Below, in pieces: positions 1-56,396 of a DNA stretch of 56,396 bases (position 1 is its first letter; the number at the start of each line of letters is the position of its first letter). The notes under the pieces were generated by a model. That model searched no databases, had not been told where the DNA came from, and saw only the letters and a program-made list of their open reading frames with translations. The DNA comes from Capnocytophaga sp. (lineage in GTDB: Bacteria > Bacteroidota > Bacteroidia > Flavobacteriales > Flavobacteriaceae), in contig NZ_JAUNKD010000019.1 in NCBI RefSeq assembly GCF_030532915.1, forward strand, positions 1-56,396. The letters are read 5' to 3'. The translations under genes and the position numbers were made by a program.

Positions 1-100
1 TTGCGTTGCGCGGTGTTGAGTTTGCGTTGCGCGGTGTCGATGTTGAGTTCCCCGTTGTTTATTTTATGTTTCCAAGTGTTTATGTTGCGTTGTGTTTTAT

Positions 101-136
101 CTTTGTCAAAGTTCCAAACTTTGACAAAGGTTTTTT
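101..136 (+). terminator. Rho-independent terminator, copy 1
   Basis: Perfect 13-bp stem (101-113 with 117-129), three-base loop CCA, then GTTTTTTG. The T-run lies on the plus-strand side, so it would stop transcription entering from the left of the window. Confidence 0.75.
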
Positions 137-155
137 GAGCGTTCTTGCGTATAAA

Positions 156-182
156 AAAAATGTCCTAATCGGACATTTTTTG
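156..182. terminator. Bidirectional terminator hairpin
   Basis: Stem AAAAATGTCC (156-165) with GGACATTTTT (171-180) around the loop TAATC. There are A residues on the left and T residues on the right, so it can work on either strand. On the minus strand it could end the phosphodiesterase transcript. Confidence 0.7.
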
Positions 183-224
183 TTTTATGTTGTGTTCCCT
201 GTTGTTTATGTTGCGTTGCATTTT

Positions 225-264
225 ACCTTTGGCAAAGTTCCAAAACTTTGCCAAAGGTTTTTTA
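225..264 (+). terminator. Rho-independent terminator, copy 2
   Basis: Perfect 15-bp stem (225-239 with 244-258), loop CCAA, then a T-run. It is the diverged duplicate of the hairpin at 101-136: TGTCAAAG has become TGGCAAAG, with the matching change in the other arm. Confidence 0.75.
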
Positions 265-278
265 TACAAGAGGAAGTA

Positions 279-770
279 TTATTTTTCAAACTCGATGATT
301 TGCAGGTTCTTTATTTCGGTAGCATCAATTTCAAACTGCAACATCGTGCGCACTTTTTGCCATCCGTATTTGCCCACCGCACCCGGATTTAGGTGCAGGA
401 GCTTGTAATCGGGGTCGTACATCACCTTTAAAATATGCGAATGACCCGAAATAAAGATTTTGGGTGTTTTTTTCAGAATTTCACTCTTTGCCAGCGGACT
501 ATATTTCTTAGGATAACCGCCGATGTGCAACATCAGCACTTCGGTTTGCTCACATACAAAGCGATTGACTTCCGGAAATTGCCTGCGGATGTCTGCCCCG
601 TCAATGTTTCCGTACACGCCCCGCAAGGGTTTTATCTTTTGCAATTCTTCGATGACTGCTACCGACCCGAAATCGCCGCAATGCCACACTTCATCAGCTT
701 TTTCGGCGTGAGCAAGGATGCGCTCGTCCATATAAGCGTGTGTGTCGGAAAGTAGGAGTATTTTCTTCAT
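279..770 (-). CDS. YfcE/MJ0936-type metallophosphoesterase
   Basis: Cytosolic calcineurin-like phosphodiesterase of 163 residues, the usual length for the YfcE family. The metal-binding motifs are in order: SDTH (8-11), HCGD (30-33), GNID (54-57) and GHSH (109-112). Family members hydrolyse phosphodiesters such as bis-pNPP, and the natural substrate is generally unknown. The gene starts 30 bases after the stop of the SLC13 transporter on the same strand and has no TAnnTTTG box of its own, so the two are probably cotranscribed. The family call is secure; the substrate is not. Confidence 0.9.
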   Translation of the reverse strand: MKKILLLSDTHAYMDERILAHAEKADEVWHCGDFGSVAVIEELQKIKPLRGVYGNIDGADIRRQFPEVNRFVCEQTEVLMLHIGGYPKKYSPLAKSEILKKTPKIFISGHSHILKVMYDPDYKLLHLNPGAVGKYGWQKVRTMLQFEIDATEIKNLQIIEFEK

Positions 771-800
771 TTATAGTTTATTAAATAAAACATTTTGTTC

Positions 801-2165
801 CTAAAACCAAAACCAATAGGCGATGGTTGCAATGAGCAATATGCTAAAAACATTGAGCAGTATGCCTGTCCGCACCATACTTTGCTGGCTCACCATTCCG
901 GTTCCGTAGGCAATGGCATTTGGCGGGGTGGCAACGGGGAGCATAAAGGCACACGAAGCCCCGAGCCCGATGATTAATGACAGCCCGAGCGGATTCATAT
1001 TCAATGCCTCGGCTATCGATATGAAAATTGGGACTAACAAGGCGGCGCTGGCGGTGTTTGAGGTGAACTCGGTGAGGAAAATAATAAAGGTGGCGACTAA
1101 TATGCCGATTAGGTAATAATGTTTGCCCTCGATGAGTACCACGATGGCATCGACCATTGCCTTATCGGCGCCCGAGTTTTTGAGTATGGCGCTTAGGGTG
1201 AGTCCCCCGCCGAAGAGCATCAACACGCCCCAGTCGGTATTGTCCTGTACTTGTTTCCAGTCGGCAACCCCACTGATGCAAATCAGCACGGCGGCAATCA
1301 TCGCCACGACCGAATCGAATTCTTTTATCGCTTCAATGTGTAAGATGCCCGTAAAGGCTTCGTTAATGTAACTCCCGAAAATCCAGCAGAGTGCCGTAGT
1401 GACGAAGATGGCTATGGTGATGTATTGTTTGGTGTTTAGTTTTTCGATTTTCTGTTTCGTATCAATTTTGATGTTCAGTTTGGGTTTGAAGATGATAAAC
1501 AGCGTCAGGAACATCAAAGGCATTAAGCCTATCATTGCCGGAATGCCGTATTTGAGCCAATCGGCAAAGTTTAGATGCAATTGAGAAGCAACGATGGCGT
1601 TGGGCGGAGAACCTACAAGGGTGCCCATTCCGCCGATGTTGGCGCTATACGCAATGCCCAGAATCACAAAAGCGTATGTTCCCTTATGCGTATTGTAATC
1701 GATGGATTTTAACAAGCCGATGGCAAGCGGAATCATCATTGCCGTGGTTGCCGTGTTGCTGATGCCCATTGAAAGCAGGGCGGTTACCGAAAATAACAAG
1801 AAGATGGCGATGGTAAAGTTACCTTTTGCCAAGGTAATCACCCGATTGGCGATGTATTGGTCTAACCGTTGGACGCTCAATGCCGTTGCGATGGCAAATC
1901 CGCCGAAGAAGAGGAATATGGTGGGGTTGGCGAAGGCTTGCAGGGCGGGTTTGGTCTGTTCCAACCCGAAGAGAATGGCAAGCACCGGAACGAGCAAAGC
2001 CGTTATGGTGATGTGAATGGCTTCGGAAAGCCAAAGTATGGCAACAAACGCTAAAATAGCCAATCCTTTATTGACCTTTTCTTCATACGGAAGCAAAAAA
2101 TAGAGCAAAACGGCGGTCAGTACGGCTGCCGCAATAACGAATGTTTTTTGAAGTTTTGGTTGCAT
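801..2165 (-). CDS. SLC13/DASS family sodium:dicarboxylate symporter
   Basis: Inner-membrane secondary transporter of about 454 residues with 11-12 hydrophobic segments. It carries two repeated SNT signatures (SNTATTAMM in the first half, SNTASAALL in the second), which bind sodium and substrate carboxylate in the DASS family, and GMGTLVGSPPNA typical of the group. Likely substrates are C4-dicarboxylates, citrate or sulfate; which one cannot be told. The reading frame extends 20 codons further upstream, but the start at MQPKLQ is preferred because a TAnnTTTG box lies just ahead of it at 2192-2199. It is the first gene of a two-gene unit with the phosphodiesterase. Confidence 0.9.
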   Translation of the reverse strand: MQPKLQKTFVIAAAVLTAVLLYFLLPYEEKVNKGLAILAFVAILWLSEAIHITITALLVPVLAILFGLEQTKPALQAFANPTIFLFFGGFAIATALSVQRLDQYIANRVITLAKGNFTIAIFLLFSVTALLSMGISNTATTAMMIPLAIGLLKSIDYNTHKGTYAFVILGIAYSANIGGMGTLVGSPPNAIVASQLHLNFADWLKYGIPAMIGLMPLMFLTLFIIFKPKLNIKIDTKQKIEKLNTKQYITIAIFVTTALCWIFGSYINEAFTGILHIEAIKEFDSVVAMIAAVLICISGVADWKQVQDNTDWGVLMLFGGGLTLSAILKNSGADKAMVDAIVVLIEGKHYYLIGILVATFIIFLTEFTSNTASAALLVPIFISIAEALNMNPLGLSLIIGLGASCAFMLPVATPPNAIAYGTGMVSQQSMVRTGILLNVFSILLIATIAYWFWF

Positions 2166-2191
2166 ATTATTTTTGGATTTAAATACGATTA

Positions 2192-2199
2192 CAAAATTA
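2192..2199 (-). promoter_or_regulatory. Bacteroidota -7 box for the SLC13 gene
   Basis: TAATTTTG on the minus strand, matching TAnnTTTG, 27 bases upstream of the chosen start. No clear TTTG -33 element was seen. Confidence 0.45.
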
Positions 2200-2292
2200 T
2201 TGAAAATAATCTTATTTTTTCGCATTTTAGCTGATTATTTTTTTTAGCATAAGAAAATTGCATTTTCAGAGGTTATTTTACGATTAAAAACG

Positions 2293-2300
2293 TATCTTTG
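2293..2300 (+). promoter_or_regulatory. Bacteroidota -7 box for the ugd-epimerase pair
   Basis: TATCTTTG, a perfect TAnnTTTG match, 64 bases upstream of the ugd start. Confidence 0.65.
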
Positions 2301-2363
2301 CACAATTGCCGATGTGTGCCTGCCTGCTTGGCGGTATTGCATCATTAGTAATAGTGAATAAAA

Positions 2364-3704
2364 ATGAAAATAGCAGTTATAGGAACGGGTTATGTTGGGT
2401 TGGTTTCAGGCACTTGCTTTGCCGAAGTGGGCAATCACGTAACTTGTGTGGATATTAATTCTGAAAAGATAGAAAATTTAAAACGCGGGATAATCCCTAT
2501 TTATGAACCGGGACTTGAAGCGATGGTTTTGCGCAACGTGGCGAGTAAAAATTTGTTCTTTACAACGGATTTAGCCGCCGCCATTGCCGATGTGGAAGTG
2601 GTTTTCATTGCCGTAGGTACTCCGATGGGTGATGATGGTTCGGCAGATTTGCAGTACGTGCTTTCGGTTGCTCAATCCATCGGTGAGGCGATGCAAAACA
2701 ATCTCATTGTGGTTAATAAATCGACCGTGCCCGTGGGTACGGTGGACAAGGTCAAAGCCGTCATTAACCGGATACTTCTAAAAAGAAACAGCCCGCTTGC
2801 ATTTCACGTGGTTTCCAATCCCGAATTTTTAAAGGAAGGCAAAGCCATTCAAGATTTTATGAAACCCGACCGCGTGGTTATCGGTGCGGACAGCCAATAC
2901 GCTTTGGATAAAATGAAAAGCCTTTACACATCGTTTTTTATGCAACACGAACGCTTCATTACGATGGATATACGCTCGGCGGAGATGACCAAATACGCCG
3001 CTAATGCGATGCTCGCCACCAAAATTTCGTTTATGAACGAAATTGCCAATATTTGCGAGCGCGTGGGGGCTGACGTGAACAAAGTGCGTTTGGGGGTAGG
3101 TTCCGATACGCGTATCGGTTACAGTTTTATTTATCCTGGTTGCGGTTATGGCGGTTCGTGTTTCCCCAAAGATGTGCTGGCGTTGAAAAAACTTTCGGAA
3201 GAAGTGGGCTATGACGCACAACTCATCACGGCAGTTGATAGCGTAAACCATCGGCAGAAGCGGGTTATCGCCCAAAAGGTTATAAACAAGTACGGAGATG
3301 ACCTCTCGGGCAAAACCTTTGCCGTTTGGGGGCTTTCGTTTAAACCCGAAACTGACGATATGCGTGAAGCGCCTTCCATTTATGTTATAAAAGAACTTCT
3401 TAAACGCGGGGCAAGCATTCGGGCGTATGACCCCAAAGCCACGCACGAAGCAAAAACGTTTTACCTTAAAGGTCTGGACGTTACCTATTTTGAAAGTAAG
3501 TACGAAGCCCTAAAAGGAGCCGATGCGATGTTGTTACTCACCGAGTGGAAAGAGTTTCGTTCGCCCGATTTTGATGAAATAGCTAAGTTGCTCAAAGCGA
3601 AAGTCATTTTTGACGGTCGAAATCAGTACAACGCCTTCAATTTGCGCGACAAGGGTTTTGAGTACATTCAAATTGGCGTGCAATCAGAAAGTTACAACAA
3701 GTAA
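2364..3704 (+). CDS. ugd: UDP-glucose 6-dehydrogenase
   Basis: Oxidises UDP-glucose to UDP-glucuronate using two NAD+, supplying uronic acids and their derivatives for capsule or lipopolysaccharide. The 446-residue protein has the N-terminal Rossmann motif GTGYVG (7-12), the conserved KSTVPVGT strand (119-126), the central substrate segment, and the catalytic cysteine Cys266 in GYGGSCFPKD. The C-terminal UDP-binding domain follows. A close paralogue such as UDP-ManNAc or UDP-GalNAc dehydrogenase is possible, but the GSCFPKD context and length favour Ugd. A promoter box lies at 2293-2300, and the epimerase gene follows after 36 bases. Confidence 0.93.
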   Translation: MKIAVIGTGYVGLVSGTCFAEVGNHVTCVDINSEKIENLKRGIIPIYEPGLEAMVLRNVASKNLFFTTDLAAAIADVEVVFIAVGTPMGDDGSADLQYVLSVAQSIGEAMQNNLIVVNKSTVPVGTVDKVKAVINRILLKRNSPLAFHVVSNPEFLKEGKAIQDFMKPDRVVIGADSQYALDKMKSLYTSFFMQHERFITMDIRSAEMTKYAANAMLATKISFMNEIANICERVGADVNKVRLGVGSDTRIGYSFIYPGCGYGGSCFPKDVLALKKLSEEVGYDAQLITAVDSVNHRQKRVIAQKVINKYGDDLSGKTFAVWGLSFKPETDDMREAPSIYVIKELLKRGASIRAYDPKATHEAKTFYLKGLDVTYFESKYEALKGADAMLLLTEWKEFRSPDFDEIAKLLKAKVIFDGRNQYNAFNLRDKGFEYIQIGVQSESYNK

Positions 3705-3740
3705 AATCACGATTAATCAAACAGAAAACAACAAAAACAG

Positions 3741-4598
3741 ATGCAAAAAATATTGGTAACAGGCGGAGCGGGCTTTGTGGGTTCAAATCTTTGTAAAGCA
3801 TTGGTTCAAAATCCCGAAAATCAGGTTTTTTCGTTGGATAATTATTTTACCGGAAGCCGCGAAAACCACATAAAAGGCGTGCATTACATCGAAGGAAGCA
3901 CCGAGCATATTTTTGAATTGGTTGATTTTGCCCCCGACCTTATTTTTCATTTGGGCGAATACTCGCGGGTGGAACAAAGTTTTGATGATATCGATAAGGT
4001 TTTGCTTTTTAATAAGATAGGGACATCGAAGGTGCTGGAATTTTGCCGTCGTCATCGTTGTAAGTTGGTTTATGCCGGAAGCAGTACCAAGTTTGGCGAT
4101 GGGGGTATCGGCAGGAATCAAAGTCCGTATGCGTGGTCAAAATCATCAAACACCGAGCTTATTAAAAATTACGGCGATTGGTATGGGCTTAATTACGCGA
4201 TTGTCTATTTTTACAACGTATACGGGCAAGGTGAAATAAAGGAAGGAAAGTACGCCACGCTCATTGCACTTTTTGCCGAAAAAATGCGTCGGGGCGAAGC
4301 GCTTACCGTAGTTTCACCCGGCACGCAACAACGTAACTTTACGCATATTGACGATATCGTAAACGGATTGCTGCTCGTGGGCGAAAAGGGGCAAGGCGAT
4401 GAGTATGGCATCGGTAATAAAGAAACGTACACCGTGTTGGAAATTGCCCAAATGTTTGGCGGCACTATTGAGATGCTTCCCGAGCGAAAAGGAAACCGAA
4501 TGACCTCCGATGTGATTACCGAAAAAACCGAAGCCTTGGGCTGGAAAGCCGAAAAGTGCATCAAAACGTATATCAATCAGGTGCTTGACACGCTTTAA
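3741..4598 (+). CDS. NAD-dependent sugar-nucleotide epimerase/dehydratase
   Basis: Extended short-chain dehydrogenase of 285 residues. The NAD-binding motif GGAGFVGS is at 8-15, with a conserved YAGSS at 111-115 and the catalytic Tyr130-x3-Lys134 in SPYAWSKSS. It is shorter than typical GalE (about 335). Being next to ugd, it plausibly acts on UDP-glucose, UDP-glucuronate or another nucleotide sugar for surface polysaccharide. The exact reaction cannot be read from sequence. It is probably cotranscribed with ugd; no clear terminator follows before the convergent transglycosylase gene. Confidence 0.82.
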   Translation: MQKILVTGGAGFVGSNLCKALVQNPENQVFSLDNYFTGSRENHIKGVHYIEGSTEHIFELVDFAPDLIFHLGEYSRVEQSFDDIDKVLLFNKIGTSKVLEFCRRHRCKLVYAGSSTKFGDGGIGRNQSPYAWSKSSNTELIKNYGDWYGLNYAIVYFYNVYGQGEIKEGKYATLIALFAEKMRRGEALTVVSPGTQQRNFTHIDDIVNGLLLVGEKGQGDEYGIGNKETYTVLEIAQMFGGTIEMLPERKGNRMTSDVITEKTEALGWKAEKCIKTYINQVLDTL

Positions 4599-4659
4599 GG
4601 TTGCCGTCCGTTTGTGAACTATTGATTGTATTGTGTGTAATCCGGTGTTTTTTTTTTAA

Positions 4660-5625
4660 TTATTTCTTCGGAATTTTAATGTAGTATATTTTTCCGGATT
4701 TGTTGTCCAATTTTCGGTCTCTCAACCACGAATTGTGAATTTTGAGTTCTTTGTACGTGATGTTGTATTGTTTGGCAAAATCAGCCAAGTTTTCAATGTT
4801 GCTGTCCACTTTTATGATGTATGTTGGCACTTCGTTGTACAGGTGTTTTTTCTCGAAGTGAAACCCGTATTGTTTGGGGTTTTTCATAATTTCTTTCACG
4901 GCCAAAATCCTGAAAACATAGCGTGAGGTCTCGGAATTGAGCCATAAATCGTAATAATTGTTGGTTTGCTGTGCAGTGGTTTGACGCGTCATTCCGGCAA
5001 CTCCGGCGTTGTAGGCAGCGGCAGCCATCGTCCAACTTCCGGTGCTTTCTTTGGCTTTTTTTAGGTAATCACAAGCCGCTTGGGTAGCTTTTTCCAAGTG
5101 ATAACGCTCATCAACTGTGGCACTTACTTCCAATCCGTGTTCAATGGCGGCTGTCTTCATAAATTGCCAAAAACCGCTGGCTCCCGAAGGCGAAACCACG
5201 TCAAGTAGTCCACTTTCAATCAAGGCTAAATATTTAAAATCGTCCGGAATTCCGTTGCGTTTTAAAATCGGTTCAATTATGGGAAAATATTTGTTTGACC
5301 GCTTAATTAGCAGTAAACCATTGGATTGCCAATAGGTGTTTACCAAAAATTCCCTGTCAAGTCGCTCATACACATCAGGGATTTCCAGCGGAACCCGTTC
5401 ACCGGCAAAATCCATTTCGGTTGGTAAATCAACTGCGTGAACTTTGTATCCGTTCACGCGGTCAATATCCTGATTTTTAGAATAAATTCCATCGGCTGTG
5501 TCCGAGAAATCTTCTCTTTCAAAAATGTTGTTTTCTTCATTGGTGATTGCTACTGCATTAATCAAAAATCCTGATACACAGGCAACTCCCAGTCCGTAAA
5601 GTATATTTTGTATTGCTTTTTTCAT
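4660..5625 (-). CDS. Membrane-associated lytic transglycosylase (SLT domain, LysM-like tail)
   Basis: Murein lytic transglycosylase of 321 residues, similar in plan to MltD. It has an N-terminal hydrophobic signal or anchor segment (about 8-27), a spacer, then an SLT goose-lysozyme-type domain (about 105-235). The catalytic Glu137 is in ALIESGL, with the following SPSGASGFWQFM and AAAAYNAG motifs. The C-terminal 55 residues resemble a single LysM peptidoglycan-binding module (YIIKVDSNIENLADFAKQYN). It cleaves glycan strands to 1,6-anhydro ends in the periplasm. A one-mismatch promoter box (GATATTTG, 5686-5693) lies upstream, back to back with that of the KAS III gene. Confidence 0.9.
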   Translation of the reverse strand: MKKAIQNILYGLGVACVSGFLINAVAITNEENNIFEREDFSDTADGIYSKNQDIDRVNGYKVHAVDLPTEMDFAGERVPLEIPDVYERLDREFLVNTYWQSNGLLLIKRSNKYFPIIEPILKRNGIPDDFKYLALIESGLLDVVSPSGASGFWQFMKTAAIEHGLEVSATVDERYHLEKATQAACDYLKKAKESTGSWTMAAAAYNAGVAGMTRQTTAQQTNNYYDLWLNSETSRYVFRILAVKEIMKNPKQYGFHFEKKHLYNEVPTYIIKVDSNIENLADFAKQYNITYKELKIHNSWLRDRKLDNKSGKIYYIKIPKK

Positions 5626-5734
5626 TTTCTTCTATCCGTAAAATTATGTGATTGTTTGGCTGCTATAAGCTCGAAAATTAAGGTGCAAATATCTTACTAT
5701 TTTTTTGATTTATAAAAAGATTTCGTTTTCTTTT

Positions 5735-5765
5735 TTTGCTAATAGAAAAAATAACCTTACCTTTG
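5735..5765 (+). promoter_or_regulatory. Complete Bacteroidota promoter (TTTG-N19-TAnnTTTG)
   Basis: TTTG at 5735-5738, a 19-base spacer, then TACCTTTG at 5758-5765. The box falls inside the open frame upstream of MTYHSK, so it argues for the later start at 5786. Confidence 0.8.
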
Positions 5766-5785
5766 GAGAAAATTGTAATCAGATT

Positions 5786-6796
5786 ATGACATATCATTCA
5801 AAAATTAAAGGCTTGGGATTTTACGTCCCTGATAATATAGTTACAAATGACGATTTATCAAAACTGATGGACACCAGTGATGAATGGATTCAGGAACGTA
5901 CTGGAATTCAGCAACGTAGACACGTCATTAAAGGCGAAGATACCACCACCAGTATGGGCGTTAAGGCAAGTTTGAAAGCCATTCAAAATGCGGGAATTGA
6001 CAAAGACGATATTGATTTTATCATTTTCGCTACGCTAAGCCCCGATTATTATTTTCCCGGTTGTGGTGTGCTGGTACAGAAAGAGTTAGGTTTGAAAACC
6101 GTTGGGGCTTTGGACATTCGCAACCAATGTTCCGGATTTGTTTACGCTCTTTCCATTGCCGACCAATACATAAAAACCGGAATGTACAAAAATATTTTGA
6201 TTATCGGCTCGGAAACCCAATCCCCCGGTTTGGATTTTTCCACACGCGGGCGTAATGTTTCGGTGATTTTTGGCGACGGAGCGGGGGCGGCCATCGTGTC
6301 GCGGGAAACCAATCCCGAAAAAGGAATTTTATCCACCCATTTGCACAGCGAAGGTTTTCACGCCGAAGAACTCGCTCTTATCGCTCCGGGAATTGCAAAA
6401 CGCTGGGTTACAGACATTGTTGCCGAAAACGACCCCGACGATGTGAGTTATTTCCCCTATATGAATGGGCAACACGTTTTTAAAAATGCGGTCGTTCGCT
6501 TTTCCGAAGTTATTCAAGAGGGATTAAAAAACAACGGATTAACACCAAAAGATATTGATATGTTAATTCCGCATCAGGCAAATTTACGTATTTCGCAATT
6601 TATTCAACAGAAATTCGGACTTTCGGATAATCAGGTTTTTAATAATATTATGAAATACGGAAATACCACGGCGGCATCAATCCCCATTGCCTTAACGGAA
6701 GCCTATTACGAAGGAAAAATCAAAGAAGGTGATTTGGTTGTTTTGGCTGCTTTTGGTAGCGGATTTACGTGGGCAAGTGCCATTATCCGATGGTAA
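5786..6796 (+). CDS. 3-oxoacyl-ACP synthase III family protein (FabH-like)
   Basis: Thiolase-fold condensing enzyme of 336 residues with the KAS III catalytic triad: Cys115 in NQCSGF, His263 in IPHQANLRI and Asn293 in KYGNTT. It joins an acyl-CoA to malonyl-ACP to start fatty acid or related acyl chains. It stands alone, without plsX or rpmF, so it may be an additional KAS III paralogue and not the main FabH. The open frame begins 27 codons earlier, but the promoter box at 5758-5765 lies in that extension, so the internal ATG is the likely start. The downstream symporter starts 42 bases later and could be cotranscribed. Confidence 0.9.
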   Translation: MTYHSKIKGLGFYVPDNIVTNDDLSKLMDTSDEWIQERTGIQQRRHVIKGEDTTTSMGVKASLKAIQNAGIDKDDIDFIIFATLSPDYYFPGCGVLVQKELGLKTVGALDIRNQCSGFVYALSIADQYIKTGMYKNILIIGSETQSPGLDFSTRGRNVSVIFGDGAGAAIVSRETNPEKGILSTHLHSEGFHAEELALIAPGIAKRWVTDIVAENDPDDVSYFPYMNGQHVFKNAVVRFSEVIQEGLKNNGLTPKDIDMLIPHQANLRISQFIQQKFGLSDNQVFNNIMKYGNTTAASIPIALTEAYYEGKIKEGDLVVLAAFGSGFTWASAIIRW

Positions 6797-6838
6797 ACAC
6801 CTAAAAATGAATATATTTTAACCATAAAAACAAACAAT

Positions 6839-8020
6839 ATGAAATTACTTAACAATCTTTTATTCAGGGTTTTTATAGCCATTTTAATCGGGATTGCCGT
6901 AGGGCTTTACGCTCCGCTGTGGCTGAACCGTATTTTTATGACTTTCAATAAGTTATTTGGAAGTTTTCTCGGTTTTTCAATTCCGCTCATCATTATGGGG
7001 CTTGTGATGCCTGCCATTGCCGAATTGGGTAAAAACGCAGGAAAATTGCTTTTTGCAACGGTTGTGATTGCGTATTCATTTACGCTTTTTTCAGGGTTTT
7101 CAACCTATTTTGTGGGCAGTGCCATTTTTCCTGCCTTGCTTGGCGACCATAGCGTGGCTTCCACAGAAGTGAGTGAGCGGGCATTGGAGGCATTTTTTAC
7201 CATCAATATTCCGCCGATTCTTGATGTAATGAGTGCTTTGGTGTTGGCTTTTATGGTAGGTATCGGTCTTTCGTTGAAAAGTAATTCCACTTTGGGCGAA
7301 GTTCTGAAAGATTTCAGAGATATCATTACGCAAGTAATTGAAAAAGTGATTATTCCGTTGCTTCCTTTTTACATTATGAGTATTTTCTCTGAGATTGCCT
7401 ATGGCGGAAAAGTAGCTTCGGTAATTGATGTTTTCTTTAAGATTATCGGTGTTATTTTTGTGATGCACTTTGCCTTGCTTATTCTGCAATTTATTTTGGC
7501 GGGATTGATTTCGGGCAAAAATCCGATAAAATCACTTATGACGATGTTGCCTGCCTATGCTACGGCTCTCGGAACACAATCATCGGCGGCTACAATTCCC
7601 GTTACGTTGCAACAAGTTATCAAATTGGGGGTGCCTGAACGAATTGCAGGTTTTGTTGTGCCGCTTTGTGCAACGATTCACCTATCGGGAAGCACGATGA
7701 AAATTACTGCCTGTGCAATGGCTTTAATGCTGATGAATGGGCAAACCGTTGATTTTGCGTCTTTTTCGGGACTTATTATGATGATGGGCATTATGATGGT
7801 AGCGGCACCGGGCGTTCCGGGTGGAGCGATTATGGCTGCTTTGGGGCTTTTGCAATCAATGTTGGGGTTTGATACGCAACAACAAGCTTTAATGATAGCC
7901 CTTTACATTGCGATGGACAGCTTTGGAACGGCGTGTAACGTAACCGGTGATGGTGCGGTATCGCTAATTGTAAATCGGCTTAATAGCCTTTTCGGGAAGA
8001 AATCCCCTTTGGGAGCGTAG
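6839..8020 (+). CDS. SLC1/DAACS family dicarboxylate or amino acid:cation symporter
   Basis: Inner-membrane transporter of 393 residues with about eight helices and the re-entrant hairpin organisation of the glutamate/C4-dicarboxylate symporters. The serine-rich hairpin appears as ALGTQSSAATIPVTL and the substrate/sodium region as MDSFGTACNVTGDGA near the C-terminus. It couples uptake of glutamate, aspartate, serine/threonine or dicarboxylates to Na+ or H+; the substrate is not assigned. No separate TAnnTTTG box was found in the 42-base gap after the KAS III gene. Confidence 0.88.
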   Translation: MKLLNNLLFRVFIAILIGIAVGLYAPLWLNRIFMTFNKLFGSFLGFSIPLIIMGLVMPAIAELGKNAGKLLFATVVIAYSFTLFSGFSTYFVGSAIFPALLGDHSVASTEVSERALEAFFTINIPPILDVMSALVLAFMVGIGLSLKSNSTLGEVLKDFRDIITQVIEKVIIPLLPFYIMSIFSEIAYGGKVASVIDVFFKIIGVIFVMHFALLILQFILAGLISGKNPIKSLMTMLPAYATALGTQSSAATIPVTLQQVIKLGVPERIAGFVVPLCATIHLSGSTMKITACAMALMLMNGQTVDFASFSGLIMMMGIMMVAAPGVPGGAIMAALGLLQSMLGFDTQQQALMIALYIAMDSFGTACNVTGDGAVSLIVNRLNSLFGKKSPLGA

Positions 8021-8129
8021 TCCGATGCCTTTTAGAGCGTGTCAGTTGATGAAAAACAATCGCTTGCTTGGCTTCCTTCCGATGAAATAACAAATCGTAA
8101 TGAAATTAAGTGCCTATTAATTAACGGAA

Positions 8130-8160
8130 TAAGCCCCTGTAATTGTAGGCGCTTACCTTT
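8130..8160 (+). terminator. Possible terminator after the symporter gene
   Basis: TAAGCCCCT (8130-8138) can pair with AGGCGCTTA (8147-8155) with one mismatch, followed by CCTTTTGC. The T-run is weak. The rest of the 261-base gap before folE holds only the folE promoter box. Confidence 0.35.
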
Positions 8161-8231
8161 TGCATAAGTTTTTCGTATGTAACTATCAATAAAAAGTACT
8201 TTTCCTTATGCAAGGTTTCAAATTAAAGCCT

Positions 8232-8239
8232 TATCTTTG
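8232..8239 (+). promoter_or_regulatory. Bacteroidota -7 box for folE
   Basis: TATCTTTG, a perfect TAnnTTTG match, 43 bases upstream of the folE start. Confidence 0.65.
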
Positions 8240-8281
8240 CCCACTTTTAATATAAAACAATAATAGTAAGACTTTAAGAAG

Positions 8282-8959
8282 ATGATTGACAAACGAATAT
8301 TAGACGATGATGACATCTTTGGTGACAATCACGCCACAACATCTGCCAAAACACCCTTGCGCCCCGATGCTTTTGACAAGCCGGACGCACAAAAAATAGT
8401 TGAGATAGAGAGCCACGTGCGCCAGATTATGCTCACGTTGGGCTTAGACCTAACCGACGACAGCCTCAAAGGAACGCCTAAACGCGTGGCGAAGATGTTC
8501 GTTGAGGAAATATTTGCAGGTTTGCACCCCAACCGCCGACCTTCGGCTTCCACTTTTGACAATAGTTACCGTTACGGAGAGATGTTAGTGGAGAAGAATA
8601 TCGTGGTGTATTCCACCTGTGAGCACCATTTGTTGCCCATAATCGGGAGAGCGCACGTCGGGTACATCTCTAACGGTAAGGTAATCGGGCTCTCGAAGAT
8701 GAACCGCATCGTTGAGTACTATGCCAAACGACCGCAGGTGCAAGAGCGACTAACCTTGCAAATCGTGCAAGAGATGCAGCAAGCCCTCGGAACCGAGGAT
8801 GTGGCGTGCGTAATTGACGCTAAACACCTCTGCGTGAACTCTCGCGGTATCAAAGATATCGAAAGCAGTACCGTTACTGCCGAGTTTGGCGGTCGATTTA
8901 AAGAATTAGCCCTTCGGAAGGAGTTTTTGGACTATATCAAATTAGAAACCAAATTTTAA
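8282..8959 (+). CDS. folE: GTP cyclohydrolase I
   Basis: Converts GTP to 7,8-dihydroneopterin triphosphate, the entry step for folate, biopterin and (through the PTPS fold) queuosine precursors. The 225-residue protein has the zinc ligands Cys113, His116 and Cys184 (STCEHHLLP and DAKHLCVNSRG) and the GLSKMNRIVEYYAKRPQVQE substrate segment. The first 35 residues are a variable acidic extension. It is followed after 15 bases by a pterin synthase gene on the same strand, so the two very probably form one transcript and act in sequence. Confidence 0.95.
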   Translation: MIDKRILDDDDIFGDNHATTSAKTPLRPDAFDKPDAQKIVEIESHVRQIMLTLGLDLTDDSLKGTPKRVAKMFVEEIFAGLHPNRRPSASTFDNSYRYGEMLVEKNIVVYSTCEHHLLPIIGRAHVGYISNGKVIGLSKMNRIVEYYAKRPQVQERLTLQIVQEMQQALGTEDVACVIDAKHLCVNSRGIKDIESSTVTAEFGGRFKELALRKEFLDYIKLETKF

Positions 8960-8974
8960 GAACCAACCTTTCCG

Positions 8975-9415
8975 ATGGAAGAAGTAACCCCCGAGAACAA
9001 AGCGAACAGGGCAAAGGTCAGCCGAGTAGCCCATTTCAACGCCGCCCATAGGCTGTACAATCCTCAATGGAGCGAGCGGGAAAACCAAAACATATTTGGG
9101 TTGTGTGCCAATCCGCATTATCACGGGCATAACTATGAACTCATCATATCGGTGGAAGGAACCATTGACCCCGAGACAGGCTTCGTGATGGATATGAAAC
9201 GCTTGAAAGACCTCATTGCCGAGCATATCGAAAAGCCATTCGACCATAAAAACCTAAACTTGGAGGTTGCCGAGTTCAAAACACTTAACCCAACAGCCGA
9301 GAACATAGCCGTGGTGATATGGAACAGACTGCGCCGACACTTGCCAAACCACCTGCAACTCGAGGTAGTGGTCTATGAAACGCCCCGAAACTTCGTTACC
9401 TATACCGGAGGTTAG
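8975..9415 (+). CDS. 6-pyruvoyl/6-carboxy-tetrahydropterin synthase family protein
   Basis: Zinc enzyme of the PTPS/QueD fold, 146 residues, acting on the FolE product. Zinc ligands are His25 in FNAAHRL and His50 and His52 in HGHNY; the catalytic cysteine is Cys44. The spacing Cys-x5-His-Gly-His in FGLCANPHYHGHNY resembles the eukaryotic PTPS arrangement and not the Cys-x3-His-Gly-His of E. coli QueD. It could make 6-carboxytetrahydropterin for queuosine, or 6-pyruvoyltetrahydropterin for a biopterin-type cofactor. The name queD is therefore withheld. It is cotranscribed with folE and ends before a strong bidirectional terminator. Confidence 0.88.
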   Translation: MEEVTPENKANRAKVSRVAHFNAAHRLYNPQWSERENQNIFGLCANPHYHGHNYELIISVEGTIDPETGFVMDMKRLKDLIAEHIEKPFDHKNLNLEVAEFKTLNPTAENIAVVIWNRLRRHLPNHLQLEVVVYETPRNFVTYTGG

Positions 9416-9506
9416 TTTCCCAAGGTTTTAAAAAACCGTTTCGGGAGTGTGAAGAAACAGCCGGAGACTTCGCTTCTATGCCTAAACCGGATAAAATACC
9501 TAAATT

Positions 9507-9549
9507 AAATATCCCTTATCAACCTTTTACAGCCTGATAAGGGATATTT
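9507..9549. terminator. Bidirectional terminator between convergent genes
   Basis: Perfect 15-bp stem AAATATCCCTTATCA (9507-9521) with its complement at 9535-9549, and a 13-base loop. It serves the pterin gene on the plus strand and the Big-domain lipoprotein gene on the minus strand. Confidence 0.85.
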
Positions 9550-9583
9550 TATGTTTTAAGAAGTAGCTTTGTGTCTTTGTAGC

Positions 9584-11029
9584 TTAGTCCGTTACGGTTA
9601 CTTTGATGCTACATTCAGTTGGATTTTCATTCTCCAAGCTGTTGGAGTAGCTTGCGCGTAGGGTAAACGTGCCTGTACGGGTTGCTTTTAATACTCCGTC
9701 ACGTACTTCTGCCAAATTACTTGGTTTTTCATCCCTTAAACTAAATCTGATAGTTACATACGGGCTTTGTGACTTACCATTACGTATTGTTTCAACCAGT
9801 TTATCTCCGTTGAAAGTAGTTACCTCCAATTGAAGTGACGTATTTTTCTTTATGGAAAGTTCTCCGTTGTTATCGAGATTGTTAATTTTTAGTTTGGTAA
9901 CCAGCTTAATAGCCTTGATGTTGATGCTGCTTTCCGCTCCGAAGCCATCATTAGCAGTGGCAGTGATGGTTGCTTCACCTTCTTGCAGTACTTCATAGTT
10001 ACCTGATTTATCAATTTTAACAACCGAAGGGTTGCTTGAACGCCACGAAAGTGTGTTATCACTAGCTCCGAACTGCGGGTTAGCCCCTGTAACATCTGCA
10101 TTGAGCTTTCCTTTATGACCTACTTCCGTTTTGAAACTATCTCCGAATATGATTTGTATAGACTGCACGGGGTTTACTGCCCAAATGGTTACTTGTGCCG
10201 ATACCTCACTGCCGTCGGTAGCCTTTGCCGTGATGGTAGCCTTACCGTTCGCAACGTTTGAAACGTGGATATTTCCGTCATTATCTACCCTTACAACACT
10301 TGGATTATCAGATGTCCACGTTAGTTGCTTGTTTGTGGCATTCTCAGGGTGGATTGTGTACTCCAACTTGGCACCTTTCCCGATAGGATATTTCACTTGT
10401 GAACCAAACTCAATACGGTTTACCAATACGTTTTTAGGGCTTACCGCCACGCCCAAAGCCTTTGTAGCCTTTCCGGAAGTAACTGTAACGGTTGCCGTAC
10501 CGGCTGCTTTGGCATTGATAGTGAAAACGTTGTCTTGGGTACTTACCGTAACGATGTTCGTATCTGATGATGTAACTTCAAACTTGGTAACTTTTTCACC
10601 ACTGACAGTAACTTGTTTGTTTTCGCCTTCAAGCATTGTAACGGGCGATTTCTCTGAAAGTTCAATGACGGGTAGCTCTTCCTCTTGGTTTTTAGGGTTT
10701 ACCGACACACTCAAAGCCTTTGTAGCCTTTCCGGAAGTAACTGTAACGGTTGCCGTACCGGCTGCTTTGGCATTGATAGTGAAAACTTTATCTTTGGTAC
10801 TTACCGTAACAATATTCGAATCGGATGTTGTAACTTCAATCTTCTCAACATATTGCCCGCTAACCGTAACTTCTTTGCTTTCGCCTTCAAGCATTGTAAC
10901 GGGTGATTTCTCTGAAAGTTCAATAATTGATATCTTTTCAATAACAATAGGTGCATCTTTCTCTTTGGTTGAACAGGCTACGACAGCCAGAAGTAAGGCA
11001 CAGAGTGCCCAGATTGCATTTTTTCTCAT
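9584..11029 (-). CDS. Lipoprotein with bacterial Ig-like (Big_2-type) repeats
   Basis: Secreted lipoprotein of 481 residues. The start at MRKNAIW gives a classical signal peptide ending in the lipobox AVVAC, with Cys19 as the lipidated residue. Two nearly identical 86-residue beta-sandwich repeats follow (about 27-190), each with SEKSPVTMLEGE and FTINAKAAGTATVTVTSGKATKAL. Then come two more diverged Big_2-like domains containing SDNPSVVRVDNDG and SSNPSVVKIDKSG, and a last beta-rich domain. Such proteins act as surface adhesins or scaffold components; no catalytic motif is visible. The residues after the cysteine (STKEKD) are rich in K, D and E, like the lipoprotein export signals of Capnocytophaga, so surface exposure is plausible. 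A promoter box lies at 11126-11133. Confidence 0.85.
   Translation of the reverse strand: MRKNAIWALCALLLAVVACSTKEKDAPIVIEKISIIELSEKSPVTMLEGESKEVTVSGQYVEKIEVTTSDSNIVTVSTKDKVFTINAKAAGTATVTVTSGKATKALSVSVNPKNQEEELPVIELSEKSPVTMLEGENKQVTVSGEKVTKFEVTSSDTNIVTVSTQDNVFTINAKAAGTATVTVTSGKATKALGVAVSPKNVLVNRIEFGSQVKYPIGKGAKLEYTIHPENATNKQLTWTSDNPSVVRVDNDGNIHVSNVANGKATITAKATDGSEVSAQVTIWAVNPVQSIQIIFGDSFKTEVGHKGKLNADVTGANPQFGASDNTLSWRSSNPSVVKIDKSGNYEVLQEGEATITATANDGFGAESSINIKAIKLVTKLKINNLDNNGELSIKKNTSLQLEVTTFNGDKLVETIRNGKSQSPYVTIRFSLRDEKPSNLAEVRDGVLKATRTGTFTLRASYSNSLENENPTECSIKVTVTD
10443..10958 (-). repeat. In-frame 258-bp tandem duplication inside the Ig-like gene
   Basis: Two adjacent units offset by 258 bp (86 codons). 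A run of 75 bases at 10454-10528 is identical to 10712-10786. The flanks of each unit differ at scattered positions, which suggests recent duplication or local gene conversion. Outer unit boundaries are approximate. Confidence 0.85.
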
Positions 11030-11125
11030 TTGTTTTATATTTAAGTAATCTTTATTATCCTGCTTTTGCGTGTCGGAATTCCCAAGTAGGGAAATCGCTA
11101 TTTTCCTTCGTGTGGAAAAAGTGCG

Positions 11126-11133
11126 CAAAGGTA
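11126..11133 (-). promoter_or_regulatory. Bacteroidota -7 box for the Ig-like lipoprotein
   Basis: TACCTTTG on the minus strand, 96 bases upstream of the lipoprotein start. It supports the MRKNAIW start, because a longer frame would begin at the promoter itself. Confidence 0.6.
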
Positions 11134-11212
11134 CGAAAAATAACCGGCTTTCAGCCCTTTTAAGAAAAGTTTGTGAAACAAATAACCTTCCTTTAAGAAG
11201 CCGAAGTTACCT

Positions 11213-12031
11213 TTATCTGACCCACTTTTCCATCTGTGACTGCAATTTATAAGCCTCCGCTGCCGCTTTTTCAGCAAAATCACTACCCGAAGATGCAAAA
11301 AGTATGCCACGAGAGGAGTTTATCAGTAGTCCGATATCCTCATTGATGCCGTATTTGCATACCTCATCAAGGCTACCGCCCTGTGCGCCAACACCCGGAA
11401 CAAGCAAAAAATGCTTCGGAATTATTTTCCGAACTGCTTGCAGATAGCTTGCCTTGGTAGCACCTACCACATACATCAGGTTTTGAGCATTCTTCCACCC
11501 CTGTGAAGTGGTCAATACCTCTTTGTAAAGCTCCCTTTGACCTTCCTGAATTAGCTTCGTTTGGAAATCAAAAGCCCCTTCATTAGAGGTAAGTGCCAGC
11601 AGTATGGTTACTTTATCAGCAAACGACAGAAAAGGTTCCACCGAGTCTTTCCCCATATAGGGCGCAACCGTAACGCTGTCAAAATTCATATCTTCAAAAA
11701 AGGCTTTTGCATACATTGAAGACGTATTTCCGATATCACCCCGCTTAGCATCGGCTATGGTGAACATATCCGGATAAGTTTCCTTAATATACCTTACGGT
11801 ACGGTCAAGTGCTGTCCAGCCTTTTATTCCGTAGGCTTCATAGAATGCTGTATTGGGTTTGTAAGCCACGCAGTAGGGTGCGGTGGCATCGATAATGGCT
11901 TTGTTAAAGGCAAAGATAGGGCAATCGGCATCTAAAAGGTGCTTCGGAATTTTTTGCAAATCCACATCAAGTCCCACACATAAAAACGATTTCTTTCGGC
12001 GAATGACTTCAATTAGTTTTGAAATGGTCAT
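11213..12031 (-). CDS. pyrF: Orotidine 5'-phosphate decarboxylase (type 2)
   Basis: Last step of UMP synthesis: OMP to UMP plus CO2, in the cytosol. The 272-residue length fits the longer type 2 family. The active-site signature DAKRGD places Asp94, Lys96 and Asp99 as the catalytic residues, with Lys58 in YKPN and the phosphate-binding PGVGAQGG loop near the C-terminus. It begins 30 bases after the stop of the DUF6261 gene and probably shares its transcript, since no closer TAnnTTTG box was found. Confidence 0.94.
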
Positions 12032-12061
12032 AATAATACAATCTACTGGTTTAGTGCTTAC

Positions 12062-12847
12062 TTAATTGCTCTCGGTCATTTCGTTACTACCCTCAATATC
12101 TGCTGAACTGCTTATGGATTTGTTGCTATTAGCCTGAGCTAAGCGTTGTTTATTTGCAGAAATCGTCTCGGCAATCAATCCGTTGAGTAAATCGATGAAT
12201 TTTTTACTCTCGGCAGACTGTTGTAGCAGGTAAGTGGCGTATGCACACTTACTGATGTACTTATAGAGTGCATTGGCTTCACGCCGTACTTTATTGGTGT
12301 TAATTAAGGCATTGGTAAGCTTGTCTTCCCGTCTTCCAGAAACGTGCTTTTGGTAGTTTTTATTGGCTTCTTCAAGTGCCTCGATAGTCTTTTCAAAGCC
12401 GATGATGCTTGCGTAAGGCGCCAGATTAGGCTTACGGATGTCGATAAGCAAGCCGGTAATGGCATTTGTTTTCTGGCGGGTAGGGATGCTTTGAATCCCA
12501 ATATAGTTTTTTAGGTTTATGTATAAGATATCGGCAGCTTCCTTACGTTTCGGGTCGATGTTGTTGCGTTCAACACGAAGAACGGACATTAGGTACACAA
12601 TGTACTTGCTTCGTTCTTTGTCATAATCGGCAATCTTGGGGGTTTCGGTACTAAAACGTGTCTGTTTCGTAGCTTCGGTAAGGTCATTGAGGAAGCCTTT
12701 CATTGAAGTGATAACACTTTCCTCTACATTGATAGCCTCAGGGGTAGTTTCCTTAATCAAACCAAGTAAGGTTTCAACAAACTGAGCATACTCCAAATTG
12801 TTTAGAGAGTCTAATGTGATAGACTTGATGTTTAAGATATTTTTCAT
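12062..12847 (-). CDS. DUF6261 family protein, function unknown
   Basis: All-helical-looking protein of 261 residues that resembles the DUF6261 family of Bacteroidota. There is no signal peptide, membrane segment or catalytic motif. The pattern is amphipathic helices: an N-terminal half with a charged centre (KERSKYIVYLMSVLRVER), a central RKPNLAPYASIIGF segment, a helix rich in Lys/Arg/Asn (KNYQKHVSGRREDKL), and a low-complexity Ser/Asn/Glu tail. It lies between prfA and pyrF, with its own promoter box at 12880-12887. The intergenic DNA upstream is full of degenerate 21-22 bp repeats. No function is proposed; the family call is from general resemblance. Confidence 0.7.
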   Translation of the reverse strand: MKNILNIKSITLDSLNNLEYAQFVETLLGLIKETTPEAINVEESVITSMKGFLNDLTEATKQTRFSTETPKIADYDKERSKYIVYLMSVLRVERNNIDPKRKEAADILYINLKNYIGIQSIPTRQKTNAITGLLIDIRKPNLAPYASIIGFEKTIEALEEANKNYQKHVSGRREDKLTNALINTNKVRREANALYKYISKCAYATYLLQQSAESKKFIDLLNGLIAETISANKQRLAQANSNKSISSSADIEGSNEMTESN

Positions 12848-12879
12848 AAGAACACTTTTTTTGGGTTATTTTTAGATGA

Positions 12880-12887
12880 CAAACGTA
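12880..12887 (-). promoter_or_regulatory. Bacteroidota -7 box for DUF6261-pyrF
   Basis: TACGTTTG on the minus strand, 33 bases upstream of the DUF6261 start. Confidence 0.6.
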
Positions 12888-13009
12888 CAAAAATAGTTTT
12901 ATAATAGCAATAAGTTTAACGAAAGATTAACATTTGAGGTGTTTTGTGATGGGGAATATGCTTTTAAAAGTAACCTAATTAGGCTTTAAGTGCTTAAATG
13001 TAGTTCGAT

Positions 13010-13245
13010 ATAACTTCTAAATATACCTGTGAGTTGTTAAAATATTATTCCTATCTTTTAGGAAGGAATACTAAACTGCCTTAATGTAGTTTCCTTATTC
13101 TTAGGAAGGATACTTTTTGTTAGTAAAGTTTGAAAGATATAACTTAGGAATATAACTTTGGGTACTTAAAAGTGCTTTCTGAATATTTAGGAATGTGACT
13201 TTGTCTATATTGGCTTAGGTGACTAACTATTATGAATGTATTTTT
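13010..13245. repeat. Degenerate ~21.5-bp tandem repeat array, 43-bp dimer period (array A)
   Basis: About ten units of a diverged repeat with core TTAGGAAnnTAnCTTTG. Unit starts fall near 13015, 13037, 13058, 13081, 13101, 13120, 13144, 13166, 13187 and 13215. Units with an intact GGAA alternate with weaker ones (TTAATGTAGTTT, TTAGTAAAGTTTG, TTAAAAGTGCTTT). The GGAA starts at 13061, 13104, 13147 and 13190 are exactly 43 bases apart. The 461-base gap (12848-13308) has no gene; besides the array it holds the DUF6261 promoter box and the prfA terminator. Confidence 0.7.
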
Positions 13246-13249
13246 AGAT

Positions 13250-13284
13250 ATAAAAAGCCCGCTTGCAAGGTTATTGCAAGCGGG
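13250..13284 (-). terminator. prfA terminator
   Basis: Perfect 11-bp GC-rich stem CCCGCTTGCAA (13258-13268) with 13274-13284 and a 5-base loop. Read on the minus strand it ends in GCTTTTTATA, 25 bases after the prfA stop. It separates prfA from the DUF6261-pyrF unit. Confidence 0.85.
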
Positions 13285-13308
13285 TTCTTTTAAGTGGAAT
13301 ATGAGATA

Positions 13309-14382
13309 TTAGAAAACATCACTTTCTTTGAGCTTCTCGGTGTTTTCGGCGAGTTGCAGTTCGTCAATCAAGCGCTGTACGTCGCCATTGATAACATTCT
13401 GCAAATCGTATAATGTAAGCCCGATACGATGGTCGGTAACGCGCCCTTGCGGATAATTATAGGTGCGAATCTTGGCACTGCGGTCACCGCTTGAAACCAT
13501 ACTCTTACGAAGCGCGGAGTCGGCTTCCATTTTTTTGGCTAATTCCATTTCGTAGAGTCGTGAACGAAGCACTTTCAGAGCTTTATCAAGGTTTTTGTGT
13601 TGTGACTTTTCGTCCTGACAGCGAACCTCGATGCCCGTAGGTATGTGCTGCAACTGTATAGCTGAATATGTGGTGTTCACGGACTGCCCTCCGGGACCTG
13701 TGGAGGTCGTTCTGATGATTTTAACGTCTGCCATATCCAGTTCCACGTCAAATTCTTCGGCTTCGGGGAGTACCATCACGGTCGCCGCCGAGGTGTGCAC
13801 CCGCCCTTGGGTCTCGGTCTGCGGTACCCGCTGCACCCTGTGAACGCCTGCTTCGAACTTCAACGTGCCATAGACGTTATCTCCGGTAACCTCAAAGATG
13901 ATTTCTTTGTACCCACCCGAAGTTCCTTCGTTAAAATCCATCACTGAAGTGTTCCAACCTTTTGATTGGCAGTACTTGGTGTACATTCGGTAAAGGTCGC
14001 CGGCAAAGATTGACGCCTCGTCGCCCCCTGTGCCGGCACGGATTTCCATCACGGCGTTCTTGGCATCTTCGGGGTCTTTGGGTATGAGCATAAATCGGAT
14101 GTCTTCTTCGAGCTTTGGTAGCTTTTCTTTGGCTTCTTCGAGTTGCATTTTTGCCATTTCTACCATTTCGGGGTCAGACTCGCTGGCTATGATTTCTTCG
14201 GCTTCACTGATGTTTCCGGTGATGATGATGTACTCTTCCCGCTTGTCAATGAGTTCTTTTAGTTCTTTGTACTCTTTATTTAGCTGAATGTACCGCTTTT
14301 GGTCGGCAATGATGTCCGGTTGAATGATAAGGTCGGATACTTCATCAAACTTTTGTTTTACGATATTTAGTCTGTCAAGCAT
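13309..14382 (-). CDS. prfA: Peptide chain release factor 1
   Basis: Class I release factor of 357 residues that reads UAA and UAG and triggers peptide release. The GGQ catalytic tripeptide is at 231-233 within TGPGGQSVN, and the RF1-type anticodon tripeptide PxT is present as Pro187-Gln-Thr189 in [12 protein letters not shown]2 would have SPF here, so the RF1 call is firm. The first 110 residues form the helical N-terminal domain. It has its own promoter box (14425-14432) and a strong terminator (13250-13284), so it appears monocistronic. Confidence 0.96.
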
Positions 14383-14424
14383 TTTATTGTGTTTAAATGT
14401 TTGTTATGTTTATAAAAAGTGGCG

Positions 14425-14432
14425 CAAAGATA
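14425..14432 (-). promoter_or_regulatory. Bacteroidota -7 box for prfA
   Basis: TATCTTTG on the minus strand, 43 bases upstream of the prfA start. Confidence 0.65.
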
Positions 14433-14591
14433 ACAAAAACGCATTGTAAATAACCTTTGTATTTATTGTTTTCGATGCTTAAGAGCTTTGTAGCCGGTGT
14501 TGGTTGTGTAATTACCCTGCTTTTAGCGTTTTGAAACGATCGTCGGATGTTTGTTTTGATGCCTTTTTAAGGGTTAAAGTTCTGTTCATAA

Positions 14592-14741
14592 GTTGGCATT
14601 TGCTTTTTCAGTGCCTTTGAATTACGCTTGTATTATTTAGGAAGCTAACTTTGTATAGGCTGAAATTGCTCTTGTGTCCTTTCGGAACGATACTTTGACT
14701 TCCTGAAATTTGATTCTAATTTTTATGAACCTACCTTTGTT
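14592..14741. repeat. Degenerate ~21.5-bp tandem repeat array, 43-bp dimer period (array B)
   Basis: Same family as the array at 13010-13245. The word TGAA(A)TT recurs at 14618, 14661 and 14704, exactly 43 bases apart. Between these lie GGAA at 14640 and 14684 and TGAA at 14726, heading TTAGGAAGCTAACTTTG, TCGGAACGATACTTTG and TATGAACCTACCTTTG. Weaker units may reach back to about 14545. The 389-base gap between aat and prfA contains no gene and otherwise only the prfA promoter box. Confidence 0.7.
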
Positions 14742-14771
14742 GGGTTGTTAGCCCATTTTTGAATCGTTATT

Positions 14772-15428
14772 TTATGGATTGATAGGGTAGGGGCTTGTGT
14801 TGTTATTTACGATAGCCAAGAAATCACGCCTCGGGATGTGTTCAGCACCCAGTTTTTCGAGATAATCGCTATGCACTTGGCAGTCGATAAGCTCAAGTTG
14901 CGGGTTTTCTTGCACAAAAGAGATGAATCCGTATTGTGAAGCGTTATTTTCTTTGCTAAACATACTCTCTCCGCAAAATAGGTTGCCTACCTTTATACCG
15001 TACAAACCACCTACGAGTGTACCTTCTTTCCAAACTTCAACCGATTGGGCGTACCCCATTTGATGTAGTTCGGCATACTTTTGCATCATTTCGGGGTGTA
15101 TCCACGTGCCGTCTTGGTCTTTCCGAGTGATGCGGGCGCAGTTTGTAATCACTTCCTCAAAGCATTGGTTGTACGTAACTTGGTAGGGTTTCTTACGGAA
15201 CATCCTTCGCATATGTTTAGATATGTGTAGCTTCTGAGGGAACAGTACAAAGCGCGGGTCGGGTGACCACCACAAGATGGGGTCATCTTCGTTATACCAC
15301 GGGAAAATGCCCTTGTGATAGGCTTCGAGCAACCTTTCAGTGGTCAACGTAAAGTTATATGCCACAATTCCTTCTGCCGAGGCAAGCTCAGGAGAAGGAA
15401 AAGGGGTTTTATCTTCTAAATAAATCAA
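14772..15428 (-). CDS. aat: Leucyl/phenylalanyl-tRNA--protein transferase
   Basis: Adds Leu or Phe to N-terminal Lys or Arg of proteins, making them N-degron substrates of ClpS/ClpAP. The 218-residue cytosolic protein has the family hallmarks GIFPWYNEDDPILWWSPDPR (35-54), KKPYQVTYNQCFEEVI, TWIHPEM, and YGIKVGNLFCGESMFS. The start lies 2 bases after the stop of the DUF3127 gene, so translation is very likely coupled and both use the promoter box at 15950-15957. Confidence 0.95.
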   Translation of the reverse strand: MIYLEDKTPFPSPELASAEGIVAYNFTLTTERLLEAYHKGIFPWYNEDDPILWWSPDPRFVLFPQKLHISKHMRRMFRKKPYQVTYNQCFEEVITNCARITRKDQDGTWIHPEMMQKYAELHQMGYAQSVEVWKEGTLVGGLYGIKVGNLFCGESMFSKENNASQYGFISFVQENPQLELIDCQVHSDYLEKLGAEHIPRRDFLAIVNNNTSPYPINP

Positions 15429-15430
15429 CC

Positions 15431-15919
15431 TTAGAATGGTAAATCGTCAAAATCTTCGTTATTTGTTTGTTGCGTAGTTTGGAAACCGCCCGCCGGAGGT
15501 GGTGCCTGTTGGTAGGCTTGCTGTGGCGGATAAGGTTGCTGATAGGGCTGCTGTGGCGGGTAGCCCTGTTGAAACTGCTGCGGAGGCATCATTTGCTGTG
15601 GCGGGTACTGTTGGAAGCCTTGCGGTTGTTGCTGGTACTGGGCTTCCAAGTCCTCAATGCGCCATCCTTGTAACGAGTTGAAGTACTTAGCCTCTCCCTG
15701 TGGGTTAATCCACTCTCTTCCACGTACATTAAAGCTTATTTTTACCAATTGCCCAATGCGGAAAGTATCAAGCAAGGCACATTTATCTTGGGTAAATTCA
15801 AAGATAATGAACTGTGGGTATTGTTCCTCAGTGGTGATGACAACCTCTCGCTTTTGAAAGCCATTCGCCCCAAAGGTTTGGATGGCAGAAATGTGTTTTA
15901 TACGTCCTTGTAATTCCAT
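15431..15919 (-). CDS. DUF3127 protein with SSB-like acidic C-terminal tip
   Basis: Protein of 162 residues. The first ~92 residues form a beta-rich DUF3127-type domain that looks OB-fold-like (FNVRGREWINPQGEAKYFNSLQGW). A linker of about 55 residues made almost only of Gln, Pro, Tyr and Gly with QQPYPPQQ repeats follows. The last residues NNEDFDDLPF closely resemble the conserved tail of single-stranded DNA-binding protein (DFDDDIPF), which docks DNA repair and replication partners. This layout is the same as SSB: OB fold, flexible linker, acidic tip. DNA binding is inferred and not shown by a motif. It is the first gene of a pair with aat. Confidence 0.8.
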   Translation of the reverse strand: MELQGRIKHISAIQTFGANGFQKREVVITTEEQYPQFIIFEFTQDKCALLDTFRIGQLVKISFNVRGREWINPQGEAKYFNSLQGWRIEDLEAQYQQQPQGFQQYPPQQMMPPQQFQQGYPPQQPYQQPYPPQQAYQQAPPPAGGFQTTQQTNNEDFDDLPF

Positions 15920-15949
15920 ATTCTTATGAGTTTTGCAAACTGAATTTCA

Positions 15950-15957
15950 CAAAAGTA
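15950..15957 (-). promoter_or_regulatory. Bacteroidota -7 box for DUF3127-aat
   Basis: TACTTTTG on the minus strand, matching TAnnTTTG, 31 bases upstream of the DUF3127 start. Confidence 0.65.
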
Positions 15958-15999
15958 ATACTTTAAATTGAAAAATCGGGTATGTTTTGGTTTAATTTT

Positions 16000-17301
16000 T
16001 TATATCGGTTCGGCATAAAGGTCGTAATCGGCTGCTTCAATGACTTTTACGTTAATAAATTCGCCTGTTTTAACGTAGTGTTTTTTGGCGTCGATTAGCA
16101 CTTCGTTATCCACGTCGGGGGAATCATATTCGGTACGCCCGATGAAATAATTTCCTTCTTTTCGGTCGATAAGGCAACGGAAGGTTTTCCCGATTTTCTG
16201 CTGATTGAGTTCCCACGAAATTTGCGATTGAATTTCCATTATCTCGTTGGCTCGCTGTATTTTAACCTGTTCGGGAACATCATCAACCAAGTTGTAGGCG
16301 TGCGTGTTTTCTTCGTGACTATACGTGAAGCACCCCAATCGGTCGAAACGCATTTCTTTTACAAATTCTTTGAGCGTATTGAAATCTTCTTCGGTTTCCC
16401 CCGGATATCCTACAATTAATGTGGTGCGGATAGCCATTTCGGGAAGTTTTTGCTTGAATTCGTTTAGTAATTTTGTTGTTTTTTCTTTGGTCGTACCGCG
16501 TCGCATACTTTTCAAAATGGAATCGGAAATGTGTTGCAACGGAATATCCAAATAATTACAGATTTTCGGCTCTTGCTTCATCACTTCGATAACGTCCATC
16601 GGGAAGCCCGTCGGGAAGGCGTAATGCAGGCGAATCCACTCAATGCCATCCACTTTTACCAAAGCCCGCAACAAATCGGCAAGTTTTCGTTCTTTATAAA
16701 GGTCTAATCCATAATAGGTTAAGTCTTGTGCGATGAGAATCAGCTCTTTAACTCCTTTGGCAGCGAGTTTTTCGGCTTCGGTAACCAAATCTTCAATGGG
16801 CGTACTTCGGTGGCTTCCACGCATTAGCGGAATGGCACAAAAGCTGCACGGGCGGTCGCAACCTTCGGCAATTTTCAGATAGGCGTAATTCTTTGGCGTT
16901 GTGGTAAGTCGCTCACCGATAAGCTCGTGTTTGTAATCGGCTCCCAAAACTTTTAGCAAAGTGGGTAGTTCCGTAGTTCCGAAATATTGGTCCACATCGG
17001 GGATTTCTTTTTCCAAATCGGGTTTGTAACGCTCACTCAAACAGCCCATTACGTATACTTTATCCACAAGCCCTTCTTCTTTGCGTTGCACATAATCCAA
17101 AATGGTGTTGATGCTTTCTTCTTTGGCATTGTTGATAAAACCGCAAGTGTTGATAACCACAATGTTACCTTCTTTTTCGTGAACAACTTCTTTACCGCCT
17201 GCTTTGAGTTGCCCCATCAAAACCTCACTGTCATACACGTTTTTGGAACAACCCAGCGTAACTACGTTGATAACGTTTTTCTTTATCGATTTGGTTCTCA
17301 T
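16000..17301 (-). CDS. rimO: Ribosomal protein S12 (Asp) methylthiotransferase
   Basis: Radical-SAM enzyme that adds a methylthio group to the beta carbon of a conserved aspartate in ribosomal protein S12. The 433-residue protein has three domains. The N-terminal MTTase domain binds one Fe-S cluster through Cys18, Cys53 and Cys87. The radical-SAM core has the CxxxCxxC cysteines Cys148, Cys152 and Cys155 in GCDRPCSFC. A C-terminal TRAM domain follows. The motif SHRSTPIEDL and the absence of MiaB features favour RimO over MiaB. It is transcribed divergently from mtaB, another methylthiotransferase. Confidence 0.94.
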   Translation of the reverse strand: MRTKSIKKNVINVVTLGCSKNVYDSEVLMGQLKAGGKEVVHEKEGNIVVINTCGFINNAKEESINTILDYVQRKEEGLVDKVYVMGCLSERYKPDLEKEIPDVDQYFGTTELPTLLKVLGADYKHELIGERLTTTPKNYAYLKIAEGCDRPCSFCAIPLMRGSHRSTPIEDLVTEAEKLAAKGVKELILIAQDLTYYGLDLYKERKLADLLRALVKVDGIEWIRLHYAFPTGFPMDVIEVMKQEPKICNYLDIPLQHISDSILKSMRRGTTKEKTTKLLNEFKQKLPEMAIRTTLIVGYPGETEEDFNTLKEFVKEMRFDRLGCFTYSHEENTHAYNLVDDVPEQVKIQRANEIMEIQSQISWELNQQKIGKTFRCLIDRKEGNYFIGRTEYDSPDVDNEVLIDAKKHYVKTGEFINVKVIEAADYDLYAEPI

Positions 17302-17325
17302 CTTTCAAACTGATTTTTCGGGGGG

Positions 17326-17333
17326 CAAAGGTA
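17326..17333 (-). promoter_or_regulatory. Bacteroidota -7 box for rimO
   Basis: TACCTTTG on the minus strand, 25 bases upstream of the rimO start. Confidence 0.65.
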
Positions 17334-17508
17334 TTTATTTTTTTTGACTTTGACGGACTTCTGTTTTAGAACAATTATAAATTAGATGTTTTTTTAACAT
17401 AAGGCTCGATAGTAAATTGGAATGCCGATGTACTAATTTTGATAGGTAAGACTACAAGCTAACTTGTTTTATGTCAGTGATACATATAAATATATTGAAA
17501 ATTAATGT

Positions 17509-17537
17509 TTTGATGAATTGAAAAAAACGTATCTTTG
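17509..17537 (+). promoter_or_regulatory. Bacteroidota promoter for mtaB
   Basis: TTTG at 17509-17512, a 17-base spacer, then TATCTTTG at 17530-17537, 28 bases ahead of the start. Confidence 0.75.
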
Positions 17538-17565
17538 TCGCCTTGAAAAAATAAGATAAAACGAA

Positions 17566-18891
17566 ATGATTTTGTCAGAAGATAAAAAAAAGGTGGCTTT
17601 TTACACATTGGGCTGCAAGCTGAATTTTTCTGAAACTTCAACCATTGCCCGAAGTTTTGAAAATGAAGGCTTTTTGCGTGTTGATTTTGAGGAAGTTGCC
17701 GATATATACGTAATCAACACCTGTTCCGTAACTGAAAATGCCGATAAGCAATTTAAGCAAATTGTGCGTAAAGCATTGAAAACAAATGAAAAAGCATTTG
17801 TGGCGGCTGTGGGTTGTTATGCACAACTTAAACCCGAAGAATTGGCTGCCGTTGATGGGGTTGATTTGGTTTTGGGGGCAAAAGAGAAGTTTGACATCAC
17901 CCAATACATTGATGATTTAACGAAAAACAACGAAGGGCAAGTGCATTCGTGTGAAATTTCGGAAACTGATTTTTACGTCGGGAGTTATTCCATCGGTGAC
18001 AGAACCCGTGCTTTTTTAAAGGTACAAGACGGTTGCGATTATAAATGCACTTACTGCACCATCCCGATGGCACGAGGAATTTCACGCAGTGACACCATAG
18101 CCAATGTGTTGAAAAATGCCCAAAAAATTTCAGAACAAGGCATCAAAGAAATTGTGCTAACGGGCGTAAACATAGGTGATTATGGCAAAGGTGAGTTCGG
18201 AAATAAAAAACACGACCATACTTTTTTGGAATTGGTGCAGGCGTTGGATACGGTGCAAGGCATCGAGCGCTTGCGAATTTCGTCAATAGAACCCAATCTG
18301 CTCAAAGATGAAACCATTGATTTTGTGGCAAAAAGTAAAGCGTTTGTGCCTCATTTTCACGTTCCTTTGCAAAGCGGAAGCAACGATATATTAAAGAAAA
18401 TGAAACGTCGTTACTTGCGTGAATTGTATCAAAGTCGGGTGCAAAAAATTAAGGAAACAATGCCGCACGCCTGTATCGGTGCCGATGTAATTGTTGGGTT
18501 CCCCGGTGAAACAGATGCTCATTTTTTGGAAACGTATCATTTTTTAAGCGAGCTTGATGTATCTTATTTACACGTGTTTACCTATTCGGAACGCGACAAT
18601 ACCGAAGCCGTGTTGATGGAGGGCGTCGTGCCCGATGCCGTTCGTGCCAAACGCAGTAAAATGCTCAGAGGGCTTTCTGCCAAAAAACGAAATGCTTTCT
18701 ATCAGAGTCAGTTAGGGACTGAACGTACCGTTCTTTTTGAGAGCGAAAACAAACAGGGATACATTCACGGATTTACTGAAAATTATATCAAGGTAAAAAC
18801 CCCTTGGAATCCGGCGTTGGTCAATACGCTTCACAAAGTAAAACTCACCAAAATTGATTCGGACGGAATGGTGCGTTTTGAATTTTTATAG
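17566..18891 (+). CDS. mtaB: tRNA threonylcarbamoyladenosine(37) methylthiotransferase
   Basis: Radical-SAM methylthiotransferase that converts t6A37 to ms2t6A37 in tRNAs reading ANN codons. The 441-residue protein has N-terminal cluster cysteines Cys17, Cys53 and Cys84, with the MtaB-typical FYTLGCKLN opening. The radical-SAM cysteines are Cys157, Cys161 and Cys164 in GCDYKCTYC, and a TRAM domain is at the C-terminus. The early KLN and the SRSDTIANV segment separate it from MiaB and RimO. It has its own promoter and is back to back with rimO. Confidence 0.92.
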   Translation: MILSEDKKKVAFYTLGCKLNFSETSTIARSFENEGFLRVDFEEVADIYVINTCSVTENADKQFKQIVRKALKTNEKAFVAAVGCYAQLKPEELAAVDGVDLVLGAKEKFDITQYIDDLTKNNEGQVHSCEISETDFYVGSYSIGDRTRAFLKVQDGCDYKCTYCTIPMARGISRSDTIANVLKNAQKISEQGIKEIVLTGVNIGDYGKGEFGNKKHDHTFLELVQALDTVQGIERLRISSIEPNLLKDETIDFVAKSKAFVPHFHVPLQSGSNDILKKMKRRYLRELYQSRVQKIKETMPHACIGADVIVGFPGETDAHFLETYHFLSELDVSYLHVFTYSERDNTEAVLMEGVVPDAVRAKRSKMLRGLSAKKRNAFYQSQLGTERTVLFESENKQGYIHGFTENYIKVKTPWNPALVNTLHKVKLTKIDSDGMVRFEFL

Positions 18892-18949
18892 CTAACCCAA
18901 AAAGATTGTTAATTCTTCCCTCCTCACATCAAAACGAACTGACTATAAT

Positions 18950-19020
18950 AGGGTTCATTAAGGTATTAAATAGTGTTCATTAAGGTATTTAATAGTGTTC
19001 GGAAGGGTATTTTATTATTT
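18950..19020. repeat. Three 22-bp direct repeats (array C)
   Basis: TTCATTAAGGTATT at 18954 and 18976 and TTCGGAAGGGTATT at 18998, exactly 22 bases apart, each preceded by ATAGgG or ATAGTG. The third unit looks like the TTCGGAACGATACTTTG unit of array B, so this is probably the same repeat family with a different core. The 307-base gap between the convergent mtaB and PBP1A genes otherwise holds only the terminator at 19141-19179. Confidence 0.75.
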
Positions 19021-19140
19021 TATATCAATTTTTTGAGAGAAATATAGCCAATTTAAGACAGATTGTTGTATTAATTCCCTTATTTGAAGCAGAATTTTAG
19101 GTAAAAACAGATAGGTTATATAACTATTTCCTGTAAAAAG

Positions 19141-19179
19141 AAAGGGCATTGAATTTTGGAAATTAATTCAATGCCCTTT
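19141..19179. terminator. Bidirectional terminator between mtaB and PBP1A gene
   Basis: Perfect 15-bp stem AAAGGGCATTGAATT (19141-19155) with 19165-19179 around a 9-base loop. A residues lie on the left and TTTGTTT on the right. Confidence 0.85.
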
Positions 19180-19198
19180 GTTTATGTTTGTTTCGTAC

Positions 19199-21499
19199 CT
19201 AAAAATCAATCTGACCGAAATCGTCTCCCGAGTTGCTTGCCTGTTCTTTTGAGCAATCCGTGATGATTTCCATATTTTCAGGAGCGGGGAAAGGTGATTT
19301 TGAAACGTTTAGGTCTTTATCTTCGTAACATTTCTTCATATAATATCCCCAAATGGGAAGTGCCATTGTAGCTCCTTGCCCGTAGGCAGTTCCTCTGAAA
19401 TGCACCGAACGGTCTTCACCGCCTACCCAAACGCCTGTTACCAAGTTCGGTACCATTGCCATAAACCAACCGTCGCTGTTGTTTTGCGTGGTTCCTGTTT
19501 TGCCTGCAATGGGGTTGGTGAAGGCATACGGATATCCTGTCATTACATTTTTATACAGGCTGTTATATGAATCAGCGCCTTTGGTTCTGAGCCTTGCACC
19601 CGAGCCGTATTGGGTTACGCCTTCCATCAGGTTCACCACGGCGCGAGCCACGTCGGCACTGACCACATCGTGCGTTTCGGGTGTGTTTTCAAACAAAACG
19701 GTTCCGTTTTTGTCCTCAATGCGCGTTACCAAAGTGGGTTTGACGTACACGCCTTCGTTGGCAAAAGTGCTGTAAGCGCCAACCATTTCGTAAACCGTTA
19801 CGTCAGAAGTTCCCAGTGCGATAGACGGCACTTCGGGAATTTGGGAAGTAATGCCTAAATTGCGAACCATATTGATAACGGGAACCGGACCTACTTTATC
19901 CATTAAATTCACCGTGATGGAGTTCACCGAGTTTGCCAAGGCATATTTTAGTGACATTGATTTTCCGGAGAAACTTCCGTTTGAGTTTTTGGGGCACCAA
20001 GCTGTTGCGTTTCCGTATTTTTCGGCTTCAATGCAGGTTTGAATATCAGGAAGTTCATAGCAGGGCGAATAATGCAATTGGTCGATGGCGGTTGCGTAGA
20101 CGAAAGGCTTGAAGGTCGAACCTGTTTGGCGCGCACCTTGAATTACTTGGTCATACTGAAAGTGTTTGTAATTAATGCCTCCTACCCAGGCTTTTATGTG
20201 TCCGGTTTGTGGTTCCATTGACATCATTCCGGTGCGTAAAAAGGCTTTGTAATACAAGATGGAATCGCGCGGAGTCATAACGGTGTCTTTTTCACCTGCC
20301 CACGAAAAGATGCGCATTTCAGTTTCTTTTGTGAATGATTCCCTGATTTCTTTTTCGGAATGCCCCGATGCTTTCATTTTCCGCCAGCGCTGCGAATTTT
20401 TCATAGCCCGCTCAATGAGTGAGGCATACTCATCTTTTGAAACTTCCAAAAACGGAAAAGTTTTATTCTTTTTGGGATTATTTTCGGCATCAAAGGCTTT
20501 TTGAAGGCGTTGCATATGCTCACGTACAGCGATTTCGGCATAGGTTTGCATTTTTGAATCAATGGTCGTGTACACTTTCATTCCGTCTAAATAAAGATTG
20601 TGTTTGCTGCCGTCGGGTTTCGGATTTTTTTCAATCCATTCCTTCATATAAGAGCGTAAATATTCTCTGAAATAAGTGGCGATGCCTTCGTTATGGCTTT
20701 CGGGTGTGAAGTTGATTTTCAGCGGAATTTGCTGTAATGAATCTTTTACTTTTTGTGAGATATAGTTGTTTTTTGCCATTTGTGCCAGCACCACGTTTCG
20801 GCGGTTGGTAACGCCCTGAGGATTGCGAACGGGGTTGTAAAGTGATGAATTTTTGAACATTCCCACCAGTACGGCGCTTTCTTCAACTGACAAATCCTGT
20901 GGTTCTTTATCGAAGTAAATACGGGCTGCCGAACGTATGCCATCAGCTTGGTAACCAAAATCATAGATGTTGAAGTACATCGTTAAGATTTCTTCTTTGG
21001 TGTATTGGGTTTCCAATCGGGTAGAGATGACCCACTCCTTAATTTTTTGGGTATAGCGTTCCAATCCGCGTGCTTTTGTTCCGTGAAATAGCTGTTTGGC
21101 AAGCTGTTGCGTGATTGTTGAGGCGCCGCCTTTGCTTCCCAGATAAGCAATGGCGCGGAGTGTACCGCGAACGTCAATGCCTGAGTGTTCATAAAAACGC
21201 TCATCTTCGGTGGCGACGAGTGCATCGACCAAATGTTTGGGTAAGTCTTTGAATTTAACCGGAGTACGGTTGTCATCTAAATAAAACTTGCCCAGTGTTT
21301 TTCCGTCGGCACTGACAATTTCGGTAGCCAAATTGGTTTCAGGGTTTTCAAGTCGTTTGAAATCAGGCATTTCTCCAAAAAATCCCCACGAGGCGAACAG
21401 AAACAGCAATACAACGAGCACAATGCCACCGGCAAACACGCGCCAAAACCATTTGGCAATCGGATTGATATTTTTATCAGTATTTGTTTTTTTTGACAT
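19199..21499 (-). CDS. Penicillin-binding protein 1A (bifunctional transglycosylase/transpeptidase)
   Basis: Class A PBP of 766 residues that polymerises and crosslinks peptidoglycan at the outer face of the inner membrane. A short cytosolic tail precedes one membrane helix (about 17-38). The GT51 glycosyltransferase domain has catalytic Glu98 in ATEDERFYEH and GASTITQQLAKQLF. The transpeptidase domain has the active serine in Ser461-Thr-Phe-Lys464, SVN at 524-526 and KTG at 667-669. It is the last gene of a ricT-gldH-PBP1A unit, starting 14 bases after gldH, and ends in a terminator shared with mtaB. Confidence 0.95.
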   Translation of the reverse strand: MSKKTNTDKNINPIAKWFWRVFAGGIVLVVLLFLFASWGFFGEMPDFKRLENPETNLATEIVSADGKTLGKFYLDDNRTPVKFKDLPKHLVDALVATEDERFYEHSGIDVRGTLRAIAYLGSKGGASTITQQLAKQLFHGTKARGLERYTQKIKEWVISTRLETQYTKEEILTMYFNIYDFGYQADGIRSAARIYFDKEPQDLSVEESAVLVGMFKNSSLYNPVRNPQGVTNRRNVVLAQMAKNNYISQKVKDSLQQIPLKINFTPESHNEGIATYFREYLRSYMKEWIEKNPKPDGSKHNLYLDGMKVYTTIDSKMQTYAEIAVREHMQRLQKAFDAENNPKKNKTFPFLEVSKDEYASLIERAMKNSQRWRKMKASGHSEKEIRESFTKETEMRIFSWAGEKDTVMTPRDSILYYKAFLRTGMMSMEPQTGHIKAWVGGINYKHFQYDQVIQGARQTGSTFKPFVYATAIDQLHYSPCYELPDIQTCIEAEKYGNATAWCPKNSNGSFSGKSMSLKYALANSVNSITVNLMDKVGPVPVINMVRNLGITSQIPEVPSIALGTSDVTVYEMVGAYSTFANEGVYVKPTLVTRIEDKNGTVLFENTPETHDVVSADVARAVVNLMEGVTQYGSGARLRTKGADSYNSLYKNVMTGYPYAFTNPIAGKTGTTQNNSDGWFMAMVPNLVTGVWVGGEDRSVHFRGTAYGQGATMALPIWGYYMKKCYEDKDLNVSKSPFPAPENMEIITDCSKEQASNSGDDFGQIDF

Positions 21500-21513
21500 A
21501 ATTATATTGATTA

Positions 21514-21987
21514 TTAGTTGATTGTTTCAATTCGTAAACCTACTTCCGTGATGCCTTCCAATTGTTCAATACCTTCATTCTCACCGATTTTACGCATAGC
21601 CTGTTCAATTCGGAGAGTGTATTTTCCTTTTGCGGGAAATGAAAATTTTTCTTTGTACCACAATTTACTTTCTTTCACGGCTGAATATCCGTAGCCAAGC
21701 CAAGTTCCGTCGGGGGTTGCCATTTCGTACTGTAATGTATCAATAATCACTTTATTGTCAGGTTGTTCCAATCGGGTGATTACAAACAGATTACTAAACG
21801 GATATGCTTCGTTGTTTCGTAACATTATAAACATATTTTTTTGTGCAAGTGAATCTTGTTCAAATTGAAAAACAACGGGTTGCGATTTATTCCAACCATC
21901 GGAAATAGAAACATATTCAGTGTATTCAACATTGGTTGAACAACTTGCAAAGAAAATGAATACTAAAAGTAATTGTACGATTCTCAT
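21514..21987 (-). CDS. gldH: Gliding motility lipoprotein GldH
   Basis: Lipoprotein of 157 residues with a signal peptide ending at the lipobox FASC (Cys16). The rest is the beta-rich GldH domain, recognisable by EYVSISDGWNKSQPVVF, DTLQYEMATPDGTWLGYG and YTLRIEQAMR. In Flavobacterium johnsoniae GldH is required for gliding, in association with the type IX secretion apparatus. The position between a PSP1-domain gene and a class A PBP gene is the usual flavobacterial context. There is no obvious export signal after the cysteine, so it probably faces the periplasm. Confidence 0.9.
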   Translation of the reverse strand: MRIVQLLLVFIFFASCSTNVEYTEYVSISDGWNKSQPVVFQFEQDSLAQKNMFIMLRNNEAYPFSNLFVITRLEQPDNKVIIDTLQYEMATPDGTWLGYGYSAVKESKLWYKEKFSFPAKGKYTLRIEQAMRKIGENEGIEQLEGITEVGLRIETIN

Positions 21988-21993
21988 TTTTTG

Positions 21994-23376
21994 TTATTTT
22001 TCTTTGTTGGTATTGTTGCGGTTATGGTTGGGTTTGCGTTTAAAATTGGTGTTTTTTGAGTCTTTCAACTTCTTCGGATTGTTTTGAACCTCTTTTTTGG
22101 GGTTCGGATTTGCTTTTTTGGGTTCTTTTTGAACTTTTGTGGTTGTTTGATTTTCTGTTGGTTCTTTTGGTTTTTTCGGTGTTTTTACATTTTTTTGATT
22201 GTTTGTGTTCTTAGCCGTGTTTTGCCCTTTTTGAGCGTTTGTTTTGTTGTTTTTTTGGTTTTTCTTTCTGTTTTTCTTGGGTTTATCAAATCGGGTAATG
22301 TCTTCCTCAACAACTTCCTTGATGTCACCATTTAATGAGGAGGTCATTCCCAAATTATCACTCACAATGGCATAATCTTCCAATGCGATTGTTTTTTGCG
22401 CGGCGTTTAGGGTGATGATTTCCTTAACGCTGTCCACTGAAATTTTGTACCAGTTGGTAGGGGCTTCGTCATAGGTGAACCACATCAAACGCTTGAAAAT
22501 ATCGATTTTTTGACAGCTTGCTTTTCCTTTGGAAGTCAGTAGTTTAATGTCGGTTTTCGGAAAATCTTTCAGGGCATCTAAGTAAGTGTCAAGTTCAAAA
22601 TTGATGCAACATTTGAGCTTTCCGCACTGCCCAGCCAATTTTTGCGGATTGAGCGAAAGTTGTTGATAACGAGCCGCTGCGGTGGTTACGGTTCTAAAAT
22701 CGGTAAGCCAAGTGGAGCAACACAGTTCACGTCCGCACGAACCAATTCCGCCCAGTCGGGCAGCCTCTTGTCGGAAACCAATTTGCCGCATTTCAATGCG
22801 AATGGCAAAAGCCCGCGCCATATCTTTGATTAATTGCCGGAAATCAACGCGCCCTTCGGCAGTATAGTAAAACGTAGCTTTTGAGCCATCTCCTTGAAAC
22901 TCAACATCTGATATTTTCATTTCCAACCCCAAGGCAATTGCCAGCTCACGCGATTGTTTCTGTACGGATTCTTCCTTGTCTCGCGCTTCCTTCCAAACGT
23001 CAATATCCCGCTGGTTTGCTTTGCGGTAAATTTTGGGTACGTTTTCACTCTCCCAGTTGATTTTGTGTTTTTTCATTTGCAAACGAACTAACTCGCCGGT
23101 CAGGGTAATAACGCCCACATCGTGCCCCGAAGCGGCTTCGGTAGCAACCACATCACCGATTTGCAGAGGCAGTTTGTCGTGATTTCTGAAATATTCTTTT
23201 CGGCTGTTTTTAAAGCGTACTTCCACGCAATCAAATTTTTCTTGTCCGCCCGGAAGTTGTGTGTTGGCAAGCCAGTCAAAAACGGCTAATTTTCCGTTTG
23301 AACAACCGCCTGAACTGCAACCGCCTCCACAGCCGCAACCTTTTTTATCTTTTGTACTGCAATTATTGCAACTCAT
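21994..23376 (-). CDS. ricT: PSP1/RicT-domain regulatory iron-sulfur protein
   Basis: Cytosolic protein of 460 residues centred on a PSP1 domain (about 50-270). Related RicT (YaaT) proteins of Firmicutes join RicA and RicF in an Fe-S complex that affects RNase Y processing; the role in Bacteroidota is less defined. Conserved cysteines occur in GSCGRELCCSTWL and GKLKCCIN. The N-terminus is a Cys/Gly-rich stretch with nine or more cysteines (CSTKDKKGCGCGGGC), and the last ~110 residues are a Lys/Asn/Pro-rich low-complexity tail. It leads the unit with gldH 6 bases downstream. A promoter box is at 23498-23505. Confidence 0.87.
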   Translation of the reverse strand: MSCNNCSTKDKKGCGCGGGCSSGGCSNGKLAVFDWLANTQLPGGQEKFDCVEVRFKNSRKEYFRNHDKLPLQIGDVVATEAASGHDVGVITLTGELVRLQMKKHKINWESENVPKIYRKANQRDIDVWKEARDKEESVQKQSRELAIALGLEMKISDVEFQGDGSKATFYYTAEGRVDFRQLIKDMARAFAIRIEMRQIGFRQEAARLGGIGSCGRELCCSTWLTDFRTVTTAAARYQQLSLNPQKLAGQCGKLKCCINFELDTYLDALKDFPKTDIKLLTSKGKASCQKIDIFKRLMWFTYDEAPTNWYKISVDSVKEIITLNAAQKTIALEDYAIVSDNLGMTSSLNGDIKEVVEEDITRFDKPKKNRKKNQKNNKTNAQKGQNTAKNTNNQKNVKTPKKPKEPTENQTTTKVQKEPKKANPNPKKEVQNNPKKLKDSKNTNFKRKPNHNRNNTNKEK

Positions 23377-23497
23377 TTACTTTTAGTTTTTTAACAAAAT
23401 CAGATGAGTAATCATCAGCATTTTGTGTATTTTGAATTCCCGTTAGTGTATTTAAACTTTTTGATATTTTTATGGCAAGTTATAAAAATTCAAACCG

Positions 23498-23505
23498 CAA
23501 AAATA
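23498..23505 (-). promoter_or_regulatory. Bacteroidota -7 box for ricT-gldH-PBP1A
   Basis: TATTTTTG on the minus strand, 121 bases upstream of the ricT start, so a long leader would result. Confidence 0.45.
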
Positions 23506-23563
23506 CAGATTTTTATTTTATTTTGGCGTAAACTCAATTTATAATTTTTTTTATGGCGATAAA

Positions 23564-23591
23564 AACCACATAATTACGTAATTATATGGTT
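23564..23591. promoter_or_regulatory. 28-bp near-perfect palindrome in the ricT-azurin gap
   Basis: The centre ATAATTACGTAATTAT (23570-23585) is a perfect palindrome. The arms extend to AACCA/TGGTT with one mismatched pair, giving 14-base half sites. It may be an operator for one of the divergent genes or a weak hairpin. Apart from this palindrome and two promoters, the 373-base gap (23377-23749) is AT-rich with nothing else recognised. Confidence 0.4.
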
Positions 23592-23693
23592 GTGATTGTT
23601 TTTTGTGTGTTAAACAATTTTTGTTTTTAATTTCTTGTTAATTAATTAGTTATGTTTTTGTTAAAATAAAAAGAAAAAAATATGTAATTTAGA

Positions 23694-23725
23694 TTTGCTT
23701 TAAATAGAAAGCTTTTGTACTTTTG
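23694..23725 (+). promoter_or_regulatory. Bacteroidota promoter for the azurin gene
   Basis: TTTG at 23694-23697, a 20-base spacer, then TACTTTTG at 23718-23725, 24 bases ahead of the start. Confidence 0.75.
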
Positions 23726-23749
23726 TCGTGAATTTTAAAACATATTGAT

Positions 23750-24277
23750 ATGAAAAAAATATTTTTGATTGCCCTTATGGGGACGTTTATTGTTTCGTGC
23801 GGAAACACGGATAACAAGAAAAAAAATGGTGGTGATGCTATGACTGAGCATTCAATGACGGAGCACAACCACGAGTCGGCACCTACTTCCGATAAGATGG
23901 CGACAGGCAATGACATTGTGCTGGAAAGTACCGATCAGATGACCTATAACGTGAGTGAAATTAAAGTGAAAGGGGGCGAAAAAGTAACCCTGACTTTGAA
24001 GCACGTTGGTAAGATGCCTGTGGAGGTAATGGGGCATAATTTCGTGCTTTTAAAACAAGGCACTGACCTTGCTGCTTTTGCCGGTAAGGCAATGAACGCC
24101 AAAGAAACCGATTACGTGCCTGCGGGAAGTGATGAGGTAATTGCCCATACGAAAATGATTGGTGGCGGTGACTCAACTACCATCACATTTGATGCGCCTG
24201 AAAAAGGAACGTATGACTTTATGTGTTCATTTCCGGGGCATTACGCCATTATGAAAGGTAAGTTCATTGTTGAGTAA
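23750..24277 (+). CDS. Azurin-like cupredoxin lipoprotein
   Basis: Type 1 blue-copper electron carrier of 175 residues. The signal peptide ends in IVSC (Cys17), so it is lipid-anchored in the periplasm or outer membrane. A polar His/Met-rich linker (about 18-52, with TEHSMTEHNHE) precedes the azurin domain. The copper ligands are His96 in MGHNF, then Cys159, His164 and Met168 in MCSFPGHYAIM. It probably shuttles electrons to a terminal reductase such as a cytochrome c peroxidase; no partner gene is adjacent. It is monocistronic, with its own promoter and terminator. The linker could also bind copper. Confidence 0.92.
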   Translation: MKKIFLIALMGTFIVSCGNTDNKKKNGGDAMTEHSMTEHNHESAPTSDKMATGNDIVLESTDQMTYNVSEIKVKGGEKVTLTLKHVGKMPVEVMGHNFVLLKQGTDLAAFAGKAMNAKETDYVPAGSDEVIAHTKMIGGGDSTTITFDAPEKGTYDFMCSFPGHYAIMKGKFIVE

Positions 24278-24303
24278 GAGGTTTTATTGTTTTTAACAGA
24301 TAT

Positions 24304-24337
24304 GGCTGTCTTTAGTGTGTAAAGGCAGCTTTTTTTG
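24304..24337 (+). terminator. Terminator of the azurin gene
   Basis: Ten-pair stem GCTGTCTTTA (24305-24314) with TAAAGGCAGC (24320-24329), including one G-U pair, then seven T residues, 27 bases after the stop. Confidence 0.8.
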
Positions 24338-24363
24338 TGTTCTGTATTTTTTTTGTATCTTTG
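24334..24363 (+). promoter_or_regulatory. Bacteroidota promoter for the mutL unit
   Basis: TTTG at 24334-24337, an 18-base spacer, then TATCTTTG at 24356-24363. The -33 element overlaps the T-run of the azurin terminator. Confidence 0.7.
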
Positions 24364-24439
24364 CAAGATGTGGAGTGCCAACCAGACAAGAGGCATTTTA
24401 CCAATTGGTAGTTCCTATTAATTTTAAGAATGTATTTCT

Positions 24440-24724
24440 ATGAAAATCAAATTGTTTTCTCTTCGGAAAAATAAACGTTACAATTACACGCCCCGTTACT
24501 ACGAAGGGAAAGATGCGATGAATGCCTTTGAAATGGGGTCGAAAATTAGGCGTGACCGTGAAACGCAAACCAATCATTTTACGGTGCAATGGCAAGACAT
24601 CCGTAAAGAAAGCCGCAACCGAAAAAATATGGCAATCAATAAAACGTTTTTGATTGTGTTGGTGATTTTGATTTTTTTAGTGTTGTATATATTTGATTTT
24701 GACTTATCTATATTTAAAAAATAA
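24440..24724 (+). CDS. Small basic single-pass membrane protein upstream of mutL
   Basis: Protein of 94 residues. The first ~66 are strongly basic (KIKLFSLRKNKRYNYTPRYY, KIRRDRETQ, RKESRNRKN), followed by one hydrophobic helix (about 70-88) and FDLSIFKK. The N-terminus is predicted cytosolic by charge. I recall similar short proteins next to mutL in flavobacteria, but no function is known to me. It is preceded by a full promoter and followed by mutL after 66 bases, so the two are probably one transcript. Confidence 0.75.
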   Translation: MKIKLFSLRKNKRYNYTPRYYEGKDAMNAFEMGSKIRRDRETQTNHFTVQWQDIRKESRNRKNMAINKTFLIVLVILIFLVLYIFDFDLSIFKK

Positions 24725-24790
24725 TAAAAAAGATACCGCACCGAAATTTATTTCACAATTGCTTGGTGATATAAAAGTAGGTTTGAAAAT

Positions 24791-26623
24791 ATGACAGATA
24801 TTATCCGTTTATTACCCGATCACGTTGCCAATCAAATTGCTGCCGGTGAGGTAATTCAGCGTCCGGCTTCGGCAGTGAAAGAACTGCTTGAAAACGCCAT
24901 CGATGCCAAAGCAACCGAAATTAAACTCGTTATTAAAGACTCCGGAAAAACATTAGTGCAAGTTATTGATAATGGGATTGGTATGAGCATAACCGATGCG
25001 CGTTTGGCTTTCGAGCGGCACGCCACTTCAAAAATACAAAAGGCAGAAGATTTGTTTCGGCTCCAAACCAAAGGTTTTCGGGGGGAGGCATTGGCTTCTA
25101 TTGCGGCAATTGCTCACGTTGAGATGATTACCAAACGTTCGGCAGATGAATTAGGCACTGAAATACGCATTGAAGGAAGCAAAGTAACTTACCAAGAGCC
25201 TTGTGTGGCTCCCAATGGTACTTCCATTGCGATGAAAAACCTGTTTTTTAACATTCCGGCAAGGCGTAATTTCTTAAAATCAGATACGGTGGAATTGCGC
25301 CACGTTTTGGACGAATTTCATCGGGTGGCACTGGCTCATCCTACCATACATTTTAGACTGTACAATAATGGAAGTGAGCTTTTTAACTTGCCATCGTCAA
25401 ATTTTAGGCAACGCATCGTGCATTTGTTTGGAGGTAAAACCAATGAAAAATTAGTACCCGTTGAGGAAGAAACACCCATACTGAAAATCAGCGGTTTTGT
25501 AGTAAAACCTGAATATATTACCAAAAGCAAGAATCAGCAATTTTTGTTGGTTAATAATCGGTTTGTGAAAAATAGATACTTAAATCACGCAATAGCAAGT
25601 GCTTATGACGGACTTATAGCAAGCCTGCAACAACCCGAATATTTTATACATTTGGAGGTAAATCCGGCGACGATAGACATCAACATTCATCCTACCAAAA
25701 CGGAAATTAAATTTGAGGACGAACACAGTATTTATGCGTTGTTAAAATCGGCGGTAAAGCACAGTCTTGGGCAGTTTAACGTTTCACCAACTCTTGATTT
25801 TAACCGCGATGCGTCGTTCGATATTCCGTATTCGTACAAGGATAAAGAGCCCGTTTTTCCGAAAATTGAAGTAGACCCGAATTTCAATCCGTTTGCCGAA
25901 GAAATTAAAGTAAGTGATTCAAAACCAAAAAGTTATTCAAGTTATACAAAAAAACAACCTGCTTGGGAAAGTCTCTATGCAGGGATACACACCGATGTGA
26001 TTCAGATTGAAGAGCAGGTGATTGAAAGTAAAATGTTTGCTGATGAACCACAGGTTCCTCAAACGGGTAAAAAGATTCTTTTTCTTGCCAAAAAATATTT
26101 GATTACCACTTTGGGAGGCGAACTCCTTGCCATTCACATACATAGGGCGCATCAGCGGATTTTGTATGAAGAATTTTTAAAAACCTTACAATCAAGTAGT
26201 ACGGTAAGTCAGCAATTGATGTTTCCGTTTGAGCTTTCTTTTTCAAAGTCTGAAATACAGGTGATTAGTAAATTAAAAGGGCTTTTTGAAGACATCGGTT
26301 TTATCATTTCAATTGAAGATGAAAAAGTTATTCTGAGTGGTGTTCCATTGCATATATCTGATAATCAGATTTCAGATGTATTTATGGAAGTGGTTCAGCA
26401 ACATATTGAAAATCTGCCAAAAACTGATATTTCACAAAAAGAGGCCTTTGCCAAAAGTCTTTGTAACAACTTGGCAATCAAAACGGGGCAGGCACTCACG
26501 GAGGAAGAACAAGAAGCGTTGGTGAACAATTTGTTTGCTTGTAAAGAAAGTTTGATTTCGCCTTTTGGCAAGCGAATTTATACAACTTTTTCACTCACGG
26601 AAATGGATAAATATTTTAAATAA
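24791..26623 (+). CDS. mutL: DNA mismatch repair protein MutL
   Basis: GHKL-ATPase of mismatch repair, 610 residues. The N-terminal ATPase motifs are intact: ELLENAIDA (31-39), DNGIGM (60-65) and KGFRGEALASI (94-104). The C-terminal dimerisation domain normally carries the endonuclease motif DQHA-x2-E-x4-E in species without MutH. Here the aligned stretch is H449-I-H-R-A-H-Q455-R-I-L-Y-E460, so the first Asp and the middle Glu are replaced. The final motif reads SPFGKR where endonuclease-active MutLs have CPHGRP. Nicking activity is thus doubtful. The rhomboid gene begins 7 bases after the stop. Confidence 0.95.
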   Translation: MTDIIRLLPDHVANQIAAGEVIQRPASAVKELLENAIDAKATEIKLVIKDSGKTLVQVIDNGIGMSITDARLAFERHATSKIQKAEDLFRLQTKGFRGEALASIAAIAHVEMITKRSADELGTEIRIEGSKVTYQEPCVAPNGTSIAMKNLFFNIPARRNFLKSDTVELRHVLDEFHRVALAHPTIHFRLYNNGSELFNLPSSNFRQRIVHLFGGKTNEKLVPVEEETPILKISGFVVKPEYITKSKNQQFLLVNNRFVKNRYLNHAIASAYDGLIASLQQPEYFIHLEVNPATIDINIHPTKTEIKFEDEHSIYALLKSAVKHSLGQFNVSPTLDFNRDASFDIPYSYKDKEPVFPKIEVDPNFNPFAEEIKVSDSKPKSYSSYTKKQPAWESLYAGIHTDVIQIEEQVIESKMFADEPQVPQTGKKILFLAKKYLITTLGGELLAIHIHRAHQRILYEEFLKTLQSSSTVSQQLMFPFELSFSKSEIQVISKLKGLFEDIGFIISIEDEKVILSGVPLHISDNQISDVFMEVVQQHIENLPKTDISQKEAFAKSLCNNLAIKTGQALTEEEQEALVNNLFACKESLISPFGKRIYTTFSLTEMDKYFK

Positions 26624-26630
26624 AAATGTT

Positions 26631-27389
26631 ATGGAACGTATTACAAAAGTAGTTAAGCATCTGATTATCATAAATGTAATTTTCTTTTTGGCTTCGCAAT
26701 TAAATGTGATTCCCAATTTGAATTTGTCAAATTTAATGGCATTGTACTATTTTGAAAATCCAAAGTTTCAATGGTGGCAGTGTGTATCGCATATGTTTAT
26801 GCACGGCGGTTTTATGCACTTGTTTTTCAATATGTATGCACTTTGGGCTTTTGGCGGTCCGTTGGAAAAAATTTGGGGGCAAAACAAGTTTTTATTTTTC
26901 TATTTTTCGTGCGGAATCGGTGCGGCTTTACTGCATTCGGCAATAAATTATTATTACTTTCAGGAAGGGGTTAATGCCTTGCAAAACAATGGAATAGAAC
27001 CTGAAACGATAAAAAATGTTTTAGCCCAAGGGAAATATAACACCTATTGGGAAGAAGTGATTCCCAGAAGCAAATTTACCGATATGATGTCGGCTTATTT
27101 TACACCCGTAGTTGGCGCTTCGGGGGCTATTTACGGTATTTTAGTAGCGTTTGCAATGATGTTTCCGGATGCCAAACTGATGATGATTTTCATTCCGTAT
27201 CCGATAAAAGCCAAGTATTTTATTCCGATTTTGGTGGGCTTGGATTTGTTTTCGGGGGTTACGGGTTTTTCTGTTTTTGGGGGCAACATTGCTCATTTTG
27301 CACACGTAGGTGGGGCACTCATTGGGTTTGTAATGATGTGGTACTGGAAGAAAGGAACGTTCAACAATAATCGTTGGGATAGAATGTAA
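26631..27389 (+). CDS. Rhomboid family intramembrane serine protease
   Basis: Membrane protease of 252 residues with six or so helices. The catalytic serine sits in GASGAIYG and the partner histidine in IAHFAHVGGALIGF; the HMFMHGGFMHLFFNM segment matches the conserved L1 region. A polar loop of about 50 residues separates the second and third hydrophobic blocks. The frame is open further upstream inside mutL, but MERITK at 7 bases after the mutL stop is the natural start and suggests translational coupling. The substrate is unknown. Confidence 0.9.
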   Translation: MERITKVVKHLIIINVIFFLASQLNVIPNLNLSNLMALYYFENPKFQWWQCVSHMFMHGGFMHLFFNMYALWAFGGPLEKIWGQNKFLFFYFSCGIGAALLHSAINYYYFQEGVNALQNNGIEPETIKNVLAQGKYNTYWEEVIPRSKFTDMMSAYFTPVVGASGAIYGILVAFAMMFPDAKLMMIFIPYPIKAKYFIPILVGLDLFSGVTGFSVFGGNIAHFAHVGGALIGFVMMWYWKKGTFNNNRWDRM

Positions 27390-27477
27390 TATTTTGATTA
27401 TCAATTGAATATTAAGCCAAAATAAAACTTGTTGATAAATAAATAAGAAAAGAGCAGGAGAGGAGCTTAAAATTCCG

Positions 27478-27485
27478 TACTTTCG
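27478..27485 (+). promoter_or_regulatory. Probable -7 box for the TPR-truA unit
   Basis: TACTTTCG, one mismatch from TAnnTTTG, 32 bases before the TPR gene start. Confidence 0.4.
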
Positions 27486-27517
27486 CTCTCTGAATCAAAA
27501 AATTAAAGACTAATTTT

Positions 27518-28900
27518 ATGAATTTCTTTTCAGAGGAAGAAAATTTTTCTGTTTCAAAATTTGAATCAATGTTGCAAAAAAATCATATTCTGTTTTTTGA
27601 TGTTGATGAGTTTGAGCAAATTGTGGAACATTATTTGGAGTTAGGCAAAATGAACAAAGCCAAACACGCACTGCAAATTGGTCTGAATCAGCACCCTACG
27701 GCGGTTTCGCTGAAACTTTTGCGTGTTGAGGTGCTTATCTTTGAAGATGAATTGCAGCAAGCCTCGCTCTTATTGAATGAATTGGAACTCATTGAGCCTT
27801 CAAATTCAGAAGTTTACGTGCAGCGGGCTAATCTTTATTCAAAACTTAACAACCACCAAAGAGCCATTGAGCTTCTAAAATATGCCTTACCACTGACCGA
27901 TGATTTGGTTGATATTTATTCCCTCATTGCAATGGAATATCTTTTTATGGAGAATTATACCAAAGCCAAAAAATATTTCAAAAAATGCTTATCGGAAGAT
28001 ATTGAGGATTATATGTCATTACAGCAATTGCTTTTTTGTTATGATATTTTGGAAGAAAATGATGAAGCCATTGCTTTTTTGAACGCTTATTTGGATAAAA
28101 ATCCGTATTGCGAGGTGGCTTGGTATTATTTGGGCAAGCAACATTTGGTGCGCGATGATTTTAGTGAGGCATTGCGTTGTTTTGATTTTGCCATCATCAG
28201 TGACGATACCTTCACGGGGGCTTATTTTGAAAAAGCCAAAGTGCTTGAAAAACTTGAAAAATATCAAAAAGCTATTGAAAATTACAAGATTACCTTAACG
28301 TTGGACGATGCTTCTCCGCTGGTGTATCTGCATATCGGGCGCTGTTTTGAAAAGATGAATGATGATGAAAAAGCCGAACAATATTACTATAAAGCCGTTC
28401 ACGAAGACCCGCAATTGAGTAAATCGTGGATGACTTTGGCTGATTTTTATTATTTGCGCGGTAATCACACTAAGGCACTGAAACACATCAATAAGGTGTT
28501 ACATATTGAGGATAACAATCCGTACTATTGGAGACGTTGCGCCGAGATTAATTTTTGTTTAAACGATTGGGAACGAGCAGAATATGCGTTCAGCCAAGCT
28601 GTTCATCACGGTGATTATTCACTCAATACATTGGCAAACTGGGCTGATTTGCTGTTGCTTATCGGTAATTATGAAAAAACCTTGCAAGTGGCTTCTGAAA
28701 CAAACCGCCTTTTTGCCGATGATGTTACAACGCTTTATCGGCTTGCAATTGCCAATGCTGGAATGAAAAACTACTATAAATCAAAATATTACCTAAAAAA
28801 AGCAATAGAAAACGGCAAAGAATGGGTTGCTTTTTTTGATAAAAAATTTCCGGCTTTTTTCGGTTCAGATTTTGTAAAAGAAATATTATTGGAAGCCTAA
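27518..28900 (+). CDS. Tetratricopeptide repeat protein
   Basis: Cytosolic protein of 460 residues made of about ten helical TPR units, for example QRANLYSKLNNHQRAIELL, YYLGKQHLVRDDFSEALRCF and EKAKVLEKLEKYQKAIENY. There is no signal peptide, no membrane segment and no enzymatic motif. TPR proteins act as protein-binding scaffolds; the partner is unknown. Its stop codon overlaps the truA start (TAATG), so truA is translationally coupled to it. Confidence 0.88.
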   Translation: MNFFSEEENFSVSKFESMLQKNHILFFDVDEFEQIVEHYLELGKMNKAKHALQIGLNQHPTAVSLKLLRVEVLIFEDELQQASLLLNELELIEPSNSEVYVQRANLYSKLNNHQRAIELLKYALPLTDDLVDIYSLIAMEYLFMENYTKAKKYFKKCLSEDIEDYMSLQQLLFCYDILEENDEAIAFLNAYLDKNPYCEVAWYYLGKQHLVRDDFSEALRCFDFAIISDDTFTGAYFEKAKVLEKLEKYQKAIENYKITLTLDDASPLVYLHIGRCFEKMNDDEKAEQYYYKAVHEDPQLSKSWMTLADFYYLRGNHTKALKHINKVLHIEDNNPYYWRRCAEINFCLNDWERAEYAFSQAVHHGDYSLNTLANWADLLLLIGNYEKTLQVASETNRLFADDVTTLYRLAIANAGMKNYYKSKYYLKKAIENGKEWVAFFDKKFPAFFGSDFVKEILLEA

Positions 28901-29643
28901 TGCGCTATTTTATTGAATTTTCATACAACGGAAAAAACTATCACGGGTGGCAAAAACAACCCAATGCGGTAAGCGTTCAAGAAGTTCTCGAACAAAAATT
29001 AACAACGCTTTTACGCACTGAAATTGAGGTAGTTGGAGCAGGACGTACCGATAGCGGAGTGCACGCACGCCAAATGTTTGCGCATTTTGATTTTTCTCAA
29101 AATATTGGTAATCAATTTGTTAATAAGCTGAATTCATTTCTGCCGAAAGATATCGCTGTGTATAAAATTCATCGGGTTACTGATGAGGCACACGCCCGAT
29201 TTGATGCGTTAAAACGAACTTACGAATATCACATACTCACCCAAAAAGACGTGTTTTTAAATGAAACCGCTATGTATGTGAACCTTCCGTTGGATATTTC
29301 AAAAATGGAAGAAGCACTTTCTGTTTTGTTTAAATATACTGATTTTCAGTGTTTTTCAAAGTCAAATACGGATGTACATACCTATAATTGCAGTATTTAT
29401 GAGGCTTTTTGGAAGGTGCAAAAAGGGCATATTGTGTTTACCATTTCGGCAGACCGTTTTTTGCGGAATATGGTACGTGCTATCGTTGGTACGTTACTGA
29501 ATGTAGGGCTTGAAAAAATATCAATCACTGATTTTGAGGGTGTTATAAAAAGTAAAAATCGAAGCCAAGCAGGCGCTTCCGTGCCTGCGTGCGGGCTTTT
29601 TTTGGTTAAAGTCGAGTATCCCGAGCATATTTTTTTAGATTGA
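28900..29643 (+). CDS. truA: tRNA pseudouridine(38-40) synthase
   Basis: Isomerises uridines 38-40 in the anticodon arm of many tRNAs. The 247-residue protein has the catalytic aspartate Asp51 in GAGRTDSGVHA, the RFDALKRTYEY motif and the C-terminal FLRNMVRAIVGTLL. The start overlaps the upstream TPR gene by one base. Its 3' end overlaps the end of the convergent lyase gene by 9 bases, and no terminator is visible between them. Confidence 0.95.
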   Translation: MRYFIEFSYNGKNYHGWQKQPNAVSVQEVLEQKLTTLLRTEIEVVGAGRTDSGVHARQMFAHFDFSQNIGNQFVNKLNSFLPKDIAVYKIHRVTDEAHARFDALKRTYEYHILTQKDVFLNETAMYVNLPLDISKMEEALSVLFKYTDFQCFSKSNTDVHTYNCSIYEAFWKVQKGHIVFTISADRFLRNMVRAIVGTLLNVGLEKISITDFEGVIKSKNRSQAGASVPACGLFLVKVEYPEHIFLD

Positions 29644-30510
29644 TTTTTCAAAAATTTTCATAGCCTCGTTGTAACTACTCTCAAAAGCCAAGAGATTTAG
29701 ACCAGTTTCAGCTTTCATTTTTTGGAAATATGAAAGCAGTTTTTCGGTTGGCATATTCCCGACCAGTTCGTCTTTTGCCATTGGGCAACCGCCGTATCCG
29801 CGAATGGCACCATCAAACCGAACGCACCCCGCCGTGTAGGCACTGTATACTTTTTCGTGCCAATTATGTACCGAGGTATGAAAATGAGCGCCAAACTCAA
29901 TGGTTGGATATTTGGGAATCAGGTGCGTAAATATGTTTTTAATTGATTGTGAATCAGCGCTTCCGATGGTGTCTGATAATGAAATGATTTGAATGTTTTT
30001 TTCAGAGAGAAGTGCCACCCATTGTTCCACGATTTCTTCATTCCAAGGATCACCATACGGATTGCCAAATCCCATAGAAAGATACACAACTAATTCTTTC
30101 CCGGATTTTTCGGTTTTGTTTTTGATATAATCAAGCGTTTTGATGCTTTCGCTGATAGTTTTGTGCGTGTTGCGCATCTGAAAATTTTCAGAGATAGAAA
30201 ATGGATATCCTAAATAGGTAATTTCTTGAAAATCAATAGCTTCATTAGCTCCCCGTTCATTGGCAACAATCGCAAGAAGTTTACTTTGGGTCTTGCTCAA
30301 ATCCAATTTCTTTACTACTTGCTGTGTATCAGCCATTTGAGGAATTGCTTTGGGTGAAACAAAACTACCAAAATCAATCGTATCAAATCCCACACTTAAA
30401 AGCAATTGGATGTAATCAATTTTGTTTTGTGTTGGGACAAACGTTTTAAGCCCTTGCATCGCATCACGAGGGCATTCAATGATTTTGATATGTTTTGTTG
30501 TGTTATTCAT
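29635..30510 (-). CDS. Hydroxymethylglutaryl-CoA lyase family protein
   Basis: DRE-TIM metallolyase of 291 residues. The N-terminal IIECPRDAMQGLKTFVPT contains the conserved Arg15-Asp16 pair, GFDTIDFGSFVSPK follows, the metal-binding GAHFHTSVHNW is present, and the catalytic-loop cysteine is in GYGGCPMAKDELVGN. The family cleaves HMG-CoA to acetoacetate and acetyl-CoA (leucine degradation), though related aldolase-type lyases look alike. The start overlaps the HAD gene stop by 8 bases, so the two are coupled. Confidence 0.85.
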   Translation of the reverse strand: MNNTTKHIKIIECPRDAMQGLKTFVPTQNKIDYIQLLLSVGFDTIDFGSFVSPKAIPQMADTQQVVKKLDLSKTQSKLLAIVANERGANEAIDFQEITYLGYPFSISENFQMRNTHKTISESIKTLDYIKNKTEKSGKELVVYLSMGFGNPYGDPWNEEIVEQWVALLSEKNIQIISLSDTIGSADSQSIKNIFTHLIPKYPTIEFGAHFHTSVHNWHEKVYSAYTAGCVRFDGAIRGYGGCPMAKDELVGNMPTEKLLSYFQKMKAETGLNLLAFESSYNEAMKIFEKSI

Positions 30511-31174
30511 TTATTATCAATGTGTTATGTATAAAAGTGTCGGTGATTTCCTGCATTGAATTGATGATGATGTCAGCTTTTGAAAGGTCTTGATTTCCTG
30601 AATTTGGATTTTTAAATCCAATACATTGCATAGTAGCACTTTTGGCGGCTTGTACACCGTTTTTACTGTCTTCGATGACCCAAAATTGCTCAGGTGAAGC
30701 TTGATATTTTTCGGCAACTTTCAAGAAAATTTCAGGAAAAGGTTTGCTGTATTGCACGTCATCACCGCTTATTATAACATCAAAAAAATGTGAAATTTTT
30801 AATTTGTCAATAAAAAAATCAATTAATTTTCTTGTGGAAGAAGAAGCGATTGCCAGTGAAAAATGATTTGCTTTAAGTCTGTGAATCAATTCAATAACTC
30901 CCAAAACTTCGGAAACTTCTATTTTTGGAAGTCGCTCGTAAAAATAATCGCGATGAAATTGCAGTAATTCGTCGGCTGATTCACTTCTACCTGCTTCGGT
31001 TTTTACCTTTTCCCACATCGGTACGGCAGACATTCCCGTGAGTGATTTTTCAATGTAACGCTCTGACAAATTGATTTTTAATTCGTTAAAAACTTCACAA
31101 ATTATTTGTCGGTGCATCGGTTCGCTATCAACCAGCACGCCGTCCATATCAAAAATAAAATATCTTGGTTTCAT
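30503..31174 (-). CDS. HAD-superfamily phosphatase, beta-phosphoglucomutase-like
   Basis: Protein of 223 residues from the start at MKPRYF. HAD motifs are in order: the nucleophile in FDMDGVLVDSE, Ser in AIASSST, Lys in YSKPFPEIF, and the acidic pair in VIEDSKNGVQAA. An alpha-helical cap (about 17-85) is inserted after motif I, as in beta-phosphoglucomutase and 2-deoxyglucose-6-phosphatase. It hydrolyses or transfers phosphate on a small sugar phosphate that cannot be named. The frame is open far upstream, but the promoter box at 31194-31201 fixes the shorter start. Confidence 0.87.
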   Translation of the reverse strand: MKPRYFIFDMDGVLVDSEPMHRQIICEVFNELKINLSERYIEKSLTGMSAVPMWEKVKTEAGRSESADELLQFHRDYFYERLPKIEVSEVLGVIELIHRLKANHFSLAIASSSTRKLIDFFIDKLKISHFFDVIISGDDVQYSKPFPEIFLKVAEKYQASPEQFWVIEDSKNGVQAAKSATMQCIGFKNPNSGNQDLSKADIIINSMQEITDTFIHNTLIINE

Positions 31175-31193
31175 TCGTTTTAATTTGCGTTGC

Positions 31194-31201
31194 CAAATGT
31201 A
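31194..31201 (-). promoter_or_regulatory. Bacteroidota -7 box for the HAD-lyase unit
   Basis: TACATTTG on the minus strand, 19 bases upstream of the HAD start. It lies back to back with the lpxK box only 28 bases away. Confidence 0.6.
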
Positions 31202-31229
31202 TAAATTTTTTTTCAATAAAAAAAGTTGG

Positions 31230-31237
31230 TATTTTTG
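31230..31237 (+). promoter_or_regulatory. Bacteroidota -7 box for lpxK-birA
   Basis: TATTTTTG, 14 bases upstream of the proposed GTG start. This makes the first in-frame ATG at 31165 impossible if the box is used. Confidence 0.6.
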
Positions 31238-31251
31238 CCGTAAAAAAGAAA

Positions 31252-32253
31252 GTGATACGGTTTTTACGATATTTATTATTGCCTTTTTCCCTGCTTTACG
31301 GCATAATTGTTTGGTTGCGCCACAAGGCGTATGATTATGGTTGGTTTTCGTCTGTAAAATTCGATGAACCAACTATTTGTGTTGGAAATTTAAGCGTTGG
31401 CGGCACCGGAAAAACCCCAATGGTTGAGTATTTAATTCGTCATTTATTGCCCAATTACGGTGTTGGGGTTGTTAGTCGTGGCTACAAACGAAAAACAAAA
31501 GGTTTGGTGTTGGCAGATGAAAATGCAACCGTTTTTGATTTGGGTGATGAACCTTTTCAAATTTGGAAAAAATATCCTGAAATTGTGATGATAGTGAATT
31601 CCAATCGAGCCGAAGCAATCCGGAAAATACTGCAATATATTGATAAACCGAATGTTATTATTTTAGATGATGCCTTTCAACATCGAAAAGTACAGGCAAA
31701 GAAAACGATTTTACTGACCGCTTACGGAAATCTATTCACAGACGATTGGTTGCTCCCGACCGGAAATTTGCGCGATATCAAAGCAAGAGCCACTCACGCA
31801 AGTGTTATTGTTGTAACAAAATGTCCGCTTGATATTTCAAATGAAGAACGCGAGAAAATTACTGAAAAAATTCGTAAGAAATCAAATTCACAAGTGGTTT
31901 TTGCAAAAATATCGTATGCTGCCCAAGTATATTCCTTATCAAAATCGATTGATTTTAAGGAGTTTATAAAAAGGTCGTTTGTTTTGGTAACAGGCATTGC
32001 CAACCCTAAACCGCTTGTTAGGTTTTTAAAAGAACAAGAGGCTGATTTTGAGCATTTTGATTTTCCGGATCACCATCATTTTTCTTCTGAAGAGATTGAA
32101 AAGTTAAAAAAATATCTTTGTATTTTAACCACGGAGAAAGATTTTGTACGCTTGCAAAGTCATTTGCAAAACATATATTATTTACCCATTGAAACTGATT
32201 TTGTTTCAAAGCAAGACGAACAACTTTTTTGGCAAATATTAGGGGTTAAGTAG
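31252..32253 (+). CDS. lpxK: Tetraacyldisaccharide 4'-kinase (lipid A)
   Basis: Phosphorylates the 4' position of the lipid A disaccharide precursor at the inner membrane. A 333-residue protein results if translation starts at GTG 31252, giving MIRFLRYLLLPFSLLYG with the membrane-interacting N-terminal helix typical of LpxK. The P-loop GGTGKTPMVEY follows, then DDAFQHRKV with the catalytic Asp region, and LTTEKDFVRL near the end. An in-frame ATG at 31165 exists but lies upstream of the promoter box and would overlap the divergent HAD gene start. The birA gene follows after 26 bases. Confidence 0.9.
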   Translation: MIRFLRYLLLPFSLLYGIIVWLRHKAYDYGWFSSVKFDEPTICVGNLSVGGTGKTPMVEYLIRHLLPNYGVGVVSRGYKRKTKGLVLADENATVFDLGDEPFQIWKKYPEIVMIVNSNRAEAIRKILQYIDKPNVIILDDAFQHRKVQAKKTILLTAYGNLFTDDWLLPTGNLRDIKARATHASVIVVTKCPLDISNEEREKITEKIRKKSNSQVVFAKISYAAQVYSLSKSIDFKEFIKRSFVLVTGIANPKPLVRFLKEQEADFEHFDFPDHHHFSSEEIEKLKKYLCILTTEKDFVRLQSHLQNIYYLPIETDFVSKQDEQLFWQILGVK

Positions 32254-32279
32254 TTTATTTATAGTTTGTTATAAAAAAA

Positions 32280-33014
32280 ATGAATATCATAAAACTCGAC
32301 ACGGTTGATTCCACCAATAGTTATTTGAAAAAATTAGCAAGTACGCAAGAAAACTTACCCAATTTTTTAACCGTATGGACGCCCAACCAAACCAATGGCG
32401 TGGGGCAATATGCTTCCAAATGGGAAACAGAACCCTATAAAAATCTTACATTCAGTATTTTATGTAAACATACAAATTTTGAATTACAGCACTATTTTTT
32501 ATTGAATATGCTTGTTTCAATTGCTGTGGCAGAAGTGCTTCAAACACAGAATGTTCCGGAAATTAATATCAAATGGCCTAACGATATTTTGGTTTGCAAA
32601 CATAAAGTGGGCGGGATTTTGATTGAAAATGTGGTGCGCAACACGCAAATTGATAAAAGTATCATCGGTATCGGATTGAATGTAAATCAAATGATTTTCA
32701 GTGGTTTACCAAAAGCATCGTCATTAAAAAAATCTACCGGAAGGGAATTTGATATTGAAGATTTGATGAAACGTATTTTAAAAGCAATTCAAATTAAATT
32801 TGCTGATGTTCAATTGATTAATTTTGAAGATGTCTATGCGGTGTACAAAAAATACCTTTTTCGTTTAAATACAATTTCTGTTTTTAGAACGACGCAAAAT
32901 ACTGATTTTTTGGGGATTATACGCGGTGTGTTTCCTTCGGGGGAATTGGTAGTTGAACTGGAAGATGAGGTTTTCAAGCAATTTTCATTAAAAGAAGTGC
33001 AAATGCTTTACTGA
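32280..33014 (+). CDS. birA: Biotin--[acetyl-CoA-carboxylase] ligase
   Basis: Attaches biotin to the biotin carboxyl carrier protein. The 244-residue protein holds only the ligase domain and C-terminal SH3-like domain, without the DNA-binding helix-turn-helix of E. coli BirA, so it should not act as a repressor. Motifs seen are DSTNSYLKK, the biotin-binding loop region NQTNGVGQYASKWE (a variant of the usual GRGR type), and KWPNDILVCKHKVGGILIE. It is cotranscribed with lpxK and followed by a hairpin terminator. Confidence 0.92.
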   Translation: MNIIKLDTVDSTNSYLKKLASTQENLPNFLTVWTPNQTNGVGQYASKWETEPYKNLTFSILCKHTNFELQHYFLLNMLVSIAVAEVLQTQNVPEINIKWPNDILVCKHKVGGILIENVVRNTQIDKSIIGIGLNVNQMIFSGLPKASSLKKSTGREFDIEDLMKRILKAIQIKFADVQLINFEDVYAVYKKYLFRLNTISVFRTTQNTDFLGIIRGVFPSGELVVELEDEVFKQFSLKEVQMLY

Positions 33015-33040
33015 CGCGTGCGGTTTTTTACACATAAATA

Positions 33041-33076
33041 AAAAGATGCTACCTATTTTTGGTAACATCTTTTCTG
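33041..33076. terminator. Terminator between birA and the GlsB-like gene
   Basis: AAAAGATGCTACC (about 33041-33053) pairs with GGTAACATCTTTT (about 33061-33073) with one mismatch. It is flanked by A residues on the left and T residues on the right, so it can work in both directions. Confidence 0.75.
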
Positions 33077-33100
33077 TTTAATAAAAGTTTAAATCAATTA

Positions 33101-33352
33101 TCATTTTTTCTTGAAAATCAGGTTGAATAAAAATAAAATAACAACTGCCCCCAAAGCGCCTGTTACTACCGAGGCAATCCAACCTTCACCTACGGAAATA
33201 TTTAATACAGAGCCTAATAGCCAAGAACCTACGCTACTGCCTAAAATTCCGATGATGATATTCCCGATAAGTCCCAGTCCGCTACCTTTATAGATAGTTC
33301 CTCCAAGCCAACCGGCGATAGCTCCTACAATAAGTGTTGCAATAATTCCCAT
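33101..33352 (-). CDS. GlsB/YeaQ/YmgE family small membrane protein
   Basis: Protein of 83 residues with three hydrophobic helices rich in glycine (GWLGGTIYKGSGLGLIGNIIIGILGSSVGSWLL). This matches the transglycosylase-associated/GlsB family, often induced by stress; the molecular role is unknown. The start at MGIIATL is chosen because the promoter box at 33382-33389 lies in the longer frame. It appears to be a single-gene unit. Confidence 0.88.
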   Translation of the reverse strand: MGIIATLIVGAIAGWLGGTIYKGSGLGLIGNIIIGILGSSVGSWLLGSVLNISVGEGWIASVVTGALGAVVILFLFNLIFKKK

Positions 33353-33381
33353 ATTTAAATACTTTTTTTTGTTAAACAAGG

Positions 33382-33389
33382 CAAAGATA
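33382..33389 (-). promoter_or_regulatory. Bacteroidota -7 box for the GlsB-like gene
   Basis: TATCTTTG on the minus strand, 30 bases upstream of the chosen start. Confidence 0.65.
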
Positions 33390-33454
33390 GATATTATTTT
33401 TGTAATAACCAAATGATTTGCAATAAAAAACTATTTTTGCTTGAATAATCAAAC

Positions 33455-35467
<2,013 letters not shown>

Positions 35468-35500
35468 TTAAGTGTAATGTGTTGTTTATATGGCTTTTAT

Positions 35501-35537
35501 AACCAAAAAAAAGCTATCGCGGGGATAGCTCTTTTTT
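35501..35537 (-). terminator. Terminator after DUF2853
   Basis: AGCTATC (35512-35518) pairs with GATAGCT (35524-35530). On the minus strand the stem is followed by TTTTTTTTGG, 24 bases after the DUF2853 stop. T residues on the plus side also exist. Confidence 0.8.
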
Positions 35538-35553
35538 TGATTTAAAGGTTTGA

Positions 35554-35898
35554 TTATTTGTTGTAAACGCTTTCTTTTTTGAAGTGTTTTGCCAACAGAT
35601 AATAAACTACGGCACGGTACTTGGTTTTGTTTGATTTTCCGTAAGTTTCTAAAACAGAATCAATTGCTTTGTCCAACTCCGGCCCGTCCGTCAAGCCTAA
35701 TTTTTTGATTAAAAAGTTTTGTTTCACTCGGTCTAACTCCGTTTGGTCAGAACCGGCAACCGTTGCAGCATCTTTGTTGTAAATTGAAGGGCCTAAGCCT
35801 ACGGTTACTTTTTTCAAAAATTCTAAATCAGGTGTTTGTCCGCACTTTTCTTTTAAATCCTTGGCGTACAATTCGATAAGTTCATCTCTTTTACTCAT
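35554..35898 (-). CDS. DUF2853 family protein
   Basis: Small soluble protein of 114 residues, all helical in appearance, resembling DUF2853 (MSKRDELIELYAKDLKEK, LDRVKQNFLIKKLGL, KYRAVVYYLLAKHF). The acidic and basic residues are evenly mixed and no catalytic motif can be seen. Function is unknown. It follows menD by 37 bases with no promoter box seen between, so it may be the last gene of the comM-to-menD run, ending at the terminator at 35501-35537. Confidence 0.8.
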   Translation of the reverse strand: MSKRDELIELYAKDLKEKCGQTPDLEFLKKVTVGLGPSIYNKDAATVAGSDQTELDRVKQNFLIKKLGLTDGPELDKAIDSVLETYGKSNKTKYRAVVYYLLAKHFKKESVYNK

Positions 35899-35935
35899 AT
35901 TGACTTTGTTTTTAAAATTAAAGTGTAAAACTAAA

Positions 35936-37609
35936 TTATTTTTTTAAGAAATGGAAATAATTTAACAAAACTTTATCGTTTTCGTGTCGCGGTGTATGGA
36001 TTTCCAGCAACTTCGGGCGGGAACTTTCATCAAAAAAACTGCTGAATTTTTGGCGTAAATCCTCCAAATTATCCGTTTTTTCGTATTCAAAATCATACAT
36101 TTTGCAAAGATGTTCTGCCGTGAGTTGGTGTGGTGTTTCAAAAAAGGCTTCAAAATTTTTATCGGATTTGTCACCGGGTAAAATTCTGAAAATCCCGCCT
36201 CCTTGATTGTTTATAAGTAAAATACGGAAATTTTTAGGTATGTATTTGTTCCACAGAGCATTACTGTCGTAAAAAAAACTTAAATCGCCCGTAATGAGCA
36301 GGGTAGGGGATTGGCTACCAACGGCGGCACCAATGGCGGTGGATACGCTCCCGTCGATGCCGCTGGTTCCGCGATTGCAAAAAATCTTCCAAGATGGTTG
36401 AAATTCAAATAGTTGTGCGTAACGTACCGTAGAACTGTTGCTTAGTTGAACTATTTGATTTTTAGGTATTTGCTTGAAAATTTCTTTGTAAACCTTCAAA
36501 TCGGAATACGGAATTTCAGAAATGTATTCCAAGTGTTTTTTGTGAATTTCTTTATTGATTTCCAGCCATTTGTGTTTGTAATCTGATTTTCGGGATTCTA
36601 AATCAGCATTCAAATTCTCAAAAAAGAAATTTATATCTGTCTGAAAATGATTAGTTAAGCAAAAATAAGAATCGTAACCTTTGTGTAAATCAACGTGATA
36701 GTGAAATTTCGGTTGGAATTTACGCAAAAATTCTTTTATTTTTTTGGATACGACTAATCCAGCGAAGGTGAGTAACAATTCGGGGCGTAGTTCTTCTTTT
36801 AAGAAATTATCTTTTTCGCTGAAAGTCAGTAATTTATCAATATAAGGAATGAAATTCTTATGATGTAAGTTGGAAGTCGTTTCCGTTAGTATCAAAACCG
36901 AAGGGTCATTGGCTAATAATTCTATATATTTATGTTCCAGGCTATTAGGAGCTAAAACGCCCACCAGAACCATTTTTTTGTCGGTTTTGTTCCAATTTTT
37001 GATAAAATCGACTTTCTTTTCAGGATTTATGTATTGTTTTTTTTCTACAATAGGTTGATTTTCAAAATGAAAAACGATATCCGTAGTCATATAAAGCGGT
37101 TCTTCAAACGGAACGTTGATATGTACGGGAGCTTGTTCTTCAATGGCGGTGTTGAGGGCTTTGTTTAGCTCGTAAAAATTGCTTTTTTCATCCGTTTCGT
37201 TGTCCGAAAGATTGGCGTTGTAGGCACTGTGATTGGCAAAAACATTCTGTTGGCGAATGGTTTGTCCGTCACCGATATCGATTTTGTTTGAAGGTCGGTC
37301 GGCTGAAATCACCACCAGCGGAATGTCGCTGTAAAAAGCCTCACTCACAGCAGGATAGTAATTGAGCAACGCTGAACCCGAAGTACAAACTACTGCCACG
37401 GGTTGCTTAATTTGCTGTGCGATGCCGAGTGCAAAAAAAGCGGCACAACGCTCATCAACAATGCTGTAACAAGAAAAAAACGAATCGTTTGAAAATCCGA
37501 TGGTTAGCGGAGCATTCCGTGAACCGGGTGAAATGACGATGTGTTTAATATTCTTCGCTTTGCAAGCCTGAATCAGGTGTTGAGCGAGTTTTATGGCAGG
37601 TTGTTTCAT
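35936..37609 (-). CDS. menD: SEPHCHC synthase of menaquinone biosynthesis
   Basis: Thiamine-diphosphate enzyme that joins isochorismate and 2-oxoglutarate in menaquinone synthesis. The 557-residue protein opens with the MenD-typical HIVISPGSRNAPLTIGF and VDERCAAFFALGIAQ (with the ThDP-activating Glu), CTSGSALLNYYPAVSEA and ISADRP. The ThDP-Mg motif is in the C-terminal domain (GDLSFFYDSNALW, then NNQGGGIFRILPG). Other men genes are absent from the window. Its start abuts the stop of the membrane protein gene upstream (37609 is shared), so translation is probably coupled. Confidence 0.93.
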   Translation of the reverse strand: MKQPAIKLAQHLIQACKAKNIKHIVISPGSRNAPLTIGFSNDSFFSCYSIVDERCAAFFALGIAQQIKQPVAVVCTSGSALLNYYPAVSEAFYSDIPLVVISADRPSNKIDIGDGQTIRQQNVFANHSAYNANLSDNETDEKSNFYELNKALNTAIEEQAPVHINVPFEEPLYMTTDIVFHFENQPIVEKKQYINPEKKVDFIKNWNKTDKKMVLVGVLAPNSLEHKYIELLANDPSVLILTETTSNLHHKNFIPYIDKLLTFSEKDNFLKEELRPELLLTFAGLVVSKKIKEFLRKFQPKFHYHVDLHKGYDSYFCLTNHFQTDINFFFENLNADLESRKSDYKHKWLEINKEIHKKHLEYISEIPYSDLKVYKEIFKQIPKNQIVQLSNSSTVRYAQLFEFQPSWKIFCNRGTSGIDGSVSTAIGAAVGSQSPTLLITGDLSFFYDSNALWNKYIPKNFRILLINNQGGGIFRILPGDKSDKNFEAFFETPHQLTAEHLCKMYDFEYEKTDNLEDLRQKFSSFFDESSRPKLLEIHTPRHENDKVLLNYFHFLKK

Positions 37610-38073
37610 TATTTAATTAGTTGATTTTCAGATGAAATTTCTGTGCTTTCAATTGAAGCTTCTGTAATTTGTTTCGGTTTTCGTTGAAATAAAAAGTAAA
37701 AGCAAGTGATAAACCAACTCAGCCAAAACAGATAAAAACCTGAGTGAAAGCTGAATTTCATCATTCGGTGGCTGGTGGTGGTAAAATCAATATATGTGAA
37801 ATAAGTTCCTGTTATGCCGATGATAATCAATGTGATAGCGAGTGTTTTTTGAATTTTTGGACTGATTTTTCTTACGATTAGAAGCATTAAAATCAGCAAA
37901 AGTTGTGCGGCAAATAAAACCAAAGCCGTTTTCCACCACGTTTTGAAAACCAGATATTCACGGTACATCGTGCTGATACCGATACGCCCGATAAGCGACA
38001 TTTTTGAAATCAAAACGCTTGAAACAACACTTGAAAGTGCCTGAAAAAGAGCTAAAATAGTAACGTTTTTCAT
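37609..38073 (-). CDS. Unknown inner-membrane protein with four helices
   Basis: Protein of 154 residues with about four hydrophobic segments (LFQALSSVVSSVLI, ALVLFAAQLLLILMLLI, ITLIIIGITGTYFTYI and FYLFWLSWFITCFYFLF) and a short Ser/Glu-rich C-terminal tail. I do not recognise the family. A start seven codons earlier is possible but would overlap the upstream lipoprotein gene; the ATG at 38073 lies 2 bases after that stop. The C-terminus overlaps the menD start by one base. The tight packing places it in one unit with the lipoprotein gene and menD. Confidence 0.72.
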   Translation of the reverse strand: MKNVTILALFQALSSVVSSVLISKMSLIGRIGISTMYREYLVFKTWWKTALVLFAAQLLLILMLLIVRKISPKIQKTLAITLIIIGITGTYFTYIDFTTTSHRMMKFSFHSGFYLFWLSWFITCFYFLFQRKPKQITEASIESTEISSENQLIK

Positions 38074-38075
38074 AT

Positions 38076-38630
38076 TTATTTTACGATTTTCCAACCCGAA
38101 TTTTCGTTGTATTTCAGTTTGAATTTACGGCTTACAAAAGTCGTTTTAGGATTGGGGTCTTTCCCGAAATGATAAAAAGGCGTTTTTTCTTTATCCAAAA
38201 TAACGGAACAAACAGCGGTTTTTTCGTTGCTTTTTTCGATAGTTATCTGTTTTTCATTGAGTTTGTAAATAATTGTTTTCACAACTGAACTTTTTTTGTT
38301 GTGGCTCACGATGTACGGAAGTGCCCGTTTGGTAAGCACGGGTTCAATGATGTGCAGGCTGTCTTTTGAAAACCATTTTTTTCTGACTTTTTCATTGGTG
38401 ATTTCAACAAAACCGTCATCAACTAATTTTTCGATGGCTTCAATAAGTTCTTTATCTTTTGGGTTTTCAAATCGTTGTTTGTCGGTGTTGAACTTACCTG
38501 TTTCGTACAGCGGTTTTTCTTCCAAATAGGCTGAAATCAAATTTTCGGCGTCACTTACTGAAAGTTTTTGGTCTGATTTACAGCCGATAAAAAAGAAACT
38601 GATTATTAATATTGAAATGTATGCTTTCAT
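38076..38630 (-). CDS. Unknown lipoprotein
   Basis: Protein of 184 residues with a lipoprotein signal peptide ending at FIGC (Cys17). The mature part is charged and mixed alpha/beta, with AENLISAYLEEKP early and a C-terminal FVSRKFKLKYNENSGWKIVK that resembles the end of small periplasmic domains which fold as beta sheets. No family is recognised. It lies between comM (28 bases upstream) and the four-helix membrane protein gene (2 bases downstream), so it is likely part of the same transcript. Confidence 0.75.
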   Translation of the reverse strand: MKAYISILIISFFFIGCKSDQKLSVSDAENLISAYLEEKPLYETGKFNTDKQRFENPKDKELIEAIEKLVDDGFVEITNEKVRKKWFSKDSLHIIEPVLTKRALPYIVSHNKKSSVVKTIIYKLNEKQITIEKSNEKTAVCSVILDKEKTPFYHFGKDPNPKTTFVSRKFKLKYNENSGWKIVK

Positions 38631-38658
38631 TTTTGATTATATTTATGAAATGAGTTAC

Positions 38659-40197
38659 TTATTTTCCGAACCAGCCCTCTCTGTCCAAACTTCGGTATTG
38701 AATTGCCTCGCCGATGTGGTGTTGTTGCACATTTTCCGATTTTTCCAAGTCGGCAATGGTGCGGGCAACTTTCAAAATGCGGTCGTAGGCACGGGCAGAA
38801 AGGTTCAGCCGTTGCATCGCATTTTTGAGAAGTTCCAATGAAACCTCGTCCAATTTGCAATATTTACGGATTTGCTTGGTGTTCATTTGGGCGTTGTAAT
38901 GAATGTTCGGATATTCCTTAAAACGCTCAGTTTGAATGTTTCGGGCTTCCATCACCCGTTGGCGGATTTGATTGCTGCTTTCGGCTTTTTGCTCGCACGA
39001 AAGTTTTTCAAAAGGCACGGGATTGACTTCGATATGAATGTCGATTCGGTCTAACAAAGGTCCTGAAATTTTGCTCAAATAGCGTTGCATTTCGGCAGGT
39101 GAGGACGTTACGGGTGCGTCGGGGTCGTTGAAATAACCACTGGGGCTGGGGTTCATACTCGCCACCAACATAAACGAAGCGGGATAGGTTACCGAAAATT
39201 TGGCTCGTGAGATGGTTACTTCTCGGTCTTCCAGCGGTTGCCGCATCACTTCCAGTACGGTACGTTTAAATTCGGGCAATTCGTCAAGAAATAAAACGCC
39301 GTTATGAGCCAGTGAAATTTCGCCCGGTTGTGGATACGCACCTCCGCCCACCAGAGCTACGTCCGAAATGGTGTGATGCGGGCTTCGAAACGGGCGATGG
39401 CTCATTAGTCCGCTGTCTTTAATACGCCCCACTACGCTGTGTATTTTGGTGGTTTCCAAGGCTTCGTGTAGGGTCATCGGCGGAAGAATGCTCGGTAATC
39501 GTTTGGCTAACATTGTTTTACCCGAACCCGGTGGTCCAATCAAAATAATGTTATGCCCGCCTGCCGCCGCAATTTCCATACATCGTTTGATGGACTCTTG
39601 CCCTTTTACGTCGGCGAAATCAAATTCAGGGAAATCCAAATTTTTGAAGAATTCTTTTCGGGTATCAACTTCTGTTTTTTCAAGAGATTTTTCTCCGTTG
39701 AAAAAGTCGATAACGTCTTTAATGTTCTCAACGCCAAATACTTCCAGATTATCAACAATGGCGGCTTCTTTGGCGTTTTGTGCCGGCAGGATAAATCCTT
39801 TAAAACCTTCTTTTCGGGCTTGTATGGCAATGGGCAATGCTCCTTTTATGGGTTGCAGACTTCCGTCGAGGGAAAGCTCGCCCATAATGATATATTGCTC
39901 TAAATCATCGGATTGTATTTGTCCGTTGGCGGCTAAAATCCCGATGGCGAAACTCAAATCATAAGCCGAACCTTCTTTACGCATATCGGCAGGCGCCATA
40001 TTGATGGTGATTTTTTTGCCCGGAATTTTGTAGCCGTTGTTTTGCAGGGCAGCCCCGATGCGGTAACTACTTTCTTTAATGGCACTATCAGGCAAGCCAA
40101 CCAAGTGATAACCAACGCCTTTGTCGATATTCACTTCAATGGTGATGGTTGTGGCTTCCACCCCGAAAACAGCACTTCCGTATATTTTTACAAGCAT
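38659..40197 (-). CDS. comM: YifB/ComM-type AAA+ ATPase (Mg-chelatase-like)
   Basis: AAA+ protein of 512 residues. An N-terminal LonC-like S5 domain ([22 protein letters not shown]) precedes the ATPase with Walker [14 protein letters not shown] and Walker [11 protein letters not shown], then the Mg-chelatase C-terminal domain. In naturally competent bacteria ComM is a helicase that helps branch migration of incoming DNA; related YifB proteins are widespread in non-competent species. The start at MLVKIYG is supported by a promoter box 21 bases upstream, while the open frame would add 11 codons across it. Confidence 0.9.
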
Positions 40198-40217
40198 TTT
40201 TGACCGAAATTTTCCTA

Positions 40218-40225
40218 CAAAAATA
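40218..40225 (-). promoter_or_regulatory. Bacteroidota -7 box for the comM unit
   Basis: TATTTTTG on the minus strand, 21 bases ahead of the comM start. Confidence 0.6.
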
Positions 40226-40263
40226 CTCAAAATAATCTAAAAAACAAGTTTTTGCGTGCGGAA

Positions 40264-41667
40264 TTAATTTTTTAAAAGAATTTTTTCGATATTCGGACTG
40301 AAAATACTTTCAAAAGCCGAAACAATTCGGGAGTTGTGATTTAAGATTAATGACTTACTGATATTGTTAATGAGTAATTTACGTGATAAATCAGAAAAAT
40401 TCGTGGAATGATACTGTTCGCTATCGGCGATCGTTAGTGGGGCGGTTTCGCACCATTTTTCAATGTCTTGCCCAACATCAATTCCTATAAATTTAACATT
40501 CGGGAAAAGTGTTTTGAGTTGCAAAATTCGATTGAAAATAAGGTTTGACATATCGGGTTGATTCACAGACCAGAAATAGTAAATGCTTAGTTCTTTTTTG
40601 GTAATTTTAAGTAAGGAGGTACGATTGCCGTTAAGGTCAATCAGGTCAAAATCAGGCGGAAACTTTCCGGTTTGTAAGGCAAGGGTGCTTTTGAAGAGTT
40701 CGTCCAATTCGGTTTTGTGTGCGTTATTTTGATTGTAACGGTCAAATTCTTCGATGTAACAATCACATTCTCTGTTGTTTTGAATGTTTAGTACATAGGC
40801 GTATGCGGCGTTTCGGAATAAATTATCCCTAAGATTTCCGGCTTGGAACACACTGTCAATTACGGTAATTTTTTTCAAATGAAATTGTTCGTTTTTGTTG
40901 ATATCAACATTTTCACCAACTTTTATAGTATGTTTTTTAAAGGCTAAATTGTTGATAAACATAACCATATAGCTATAATATGGACGGTAATACTCTAAAA
41001 ATGAATCGTTGTAATTGATGTTTTTCCGATAGTCATAAAACCCAATAGGAAGTGAATTAATTACCGAATTTCCGTTATTTCTTTGATATACAAATGGATA
41101 AGCTTCCATTTCTTTGTAGATGGGAAACGTTGAGCTCACCAAAGCAATGTTTTTTGCCTGTTTAGAGAGTTCAGGGTTGTTACTAACAAAGGTTTTGTAT
41201 ATTTTTATTTTTGAGTTGTAAATAGAATCCGTAAGGTCTTTATACTGATTGGGATAGAAATAATTATGTGACTTTACGATTGCTGCCTCTTGCTCGGTTT
41301 TGTTCATTTGAGCCGTCATAAAATTATTGATAACCGAGCCTTTTCCTGAAAAAGAAACACTTTGGTTAAAATTCATCGTGTTGGCAAAAACAACAACGCT
41401 ATCTTTGGGCTCTAAATAAAGATATTGATAGTTGTTGTCAATTTCAAAATAATAAAGTTTGGGGTCATCAATTTTCAACTTAAACAAAGCCTTTTTGCTT
41501 GTGTTTAGTTGAGCGGTATCAATGGGTTTGTCATTGTGATAAAGTACAATGATGGAATCTTTTGCATTTGGGAAATACCCCTTAAAAAAAGTAATATCCT
41601 TATCATTATCACTGCACGATAACATAAAGACAACAGGGAGCAGTAAAAGTAGTAATCTATTCATCAT
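40264..41667 (-). CDS. Thioredoxin-fold (TlpA-like) lipoprotein lacking CxxC
   Basis: Lipoprotein of 467 residues with a lipobox MLSC (Cys18). An N-terminal DUF4369-like beta region is followed by a long helical middle and a C-terminal thioredoxin-like domain (about 345-467, FPPDFDLIDLNGNRTSLLKI). In place of the redox WCxxC the sequence is FWSVNQPDM, so no disulfide exchange at that site is expected. The middle contains ECDCYIEEF with two cysteines. Related Bacteroidota proteins are anchored thiol-disulfide proteins; this one may be a binding or structural derivative. A promoter box is at 41690-41697. Confidence 0.8.
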   Translation of the reverse strand: MMNRLLLLLLPVVFMLSCSDNDKDITFFKGYFPNAKDSIIVLYHNDKPIDTAQLNTSKKALFKLKIDDPKLYYFEIDNNYQYLYLEPKDSVVVFANTMNFNQSVSFSGKGSVINNFMTAQMNKTEQEAAIVKSHNYFYPNQYKDLTDSIYNSKIKIYKTFVSNNPELSKQAKNIALVSSTFPIYKEMEAYPFVYQRNNGNSVINSLPIGFYDYRKNINYNDSFLEYYRPYYSYMVMFINNLAFKKHTIKVGENVDINKNEQFHLKKITVIDSVFQAGNLRDNLFRNAAYAYVLNIQNNRECDCYIEEFDRYNQNNAHKTELDELFKSTLALQTGKFPPDFDLIDLNGNRTSLLKITKKELSIYYFWSVNQPDMSNLIFNRILQLKTLFPNVKFIGIDVGQDIEKWCETAPLTIADSEQYHSTNFSDLSRKLLINNISKSLILNHNSRIVSAFESIFSPNIEKILLKN

Positions 41668-41689
41668 TTAATCATCTCGTCTCAGCGTG

Positions 41690-41697
41690 CAAAGATA
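41690..41697 (-). promoter_or_regulatory. Bacteroidota -7 box for the TlpA-like gene
   Basis: TATCTTTG on the minus strand, 23 bases upstream of the start. Confidence 0.65.
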
Positions 41698-41741
41698 CGA
41701 AAAACAGGTGATGAATGGATGTTAAAGTCAAGTTAAAAATG

Positions 41742-41786
41742 AAACGCTGATAAAATATTAATACTTTTTATGTTTTATCAGCGTTT
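41742..41786. terminator. Terminator after the purine nucleoside phosphorylase gene
   Basis: Perfect 14-bp stem AAACGCTGATAAAA (41742-41755) with 41773-41786 and a 17-base AT-rich loop. It lies 20 bases beyond the stop on the minus strand. Confidence 0.75.
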
Positions 41787-41805
41787 TTTGATAAAAAGGA
41801 AGTGC

Positions 41806-42630
41806 CTATCTGTAATTTTTTATAAGATTTTTAACCAGTAGAATAACATTTGGCATTGCCGTGTTGGCGGCATTTAAAACTTCTTCGTGTGAAACATTTG
41901 GCGAAATTTCAGGTCCGCCCAAATCAGTAATGACCGAAAGTGCGCAGACTTCCATATTTTGGTGGCGCGCCACGATGGTTTCAGGTACGGTACTCATCCC
42001 TACAGCATCACCGCCTAAAATCCGTACCATCCCGTATTCAGCTGGTGTTTCAAACGAAGGTCCCTGCAAGCCAACGTATACTCCTTTTTGAATTTTGATG
42101 TTGTGCGATTGCGCTATTTTTTCAAGTTCGGCAATCATTGCAAGGCTATAAGGTTTGCTCATATCGGGGAAGCGAGCCCCGAAATCGTCCAAATTTTTGC
42201 CTCGAAGCGGATGCTCAGGAAACATATTAATATGGTCGCGAATAATCATAATATCGCCAATAGAAAAATTTGGGTTTACCCCTCCGGAAGCATTCGAAAG
42301 GATTAATCGTTTGATTCCCAGTTTGTGAAATACACGAATCGGGAAGGTTACCTCTTGCATTGAGTATCCTTCGTAATAATGTACACGTCCCGACATCATC
42401 AAAACATAACGATTTTCGATTTTTCCGTAGATGAGTTTGCCGGTATGCCCCGCAACGGTTGATTTTGGGAAGTTTGGAATGTGTGAATATTTAATCTCAG
42501 AGATAACTTCCACCTCATTTTGCAATTTGCTCAATCCCGAGCCCAGAATAATGGCAAATTCGGGTGTGTGTTCTGAAATGTACGACTGAATGATGCGAGC
42601 CGTTTCGTTTATTTTATTGTAAATTTCCAT
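41806..42630 (-). CDS. Purine-nucleoside phosphorylase (trimeric type)
   Basis: Cleaves inosine and guanosine with phosphate to free base and ribose 1-phosphate for purine salvage. The 274-residue cytosolic protein matches the trimeric PNP family: GSGLSKL (phosphate site), GRVHYYEGYSMQEVTFP, LSNASGGVNP, GPSFETPAEYGMVRILGGDAVGMSTVPE and SVITDLGG. The start at MEIYNK is set by a complete promoter whose box lies within the longer frame. It is transcribed divergently from fmt. Confidence 0.93.
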   Translation of the reverse strand: MEIYNKINETARIIQSYISEHTPEFAIILGSGLSKLQNEVEVISEIKYSHIPNFPKSTVAGHTGKLIYGKIENRYVLMMSGRVHYYEGYSMQEVTFPIRVFHKLGIKRLILSNASGGVNPNFSIGDIMIIRDHINMFPEHPLRGKNLDDFGARFPDMSKPYSLAMIAELEKIAQSHNIKIQKGVYVGLQGPSFETPAEYGMVRILGGDAVGMSTVPETIVARHQNMEVCALSVITDLGGPEISPNVSHEEVLNAANTAMPNVILLVKNLIKNYR

Positions 42631-42653
42631 CGTAATACAAATTAGATTAGTTG

Positions 42654-42684
42654 CAAAAGTAAACAAAATTTTTTTGAAAACAAA
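42654..42684 (-). promoter_or_regulatory. Bacteroidota promoter for the PNP gene
   Basis: On the minus strand, TTTG (42681-42684), a 19-base spacer, then TACTTTTG (42654-42661), 24 bases ahead of the start. Confidence 0.75.
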
Positions 42685-42706
42685 TAATTAATTCTGTTAA
42701 AAATAT

Positions 42707-42714
42707 TATTTTTG
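42707..42714 (+). promoter_or_regulatory. Bacteroidota -7 box for fmt
   Basis: TATTTTTG, 53 bases upstream of fmt. The divergent PNP promoter is within 25 bases. Confidence 0.55.
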
Positions 42715-42767
42715 CGAAGTTAATAAACTTCGGTGTAGGAAACCGTTATATAATGTAAGGAAAATAA

Positions 42768-43718
42768 ATGAAAAATCTGAGAATTGTTTTTATGGGTACG
42801 CCCGATTTTGCATTGGAAAGTTTACGTCAGTTGGTTGAAAATCAGTATAATGTTGTAGGAGTTGTGACCGTGGCGGACAAACTTGCCGGTCGCGGACAAA
42901 AACTGCAAGCATCGCCCGTAAAAATTTATGCCGAAAGCAAGGGAATTCCGGTGTTGCAACCCACGAATCTGAAAGATGAAAAATTTATAAAAGCCCTAAA
43001 AGGATTGCAACCCGATTTGCAAGTTGTGGTGGCTTTCAGGATGTTACCTAAAGTGGTTTGGCAATTGCCTAAGCACGGAACTTTCAACTTGCACGCTTCT
43101 TTGTTACCTGCCTATCGCGGTTCGGCACCCATCAATTGGGCTATCATAAATGGTGAAACCCAAACGGGAGTAACTACTTTTTTTATTGATGAAAAAATTG
43201 ATACGGGGGCGATTATTTTACAAACCGAAACACCCATCACAGCAAGTGAAACTGCCGGAACACTACACGATAAATTAATGATGCAAGGTGCTGATTTAGT
43301 GCTTAAAACCGTAGATTTAATAGCCGAAGGAAAAGAGCAAGTAAGCCAACAACCTGCAGAAGTGTCACTTGCCGAAGCACCTAAATTATTCAAGGAAACG
43401 TGCAAAATTCAATGGAATAGAGAAGGTCTTGCAATTGAACGATTTATTAGAGGACTCAGCCCTTATCCAACGGCTTGGACAATTTTGAAAAATCAACAAG
43501 AAATGGTAAATGTGAAGGTTTATAATGCTGTTTTTCAGCAAGAAAACCATTCGTTTGAAACCGGAACAATAAAAATCGAAAGCAAAAAAATACTTGTAGC
43601 CGTGAAAGATGGTTTCGTAACCGTTTTGGAGTTGCAATTGCCCGGTAAAAAACGAATGAAAGCGGCTGATTTACTAAACGGATTTTCGTTTGCCGAAAAT
43701 GCAGCGTTTGTGTCGTAA
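42768..43718 (+). CDS. fmt: Methionyl-tRNA formyltransferase
   Basis: Formylates initiator Met-tRNA using 10-formyl-tetrahydrofolate. The 316-residue protein has the N-terminal formyltransferase fold beginning RIVFMGTPDFAL, the catalytic Asn/His in FNLHASLLPAYRGSAPINW and the conserved FFIDEKIDTGAI Asp region, then the C-terminal OB-like tRNA-binding domain (about 208-316). It stands alone with its own promoter. The gap to xerC contains no gene. Confidence 0.95.
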   Translation: MKNLRIVFMGTPDFALESLRQLVENQYNVVGVVTVADKLAGRGQKLQASPVKIYAESKGIPVLQPTNLKDEKFIKALKGLQPDLQVVVAFRMLPKVVWQLPKHGTFNLHASLLPAYRGSAPINWAIINGETQTGVTTFFIDEKIDTGAIILQTETPITASETAGTLHDKLMMQGADLVLKTVDLIAEGKEQVSQQPAEVSLAEAPKLFKETCKIQWNREGLAIERFIRGLSPYPTAWTILKNQQEMVNVKVYNAVFQQENHSFETGTIKIESKKILVAVKDGFVTVLELQLPGKKRMKAADLLNGFSFAENAAFVS

Positions 43719-43832
43719 TGATTTTATGATTGGCCTTCTTTTTTGGATACGTTACGTGATTAAAAAGAAGCGTTTAGTTTACATTTAGTAAAAAATTAAC
43801 ATTTTATTATGAAATTAAAGAATATTATTTCT

Positions 43833-43840
43833 TATCTTTG
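43833..43840 (+). promoter_or_regulatory. Bacteroidota -7 box for xerC-hpf
   Basis: TATCTTTG, 39 bases upstream of xerC. Confidence 0.65.
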
Positions 43841-43879
43841 TAACATCAAGATTGGACAAGGAGCTAAAACAAAGCGAAG

Positions 43880-44794
43880 ATGAACGCATTTTTAGATTAT
43901 CTTTCTGTTGAAAAGAAATATTCTGTTCATACCGTTACTGCGTACCGTATTGATATTGAAGCGTTTGAGTTGTTTCTGAAAGAAGAGTTTTCAAACGAAA
44001 AATCGCTGTCTTTGGAAACAGTTTCTCAAAACGAAATAAAAAAATGGATTGTAATGCTGTCTAAGCAATCGATTGCATTTAAGAGTATTAACAGAAAGTT
44101 ATCGGCTTTGAGGGCGTATTATTCGTTCTTGAAGAAAACCAATCAGATAGATATAAGTCCGTTTGAAAAAGGGATTGCTCCTTTAAAGATTGAAAAAAAA
44201 ATGAAACTTCCGTTTTCAGAAAACGAAGTGGCAAGCGTTTTATTTGGTTTTTCACAAAAAAGTTCATTCGAAGCGATTCGCAACAAAACCATAATCGAAT
44301 TGTTTTATGCCACGGGTATGCGGCGTTCTGAGCTTATTTCGCTTAAAATTAGTGATTTAGATTTTTATCAAAAACAGATAAAAGTATTAGGGAAGCGAAA
44401 TAAAGAGCGTTTTATCCCGATGTTGCCCGAAACGGAAGACGTTTTAAAGAGATATCTCACGGAAAGAGATACCATTATCAGTGAAGAAAATGACGACGTT
44501 CTTTTTGTAACCAAAAACGGAAAGAAAATATATGCAACGCTTGTTTACCGAGTGGTACACTCACATTTTCGGGGTGTAACTGCCAAGCAGGCTGTGAGTC
44601 CGCACGTGTTGCGACATTCATTTGCAAGTCATTTATTAGATGGTGGTGCCGATTTGAACACGGTTAAAGAATTGTTGGGGCATTCAAGTTTGGCGGCAAC
44701 GCAAGTTTATACAAGCACCAGTTTAGCCGAACTCAAAAACCAGTACCAAAAGGCGCACCCTCGGGCAAAAAACCAAAACAATGCAGAAAAGTAG
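43880..44794 (+). CDS. xerC: Tyrosine recombinase XerC
   Basis: Site-specific recombinase of 304 residues that resolves chromosome dimers. A SAM-like DNA-binding domain (about 1-90) precedes the catalytic domain. The catalytic residues can be read off: Arg148 in GMRRSE, Lys172 in GKRNKE, His242 and Arg245 in HVLRHSFASH, His268 in LGHSS and the nucleophile Tyr277 in QVYTS. The length, the chromosomal setting and the tight link to hpf (29 bases) mark it as the housekeeping enzyme and not a phage integrase. Confidence 0.93.
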   Translation: MNAFLDYLSVEKKYSVHTVTAYRIDIEAFELFLKEEFSNEKSLSLETVSQNEIKKWIVMLSKQSIAFKSINRKLSALRAYYSFLKKTNQIDISPFEKGIAPLKIEKKMKLPFSENEVASVLFGFSQKSSFEAIRNKTIIELFYATGMRRSELISLKISDLDFYQKQIKVLGKRNKERFIPMLPETEDVLKRYLTERDTIISEENDDVLFVTKNGKKIYATLVYRVVHSHFRGVTAKQAVSPHVLRHSFASHLLDGGADLNTVKELLGHSSLAATQVYTSTSLAELKNQYQKAHPRAKNQNNAEK

Positions 44795-44823
44795 ATTGTT
44801 AAACCTTTTAAAATTAGATTTTT

Positions 44824-45114
44824 ATGAAAATTCACGTACATCCAGTTGATTTTACCGTTGACCAAAAATTGGTTGATTTTATTCAAAAAAAATTAGATAA
44901 ATTAGAACATTTTTATGATAAAATTATCGAAGCCGATGTTCATTTAAAATTAGAAAACACAAGTTCAAAAGAAAATAAAATTGTTGAAGTAAAAGTTCAC
45001 GTGCCGGGTGAGAGTTTGGTTGTGAAAAAGCAGTTTAAAACCTTTGAAGAAGGCATTGACAGTGCAATAACTCCTCTGGAACGAATGTTATTAAAATATA
45101 AAGAAAAACGTTAA
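44824..45114 (+). CDS. hpf: Short-form ribosome hibernation promoting factor
   Basis: Protein of 96 residues of the HPF/RaiA (YfiA) family, which binds the decoding centre of idle 30S subunits. The beta-alpha-beta fold shows as MKIHVHPVDFTVDQKLVDFI, then KIVEVKVHVPGESLVVKKQ, and a C-terminal helix TPLERMLLKYKEKR. It lacks the dimerisation domain of the long form. It follows xerC on the same transcript. Confidence 0.9.
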   Translation: MKIHVHPVDFTVDQKLVDFIQKKLDKLEHFYDKIIEADVHLKLENTSSKENKIVEVKVHVPGESLVVKKQFKTFEEGIDSAITPLERMLLKYKEKR

Positions 45115-45152
45115 AAAAAACATAAATATATTTTTTGTGTCAGAAAAAAGTA

Positions 45153-45160
45153 TATTTTTG
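45153..45160 (+). promoter_or_regulatory. Bacteroidota -7 box for the OmpA-like gene
   Basis: TATTTTTG, 35 bases upstream of the start, with a TTTG at 45134-45137 that is closer than usual (15 bases). Confidence 0.55.
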
Positions 45161-45195
45161 CCCCAACAATATATTTTTAAGTAATTTAAAGTAGT

Positions 45196-46377
45196 ATGAA
45201 AAAACACATTTTCGCTTTGGCTTCCTTGGTTTTTGTGGGAGTACAAGCACAAGAAGAGAGCTATAACAAGTGGTCAATTGATGTAAATGGCGGTATAAAC
45301 AAGCCGATAGCTGCGTTTTCGGACAATTACTCAACATCAACTCCCAACTTGTGGGGGGCAAATGCAGGTGTTCGTTATATGTTTAACAACAAATTTGGTC
45401 TTCGCTTAGGGGGTGGATATGACACTTTTAAAGATGGTAAAGGCAGCCAAAAATTTGAATCAAGTTTTTGGAATGTTAATTTACAAGCAGTTGCTAACAT
45501 CGGTCGCGCTTTAAGTTTTGAAGAGTGGACAAGTGATTTAGGTTTGCTTGCACACGCCGGAGTTGGATACGGTCAGTTAAACAGCAAAGTGCTTTCGGGT
45601 GCAGACCAAGTTGCTTTCGCAGTAGCGGGATTGACACCGCAACTTCGTATTTCAAACCGAGTTACACTATTGGCAGATGCGTCTGTATACTTCAATGCAA
45701 AACAGCAACGAACTTTTGATACCTATTCAGAATCAGCCAGAAGAGGTATTCAAGGGGTGAACATCACAGGAACAATCGGTTTACAAATTGCTTTGGGCAA
45801 ACACGGTAAACACGCTGATTGGCATCACGATGGTAGCCGATTTGAGAAAATTGAAGATCGTTTAGCTTCATTGGAAGGAGATTTGAGCGGTTTGCAACAA
45901 GAAGTTGCTAACAAACAAAACAAAATGATGGATGCAAACGGAAACAATGTTCCTGACGAAATTGAAAGCTACTTGAATGATAACTATGCAACCAAAGAAA
46001 ACGTGAAAGCATTGGCAGAAGGTGGTGATATGGCAGCTGATTTAATCCGTAAAGGATACATCAACGCATATTTTGATTTCAATTCGTCTAAACCGCAAAT
46101 TTCATCAACTTGGGCTGTTGATTTCGTAGCTAAGTTCTTGAAAGCTAACTCAAATGCTAATATTACCGTTGTAGGATTTGCAGATGAATTGGGTGGAACT
46201 ACTTACAATCAATCACTTTCAACCAAACGAGCAGAAGCTGTTAAGAAATTATTGGTTGATGCCGGTGTTGATGCTTCAAGAATTTCTACCGAAGGAAGGG
46301 GCGAAGATACCTCAGTTAATAAAAATTCACCAAGAGCACGTCAAATCGCACGTAAAACTACTTTTGAATTGAAGTAA
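45196..46377 (+). CDS. OmpA family outer membrane protein
   Basis: Protein of 393 residues. After a signal peptide (about 1-18, ending VQAQ) comes an eight-stranded-barrel-like region (about 22-200), with GLRLGGGYDTF and the strand pattern VTLLADASVYFNAKQ. A short coiled segment follows (FEKIEDRLASLEGDLSGLQQEV), then a single Asp/Asn loop DANGNNVPDEIE resembling a thrombospondin type 3 calcium site. The C-terminal OmpA peptidoglycan-binding domain (about 275-393) has YFDFNSSKPQ and the NxxLSxxRA-type helix. It links outer membrane to cell wall. It is monocistronic with its own terminator. Confidence 0.9.
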   Translation: MKKHIFALASLVFVGVQAQEESYNKWSIDVNGGINKPIAAFSDNYSTSTPNLWGANAGVRYMFNNKFGLRLGGGYDTFKDGKGSQKFESSFWNVNLQAVANIGRALSFEEWTSDLGLLAHAGVGYGQLNSKVLSGADQVAFAVAGLTPQLRISNRVTLLADASVYFNAKQQRTFDTYSESARRGIQGVNITGTIGLQIALGKHGKHADWHHDGSRFEKIEDRLASLEGDLSGLQQEVANKQNKMMDANGNNVPDEIESYLNDNYATKENVKALAEGGDMAADLIRKGYINAYFDFNSSKPQISSTWAVDFVAKFLKANSNANITVVGFADELGGTTYNQSLSTKRAEAVKKLLVDAGVDASRISTEGRGEDTSVNKNSPRARQIARKTTFELK

Positions 46378-46404
46378 GAGTTGGTGTCATAATATTTAGA
46401 TTTA

Positions 46405-46440
46405 AAAAAAAACCGAGAAGAATTTTCTTCTCGGTTTTTT
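46405..46440 (+). terminator. Terminator after the OmpA-like gene
   Basis: Perfect 12-bp stem AACCGAGAAGAA (46411-46422) with 46425-46436, extended by a run of A on the left and six T on the right. Confidence 0.85.
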
Positions 46441-46452
46441 GTTTGAATTATG

Positions 46453-46484
46453 TTTGCATTTATCCGCTAAAAAAGTTAATTTTG
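46453..46484 (+). promoter_or_regulatory. Bacteroidota promoter for the GH95 gene
   Basis: TTTG (46453-46456), a 20-base spacer, then TAATTTTG (46477-46484), 20 bases before the start. It lies within the longer open frame and sets the start. Confidence 0.75.
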
Positions 46485-46504
46485 GACGCTTAATTGCTTT
46501 ATCT

Positions 46505-48928
46505 ATGAATAAATCAGTGTTACTTTTATTGTTTATTACTTTTTTTGAACAGTTAAAAGCTCAAAAACAAGATGTTACTGTTATTTTTGACAAACCTGCC
46601 AATCATTTTACACAGAGTCTTCCCATCGGGAATGGGCGTTTGGGGGCTATGATTTTTGGAAAAACCGATGTGGATAAAATAGTGCTGAATGAAATTTCTC
46701 TTTGGTCGGGCGGAAGCCAAGAAGGAGATAATCCTCAAGCACACACTCATTTGAAAGAAATACAATCGTTATTACTTGAAAGAAAAAATTTGGAAGCTCA
46801 GCAATTGCTTCAAAAACATTTCGTTGCTCAGGGAAAGGGGTCTTGCCACGGAAACGGAGCTGATTGTCATTACGGTTGTTATCAAGTTTTGGGCGAGTTG
46901 AAAATCGATTGGAAATCAACTGCTTTCGTAGAGAATTACAAGCGTGTACTTGATACGGAAAAAGCACTGGCAACCACCACTTTTACCAGAGAAGGTAATC
47001 AAATCAAACAAATGGCTTTTGCCGATTTTAAAAACGATTTGATTTGGATAAAAATTTCGGCAACCGAGCCTTTGGAACTTGACCTTGCGCTTTCTCGTGA
47101 AAAAAATGCACAAGTTTTTTACAATGAAAAAGAAATCATTTTGGAAGGTACGCTCTCTAATGAAAACAAAAGCGGAATGCGATTTGCCGCCATCGCTTCG
47201 GTTGAAACTGATGGAATGTTGGAAAGTAAAGAAACGCATTTGTCGGTCAAATCAGCCAAGCAAATAGTTATAAAAATCAGTGCTGCAACAAATTATGTTC
47301 ATCAAAACGGAACACTTTCCGATGAAAATATAACTGAAAAAACACGGCGTTATTTGTCAAAATCCGCTGAAAATTTTGAAACCTCACAAGCCGAAAGCAC
47401 TGAAATATATCAATCTGTTTTCAATCGAAACCGTTGGACGATGCCCGCCAATGCCGAAACTGAAAAACTCACCACTTTTGAGCGTTTGCAACGATTTTAT
47501 AGCGGAGAAAACGACGCACTTTTGCCCGTGTTGTACTATAATTTCGGGCGTTATTTGCTTATTTCGTCTTCCCGAAAAGGCTTGTTACCCGCTAACTTAC
47601 AGGGTTTATGGGCGGAAGAGTACCAAACGCCTTGGAATGGGGATTATCATCTGAATATCAATCTGCAAATGAATTATTGGTTGGCACAACAAACTAATCT
47701 TTCCGATTTGGCAGAACCGTTGCACCGTTTTACTAAAAATCTGATTCCCAACGGAAAAAAAACAGCAAAAGCCTATTACAATGCCGATGGTTGGGTGGCT
47801 CACGTTATCAGCAATCCTTGGTTTTTTACCTCACCCGGCGAGGGGGCAAGTTGGGGCTCTACGCTCACGGGCGGAGCTTGGCTGTGTGAACATATTTGGG
47901 AACATTACAAATTTACGCAAGATGTTGATTTTCTGAAAGAATATTATCCGGTTTTGAAAGAAGCCGCCCGCTTTTTTGAAGATATTTTGATAAAAGACCC
48001 CAAAACGGGCTACTGGGTAACGGCTCCGTCCAATTCGCCCGAAAATGCGTACGTTCTTCCTGAATTGAAAAACGGGAAAAAGCAAATCGGGTTTACCTGT
48101 ATGGCACCGACTATGGATATGCAGATTGTTAGAGAATTGTTTTCCAGTGTTTTAAAATCTTCCGAAATACTAAAAATTGATAAGGATAAGCGAACTAAAT
48201 GGAAAAATATCATCAAAAATACGGCACCGAATGTCATCGGGAAAAACGGAGATTTAAACGAATGGCTTGATGATTGGGACGATGCCGAACCTACGCACCG
48301 ACACGTTTCACACCTTTATGGCTTATATCCGTATGACGAAATTACGCCTTGGGATACGCCTAAGCTTGCCCAAGCCGCCGAAAAAACTTTGAAAATGCGT
48401 GGCGACGGCGGAACGGGTTGGTCAAGAGCTTGGAAAATAAACTTTTGGGCAAGATTGCAAAACGGAGACCACGCTTTGACTTTGTTGCGTCAGTTGCTCT
48501 ATCCCGTTTCGTCGGGAGAAACTCACGGACAAAAAGGAGGCACTTATGCGAATTTATTTTGTGCCCATCCGCCGTTTCAAATCGATGGAAATTTTGGCGG
48601 AGCTGCCGGAATATCCGAAATGCTTTTGCAAAGTCACGGCAAAGATAACGCGATTCGTTTTTTGCCCGCCCTGCCTTCGCACCCCGATTGGAAAGACGGC
48701 GAAATGCGCGGAATGAAAACCCGTAATGGATTTGAAGTGAGTTTCTTATGGAAAAATCATTCCTTGCAAAAAGCTCAAATTTTGTCGTTGCACGCCAAAG
48801 AATGCAAGGTGTTTCTTCCGGCAGGGAAACGTATTTTTCACAACGGAAAAGTGTTGGTGAAAAAACGCAAAAAAGGCGGTGTGGTTACTTTCAAAACCTC
48901 AAAAGGAAGCACGTATAGCATTGAGTAA
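46505..48928 (+). CDS. GH95 family alpha-L-fucosidase
   Basis: Secreted glycoside hydrolase of 807 residues with a signal peptide (MNKSVLLLLFITFFEQLKA). GH95 enzymes are inverting fucosidases, most often releasing alpha-1,2-linked fucose from host glycans and milk oligosaccharides. Residues matching the known catalytic set of Bifidobacterium AfcA are visible: Asn384 and Asn386 in HLNINLQMNYW (activating), Glu513 in SNSPENAY (acid) and Asp694 in QIDGNFGG. An N-terminal beta domain (SLPIGNGRLGAMIFG), a linker, a helical barrel and a C-terminal beta domain complete the fold. The start at MNKSV is chosen because a full promoter occupies the upstream frame. No neighbouring fucose genes are present. 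Confidence 0.92.
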   Translation: MNKSVLLLLFITFFEQLKAQKQDVTVIFDKPANHFTQSLPIGNGRLGAMIFGKTDVDKIVLNEISLWSGGSQEGDNPQAHTHLKEIQSLLLERKNLEAQQLLQKHFVAQGKGSCHGNGADCHYGCYQVLGELKIDWKSTAFVENYKRVLDTEKALATTTFTREGNQIKQMAFADFKNDLIWIKISATEPLELDLALSREKNAQVFYNEKEIILEGTLSNENKSGMRFAAIASVETDGMLESKETHLSVKSAKQIVIKISAATNYVHQNGTLSDENITEKTRRYLSKSAENFETSQAESTEIYQSVFNRNRWTMPANAETEKLTTFERLQRFYSGENDALLPVLYYNFGRYLLISSSRKGLLPANLQGLWAEEYQTPWNGDYHLNINLQMNYWLAQQTNLSDLAEPLHRFTKNLIPNGKKTAKAYYNADGWVAHVISNPWFFTSPGEGASWGSTLTGGAWLCEHIWEHYKFTQDVDFLKEYYPVLKEAARFFEDILIKDPKTGYWVTAPSNSPENAYVLPELKNGKKQIGFTCMAPTMDMQIVRELFSSVLKSSEILKIDKDKRTKWKNIIKNTAPNVIGKNGDLNEWLDDWDDAEPTHRHVSHLYGLYPYDEITPWDTPKLAQAAEKTLKMRGDGGTGWSRAWKINFWARLQNGDHALTLLRQLLYPVSSGETHGQKGGTYANLFCAHPPFQIDGNFGGAAGISEMLLQSHGKDNAIRFLPALPSHPDWKDGEMRGMKTRNGFEVSFLWKNHSLQKAQILSLHAKECKVFLPAGKRIFHNGKVLVKKRKKGGVVTFKTSKGSTYSIE

Positions 48929-48963
48929 ATCGTGTAAAATATTGTTATTTCAGAAAAAAAACG

Positions 48964-48971
48964 TATTTTTG
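48964..48971 (+). promoter_or_regulatory. Bacteroidota -7 box for lipA
   Basis: TATTTTTG, 26 bases upstream of lipA, with a TTG about 19 bases further upstream. Confidence 0.6.
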
Positions 48972-48997
48972 GGGGCAATTTAATAGCAAATAAAATT

Positions 48998-49882
48998 ATG
49001 AGTATTGACAATGTTGCAGTTGAAAGTAGTGTACTTCCGCCGAAGGGCAAACCGAAATGGATTCGCGTGAAGCTCCCGACGGGAAAAAAATATACCGAAC
49101 TCAGAAATGTAGTTGATAAATATAATCTTCATACTATCTGTACCTCAGGAAGTTGCCCTAATATGGGCGAATGTTGGGGTGAAGGTACGGCAACATTTAT
49201 GATTTTGGGTAATATCTGTACGCGTTCGTGCGGATTTTGTGGCGTAAAAACAGGTCGCCCTGAATCGTTGGATTGGGAAGAACCCGAAAAAGTGGCTCGT
49301 TCCATTAAATTGATGAATATCAAGCACGCCGTAATTACTTCGGTGGATCGTGATGATTTGAAAGATATGGGAAGCATTATGTGGGCAGAAACCATTAAGG
49401 CAATCCGCCGGATGAATCCTGAAACTACACTTGAAACATTGATTCCTGATTTTCAAGGAGTTGGAAAAAATATAAATCGTATTATTGCGGTTGAGCCAGA
49501 GGTGATTTCTCATAATATGGAAACGGTTCGGCGTTTGACTCGTGAGGTGCGCATTCAAGCCAAGTACGACCGAAGTTTGCAAGTGTTGAAATATTTAAAA
49601 GAAAATGGTGCAAAACGCACAAAATCAGGGATTATGCTTGGTCTTGGCGAAACCGAAGAGGAAGTGATTGAAACCATTCACGATTTGAAAAGCGTTAATT
49701 TAGATGTGCTTACCATAGGGCAATATTTGCAACCATCAAAAAAACATTTGCCTGTAAAACAGTTTATTACGCCTGAGCAGTTCGCCAAATACAAAGAAAT
49801 AGGGGAGTCGTTGGGATTCCGACACGTGGAAAGCGGTGCTTTGGTTCGTTCGTCATACCGAGCTCATAAACACGTTTTGTAA
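48998..49882 (+). CDS. lipA: Lipoyl synthase
   Basis: Radical-SAM enzyme that inserts two sulfur atoms into octanoyl groups on lipoyl domains. The 294-residue protein has both cluster motifs: the auxiliary cluster cysteines in [12 protein letters not shown] and the radical-SAM CxxxCxxC in CTRSCGFC. The C-terminal RSSY motif that ligates the auxiliary cluster is present in VRSSYRAHK. It is transcribed alone; its partner lipB is not in this window. A strong terminator follows, shared with the convergent ABC permease gene. Confidence 0.95.
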
Positions 49883-49936
49883 AGAAAAAATAGAATTCGT
49901 TTTTTAATAAAAATTGGTTTTTGTTCGTTCATTGGT

Positions 49937-49975
49937 ACTCCGTCAAAGTTTTAAAACTCTGACGGAGTTTTTTTT
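49937..49975. terminator. Bidirectional terminator between lipA and the ABC permease gene
   Basis: Long hairpin: ACTCCGTCA (49937-49945) with TGACGGAGT (49960-49968), and inner AGTTTT with AAAACT, with one internal mismatch, followed by eight T on the plus strand. Confidence 0.85.
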
Positions 49976-49976
49976 G

Positions 49977-50801
49977 TCATAAATCACGTCGTTTTATCAA
50001 ATAATATGAAAGATAAATGAAAATGAATGTCCAGCCGAGGGTAATGAAAATGTCTGTCCATTGTACGGCATAGTTGTAGTTGGCATTGATTCCCACCTGA
50101 TTAGCGGCTTCTTTGATGGCTGACATTCTGGTAAAAGGCTGTTTGATGAGGTTTCCCATTGCTTCCAATGGTAAAAAACGGGTAAACGGTTTTAAAGCGC
50201 CGTCGTTATAGTGTGAAATTCCTAAAATAATCGCTTCAATGACGTACCAAAGAATCAAAAAACCCAGCGAAAAGGCCGATTTTCGTGTTAAAACTGAAAA
50301 AAACAAACAAATACTGAAAAAACCGACCAATTTTAAGAAATAAGCCAACAGAAATTCCGTTTGTGAAAATATAATTCCGATTTCGTTAAAGGTGGAATAC
50401 ATCAAGCCTAAAATCATTGAGATAACAAAAACAACAACCGTTGAAATTAAGGCAAATAAAACCACTGTGAGGAATTTTGACAAAATAAATTCTTTTTTGC
50501 TTAATCCGTCTATTAGGTTCTGTTTCAGTGTTTTATTGCTGTATTCGCTGGCAATCATCGATACGATGACCACTGCCAGAAACAATTTGAAATAATCGGC
50601 AAAAAAGGTGTTAAAATGCCAAATAAACGGAAAATCAAAAATGCCCTGTTTTGCCAAATGGAATTCAAAATCACCAAAATCAATTTTTATCATTGAAAAC
50701 AATGAAAGAAAGGTGAGCAGTCCGAAATACGAAAGAATTAAAATGCGGCTGCTTCTGCTGTTCCAAATTTTGATAAGTTCTATTTGTAATAATCGTATCA
50801 T
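49977..50801 (-). CDS. ABC-2 type transporter permease
   Basis: Inner-membrane protein of 274 residues with six hydrophobic segments. It opens MIRLLQIELIKIWNSRSSR and has the ASEYSNKTLKQNLIDGLSKKEFILSKF cytoplasmic coupling region typical of ABC-2 permeases. It pairs with the ATP-binding gene 6 bases upstream to form an exporter, possibly of a peptide, antibiotic or lipid. The substrate is not deducible. The terminator with lipA lies immediately after its stop. Confidence 0.87.
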   Translation of the reverse strand: MIRLLQIELIKIWNSRSSRILILSYFGLLTFLSLFSMIKIDFGDFEFHLAKQGIFDFPFIWHFNTFFADYFKLFLAVVIVSMIASEYSNKTLKQNLIDGLSKKEFILSKFLTVVLFALISTVVVFVISMILGLMYSTFNEIGIIFSQTEFLLAYFLKLVGFFSICLFFSVLTRKSAFSLGFLILWYVIEAIILGISHYNDGALKPFTRFLPLEAMGNLIKQPFTRMSAIKEAANQVGINANYNYAVQWTDIFITLGWTFIFIYLSYYLIKRRDL

Positions 50802-50807
50802 AATGAA

Positions 50808-51707
50808 TTAGTTATGTGAATTTGTTAATTTAAGGAATTGATTTTCAAGACTTTCTTTTCGTTTTACCAAATGAGAAAGTACAAAACCTTTTTCGAAAAG
50901 CAATTTATTTAATTCTGATGCTTCCAAATCTGTTTTTGGAAAGGCTCTGATGATTCCATTTTCAGAAGTAACTTTTTCAAAATCAGGGTCATTTGTTAAG
51001 AGATAACCTAAGGTTTCGTTATTTTCACAGCTCAATTCAAAAAATCCGTTGTTGGTAATCATTTCATCAACACGTCCGTTGTAGAGCATTTTTCCTTGTT
51101 GAAGTACAATTACGTGCGAACAAACTTTTTCAACTTCGTCCAGCAAATGTGAAGCTAAAAGTACAGTAACTCCTTGTGAAGCAATGTATTGAATGAGTTC
51201 TCTGATTTTGTGAATGCCTTGTGGGTCAAGTCCGTTGGTGGGTTCGTCCAGAATCAAAATTTCGGGGTCATTGAGCAAAGCCGAAGCAATCGCCAAACGC
51301 TGTTTCATTCCGAGGGAAAAAGCCTTGAATTTCCGGTCTTTATACTCCCATAAGCCTACCAATTTTAATTTTTCTTCAATTTTTTCATCGGAAATTTCTT
51401 TGATTTTGCAAACCAATTTCAAATTTTGGTAGGCAGACATATACGGATAGAAATTAGGGCGTTCAATAATTGCACCAATTCGTTTGAGAGCTTGCTGATT
51501 GCTGAGACTTCCGTTGAACCATTTGTAACTTCCTGATGTTTTGTTTATTACCCCTAAAATCATTCCCAAAGTGGTTGATTTCCCGCTTCCGTTAGGTCCG
51601 AGCAAGCCGTACACATTTCCTTTTTCAATTTGAAATGAAACGTTATTTACGGCGTTAAAAGCCCCGAATTTTTTACAGAGATTTTGAATTTCTAAAATCG
51701 TTTTCAT
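50808..51707 (-). CDS. ABC transporter ATP-binding protein
   Basis: ATPase subunit of 299 residues for the adjacent permease. Motifs in order are Walker A GPNGSGKST, a Q-loop region, the ABC signature in FSLGMKQRLAIA, Walker B LILDEPTNGLDPQG and the H-loop LLASHLLDEVEKV. The C-terminal 80 residues are the extension seen in exporters of the CcmA/BcrA type. No TAnnTTTG box is visible between this gene and the fabD terminator, so its promoter is unidentified. Confidence 0.92.
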   Translation of the reverse strand: MKTILEIQNLCKKFGAFNAVNNVSFQIEKGNVYGLLGPNGSGKSTTLGMILGVINKTSGSYKWFNGSLSNQQALKRIGAIIERPNFYPYMSAYQNLKLVCKIKEISDEKIEEKLKLVGLWEYKDRKFKAFSLGMKQRLAIASALLNDPEILILDEPTNGLDPQGIHKIRELIQYIASQGVTVLLASHLLDEVEKVCSHVIVLQQGKMLYNGRVDEMITNNGFFELSCENNETLGYLLTNDPDFEKVTSENGIIRAFPKTDLEASELNKLLFEKGFVLSHLVKRKESLENQFLKLTNSHN

Positions 51708-51721
51708 AGATAAAATAACTA

Positions 51722-51760
51722 AAAAAGAGATTGTTAGAAAAATGTTTTGCTAACAATCTC
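51722..51760 (-). terminator. fabD terminator
   Basis: Perfect 11-bp stem GAGATTGTTAG (51727-51737) with 51750-51760. On the minus strand it is followed by TCTCTTTTTT-type T residues, 12 bases after the fabD stop. Confidence 0.85.
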
Positions 51761-51771
51761 AAAGAAAATAA

Positions 51772-52650
51772 TTATTCGGCAGAACTTACAACTGCTTCTT
51801 TATCAATCTTTTTTACCAGTCCTTGCAACACTTTTCCCGGACCGACTTCAATAAATTCGCTGGCTCCGTCTTTAATCATTTGTTGCACGCTTTGTGTCCA
51901 TTTTACGGGAGCGGTCAGTTGATTAATCAGATTTTTCTTGATTTCGTTCGGATTGTAAACCGCAGTTGTTGTAACATTTTGATAAACAGGACAAATTGGT
52001 TTGTTGAAAGGCGTGTTTTCAATGGCTTTTGCCAGTTCTTCTTCGGCAGGTTTCATCAAAACGGAATGAAAAGCACCGCCCACAGGCAAAATTAGCGCTC
52101 GTTTGGCTCCGGCTTCTTTCATTGCTTCACAGGCTTTCTCTACTGCCGAAAGTTCTCCGGAAATCACCAACTGACCGGGACAATTGTAGTTTGCCGGCGT
52201 TACGATTCCGTCAATTTTTTTACAAGCTTCCTCAACCACAGCGTCCTCTAAACCTAAAACGGCAGCCATTGTTCCGGGTTGTAATTCACAGGCTTTTTGC
52301 ATTGCCATCGCTCGTTTGTAAACCAGTTGCAATCCGTTTTCAAAAGAGAGGGTTTTGTTGGCAACCAATGCCGAAAATTCGCCTAATGAATGTCCCGCAA
52401 CCATTTGAGGCTGAAATGATTCGCCTAATGTTTTGCTTAAAATCACGGAGTGTAAAAAAATGGCGGGTTGCGTTACTTTTGTTTGCTTTAAATCATCGTC
52501 AGAGCCCTCAAACATAATTTTGGTAATGTCAAAGCCCAAAATTTGATTTGCCGCATCGAACAGTTTTTTTGCTTCATTTGATTTTTCGTACAAATCACGT
52601 CCCATACCAACAAACTGTGCCCCTTGTCCGGGGAAAATATATGCTTTCAT
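51772..52650 (-). CDS. fabD: Malonyl-CoA:ACP transacylase
   Basis: Loads malonyl groups onto acyl carrier protein for fatty acid synthesis. The 292-residue cytosolic protein begins AYIFPGQGAQFVGMGRDLYE. The catalytic Ser is in GHSLGEFSAL (with the conserved preceding His), Arg is in YKRAMAMQ, and the catalytic His is in GGAFHSVLM, with VGPGKVLQGL near the end. It is a single-gene unit here, with promoter box and terminator. Confidence 0.95.
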   Translation of the reverse strand: MKAYIFPGQGAQFVGMGRDLYEKSNEAKKLFDAANQILGFDITKIMFEGSDDDLKQTKVTQPAIFLHSVILSKTLGESFQPQMVAGHSLGEFSALVANKTLSFENGLQLVYKRAMAMQKACELQPGTMAAVLGLEDAVVEEACKKIDGIVTPANYNCPGQLVISGELSAVEKACEAMKEAGAKRALILPVGGAFHSVLMKPAEEELAKAIENTPFNKPICPVYQNVTTTAVYNPNEIKKNLINQLTAPVKWTQSVQQMIKDGASEFIEVGPGKVLQGLVKKIDKEAVVSSAE

Positions 52651-52677
52651 ACTTTTTTAATTAAAATTTTTATTTTA

Positions 52678-52685
52678 CAAACCTA
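52678..52685 (-). promoter_or_regulatory. Bacteroidota -7 box for fabD
   Basis: TAGGTTTG on the minus strand, 28 bases ahead of fabD. Confidence 0.6.
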
Positions 52686-52773
52686 TTCTAAATCTTGTTC
52701 AAATGCAAGTTTTTTCGTCAAAAAAAATAATTTGGTTTGCTCGCAGCTGAATTTACAGTTTTTCTGCAAATGC

Positions 52774-52808
52774 AAAACAGGCTAAATCATAATGATTTAA
52801 CCTGTTTT
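52774..52808. terminator. Terminator after the second OmpA-like gene
   Basis: AAAACAGGCTAAATCAT (52774-52790) pairs with ATGATTTAACCTGTTTT (52792-52808) with one mismatch and a one-base loop. The T-run is better on the plus strand, but the only gene feeding it is the minus-strand OmpA-like gene 36 bases away. Confidence 0.7.
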
Positions 52809-52844
52809 TTCAATTAATTGTATAACATTTAAAATAAATCGAGC

Positions 52845-53999
52845 CTATTTATTTTCTTCGATAGTTGCGATACTTACGCGGTTCCATTCTGGTTCAGAGA
52901 ACATATCTCCGATACCGTTTCCTTGCGCTACGATACGGTCAGCAGCAATTTTGTAACGAGCGATAAGCACTTTTTTAACTGACTCGGCACGTGCGTTAGC
53001 CAAGGCAATGTTTTTCTCTTCATTTCCTTCCGGAGAGGCATATCCTTTGATAACCACACGGCTGTTAGGATATTTTTTCAAATACGTAGCAATACGCTCA
53101 ACGTTAGGTAATTGTGAAGCATCAACGGTTGATTTTCCTAAACCGAAAGTAACCACAGATTCCAAGGTGTTTTTTGTTTTTGTAACGGTTTGCACCACAG
53201 GCTGTTGGTTTTTGGCAGCTTGTAAATCACTTTCAAGTTGTGAAATGCGTTGTTTAGCGCTGTTAAGTTCACTTTCTTTGCCGTTTACCTGGCTTTGTAG
53301 GCTGCTGATATTGCTGTTAAGTTGGTCAATTTCAGCTTGGTTTCTCCCTTCAATAGTAGTGAAGTGACGTGCACCGTTGCTTCCTTTGAAGCGATACACA
53401 ATTCCTAAATTCACTTGTGAATTTGAATAGTTGATGTTCAAACTGTTAGCAGCATCTGAGCTTGGGGCATCAACAAAATACAAAATTGACGGTGATAATT
53501 TGATAGCAAACGCTTTGCTTTCACCCAAATTCAAAATAAAGTTAGCTCCGAATTTGGCTGTCATCACGTTGTAATTGTTGTTATCACCCATCTCAAATTT
53601 GTGTAACCAACCCGGACCGGCAAAAGCCTCCACTTCAAATTTGCGTGGCATACCGTTATAACCTGCAAAAAGGTTGTTAAGGTTAAAAGCACCAATAAGT
53701 GCCACATTAGTTTCTTCAATCACTAATGGATTTCTTTCTGCTCCATTCCAGTTTTGGTTTAGGTAAGCATTTGCATCAAAACCTAAACGGAAAACAGGTG
53801 AAATTTGTTTGCTCAATTCCGCTCCGAAATTAAAACGAACATCCTTAATCAAATCATACCCTTTTGTAGGAAGATACCCACCGGCATTCACGCCAATTTG
53901 CCAATTGTCAAAAAATTTACTTTGGCTAAGCCCTTGTTCTTGTGCCGAAGCGGTAATTGCCGCAACAGCCATCATCGCTGATAGAATAATTTTTTTCAT
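52845..53999 (-). CDS. OmpA family outer membrane protein (second copy)
   Basis: Protein of 384 residues from MKKIILSAMM. A signal peptide ends at ASAQ. A beta-barrel-like region follows (about 22-215), with FNFGAELSKQISPVFRLGFDANAYLN. Then a coiled segment of about 45 residues (IDQLNSNISSLQSQVNGKESELNSAKQRISQLE) leads to an OmpA domain (about 285-384, VVIKGYASPEGNEEKNIALANARAESVKK). The domain order is like that of the OmpA-like protein at 45 kb, but the sequences are clearly different. The first 11 codons of the open frame are excluded because the promoter box is at 54030-54037. Confidence 0.9.
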   Translation of the reverse strand: MKKIILSAMMAVAAITASAQEQGLSQSKFFDNWQIGVNAGGYLPTKGYDLIKDVRFNFGAELSKQISPVFRLGFDANAYLNQNWNGAERNPLVIEETNVALIGAFNLNNLFAGYNGMPRKFEVEAFAGPGWLHKFEMGDNNNYNVMTAKFGANFILNLGESKAFAIKLSPSILYFVDAPSSDAANSLNINYSNSQVNLGIVYRFKGSNGARHFTTIEGRNQAEIDQLNSNISSLQSQVNGKESELNSAKQRISQLESDLQAAKNQQPVVQTVTKTKNTLESVVTFGLGKSTVDASQLPNVERIATYLKKYPNSRVVIKGYASPEGNEEKNIALANARAESVKKVLIARYKIAADRIVAQGNGIGDMFSEPEWNRVSIATIEENK

Positions 54000-54029
54000 A
54001 AAAAAAATACTATTGTTAATAATCCGGGG

Positions 54030-54037
54030 CAAATATA
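54030..54037 (-). promoter_or_regulatory. Bacteroidota -7 box for the second OmpA-like gene
   Basis: TATATTTG on the minus strand, 31 bases ahead of the start. Confidence 0.65.
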
Positions 54038-54326
54038 TAAAAAAAATAGTAGCGTGCGAAAAAAAACTAAAAAAATAGGCGTTTTTTTGATTTTTAATTT
54101 GTAAATTCTTGAAATTTATTTGTTTATATGAAAAATAATTTGTGTAAATAAGTTTTAATCAGCAACAAAGAGGTTTTGTTCTTCTGAAAAAATGTGTTCT
54201 TTATCAATGAAAATAGATGTAGCGGCAAGTAATTTTCAGTTTAGTTTTTAATTTACTAATTGATAAACGGTTACAAAAACAGAAAAAAACTTTCATAAAT
54301 TGTACTGCTGTTTCAGATTTAATTCG

Positions 54327-54334
54327 TATATTTG
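54327..54334 (+). promoter_or_regulatory. Bacteroidota -7 box for the NagB fusion gene
   Basis: TATATTTG, 44 bases ahead of the start. Confidence 0.65.
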
Positions 54335-54378
54335 ACCTCGTTTTTAGAAAAAGATAAACAATCAATAAAACAATAAAA

Positions 54379-56322
54379 ATGAGTACAACAATCGAAAAAA
54401 ATGTACAATCCATTAAACACCAACCAGCCGGATTGTTTGAAGAAACACGTTACGAGAAGATACACAATGTTATTTTCTCTGATTCGGTAGCTGCCTCAGT
54501 GGCTGTCGCTCACGAAATTGCTCACTTAATACGCTCCAAGCAAGCCAAAGGCAAAAAATGTGTTTTGGGTTTGGCAACCGGTTCCTCTCCTATTAAAGTA
54601 TATGAAGAATTAGTGCGCTTGCACAAAGAAGAAGGGCTTAGCTTTCACAATGTAATTACCTTTAACTTAGATGAATACTATCCGATGGAAAAGGAAAATG
54701 TTCAAAGTTACTGGCATTTTATGCACGAGCATTTGTTTAACCATATTGATATTCCGAAAGAAAATATCAATATCCCTGACGGAATGGTTCCGCGTGAACA
54801 ATTGGTAGACTATTGTTTGAGCTATGATAAAAAAATAAAAGAATTTGGAGGTATTGACTTTCAGTTGCTTGGAATTGGTCGTACGGGGCATATCGGATTT
54901 AATGAGCCGGGTTCGCACCGCAATTCCGGAACGCGTATCATCACCCTTGACCATATCACCCGTGCCGATGCAGCCGGCGCTTTCCACGGAATTGCCAACG
55001 TACCTAAACAAGCCATTACGATGGGTGTTAGAACCGTTATGAAAGCCGACCGTGTGGTGCTTTTGGCTTGGGGTAACAGCAAAGCCAAAATCGTGAAAGA
55101 AGCCATTGAAGGCGATGTAACTTCCGAAGTGCCGGCAACTTATTTGCAAGGGCATAACAACGCCACTTTTGTGTTAGATGAGGAGGCTTCGGCACAACTT
55201 ACCCGAATTAAAACACCTTGGCTTGTGGCTGATTGTCAATGGAATGAAGATTTGAAAGCCAAAGCAATCATTTGGCTTTGTGAGCATTTGGGCAAAACTA
55301 TTTTGAAACTTACCGATAAGGATTACAACGAAAACGGAATGTCGAAACTGTTGGCAGAATCGGGTTCATCATACGATATGAATATCGCGATGTTCAACCG
55401 CTTGCAGCACACCATTACCGGTTGGCCCGGAGGAAAACCCAATGCAGATGATTCGCATCGCCCTGAAAGAGAGTTGCCTCACAAAAAACGCGTGATTATT
55501 TTCAGTCCGCATCCTGATGATGATGTTATTTCAATGGGCGGAACTTTTGACCGATTGGTTTCACAGGGGCACGAGGTTCACATAGCGTATCAAACTTCCG
55601 GAAATTTTGCCGTTTCAAATCACGAAGCACTCAAATTTGCCGAAGTATTTAAGCATATTACCAAAAAGAACGGGGGTGATACTCAAATGCTTAATGAGAT
55701 TATTGATGCCATCAATAATAAGAAACCCAATGAAACTGATGCGCCTGCCGTACGCCTTTTAAAAGGAAGTATCCGTCGTCACGAATCATTGGCAGCTACG
55801 CGTTATGAGAGTGTTCCTGATAATCAAGTTCATTTCTTGGATATGCCTTTTTACGAAACAGGTTCGGCTAAGAAAAACCCTATTGGAGAGGCTGATATTA
55901 AGATAATTATGGATTTGATTGAGGAAGTGAAACCCCATCAAATTTACGCAGCAGGTGACCTTGCCGACCCACACGGAACACACAAAGTGTGTTTAGATGC
56001 CATTTTTGCTGCTTTGAAAAATCTCAAACATAAAGATTATATGAAAGATTGCTGGTTGTGGCTCTATCGAGGCGCTTGGCACGAGTGGGATATTCACGAA
56101 ATTGAAATGGCGGTACCGATGAGTCCGGATCAAGTGCTTAAAAAACGTCAGGCTATTTTCTTCCATCAATCACAAAAGGACGGGGCGATGTTTCAAGGGG
56201 AGGATTTACGCGAGTTCTGGCAACGAGCCGAAGCTCGCAACAGCGAAACAGCCCGTCGTTACAGAGCCTTAGGTATGGCAGATTATGCTGCTATTGAGGC
56301 GTTTAAACGTTGGATTTTTTAG
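54379..56322 (+). CDS. nagB: Glucosamine-6-phosphate deaminase fused to a PIG-L/LmbE deacetylase-like domain
   Basis: Two-domain cytosolic protein of 647 residues. Residues about 30-290 form a NagB domain: LATGSSPIKVYEEL, FNLDEYYPM (Asp98 is the expected base) and GIGRTGHIGFNEPGS with His171 and Glu176. It converts glucosamine 6-phosphate to fructose 6-phosphate and ammonia. Where E. coli NagB has Asp141 this protein has Thr169, a position that varies among homologues. Residues about 370-640 form a PIG-L/LmbE domain with the zinc motif HPDDD (378-382) and His532 and His535 in DPHGTHK, so it is potentially an active N-deacetylase. The usual NagB is about 260 residues. Its own promoter and terminator make it a single-gene unit. 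Confidence 0.93.
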   Translation: MSTTIEKNVQSIKHQPAGLFEETRYEKIHNVIFSDSVAASVAVAHEIAHLIRSKQAKGKKCVLGLATGSSPIKVYEELVRLHKEEGLSFHNVITFNLDEYYPMEKENVQSYWHFMHEHLFNHIDIPKENINIPDGMVPREQLVDYCLSYDKKIKEFGGIDFQLLGIGRTGHIGFNEPGSHRNSGTRIITLDHITRADAAGAFHGIANVPKQAITMGVRTVMKADRVVLLAWGNSKAKIVKEAIEGDVTSEVPATYLQGHNNATFVLDEEASAQLTRIKTPWLVADCQWNEDLKAKAIIWLCEHLGKTILKLTDKDYNENGMSKLLAESGSSYDMNIAMFNRLQHTITGWPGGKPNADDSHRPERELPHKKRVIIFSPHPDDDVISMGGTFDRLVSQGHEVHIAYQTSGNFAVSNHEALKFAEVFKHITKKNGGDTQMLNEIIDAINNKKPNETDAPAVRLLKGSIRRHESLAATRYESVPDNQVHFLDMPFYETGSAKKNPIGEADIKIIMDLIEEVKPHQIYAAGDLADPHGTHKVCLDAIFAALKNLKHKDYMKDCWLWLYRGAWHEWDIHEIEMAVPMSPDQVLKKRQAIFFHQSQKDGAMFQGEDLREFWQRAEARNSETARRYRALGMADYAAIEAFKRWIF

Positions 56323-56340
56323 TGATTTTTTTTCATAGAT

Positions 56341-56374
56341 AAAAGTTGGGTATCAAAAATGCCCAACTTTTTTG
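56341..56374 (+). terminator. Terminator of the NagB fusion gene
   Basis: Perfect 10-bp stem AAAAGTTGGG (56341-56350) with CCCAACTTTT (56362-56371), followed by further T residues, 19 bases after the stop. Confidence 0.85.
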
Positions 56375-56396
56375 TTGTGATAAAAATAAAAAGAGG

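Follow-up and report, generated by a model that had tools for sequence, protein, structure and literature searches.

DUF6261 genes of Bacteroidota usually adjoin a private ~42-bp repeat array, a candidate DNA target of the encoded protein

Between prfA and a DUF6261 gene of Capnocytophaga sp. lies a tandem array with strict spacing, and the question is what such a repeat does there. The window (the whole stretch of DNA analysed, 56,396 nucleotides) holds this array, hereafter array 1, as well as a second one, array 2, that the preliminary description had overlooked. That description regarded array 1 as about ten direct units of 21.5 bp organized in 43-bp dimers, and offered three ideas for it: promoter-like sites, a decoy for RNA polymerase, or binding sites for a dedicated protein.

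The genes prfA, DUF6261, pyrF, and aat all lie on the minus strand (Table 1). The two genes that flank the DUF6261 cassette in the window, prfA and pyrF, are adjacent in all 10 other-genus loci examined and in one congener (L045), where no DUF6261 gene was found. In the remaining 18 congener prfA loci, viewed over ~1.5 kb each, pyrF was not seen, and a DUF6261 gene stood beside prfA in none of the 19. The Bacteroidota promoter consensus is TTG-N(17-21)-TAnnTTTG, with TAnnTTTG as the -7 box. Exact matches to it were present at -56 to -74 in 9 of 67 DUF6261 loci, including the window, a count made without a shuffled control. In the window, the putative promoter is located at -63; array 1 would therefore lie upstream of it, at a place suited to operators or activating sites, and not in the message. 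Further away, at 10430-10924, we observed a 258-bp tandem duplication within a gene with a Big_2 domain (9584-11128).

Table 1 Features of the window around the DUF6261 gene
Feature	Position	Strand	Remarks
pyrF, flanking gene	11213..12031	-	30 bp 3' of DUF6261
Whole cassette (array 1, promoter, DUF6261)	12032..13308	-	1.3 kb, between prfA and pyrF
DUF6261 gene (window locus L157)	12062..12847	-	261 aa, PF19775, E 1.7e-34
Putative DUF6261 promoter	12880..12910	-	TTG-N20-TACGTTTG; at -63, between array 1 and start codon
Array 1, degenerate 43-bp tandem palindromic units	13015..13250	.	Autocorrelation, dyad test
Terminator-like inverted repeat after prfA	13252..13290	-	Bounds array 1
prfA, flanking gene	13309..14382	-	
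Array 2, three units with the core of array 1	14618..14745	.	Orphan, between prfA and aat

Autocorrelation of positions 13010-13245 was strongest at lag 86 (z 5.5), followed by lag 43 (z 5.1). In each of three stretches, the top lag, either 86 or 43, lay above the highest value that any of 1000 dinucleotide shuffles reached over lags 5-109. The 43-bp period reported earlier was thus confirmed, as were the GGAA words starting at 13061, 13104, 13147, and 13190, exactly 43 bp apart. The direct 21.5-bp repeat is absent, with lags 21 and 22 flat (z between -0.9 and 0.3), and about ten units could not be recovered: the units of array 1 start at 13058, 13101, 13144, and 13187, followed by a weaker one at 13230, with a trace at 13015. 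When array 1 was stacked at period 43, the unit matrix was self-complementary about an axis (z 4.8; 0 of 2000 column shuffles were as good), and a separate run gave dyad z values of 3.6-4.7. Dyad axes recur every 21.5 bp, e.g., at 13056, 13077.5, and 13099, because any dyad in a periodic sequence implies another at a distance of half a unit. Since array 1 is strand-symmetric, the weaker units in between of the preliminary description are best read as inverted partners, and the 43 bp as a head-to-head pair of ~21-bp half-sites. Tandem Repeats Finder at score 30 missed array 1, which is therefore degenerate.

The three units of array 2 start at 14637, 14681, and 14723 (spacing 44 and 42), no DUF6261 gene directly adjoins them, and taken alone they revealed no dyad (p 0.81). 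In the congener G005, array 2 is missing and the prfA-aat spacer, measured to where the aat match ends, is about 190 bp long, versus 389 bp in the window. The exact core has three matches in the whole genome, all inside the window (13144, 13187, and 14637). With up to two mismatches, the genome-wide scan proposed earlier as a check returned 48 matches versus 48 for the reversed pattern; without any excess, the core is therefore not spread through the genome, and the class becomes visible only by period and gene context. Core sequence searches beyond the window gave nothing convincing among the matches listed, except one 43-bp array similar to array 2 in the congener G019 (L070, 1498-1620); its contig carries none of the best 14 of the 15 DUF6261 matches of G019. 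Core matches at 8913/8956 and on C8 were rejected as coding by eye, none of eight short weak matches in plasmid DNA was kept, and viral contigs contained one core-pattern match.

The own genome, 2.66 Mb in size, contains 17 DUF6261 copies. Among 20 genomes of the genus, 14 carry the family with 1 to 29 copies each and six have none; it is present in 6 of 199 genomes of the family sample, in 12 of 395 of the phylum sample (11 above the cut-off), and in 56 of 118 genomes of a genus taken to be Chryseobacterium from the matches of its loci to named records of that genus. For every gene, we determined the strongest repeat among 51 lags (20 to 70). Within 700 bp upstream of DUF6261, the best lag was 41-43 in 51 of 67 loci, compared to 10 of 67 downstream and 8 of 70 inside the gene bodies; the window locus showed lag 43 with z 5.2. 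For named Chryseobacterium-group loci of up to 12.7 kb, the best upstream lag was 41 or 42 in 22 of 24; the upstream peak was the sole peak of the locus above z 6.5 in 15 of these 24 and stayed below 6.5 in seven. A set of 115 distinct loci, mostly from Chryseobacterium and freed of short genes and duplicates, gave a best lag of 41 or 42 within 450 bp upstream in 103. This set contains most of the 24 named loci together with the phylum-sample loci and partly overlaps the set of 67, and as some loci are close relatives, the counts are not independent. Genes starting near a sequence end (e.g., L147, L153, L159, and L171) and two loci without a usable gene (L143 and L201) were excluded before counting. 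Even in another order, two loci of Parabacteroides distasonis had lag 42 (z 5.8 and 13.5).

Upstream of control genes, peaks at 41-43 bp were rare. The best lag was 41-43 for 9 of 51 other Chryseobacterium-group genes, none at z>=5, and for 4 of 76 genes from 400 kb of the own genome, one at z>=5. An earlier Chryseobacterium control (17 of 56 with best lag 41-43, seven at z>=5) had been contaminated by genes that share their upstream region with DUF6261 and was replaced. Tandem Repeats Finder reported rows at 41-43 bp or two to three times that length in 28 of 51 DUF6261 loci, the window locus being too degenerate to register, and a single 44-bp locus in 385 kb of control DNA. The signal was missing in 16 of the 67 loci (41-43, 700 bp) and in 12 of the 115 (41 or 42, 450 bp); in L148 and L150 it was found downstream only. 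In those Bacteroidota that carry them, DUF6261 genes usually adjoin a row of ~42-bp repeats, with repeat sequences that vary between genes.

Several loci showed additional features. A 172-bp tandem repeat (4 x 43) follows the DUF6261 gene of L180 (2190-2625). In the own genome, long palindromes of the form ACCTTTGTCAAAG..CTTTGACAAAGG occur in the arrays of L144, L149, L154, and L155, and the period is doubled or tripled (84, 127 bp) in L149, L154, and L144. Five Chryseobacterium arrays (L212, L214, L216, L218, and L226) are preceded by a short upstream gene with a helix-turn-helix-like start and the common C-terminus EQYEERIKEL.., both recognized by eye. A phage-labelled, unannotated faecal record (MT837725.1) weakly resembles DUF6261 at 4253-4900 (25% identity, E 1e-7).

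The units of different loci look unrelated by eye, close paralogues excepted; across loci, the unit length is kept while the unit sequence changes freely, an unusual combination. This bears on another possible origin of the array, a mobile or recombinational element similar to REP or BIME sequences that DUF6261 would move or amplify. Many scattered copies, from 0 to 29 per congener, would fit such an element, as would the position of the window cassette between two genes that are neighbours in other genera; in BIMEs, the orientation of the REPs alternates, and REPs have associated tyrosine transposases, as described in an excerpt of PMC2817692. Considering that each unit sequence is private to its locus instead of common across the genome, and that the protein matched no transposase family in Pfam, Y1 transposase included, we regard this origin as unlikely.

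Palindromy extends beyond the window. A dyad at p<=0.05 was found in 28 of 42 arrays versus 3 of 42 control stretches from gene bodies, leaving 14 arrays without one at this threshold. This whole-unit test was adopted after a contiguous-stem test on the consensus units of Tandem Repeats Finder had proved weak (8 of 40 at p<=0.05). Folding scores relative to shuffles averaged z -3.33 and -3.27 on the two strands (control -0.75), and values below -2 were reached by 28 and 28 of the 42 arrays on the respective strands and by 6 of 42 controls. Self-complementarity is therefore equal on both strands, as expected for DNA sites. Alternatively, transcription of the array might yield a repeated, structured RNA by which DUF6261 is controlled or neutralized, as in type III toxin-antitoxin systems. 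The repeats precede one gene, differ strongly between loci, and have self-complementary units, and type III antitoxin repeats likewise vary greatly in sequence and length according to an excerpt of PMC4627078. We rejected the RNA reading because both strands fold alike and the signal is not strand-specific. The putative promoters recognizable close to the gene in 9 of 67 loci, as well as the two loci with an array downstream only, also speak against an RNA, and no nuclease family was matched in Pfam, NCBIfam, or PDB sequences; overall, such an RNA seems improbable.

Promoter-like sites or a polymerase decoy, as suggested in the preliminary description, would predict -7 boxes in the units. Of the roughly five units of array 1, a single one has an exact TAnnTTTG, at 13153, and array 2 has it in two of its three units, at 14646 and 14732; TTTG stands 20 and 19 bases upstream of the boxes at 13153 and 14732. 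Five other arrays of the 42 contain two or three boxes on one strand, and the 42 arrays together hold 21 boxes versus 9.5 expected from shuffles, although repetition inflates the former number. Yet 30 of the 42 DUF6261 arrays have no exact box on either strand and 12 have one or more, while the ~42-bp period is common to the arrays. In addition, the boxes in the window face away from prfA, DUF6261, pyrF, and aat, and the putative DUF6261 promoter is located elsewhere. Arrays of sigma-type promoter sites or polymerase decoys are thus a poor fit and very improbable. Of the three earlier ideas, binding sites for a dedicated protein fit best, and the adjacent DUF6261 protein is the likely candidate; the earlier interpretation is therefore partly supported.

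If the DUF6261 protein does bind its array, changes in one partner might be mirrored in the other. We compared both in a subfamily of 30 loci, different from that of the window, whose proteins start with MNxI-x-L-x-x-LRNAEYLQ. Arm classes were defined by the bases before GAAA in the palindrome arm and were set after the data had been seen. Proteins with L or M at residue 8 were accompanied by CCG, CGG, or GCG before GAAA, and those with K or S by CCC or TCC, or by AGA or TGA, before GAAA. This rule held in 29 of 30 loci, the exception being L228; for L228, L268, L225, and L273, the arm was assigned from one to three counts. A tree calculated without residues 1-14 (FastTree, no support values) shows 9 changes of arm type, 8 of residue class, and 9 of the combined state, which means that arm and residue changes mostly coincide. 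Specificity would appear to have switched in parallel several times, with about 8 changes.

Among all alignment columns, columns 8, 7, and 5 sorted the arms best, with 1, 2, and 3 errors of at most 14. Column 51, with ten residue types, made 4 errors (p 0.006), and a weaker association was found for columns 3 and 18 (7 errors each, p 0.017 and 0.028). Third positions of codons 2, 4, 6, 8, and 9-20 did not track the arms (9-14 errors); those of codons 3, 5, and 7 gave 6, 3, and 5 errors, the one in codon 5 belonging to the D/E difference. Most third codon positions thus do not follow the arms, which argues against a 5' block carried by recombination, although columns 3 and 18 are weakly associated as well. 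The proteins of L230 and L231 provide a natural comparison, as they are 93% identical, with R7T and M8K among the 16 alignment positions that distinguish them, and their arms are mostly CCGGAAA versus CCCGAAA. This suggests that each DUF6261 protein recognizes its own array.

We consider it likely that the DUF6261 protein recognizes the array next to its gene as its cognate DNA target, with control of that gene as the likeliest role. Each DUF6261 gene would form a cassette that consists of a private upstream ~42-bp palindromic array, then a promoter, and then the gene. A unit would comprise two ~21-bp half-sites placed head to head, each spanning two helical turns, and DUF6261 would most likely bind as a dimer or higher oligomer, aligned along a single face of the helix, and would read the palindrome arms through its N-terminal segment. 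Own-gene control appears likeliest because the arrays lie just upstream of the gene (and, where one is recognizable, of its promoter) and because the neighbouring genes vary, as judged by eye for 15 Chryseobacterium-group loci; local effects on neighbours are also conceivable.

Arrays built on ~21 bp are not restricted to DUF6261 loci. DUF6261-free DNA of the own genome (400 kb) had 16 non-coding peaks at z>=5.5, exclusively at lags 21, 22, 42, and 63; two of these are runs of N. Within the window, a 22-bp tandem array of about three copies (18946-19012) separates genes for 441 and 766 aa; no adjoining small protein was seen, and the array is probably one of this genome's ~21n-bp arrays. At least 3 of the 14 non-N arrays adjoin small proteins, one of them a PQLLE protein (NCBIfam NF052641, uncharacterized) and two of a related kind of ~105 aa. 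The latter two (L325, near 900, and L329, near 19410) share 35% identity and lie directly downstream of 42- and 21-bp arrays, respectively; one of them has a weak similarity to half of PQLLE (E 1.2e-4, which does not pass the cut-off).

PQLLE loci (L345, L347, L349, and L351-L380) were analysed with four incomplete ones left out, and weak loci as well as L378, with a run of N, are counted in the resulting 29. Their best upstream lags were 21 (13 loci), 41-42 (9), and 62-63 (5), i.e., 27 of 29, and 21 of 29 reached z>=5 upstream. On the downstream side, such lags were best in 6 of 29. Akin to DUF6261, PQLLE is thus a small protein with upstream ~21n-bp arrays, and it occurs in the same genomes: in the 20 genus genomes, both families are absent from five and both have at least three copies in ten. 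In contrast to those of DUF6261, PQLLE arrays often have a base period of 21 bp and are direct, mostly without palindromy (2 of 20 at p<=0.05). The one PQLLE member scanned had no DUF6261 match in Pfam, and both kinds of protein are apparently helical, as judged from their sequences. No open-licence PubMed Central paper was found for the name PQLLE.

The abundance of such arrays raises the possibility that ~21n-bp repeats simply form by slippage in intergenic DNA and are functionless, with DUF6261 as a bystander. The 14 peaks at a distance from DUF6261 would agree with this, and so would the upstream peaks at z>=5 in 9 of the 76 control genes from the same 400 kb, all at such lags (eight of them at 21, 22, or 63). 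Slippage in intergenic DNA would not explain why 41-43-bp peaks are rare upstream of control genes, why the arrays are concentrated upstream and not downstream of DUF6261, or why protein and array vary together. Moreover, at least 3 of the 14 arrays adjoin small proteins of one related group, and PQLLE genes have upstream arrays of their own. We therefore consider functionless slippage very unlikely, if somewhat less so than promoter or decoy sites.

Returning to recognition by the adjacent protein, a broader proposal covers both families, and we see the chances for and against it as about balanced. Bacteroidota would carry cassettes, up to dozens per genome, of a small DNA-binding protein (DUF6261, PQLLE, and perhaps more) and a private array on a 21-bp, two-turn ruler; the pairs would co-diverge into recognition systems that are independent of one another, the repeat arm being read through a code of N-terminal residues, and orphan arrays such as array 2 and some ~21-bp arrays would be distant targets. 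Two protein families without known function, DUF6261 and PQLLE, thereby gain a testable role. Natural pairs with apparent parallel switches of specificity would give a ready-made protein-DNA recognition code, and the question arises why some genomes hold 20-30 such pairs and close relatives none.

To place the arrays among known systems, we compared their defining features. No description of this array class was found in open-licence PubMed Central literature, in line with the earlier remark that no named repeat class fits; there, the name DUF6261 matched an excerpt of a paper on daptomycin in streptococci. Searches of defence and phage libraries gave weak matches only, the best match among PDB sequences had E 0.028, and DUF6261 was the sole Pfam family common to the 30 members scanned. 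In plasmid iterons, sites spaced by ~21 bp lie upstream of the gene for the Rep protein that binds them. DUF6261 arrays resemble iterons in the ~21-bp spacing upstream of the gene for a (predicted) binding protein, but they are chromosomal, lack a Rep family match, and belong to many paralogues per genome. REP and BIME elements are regularly spaced palindromes in alternating orientation with an associated protein (excerpt of PMC2817692). Regular palindromes plus an associated protein are also found here; unlike REP/BIME-RAYT, DUF6261 arrays are private to each gene and not one sequence spread over the genome, and their protein has no transposase family match.

In type III toxin-antitoxin systems (ToxIN, CptIN, and TenpIN), a single protein gene follows tandem repeats that differ widely by locus, as an excerpt of PMC4627078 describes. 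DUF6261 loci share the one protein gene preceded by divergent repeats. They differ in that the array lies upstream of the promoter where one is recognizable, shows DNA symmetry, and keeps a fixed period near 42 bp, and no ToxN-, CptN-, or TenpN-like toxin was matched. The F-plasmid sopC (parS) consists of twelve 43-bp tandem repeats with 16-bp inverted-repeat motifs that are bound by the partner protein (excerpt of PMC6238139). Array 1 resembles this ParB/SopB system in its 43-bp repeats with inverted motifs. Unlike sopC, DUF6261 arrays are chromosomal, present many times per genome, and different in unit sequence at each locus; the DUF6261 family has no match to ParB, and the neighbours of the window array are prfA, pyrF, and aat, with no ParA or ParB genes beside it.

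Against every known family considered, the arrays thus lack one or more of the defining features tested, and we define the DUF6261-associated ~42-bp palindromic array here as a class. The window locus displays its features, namely, an upstream period of 41-43 bp, strand symmetry of array 1, and a putative promoter between array and start codon, the latter being exact in only 9 of 67 loci. By analogy, such an array would work most like a partition centromere such as sopC or like an autoregulated operator array.
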